Positions 1 to 5,773 of a stretch of DNA of 5,773 bases are shown here, in pieces; positions within the stretch are counted from its first letter, which is position 1; every line of letters starts with the position of its first letter. The notes under the pieces are model-generated. The model was given only the letters and a program-made list of their open reading frames with translations, was not told where the DNA came from and did no database searches. The translations under genes and the position numbers were made by a program. The stretch comes from Acidobacteriota bacterium (GTDB taxonomy: Bacteria > Acidobacteriota > Blastocatellia > Pyrinomonadales > Pyrinomonadaceae): assembly GCA_003222835.1 (NCBI GenBank), contig QHXE01000204.1, forward strand, positions 1 through 5,773, given 5' to 3'.

Positions 1-1
1 A

Positions 2-493
2 TGGAGAGTTGCGCTCGATCGCGGCACCAGTAATCCGCAACCCTCTGGTCCAATCGCGCCCTTGCAATTCCCGAAAGACGAAGGGCCGGTAACTAAGAAA
101 GTCGATGTTTATGCTGCGACTGGACGCGCATTGCTGCTGAACTTAGAAGCTGAGTTTTCAAACGCGTCATCTTCGCAAGGGATCGAAAAGGCATTTCATT
201 CTTATTTAGCCGATGATGCCAGGTTATTTCGCGAGAATAGCTTTCCGGCAGTCGGCAAGCAGGCAGCGCTCGCCCTGCTCTCAACCAAGAAAGGAATTCT
301 CAGGTGGCAACCAACAATGGCCGACATTTCTCACTCGGGCGACTTGGGCTACACCTACGGCATGTACGATCTCAAGGGCGCAAGCGCTGATCAAAAGCCT
401 GAGCATGGTAATTATGTTCGCGTTTGGAAAAGACAAATGAATGGCCGATGGAAAGTCGTTATCGACATCCTGAATCCAATGCCTTCATCCTAA
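2..493 (+). CDS. NTF2-like (DUF4440/SnoaL-type) protein, 5'-partial
   Basis: The frame is open from base 2 to the TAA at 491-493, giving 163 residues with no start seen, so I annotate it as cut by the window edge. A TTG at 62 could serve as a start, but the residues before it look like real protein. The C-terminal end, with YVRVWKRQ, then GRWKVVIDILNP, is the closing strand pattern of DUF4440/SnoaL-like NTF2-fold domains. That domain spans roughly residues 43-160 of the visible part and is near full length. The first visible residues, WRVALDRGTSNP, resemble the same closing motif, so a first NTF2-like domain may end here, making this a tandem-domain protein. Such domains form small cone-shaped folds that bind ligands or act as enzymes; no catalytic residues can be assigned. 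The promoter downstream suggests it is not part of the ABC cassette. Family call fairly sure, function unknown. Confidence 0.72.
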   Translation, partial: WRVALDRGTSNPQPSGPIAPLQFPKDEGPVTKKVDVYAATGRALLLNLEAEFSNASSSQGIEKAFHSYLADDARLFRENSFPAVGKQAALALLSTKKGILRWQPTMADISHSGDLGYTYGMYDLKGASADQKPEHGNYVRVWKRQMNGRWKVVIDILNPMPSS

Positions 494-520
494 ACCGAAG
501 AGCAATTAAACCAGCTTCAA

Positions 521-550
521 TTGACATCTGAAATCCAACCTTTTTATTAT
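521..550 (+). promoter_or_regulatory. Sigma70-type promoter for the ABC cassette
   Basis: TTGACA (521-526) is a perfect -35 hexamer. It is followed after 18 bases by TATTAT (545-550), a 5/6 match to the -10 consensus. A start near 557 would leave a leader of about 55-60 bases before the ATPase start at 615. It lies in the only gap between the NTF2-like gene and the ATPase, which fits the beginning of a new transcription unit. The inference is from sequence only. Confidence 0.6.
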
Positions 551-614
551 CAACCTCCAAAAAGTTATTCCGCTGTGGTAGTCGTGGGGCCCAGCCTCCC
601 GAAAAGAGATTCTT

Positions 615-1607
615 ATGATAAGCGTCAAAGAACTAACGAAAAGATATGCCCGCAACCTTGCGGTCGACCACATTTCTTTTGAAGTAGCGAAAGGTGAAAT
701 TGTCGGCTTTCTGGGCCCGAACGGCGCCGGGAAGACGACCACGATGCGCATGCTGACTGGGTTTCTGTTGCCGACTTCGGGCACGGCCACGGTCGCGGGA
801 TTCGATGTCCTCGAAAAACCGCTCGAGGTCAAAAAGCGCATCGGATACTTACCGGAAACGCCGCCGCTATATCACGAGATGATCACCGACGAATACTTGT
901 CGTTTGTCGGCAAGCTAAAGGGTTTGTCCGGGGCCGAATTAACCCAGCGCATCGATCATGTTTGCGAGCGCTGCGCCATCACGGATGTTAAAAAGAAGCA
1001 ACTCGGTAAGCTGTCGCGGGGTTATCGCCAGCGCGTCGGGCTGGCCCAGGCTATCATTCACAATCCTGAAGTGTTGATACTTGACGAGCCTACCGCGGGA
1101 CTGGATCCGAAGCAGATCAATGAAACCCGCGATTTGATCAAGGGTCTGGCCGGCGATCATACGATAATTCTCAGCACGCACATTCTCCCCGAAGTCGAGC
1201 AGACCTGTGAGCAAGTCGTCATCATCAACAACGGTAAGATCGTGGCTACGGATTCTGTCCGCAATTTGCGGAGCCGTGCTCGCGGCGGCGAGTCCGTGAT
1301 CGTTGAAGTCGGGGGCGGTGACGGCGGCCTCGAAACCGAAGATGTGCGCCAACGTTTGGCGCAGATCGCGGGTGTGAGCAACGTAACGCTCAAGGAGAGC
1401 CACGATGGCCACTACACATTCGAGATTGAAAGCGAGAAGGATTTCGTGCGCGGCGATCTCGCGCGCGCGGTGGTGGCATCCGGCTGGGAACTCAACGAAC
1501 TGCGGGCCACGGCGATGAGCCTCGAAGAGATCTTTCTGCAACTGACTCGCGAGGAAGCGGGGGCTAAAGTTGAGAAGCCGGCGGCAGAGAAAATGAAAAC
1601 GTTTTGA
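615..1607 (+). CDS. ABC transporter ATP-binding protein, GldA/NatA-like (ABC-2 exporter type)
   Basis: This 330-residue protein is the cytoplasmic ATPase of an ABC-2 type exporter. The complete nucleotide-binding domain is visible: Walker A GPNGAGKTT (34-42), a Q-loop region GYLPE (77-81) where Glu replaces the usual Gln, signature LSRGYRQRVGLAQA (133-146) in place of LSGGQ, Walker B VLILDEP (153-159), D-loop AGLD (161-164) and H-loop STH with His189. The LS-K/R-GYRQR form of the signature is typical of GldA-like and related ABC-2 ATPases. After about residue 210 comes the C-terminal extension found in this subfamily (DUF4162-like). It ends in a charged tail. The start at 615 places the conserved beta strand (ISVKELTKRY) right at the N-terminus, with a weak purine-rich ribosome site (AAAAGAGA, 602-609) before it. 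It is the first gene of the cassette and should pair with the permease at 1894. The substrate cannot be read from the sequence. Confidence 0.95.
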   Translation: MISVKELTKRYARNLAVDHISFEVAKGEIVGFLGPNGAGKTTTMRMLTGFLLPTSGTATVAGFDVLEKPLEVKKRIGYLPETPPLYHEMITDEYLSFVGKLKGLSGAELTQRIDHVCERCAITDVKKKQLGKLSRGYRQRVGLAQAIIHNPEVLILDEPTAGLDPKQINETRDLIKGLAGDHTIILSTHILPEVEQTCEQVVIINNGKIVATDSVRNLRSRARGGESVIVEVGGGDGGLETEDVRQRLAQIAGVSNVTLKESHDGHYTFEIESEKDFVRGDLARAVVASGWELNELRATAMSLEEIFLQLTREEAGAKVEKPAAEKMKTF

Positions 1608-1657
1608 TGGAAGCAAATAGCTATCGATCGAGCGACTCGCTCGTCGCGGGTTCCATC
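1606..1657. other. Stem-loop overlapping the ATPase stop codon
   Basis: GATGGAA (1606-1612) pairs perfectly with TTCCATC (1651-1657), enclosing a second hairpin CGAGCG-ACT-CGCTCG (1629-1643). The outer arm starts within the TGA stop. There is no T-tract after either stem, so it is not a standard intrinsic terminator. A role in mRNA processing or 3'-end protection of the ATPase message is possible but unproven. Confidence 0.35.
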
Positions 1658-1679
1658 CAGCGGGTTTAGTTTCGCCAAC

Positions 1680-1863
1680 TCTCATTCACACACGGCTTCA
1701 GCCGGGTGATTAGGATGAAGGTAATATGGGGTCCGTTCAACCGTTTCAACGGTTTCTCACGGTGGCCCGAGCGCCACCTGGCGCAAGCAAAAACCGTTGA
1801 AACGGTTGAGCCGTCGCTCAATCGCTGCTTTAGTGACCCGGTTAAAACCGGGTGTGAATGAGA
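1680..1863. repeat. Nested inverted-repeat element (REP/MITE-like) between ATPase and permease
   Basis: The 184-bp element is symmetric at several levels. The outer arms 1680-1712 and 1831-1863 match as inverted repeats at 27 of 33 positions, beginning TCTCATTCACAC. The inner arms 1738-1755 and 1791-1808 are perfect over 18 bases (CAACCGTTTCAACGGTTT). At the centre GGTGGC (1761-1766) pairs with GCCACC (1773-1778). Each arm also contains its own small palindrome: CGGC/GCCG around 1693-1704, AACCGTT/AACGGTT at both inner arms, and ACCCGGTT-AA-AACCGGGT at 1836-1853. No protein is encoded in it and I see no target-site duplication at its edges. It fills most of the 286-base gap between two genes that should be co-expressed, so the RNA would fold into a large structure. 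The layout suggests a REP-type or miniature mobile element that moves with help from elsewhere. Confidence 0.85.
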
Positions 1864-1893
1864 AGAGAGTGTAGAGAGCAAATTTCAACCATC

Positions 1894-2661
1894 ATGAGAA
1901 ACATTTTCATCATCTGTCGCAAGGAACTGCGCAGTTATTTCGTTTCACCCATCGCTTATCTGCTCCTCACGATGTTTGCTCTGATCTTCGGGTTTTTCTT
2001 TTGGAACTCGCTGGGGTACTTCGTGCTCATGGGCATGCAATCGCAGATGCGCGGCGAGTCATTTCCAATGAATCTGAACGAGCAAATCGTACGGCCGCTG
2101 TTATCGAACGTGGGTGTGATTGGACTGTTCTTTATTCCCCTGATCTCCATGCGTCTGTTTGCCGAAGAGAAGCGTAGTGGAACGATCGAGCTGCTAACTA
2201 CTTCGCCGATTCGCGACATTGAAGTGATTGTCGGCAAGTGGCTGGCCGCGGTGGCGCTCTATGCGTGTCTGCTGCTGGTCACGGCGGTGAATTTTCTTTT
2301 CCTTTTCAAGTATGGCAACCCGGATTGGAAGCCGCTTGCGATCGGTTATCTGGGGCTTTTCCTGCAAGCCGGAAGTCTTTTAGCCATTGGCACGTTTATC
2401 TCCTCGATGACAAAAAATCAGATCATCGCCGGCGCAGTCACGTTTGGCGTTTGCATAATCCTTTGGGTGCTCGAGTGGGTCAGCGGCTATGAAACTGCCG
2501 CCTGGGCCAAAGTGCTCGCGTACATTTCGGTCATGACGCATTACGAGTCTTTCGGCAAAGGGGTGCTCGATTTAAAGGATGCCATCTACTATGCGACCCT
2601 GATTTTCGTGGGATTGTTTCTCACCTCTCGGTCCGTTGAATCCCTGCGCTGGAGGTCATAA
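1894..2661 (+). CDS. ABC-2 type transporter permease, GldF-like
   Basis: The 255-residue inner-membrane permease is predicted to form the channel half of the ABC exporter with the ATPase at 615. Six hydrophobic segments are visible at about residues 19-39, 70-88, 116-137, 147-170, 176-196 and 230-244. The cytoplasmic loop after segment 2 carries the family hallmark MRLFAEEKRSGTIELL (86-101) followed by TSPI. The N-terminus RKELRSYFVSPIAY is also typical of the GldF/ABC2_membrane_2 type. I chose ATG 1894 because the longer in-frame start at 1858 lies inside the arm of the upstream repeat and would add twelve polar residues (MRREC...) not expected in the family. No strong Shine-Dalgarno is visible before 1894; only AGAGAG at 1873-1878, rather far away. 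The stop is followed directly by the next gene's ATG, so translation is probably coupled. Size is normal for the family. Confidence 0.92.
   Translation: MRNIFIICRKELRSYFVSPIAYLLLTMFALIFGFFFWNSLGYFVLMGMQSQMRGESFPMNLNEQIVRPLLSNVGVIGLFFIPLISMRLFAEEKRSGTIELLTTSPIRDIEVIVGKWLAAVALYACLLLVTAVNFLFLFKYGNPDWKPLAIGYLGLFLQAGSLLAIGTFISSMTKNQIIAGAVTFGVCIILWVLEWVSGYETAAWAKVLAYISVMTHYESFGKGVLDLKDAIYYATLIFVGLFLTSRSVESLRWRS
2651..2656 (+). promoter_or_regulatory. Ribosome binding site of the GldG-like gene
   Basis: GGAGGT lies five bases before ATG 2662, inside the last codons of the permease gene. It is the best Shine-Dalgarno in the cassette. It fixes the GldG-like start and supports coupled translation of permease and auxiliary protein. 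Confidence 0.8.
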
Positions 2662-4038
2662 ATGAACACTGAGTTACTTAAGGCCAGACAGACGAAGTTC
2701 GCGGTTTACATCGGCATCTACGTAGCGATAATTATGACTGCTGTGGTGGTGGTAAATGTGCTCGCGAATCGTTATGACAAATCGTATGACGGGACCGCAA
2801 ACAAGCGCTACAGTCTTTCGGATCAGACTAAGAAGATTGTCAGAGAATTGAACCAGGACGCGACGATACGTTATTTCGATCAGAGCACCAGATACAATCA
2901 AGCGAAAGATATTCTGGATCAATATTCGAACCTCTCGCCGAAAATTCATATCGAATACGTCGATCCCGACAAGAGTCCTGAAGTTGCGCGCGCCGCCGGC
3001 ATCAAGAATTACGGCGCGGCGGTCGTAGAAATTGGCGGCAAAAAGGAAGAGGCAAAGAGTCTGACGGAAGAAGGCATCACCGGTGCTTTCATTCGCGTTT
3101 TGAAAAATAGGACCCGCACGGTTTGTTTTGTGAGCGGCAGCGGCGAGCATCAGATCGATGATTCCGATCGCAACGGCTATTCGCGATTCAAGGAACTGCT
3201 CGGGAAAGATGAATACGAATCGAAATCGATCAATCTGCTCCAGAAAGCTGAGATTCCAGCCGACTGCACGGTTATAGTGGTCGGCGGACCTACGAGCGAT
3301 TACCAACAGCCGGAAGTCGACGCGATCAAGACATACGTCGAAGGCGGCGGGCGGGCACTGTTTATGCTCGACGCGCCGTTGAAGCTGGGTAAATCAGAGA
3401 TCGCCGACAACGATGTGCTGGCAAAACAATTGGAGAATTGGGGAGTGACGCTGAACAAGGATCTGATTCTGGATCTCAATCCCGTCGGACAGCTTGCCGG
3501 TCTCGGGCCGCAGGTCGCACTGGTCTCGACCTATGAGAGCCATCCAATCGTTAACGAGATGAAGGGCAACGCCACCGGCTTTCCGCTATCGCGGTCGATG
3601 GAGATCAAGAGCGGCGACAAGACCACAGTTGAAAAGCTCTTTACTTCTTCTGAGACGAGTGTGGCGACCGCGAATCTCAGCTCGCCGGAGATCGATCCGA
3701 ACGATCCGAAGAATAAAAAAGGGCCACTGATAATTGCGGCCGCTGGTTCCTACAACACGGGCAAAGAGAACTCGCAGGGACGATTTGTAGTGGTGGGTAG
3801 CTCGTCATGGGCGGCGAACTCGTTCATCAATTTCAACGGCAATCGTGACTTGGTTCTGAACACGATGAACTGGCTTTCGTCGGACGAAGACCTGATCTCG
3901 ATTCGGCCAAAGGAACAAGACGATCGGCGGATCACTATGACGCAATCGCAATTCAGTTGGGTGCGTTTGACAAGTCAGTTTCTGCTGCCGCTGGTGGTGA
4001 TTGTATTCGGCGTTTCGGTGTGGTGGCGCAGAAGATAA
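2662..4038 (+). CDS. GldG-family ABC-transporter auxiliary protein (ABC_transp_aux), membrane-anchored
   Basis: This 458-residue protein has an N-terminal membrane segment (about 14-35), a large soluble region and a C-terminal membrane segment (about 437-454) ending in WWRRR. The soluble part is therefore most likely periplasmic, held at both ends next to the permease. After the first segment comes a region with KRYSLSDQTKKIVREL (48-63), then IRYFDQSTRYNQAKDIL (69-85) and IHIEYVDPDKSPEVA (95-109), as in the DUF7088/GldG N-terminal domain. Next is the ABC_transp_aux (PF09822-type) domain, with FVSGSGEH (156-163), VVGGPTSDY (206-214) and a YVEGGGRALFMLDAP stretch (225-239). These resemble the GHGE and GGR-LL-LD patterns of the family. 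In Bacteroidetes, GldG works with GldA and GldF and is needed for gliding and secretion. Outside that phylum the role is not established. The protein is somewhat shorter than typical Bacteroidetes GldG. The gene directly abuts the permease stop. Confidence 0.9.
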   Translation: MNTELLKARQTKFAVYIGIYVAIIMTAVVVVNVLANRYDKSYDGTANKRYSLSDQTKKIVRELNQDATIRYFDQSTRYNQAKDILDQYSNLSPKIHIEYVDPDKSPEVARAAGIKNYGAAVVEIGGKKEEAKSLTEEGITGAFIRVLKNRTRTVCFVSGSGEHQIDDSDRNGYSRFKELLGKDEYESKSINLLQKAEIPADCTVIVVGGPTSDYQQPEVDAIKTYVEGGGRALFMLDAPLKLGKSEIADNDVLAKQLENWGVTLNKDLILDLNPVGQLAGLGPQVALVSTYESHPIVNEMKGNATGFPLSRSMEIKSGDKTTVEKLFTSSETSVATANLSSPEIDPNDPKNKKGPLIIAAAGSYNTGKENSQGRFVVVGSSSWAANSFINFNGNRDLVLNTMNWLSSDEDLISIRPKEQDDRRITMTQSQFSWVRLTSQFLLPLVVIVFGVSVWWRRR

Positions 4039-4039
4039 G

Positions 4040-4096
4040 ATGAAGAACCGAGGATTGATTATCGCCGCTTTCGTTCTAGCCGCGCTGCTGGGCCTG
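4040..4096 (+). repeat. Direct repeat, upstream copy
   Basis: These 57 bases match 4210-4266 at 50 positions without gaps, offset by 170 bases. Five of the seven differences are at third codon positions and two at first; none is at a second position. The match ends exactly where the GTCGC-TAC-GCGAC hairpin begins. Confidence 0.85.
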
Positions 4097-4120
4097 TCGC
4101 TACGCGACGAGAGGAATTAA
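4040..4120 (+). pseudogene. Truncated duplicate of the DUF4340 gene start (26-residue membrane peptide ORF)
   Basis: An ATG one base after the GldG-like stop (TAAG-ATG) opens a 26-codon frame ending with TAA at 4118-4120. Its first 19 residues (MKNRGLIIAAFVLAALLGL) match the N-terminus of the DUF4340 protein at 17 of 19 positions. Similarity then stops and the frame runs into a REP-like hairpin, ending SLRDERN. It is either a broken remnant of the original or a duplicated DUF4340 gene, or a small membrane peptide still being made by translational coupling. The ribosome site is weak (AGAAG at 4030-4034, inside the previous gene). Its position directly behind the upstream stop suggests this was the ancestral start site of the fourth cassette gene. 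Confidence 0.55.
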
Positions 4121-4179
4121 TCTCGCCGTTGTCCCGGCGTTGAAACGCCGGGCTAAACTCATGCCGACGCTACGCGTCG
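4096..4179. repeat. REP-like cluster of three hairpins
   Basis: Three perfect stems follow each other: GTCGC-TAC-GCGAC (4096-4108), CCCGGCGT-TGAA-ACGCCGGG (4133-4152) and CGACGC-TAC-GCGTCG (4165-4179). The two outer hairpins share the loop and its surroundings (CGCTACGCG or near), so they bracket the central one like a REP doublet. The central hairpin contains CGTTGAAACG, which also occurs in the inner arm of the repeat at 1680-1863. No T-tract follows, so this is not a typical terminator, although such a cluster could lower read-through or protect the upstream mRNA. Arrays of this kind are usually mobilised by REP-associated tyrosine transposases, none of which is present here. Confidence 0.75.
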
Positions 4180-4209
4180 CCGAACTGATTCTCAAATTTG
4201 GGAAAGTTA

Positions 4210-4266
4210 ATGAAGAACCGTGGACTTCTTATCGCCGCTTTAGTTCTCGCCGCGCTGCTGGGCCTT
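4210..4266 (+). repeat. Direct repeat, downstream copy (start of the DUF4340 gene)
   Basis: This is the partner of 4040-4096, with 50 of 57 bases identical. It forms the first 19 codons of the intact gene, including the membrane anchor. Confidence 0.85.
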
Positions 4267-5589
4267 CTTTACTGGTCCAATCGCCATCCGCGAAGTGATA
4301 ACAGCAACCCGGCTTTGCCGACTCCGTCGGAACCGGCGCCGAACATTCTTAGATTTAATGAGGGAGATATTAACAAGATCGAACTCAAGAAGAAGGGCGG
4401 CGATCAAATCGTTATTGCCAAAGACAGCAATGGCAAGTGGCAAATTACTTCGCAGAAATTGATGGGCGTCGACGACTCTGCGATTTCGAGTATGTTGTCG
4501 ACTCTATCGCCGCTTAAGTCCGAACGTTTAGTAGAAGAGAAGGCCGGCAACGTGGCCCAGTATGGGCTCGCCGAACCTAAGCTCGAAGTCACCATCACCG
4601 ATAAGAACAACACTGTGAGCAAACTGCTGATTGGCGACGATACGCCGACGGGCAGTGGCGCCTACGTTCAGCTTGCCGGCGACCCGCGCGTGTTCACGAT
4701 CGCGAGTTTCACCAAGACCAGCCTCGATAAAGGCTTAAACGATCTGCGCGACAAGAGGTTGATCACGGCCGATGCGGACAAGATCACTCGTCTTGAACTA
4801 ACAGTCAAACAACAGACCATCGAGTTTAGTCGCGATAAAGAGCAGTGGCAGATTTTGAAACCCAAGCCGCTGCGCGCCGACGGCGCAAAGGTTGCCGAAC
4901 TCGTGCGCAAAATCACTGATGCGAAGATGGATCTGACTGCCGCGTCCAGCGAAACCCCTGGCTCATCTCCAACGCCCGGGGCGTCGCCGTCCAAGGCTCC
5001 AACGCCGGCTATCAAGAACGACCCCGCCTCAGCGTTTGCTTCGGGCTCCGTGATCGCTACGGTCAAGGTAACAACCGACTCGGGTACACAGCAAATCGAA
5101 GTGCGTAAGAACAAAGACGATTATTACGCCAAGTCGAGTGTCACTGACGGCGTCTACAAAGTTGCTGCCGAGTTGGGCCAAGCTCTCGACAAAAAGCTGG
5201 ACGATTTTCGCAATCAGAAGGTTTTCGACTTTGGCTCCGCCGATCCAAGCAAGATCGAAATCCACGACGGATCGAAGACCTACGTCTTAAGCAAGAGTGG
5301 CGATGATTGGACGGCAGCAGACGGCAAGAAATACGAGAAGGCCGGCGTGGACGCCCTCGTGAGCAAGCTTCGCGATCTAAAAGCCACAGATTTTGCCGAC
5401 TCCGGTTTCGGCGCCTCTGCGCTGCAAATGACGATCACTTCCGATGATGGAAAGCGCACGGAAAAAGTCTCACTCTCGAAAGGCGCCAAGAACGCCTTGG
5501 CCCGCCGCGAGGGCGAATCTTCGCTTTACGTACTCGATGTGAATTTAGTCGCGGATATCCAAAAGTTGTTGAGCGATCTGAAGAGTTAG
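4210..5589 (+). CDS. DUF4340 domain protein, membrane-anchored, with three internal repeats
   Basis: The 459-residue protein begins with MKNRG, a hydrophobic anchor at about 6-21 without a lipobox cysteine, and a proline-rich spacer (33-44). The remainder is probably periplasmic. It shows alternating modules. The A modules (about 54-108, 190-244, 346-397) have the form K-I-E-L ... W-x-I/A ... L-x-x-L. The B modules (about 124-184, 281-341, 405-459) have strand-rich starts such as LEVTIT, ATVKVTT and LQMTIT. This is the DUF4340 (PF14238-type) pattern. A Ser/Pro/Thr-rich linker (about 246-278) separates A2 from B2. ATG 4210 was chosen over an in-frame TTG at 4198 because the duplicate at 4040 starts at the same Met. 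GGGAAAG (4200-4206) is a modest ribosome site. DUF4340 genes are often found behind GldG-like genes, so it is probably a partner of the exporter. Its biochemical role is unknown. Confidence 0.88.
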   Translation: MKNRGLLIAALVLAALLGLLYWSNRHPRSDNSNPALPTPSEPAPNILRFNEGDINKIELKKKGGDQIVIAKDSNGKWQITSQKLMGVDDSAISSMLSTLSPLKSERLVEEKAGNVAQYGLAEPKLEVTITDKNNTVSKLLIGDDTPTGSGAYVQLAGDPRVFTIASFTKTSLDKGLNDLRDKRLITADADKITRLELTVKQQTIEFSRDKEQWQILKPKPLRADGAKVAELVRKITDAKMDLTAASSETPGSSPTPGASPSKAPTPAIKNDPASAFASGSVIATVKVTTDSGTQQIEVRKNKDDYYAKSSVTDGVYKVAAELGQALDKKLDDFRNQKVFDFGSADPSKIEIHDGSKTYVLSKSGDDWTAADGKKYEKAGVDALVSKLRDLKATDFADSGFGASALQMTITSDDGKRTEKVSLSKGAKNALARREGESSLYVLDVNLVADIQKLLSDLKS

Positions 5590-5634
5590 TCAAGATCATA
5601 CGCAATACATTGCAGCCGTGATAAATTATGCGGC

Positions 5635-5640
5635 GGAGGA
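5635..5640 (+). promoter_or_regulatory. Ribosome binding site of the 3'-terminal gene
   Basis: GGAGGA lies six bases before ATG 5647 and decides that start. Slightly upstream, TGATAAATT (5619-5627) could be an extended -10 element, but no convincing -35 accompanies it. Confidence 0.7.
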
Positions 5641-5646
5641 TCTTCT

Positions 5647-5773
5647 ATGACCCTGGAGACGCTAATCAGGTCTGACCTTTGGAAAACTTTTGAGAAGCAG
5701 GCGCGCAAACAAAAGAAGCAGCCGAGCGATTTGTTGGCGGAACTTCTGCGCGAGCATCTTGAGATTGCGGAAG
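5647..5773 (+). CDS. Small DNA-binding/antitoxin-like protein, 3'-partial
   Basis: Forty-two codons are visible before the window ends. The protein starts MTLETLIRSDLWKTFEKQA, continues with a Lys/Arg/Gln-rich stretch (RKQKKQ) and then a helix PSDLLAELLREHLEIAE. A short strand, a first helix with basic residues, a turn and a second leucine-rich helix is the pattern of ribbon-helix-helix antitoxins and related small regulators. The family cannot be named with certainty from this fragment. It is 57 bases past the DUF4340 stop and has its own strong ribosome site, so it is probably separate from the cassette, although no terminator lies between. If it is an antitoxin, a toxin gene (for example PIN or RelE type) would be expected just downstream, outside the window. 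It might instead be a lone small regulator. Confidence 0.5.
   Translation, partial: MTLETLIRSDLWKTFEKQARKQKKQPSDLLAELLREHLEIAE

Follow-up and report, generated by a model that had tools for sequence, protein, structure and literature searches.

In enterobacteria, hairpin repeats of the REP/BIME type are inserted between the genes of operons, and REPs are known in other systems to affect mRNA stability or read-through. In REP-RAYT systems (REPtrons) and in the TIRtrons of TIR-associated tyrosine transposases, small palindromic repeats occupy intergenic positions, and some of them bracket a Y1 (HuH) transposase gene as inverted pairs. For the acidobacterium Koribacter, Di Nocera and colleagues described a TIR family of this sort that is present in repeated copies and associated with a tyrosine transposase (PMC3733652); the repeat presented below may be akin to it. 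Another family, Acido-Lenti-1 (Rfam RF01687), is treated as an RNA or merely listed in the article texts that deal with it, where it is tabulated as a candidate structured RNA (PMC2864571) and, in a recent paper, considered as potentially regulating protease genes (PMC13298647). In this literature, supplements aside, we found no statement that the family flanks Y1 transposases.

Here we present an acidobacterial locus, contained in a window (the whole stretch of DNA analysed) of 5,773 nucleotides, in which an Acido-Lenti-1 repeat lies between two co-directional genes of an operon, as enterobacterial REP and BIME elements do. The locus differs from those in an extra copy of the start of the downstream gene, which is absent from 39 other distinct junctions. 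The closest relative found, designated L001, is a contig of an acidobacterial MAG (genome G001). The features of the window are collected in Table 1. Against the GldA, GldF and GldG models the three transporter genes score 326, 133 and 93 bits, all below the cut-offs of 403, 289 and 390 (the last pair of values being that of the GldG-like gene and the NCBIfam GldG model), and they are therefore named "Gld-like". As a separate observation, the gap between the ATPase and permease genes is filled at 1680-1863 by a long inverted repeat with imperfect arms (67% across 194 columns), which has a counterpart in L001 and short parts of which recur in other loci of the same genome; it looks like another repeat family.

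Table 1. Features of the 5,773-nt window.
Feature	Position	Strand	Evidence or remark
DUF4440 protein gene, end part	2-493		upstream of the operon
ABC ATPase gene	615-1607	+	operon-like run
Permease gene	1894-2661	+	operon-like run
GldG-like gene (ABC_transp_aux, DUF7088)	2662-4038	+	Pfam PF09822, 7e-31; upstream neighbour of DUF4340
A1, incomplete copy (56 bases) of the start of the DUF4340 gene, upstream of it	4040-4095	+	50/56 identical to 4210-4265
26-codon open frame (A1 plus left part of REP, stop included)	4040-4120	+	read from the sequence; predicted frame
REP unit, three hairpins	4096-4179	+	BLAST 79-85% over full length, 8 distinct G001 copies; layout as in repeats flanking Y1 transposase genes in relatives
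Rfam RF01687 (Acido-Lenti-1) match, right part of REP	4133-4179	+	37.7 bits, gathering cut-off 37, E 5.3e-6
Leader between REP and intact ATG, 30 nt	4180-4209	+	
Intact DUF4340 gene, 459 aa	4210-5589	+	Pfam PF14238, 9.5e-52; 86% identity to L001
A2, start copy belonging to the intact DUF4340 gene	4210-4265	+	50/56 identical to A1

The duplicated gene start is confirmed as a real feature of the window. The two copies, spaced 170 bases apart, are recovered by self-BLAST of the window with an E value of 7.5e-16, and the next-best ungapped 57-mer for the DUF4340 start within the window has 27 of 57 matches. The first-pass annotation had given the duplication as 57 bases with 50 identities; the duplication stands, with its extent corrected to 56 bases, since the 57th base is a mismatch and already belongs to a hairpin. 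Indeed, base 4096 opens the first REP hairpin (GTCGCTACGCGAC), so that the similarity ends flush with the element, and A1 begins one base past the TAA of the GldG-like gene (4036-4038). Translation of the frame formed by A1 and the left part of the REP predicts a 26-residue, mostly hydrophobic peptide. A1 is probably without function.

The annotation had also described a REP-like hairpin cluster between the copies, a description upheld by three predicted hairpins (4096-4108, 4133-4152 and 4165-4179 in the centroid fold), by the Rfam match and by the recovery of the unit elsewhere by BLAST. As DNA, the stretch 4085-4215 folds with a z score of -2.9. The Rfam match spans model positions 1-46 of 46 and passes the cut-off marginally; the window differs from the Rfam family in its setting at what looks like a mobile DNA end and in a further hairpin that precedes the match on its left. 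A CGTC motif, one of the two tags (GTAG or CGTC) that adjoin the hairpin in REP-RAYT proper, is located inside the third hairpin. Compared with REP-RAYT systems and TIRtrons, the differences are that three hairpins make up each unit, and that the window holds a lone unit without a transposase.

The 30-nt leader that separates the REP from the intact ATG was compared with several possible sources. No match was found to the flanks of other repeat copies, nor to the 3' end of DUF4340, the 184 bases past the gene (all the sequence that the window holds on that side, and hence the limit of this comparison) or the end of the GldG-like gene. The best other 30-mer matches 18 of 30 bases in the window and 17 of 30 in L001, and the GldG end 7 of 30. 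We also considered the leader as a conserved right extension of the REP and rejected this: it scores 5.5 against 14 repeat tails of G001, a value equalled or bettered by 469 of 1000 shuffles, while those tails are mutually alike with a mean score of 10.5.

Acido-Lenti-1 repeats and Y1 transposases were searched in ten genomes, G001 and nine of the better-matching clade. Among the matches listed, with at most 150 candidates scored per genome, RF01687 was present at E <= 0.001 in nine of the ten at 1-60 per genome (45 in G001, 57 in G606, 60 in G816, one in G551 and zero in G587), so that the repeat is multicopy per genome in relatives, as in REPtrons and TIRtrons. Y1-transposase matches likewise occurred in nine genomes, and G587 was without either. 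Inverted pairs of RF01687 matches above the cut-off, with one member on each side of the Y1 gene, were found at six of 30 loci in five genomes (L159, L160, L162, L166, L174 and L182, with one additional repeat on the right side of L160 and L182). The inverted arrangement around a Y1 gene known from REPtrons and TIRtrons is thus shared by a minority, and the remaining 24 loci had no match above the cut-off. A looser search of six of these negative loci gave weak matches in three, in L175 on both sides. Judged by eye, the unit around the six Y1 genes is laid out as in the window, with a hairpin on the left, then some 25 bases and then the Rfam part.

What sets the transposases of the relatives apart from REP-RAYT proper is a match to the general IS200 model combined with scores under the threshold of the REP-associated one. 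When six transposases were scanned (two of the frames shortened at an internal Met), three were above and three below the cut-off of the general model, and two were matched by the REP-associated model at 30.3 and 19.6 bits, far below its cut-off of 80; these transposases are therefore not called RAYTs proper. The inverted pairs around Y1 genes and the shared layout suggest to us that the repeat is the terminal sequence of an element of the REP/TIR type, mobilised by a HuH transposase. The Acido-Lenti-1 family is thus probably the mobile DNA end of a REP/TIR transposase element.

What, then, does the junction look like without the duplication? The survey of GldG-DUF4340 junctions took in 53 loci and the window, the loci being the best per search (at most 30), with the GldG loci of one search represented by L049 and L050; one such search matched 55 of 398 genomes. 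With L087, L112 and L113 dropped as incomplete, 51 rows were left, 11 of which repeat another row, giving 40 distinct junctions, i.e., the window and 39 others. Within the 600 bases upstream of DUF4340, none of the 39, L001 included, has a second DUF4340 start, the best 57-base match being 22-28 as against 50 in the window. The gap between the two genes ranges from 0 to 340 bp. It measures 55-340 bp in 11 of the 39, and at least five of these 11 have strong hairpins (by eye on folds, with no shuffle control), none with a duplicated start, which indicates that repeats can enter the gap without making duplications.

In L001, the DUF4340 ATG lies four bases after the stop of the GldG-like gene, as a single start and without a REP. 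The first-pass annotation had held that a relative of this kind would support insertion of the repeat together with copying of the gene start, and L001 does so. It was the single stretch confirmed among 29 candidates in a scan of genome contigs for close relatives. A GldG match was found in none of the 118 other genomes of G001's family (one of 119 being G001 itself), while matches of up to 74% occur in a different family, that of G149 and G521; a mis-binned contig and horizontal transfer are the suggested alternatives for the operon of G001. L001 could even be a later collapse of two copies.

A metagenomic protein, P0004, bears on the order of events. It is 88% identical to the DUF4340 protein and carries a 36-residue N-terminal extension before MKNRG, one stretch of which agrees with the REP frame of the window at 13 of 16 residues (LKRRAKLIATLRVDEL vs LKRRAKLMPTLRVAEL). 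The stretch that follows is of like length to the 30-nt leader (30 versus 31 nt when the count starts at the Val codon where the REP ends) and has two of 10 residues in common with the window frame. The 25 other proteins found with the N-terminal 70 residues of P0004 aligned over at most 49% of those residues, in the MKNRG part alone. The frame of P0004 thus seems to run through a REP similar to the window's and then through a leader of comparable length. The REP and leader may be older than the duplicated start; P0004 is known as a protein alone, so A1 may also lie upstream of it. The first-pass annotation could not see this possible order, with the REP first and the extra start second.

The divergence of the copies was approached in two ways, and the results disagree. 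By pairwise differences over 57 bases, A1 and A2 are the closest pair (7, as against 9 between A2 and L001 and 12 between A1 and L001). In a tree of 17 starts (HKY+G, 56 bases, 14 starts beyond A1, A2 and L001, the junction starts limited to at least 50% protein identity), A1 groups with L001 at a support of 85 that rests on one site. By site pattern, six sites set L001 apart, four A1 and one A2, the rest being three-way. That A1 and A2 are sisters was considered from this pattern and rejected, as it does not follow without a root and the tree groups A1 with L001. Given this conflict, we attach no date to the duplication and no firm origin to A1.

With L001 as reference, each of the four changes specific to A1 is synonymous (chance 0.007-0.012; two share one codon). 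This points to two alleles that were functional genes while they diverged, weakly so given a path-averaged count of 4 synonymous to 3 non-synonymous over 57 bases; one three-way site encodes Phe in A1 and Leu in A2 and L001. Synonymous divergence is 0.29 between A1 and A2 and 0.63 between the whole DUF4340 genes of the window and L001. Along the operon, window and L001 diverge by 0.53 in the ATPase part, 0.62 in the permease, 0.29 in the GldG-like gene and 0.63 in DUF4340, with no clean step at the junction. Furthermore, residues 1-80 of the DUF4340 protein are 98% identical to P0002, and residues 161-440 are 92-100% identical to P0001 and 95-100% to P0002, but residues 81-160 (4450-4689) do not exceed 88% identity with any of the 17 relatives compared. 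On these identities the gene reads as a mosaic among its relatives, which makes exchange between relatives plausible. As an observation in its own right, the synonymous divergence from L001 falls to 0.11-0.13 in codons 76-225 of the GldG-like gene (2887-3336), where recent exchange between lineages and constraint are the alternatives.

The reading that we prefer, at somewhat less than an even chance, is that the junction is the scar of a two-step rearrangement, in which a REP-carrying allele would have been joined with a REP-free start at the left edge of the REP. In the first step, a REP of the Acido-Lenti-1/Y1-transposase family would have come to lie in the short GldG-DUF4340 gap, with the 30-nt leader before the ATG, as inferred for P0004. 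In the second, a REP-free start close behind the GldG stop, as in L001, would have had its base 56 linked to the left foot of that REP. We infer the order of these steps, as well as the mechanism of joining: the latter might be illegitimate recombination with a related allele, or template switching at the hairpins during replication, which would give the same result within one chromosome. The outcome would be a complete DUF4340 gene kept downstream and A1 left as a 26-codon remnant. In the REP-free form, stop and ATG are 1-4 bases apart; with a REP already present between the genes, the similarity therefore has to start at the ATG, a starting point that the other models would need as a coincidence. 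The grouping of A1 with L001 in the tree, one site though it is, would fit an origin of A1 in a REP-free lineage.

The first-pass annotation had left the choice between insertion with copying of the start, which fits best, and decay of a tandem paralogue, which is weakened. In the latter case, the whole DUF4340 gene would have been duplicated in tandem and the first copy lost by deletion except for its initial 56 bases, with the REP at the deletion point. The synonymous A1-only changes, as if A1 had once been in a working gene, and the place of A1, where an operon gene is expected, both speak for this; yet a second start is lacking up to 600 bases upstream in each of the 39 other distinct junctions, and the duplication would need to begin at the ATG. 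A remnant of this kind should also have, before A2, sequence from the 3' side of the first copy, and in the window and L001 the 30 bases before A2 resemble neither the 3' end of DUF4340 nor the stretch of 184 bases beyond it (at best the 18 of 30 given above). With P0004 appearing to have REP and leader directly before an intact start, we consider paralogue decay rather unlikely. The same synonymous changes, and an open frame directly behind the GldG stop, would suit selection on A1 as a leader peptide of 26 codons, with a role in coupling translation or in inserting into the membrane. Such a peptide is hard to reconcile with its absence from the 39 other distinct junctions, the few sites involved, and the intact gene having its own leader, with an ATG 89 bases past the stop of the small frame, and we hold it to be very improbable.

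Transposition of the REP into codon 19, with the event itself duplicating the first 56 bases as a very long target-site duplication, would account for the flush contact of A1 with the left foot of the REP and for the REP-free site of L001. Direct repeats flush at both ends of the insert are expected from such an event; here the right side is not flush, and its 30 extra bases are unlike the flanks of other copies or the GldG end. Among 57 REP loci in relatives, 54 have no flanking direct repeat within 400 bp, by a procedure that recovers the window's own repeat as a positive control, which bears out the annotation's judgement that an ordinary target-site duplication would be far shorter than 57 bp. 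Of these loci 30 are from G001, falling into 26 clusters, so that the 57 are not all independent, and old duplications may have decayed. The three exceptions (L131, L137 and L147) are not flush with the unit, and their repeats occur three, two and four times, respectively, in their own loci. Apart from the six pairs that flank transposases, no identical stretch is longer than 6-9 bases, and IS200/IS605 elements are reported not to make larger target duplications (PMC2817692). We therefore give this model very little weight. It is less improbable, but still unlikely, that the junction is an assembly chimera of two strain variants joined within the repeat: repeats break assemblies, the window is known here as contig sequence alone, and the divergence of A1 and A2 is strain-like. 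Gene order and reading frames are intact, though, and a join inside the REP would still require a real A1-REP joint in some genome.

The scar is thus most likely a one-off in the material examined, at a repeat-prone operon gap, and no new system. By analogy with REPs elsewhere, the repeat may alter the ratio of the GldG-like and DUF4340 proteins via mRNA stability or read-through. A broader proposal, which we regard as doubtful, is that Acido-Lenti-1/Y1 repeats might promote template switching that copies a neighbouring start, sprouting short start-peptide frames in operon gaps, and that the whole "RNA" family would be the end of a HuH-transposase element and not primarily an RNA. What the duplicated start mainly teaches is that repeat-bearing operon gaps rearrange. 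The lead on Acido-Lenti-1 as a transposase end matters more than this single scar: given the inverted pairs around some Y1 genes, the annotation of the family as an sRNA gene deserves re-examination.
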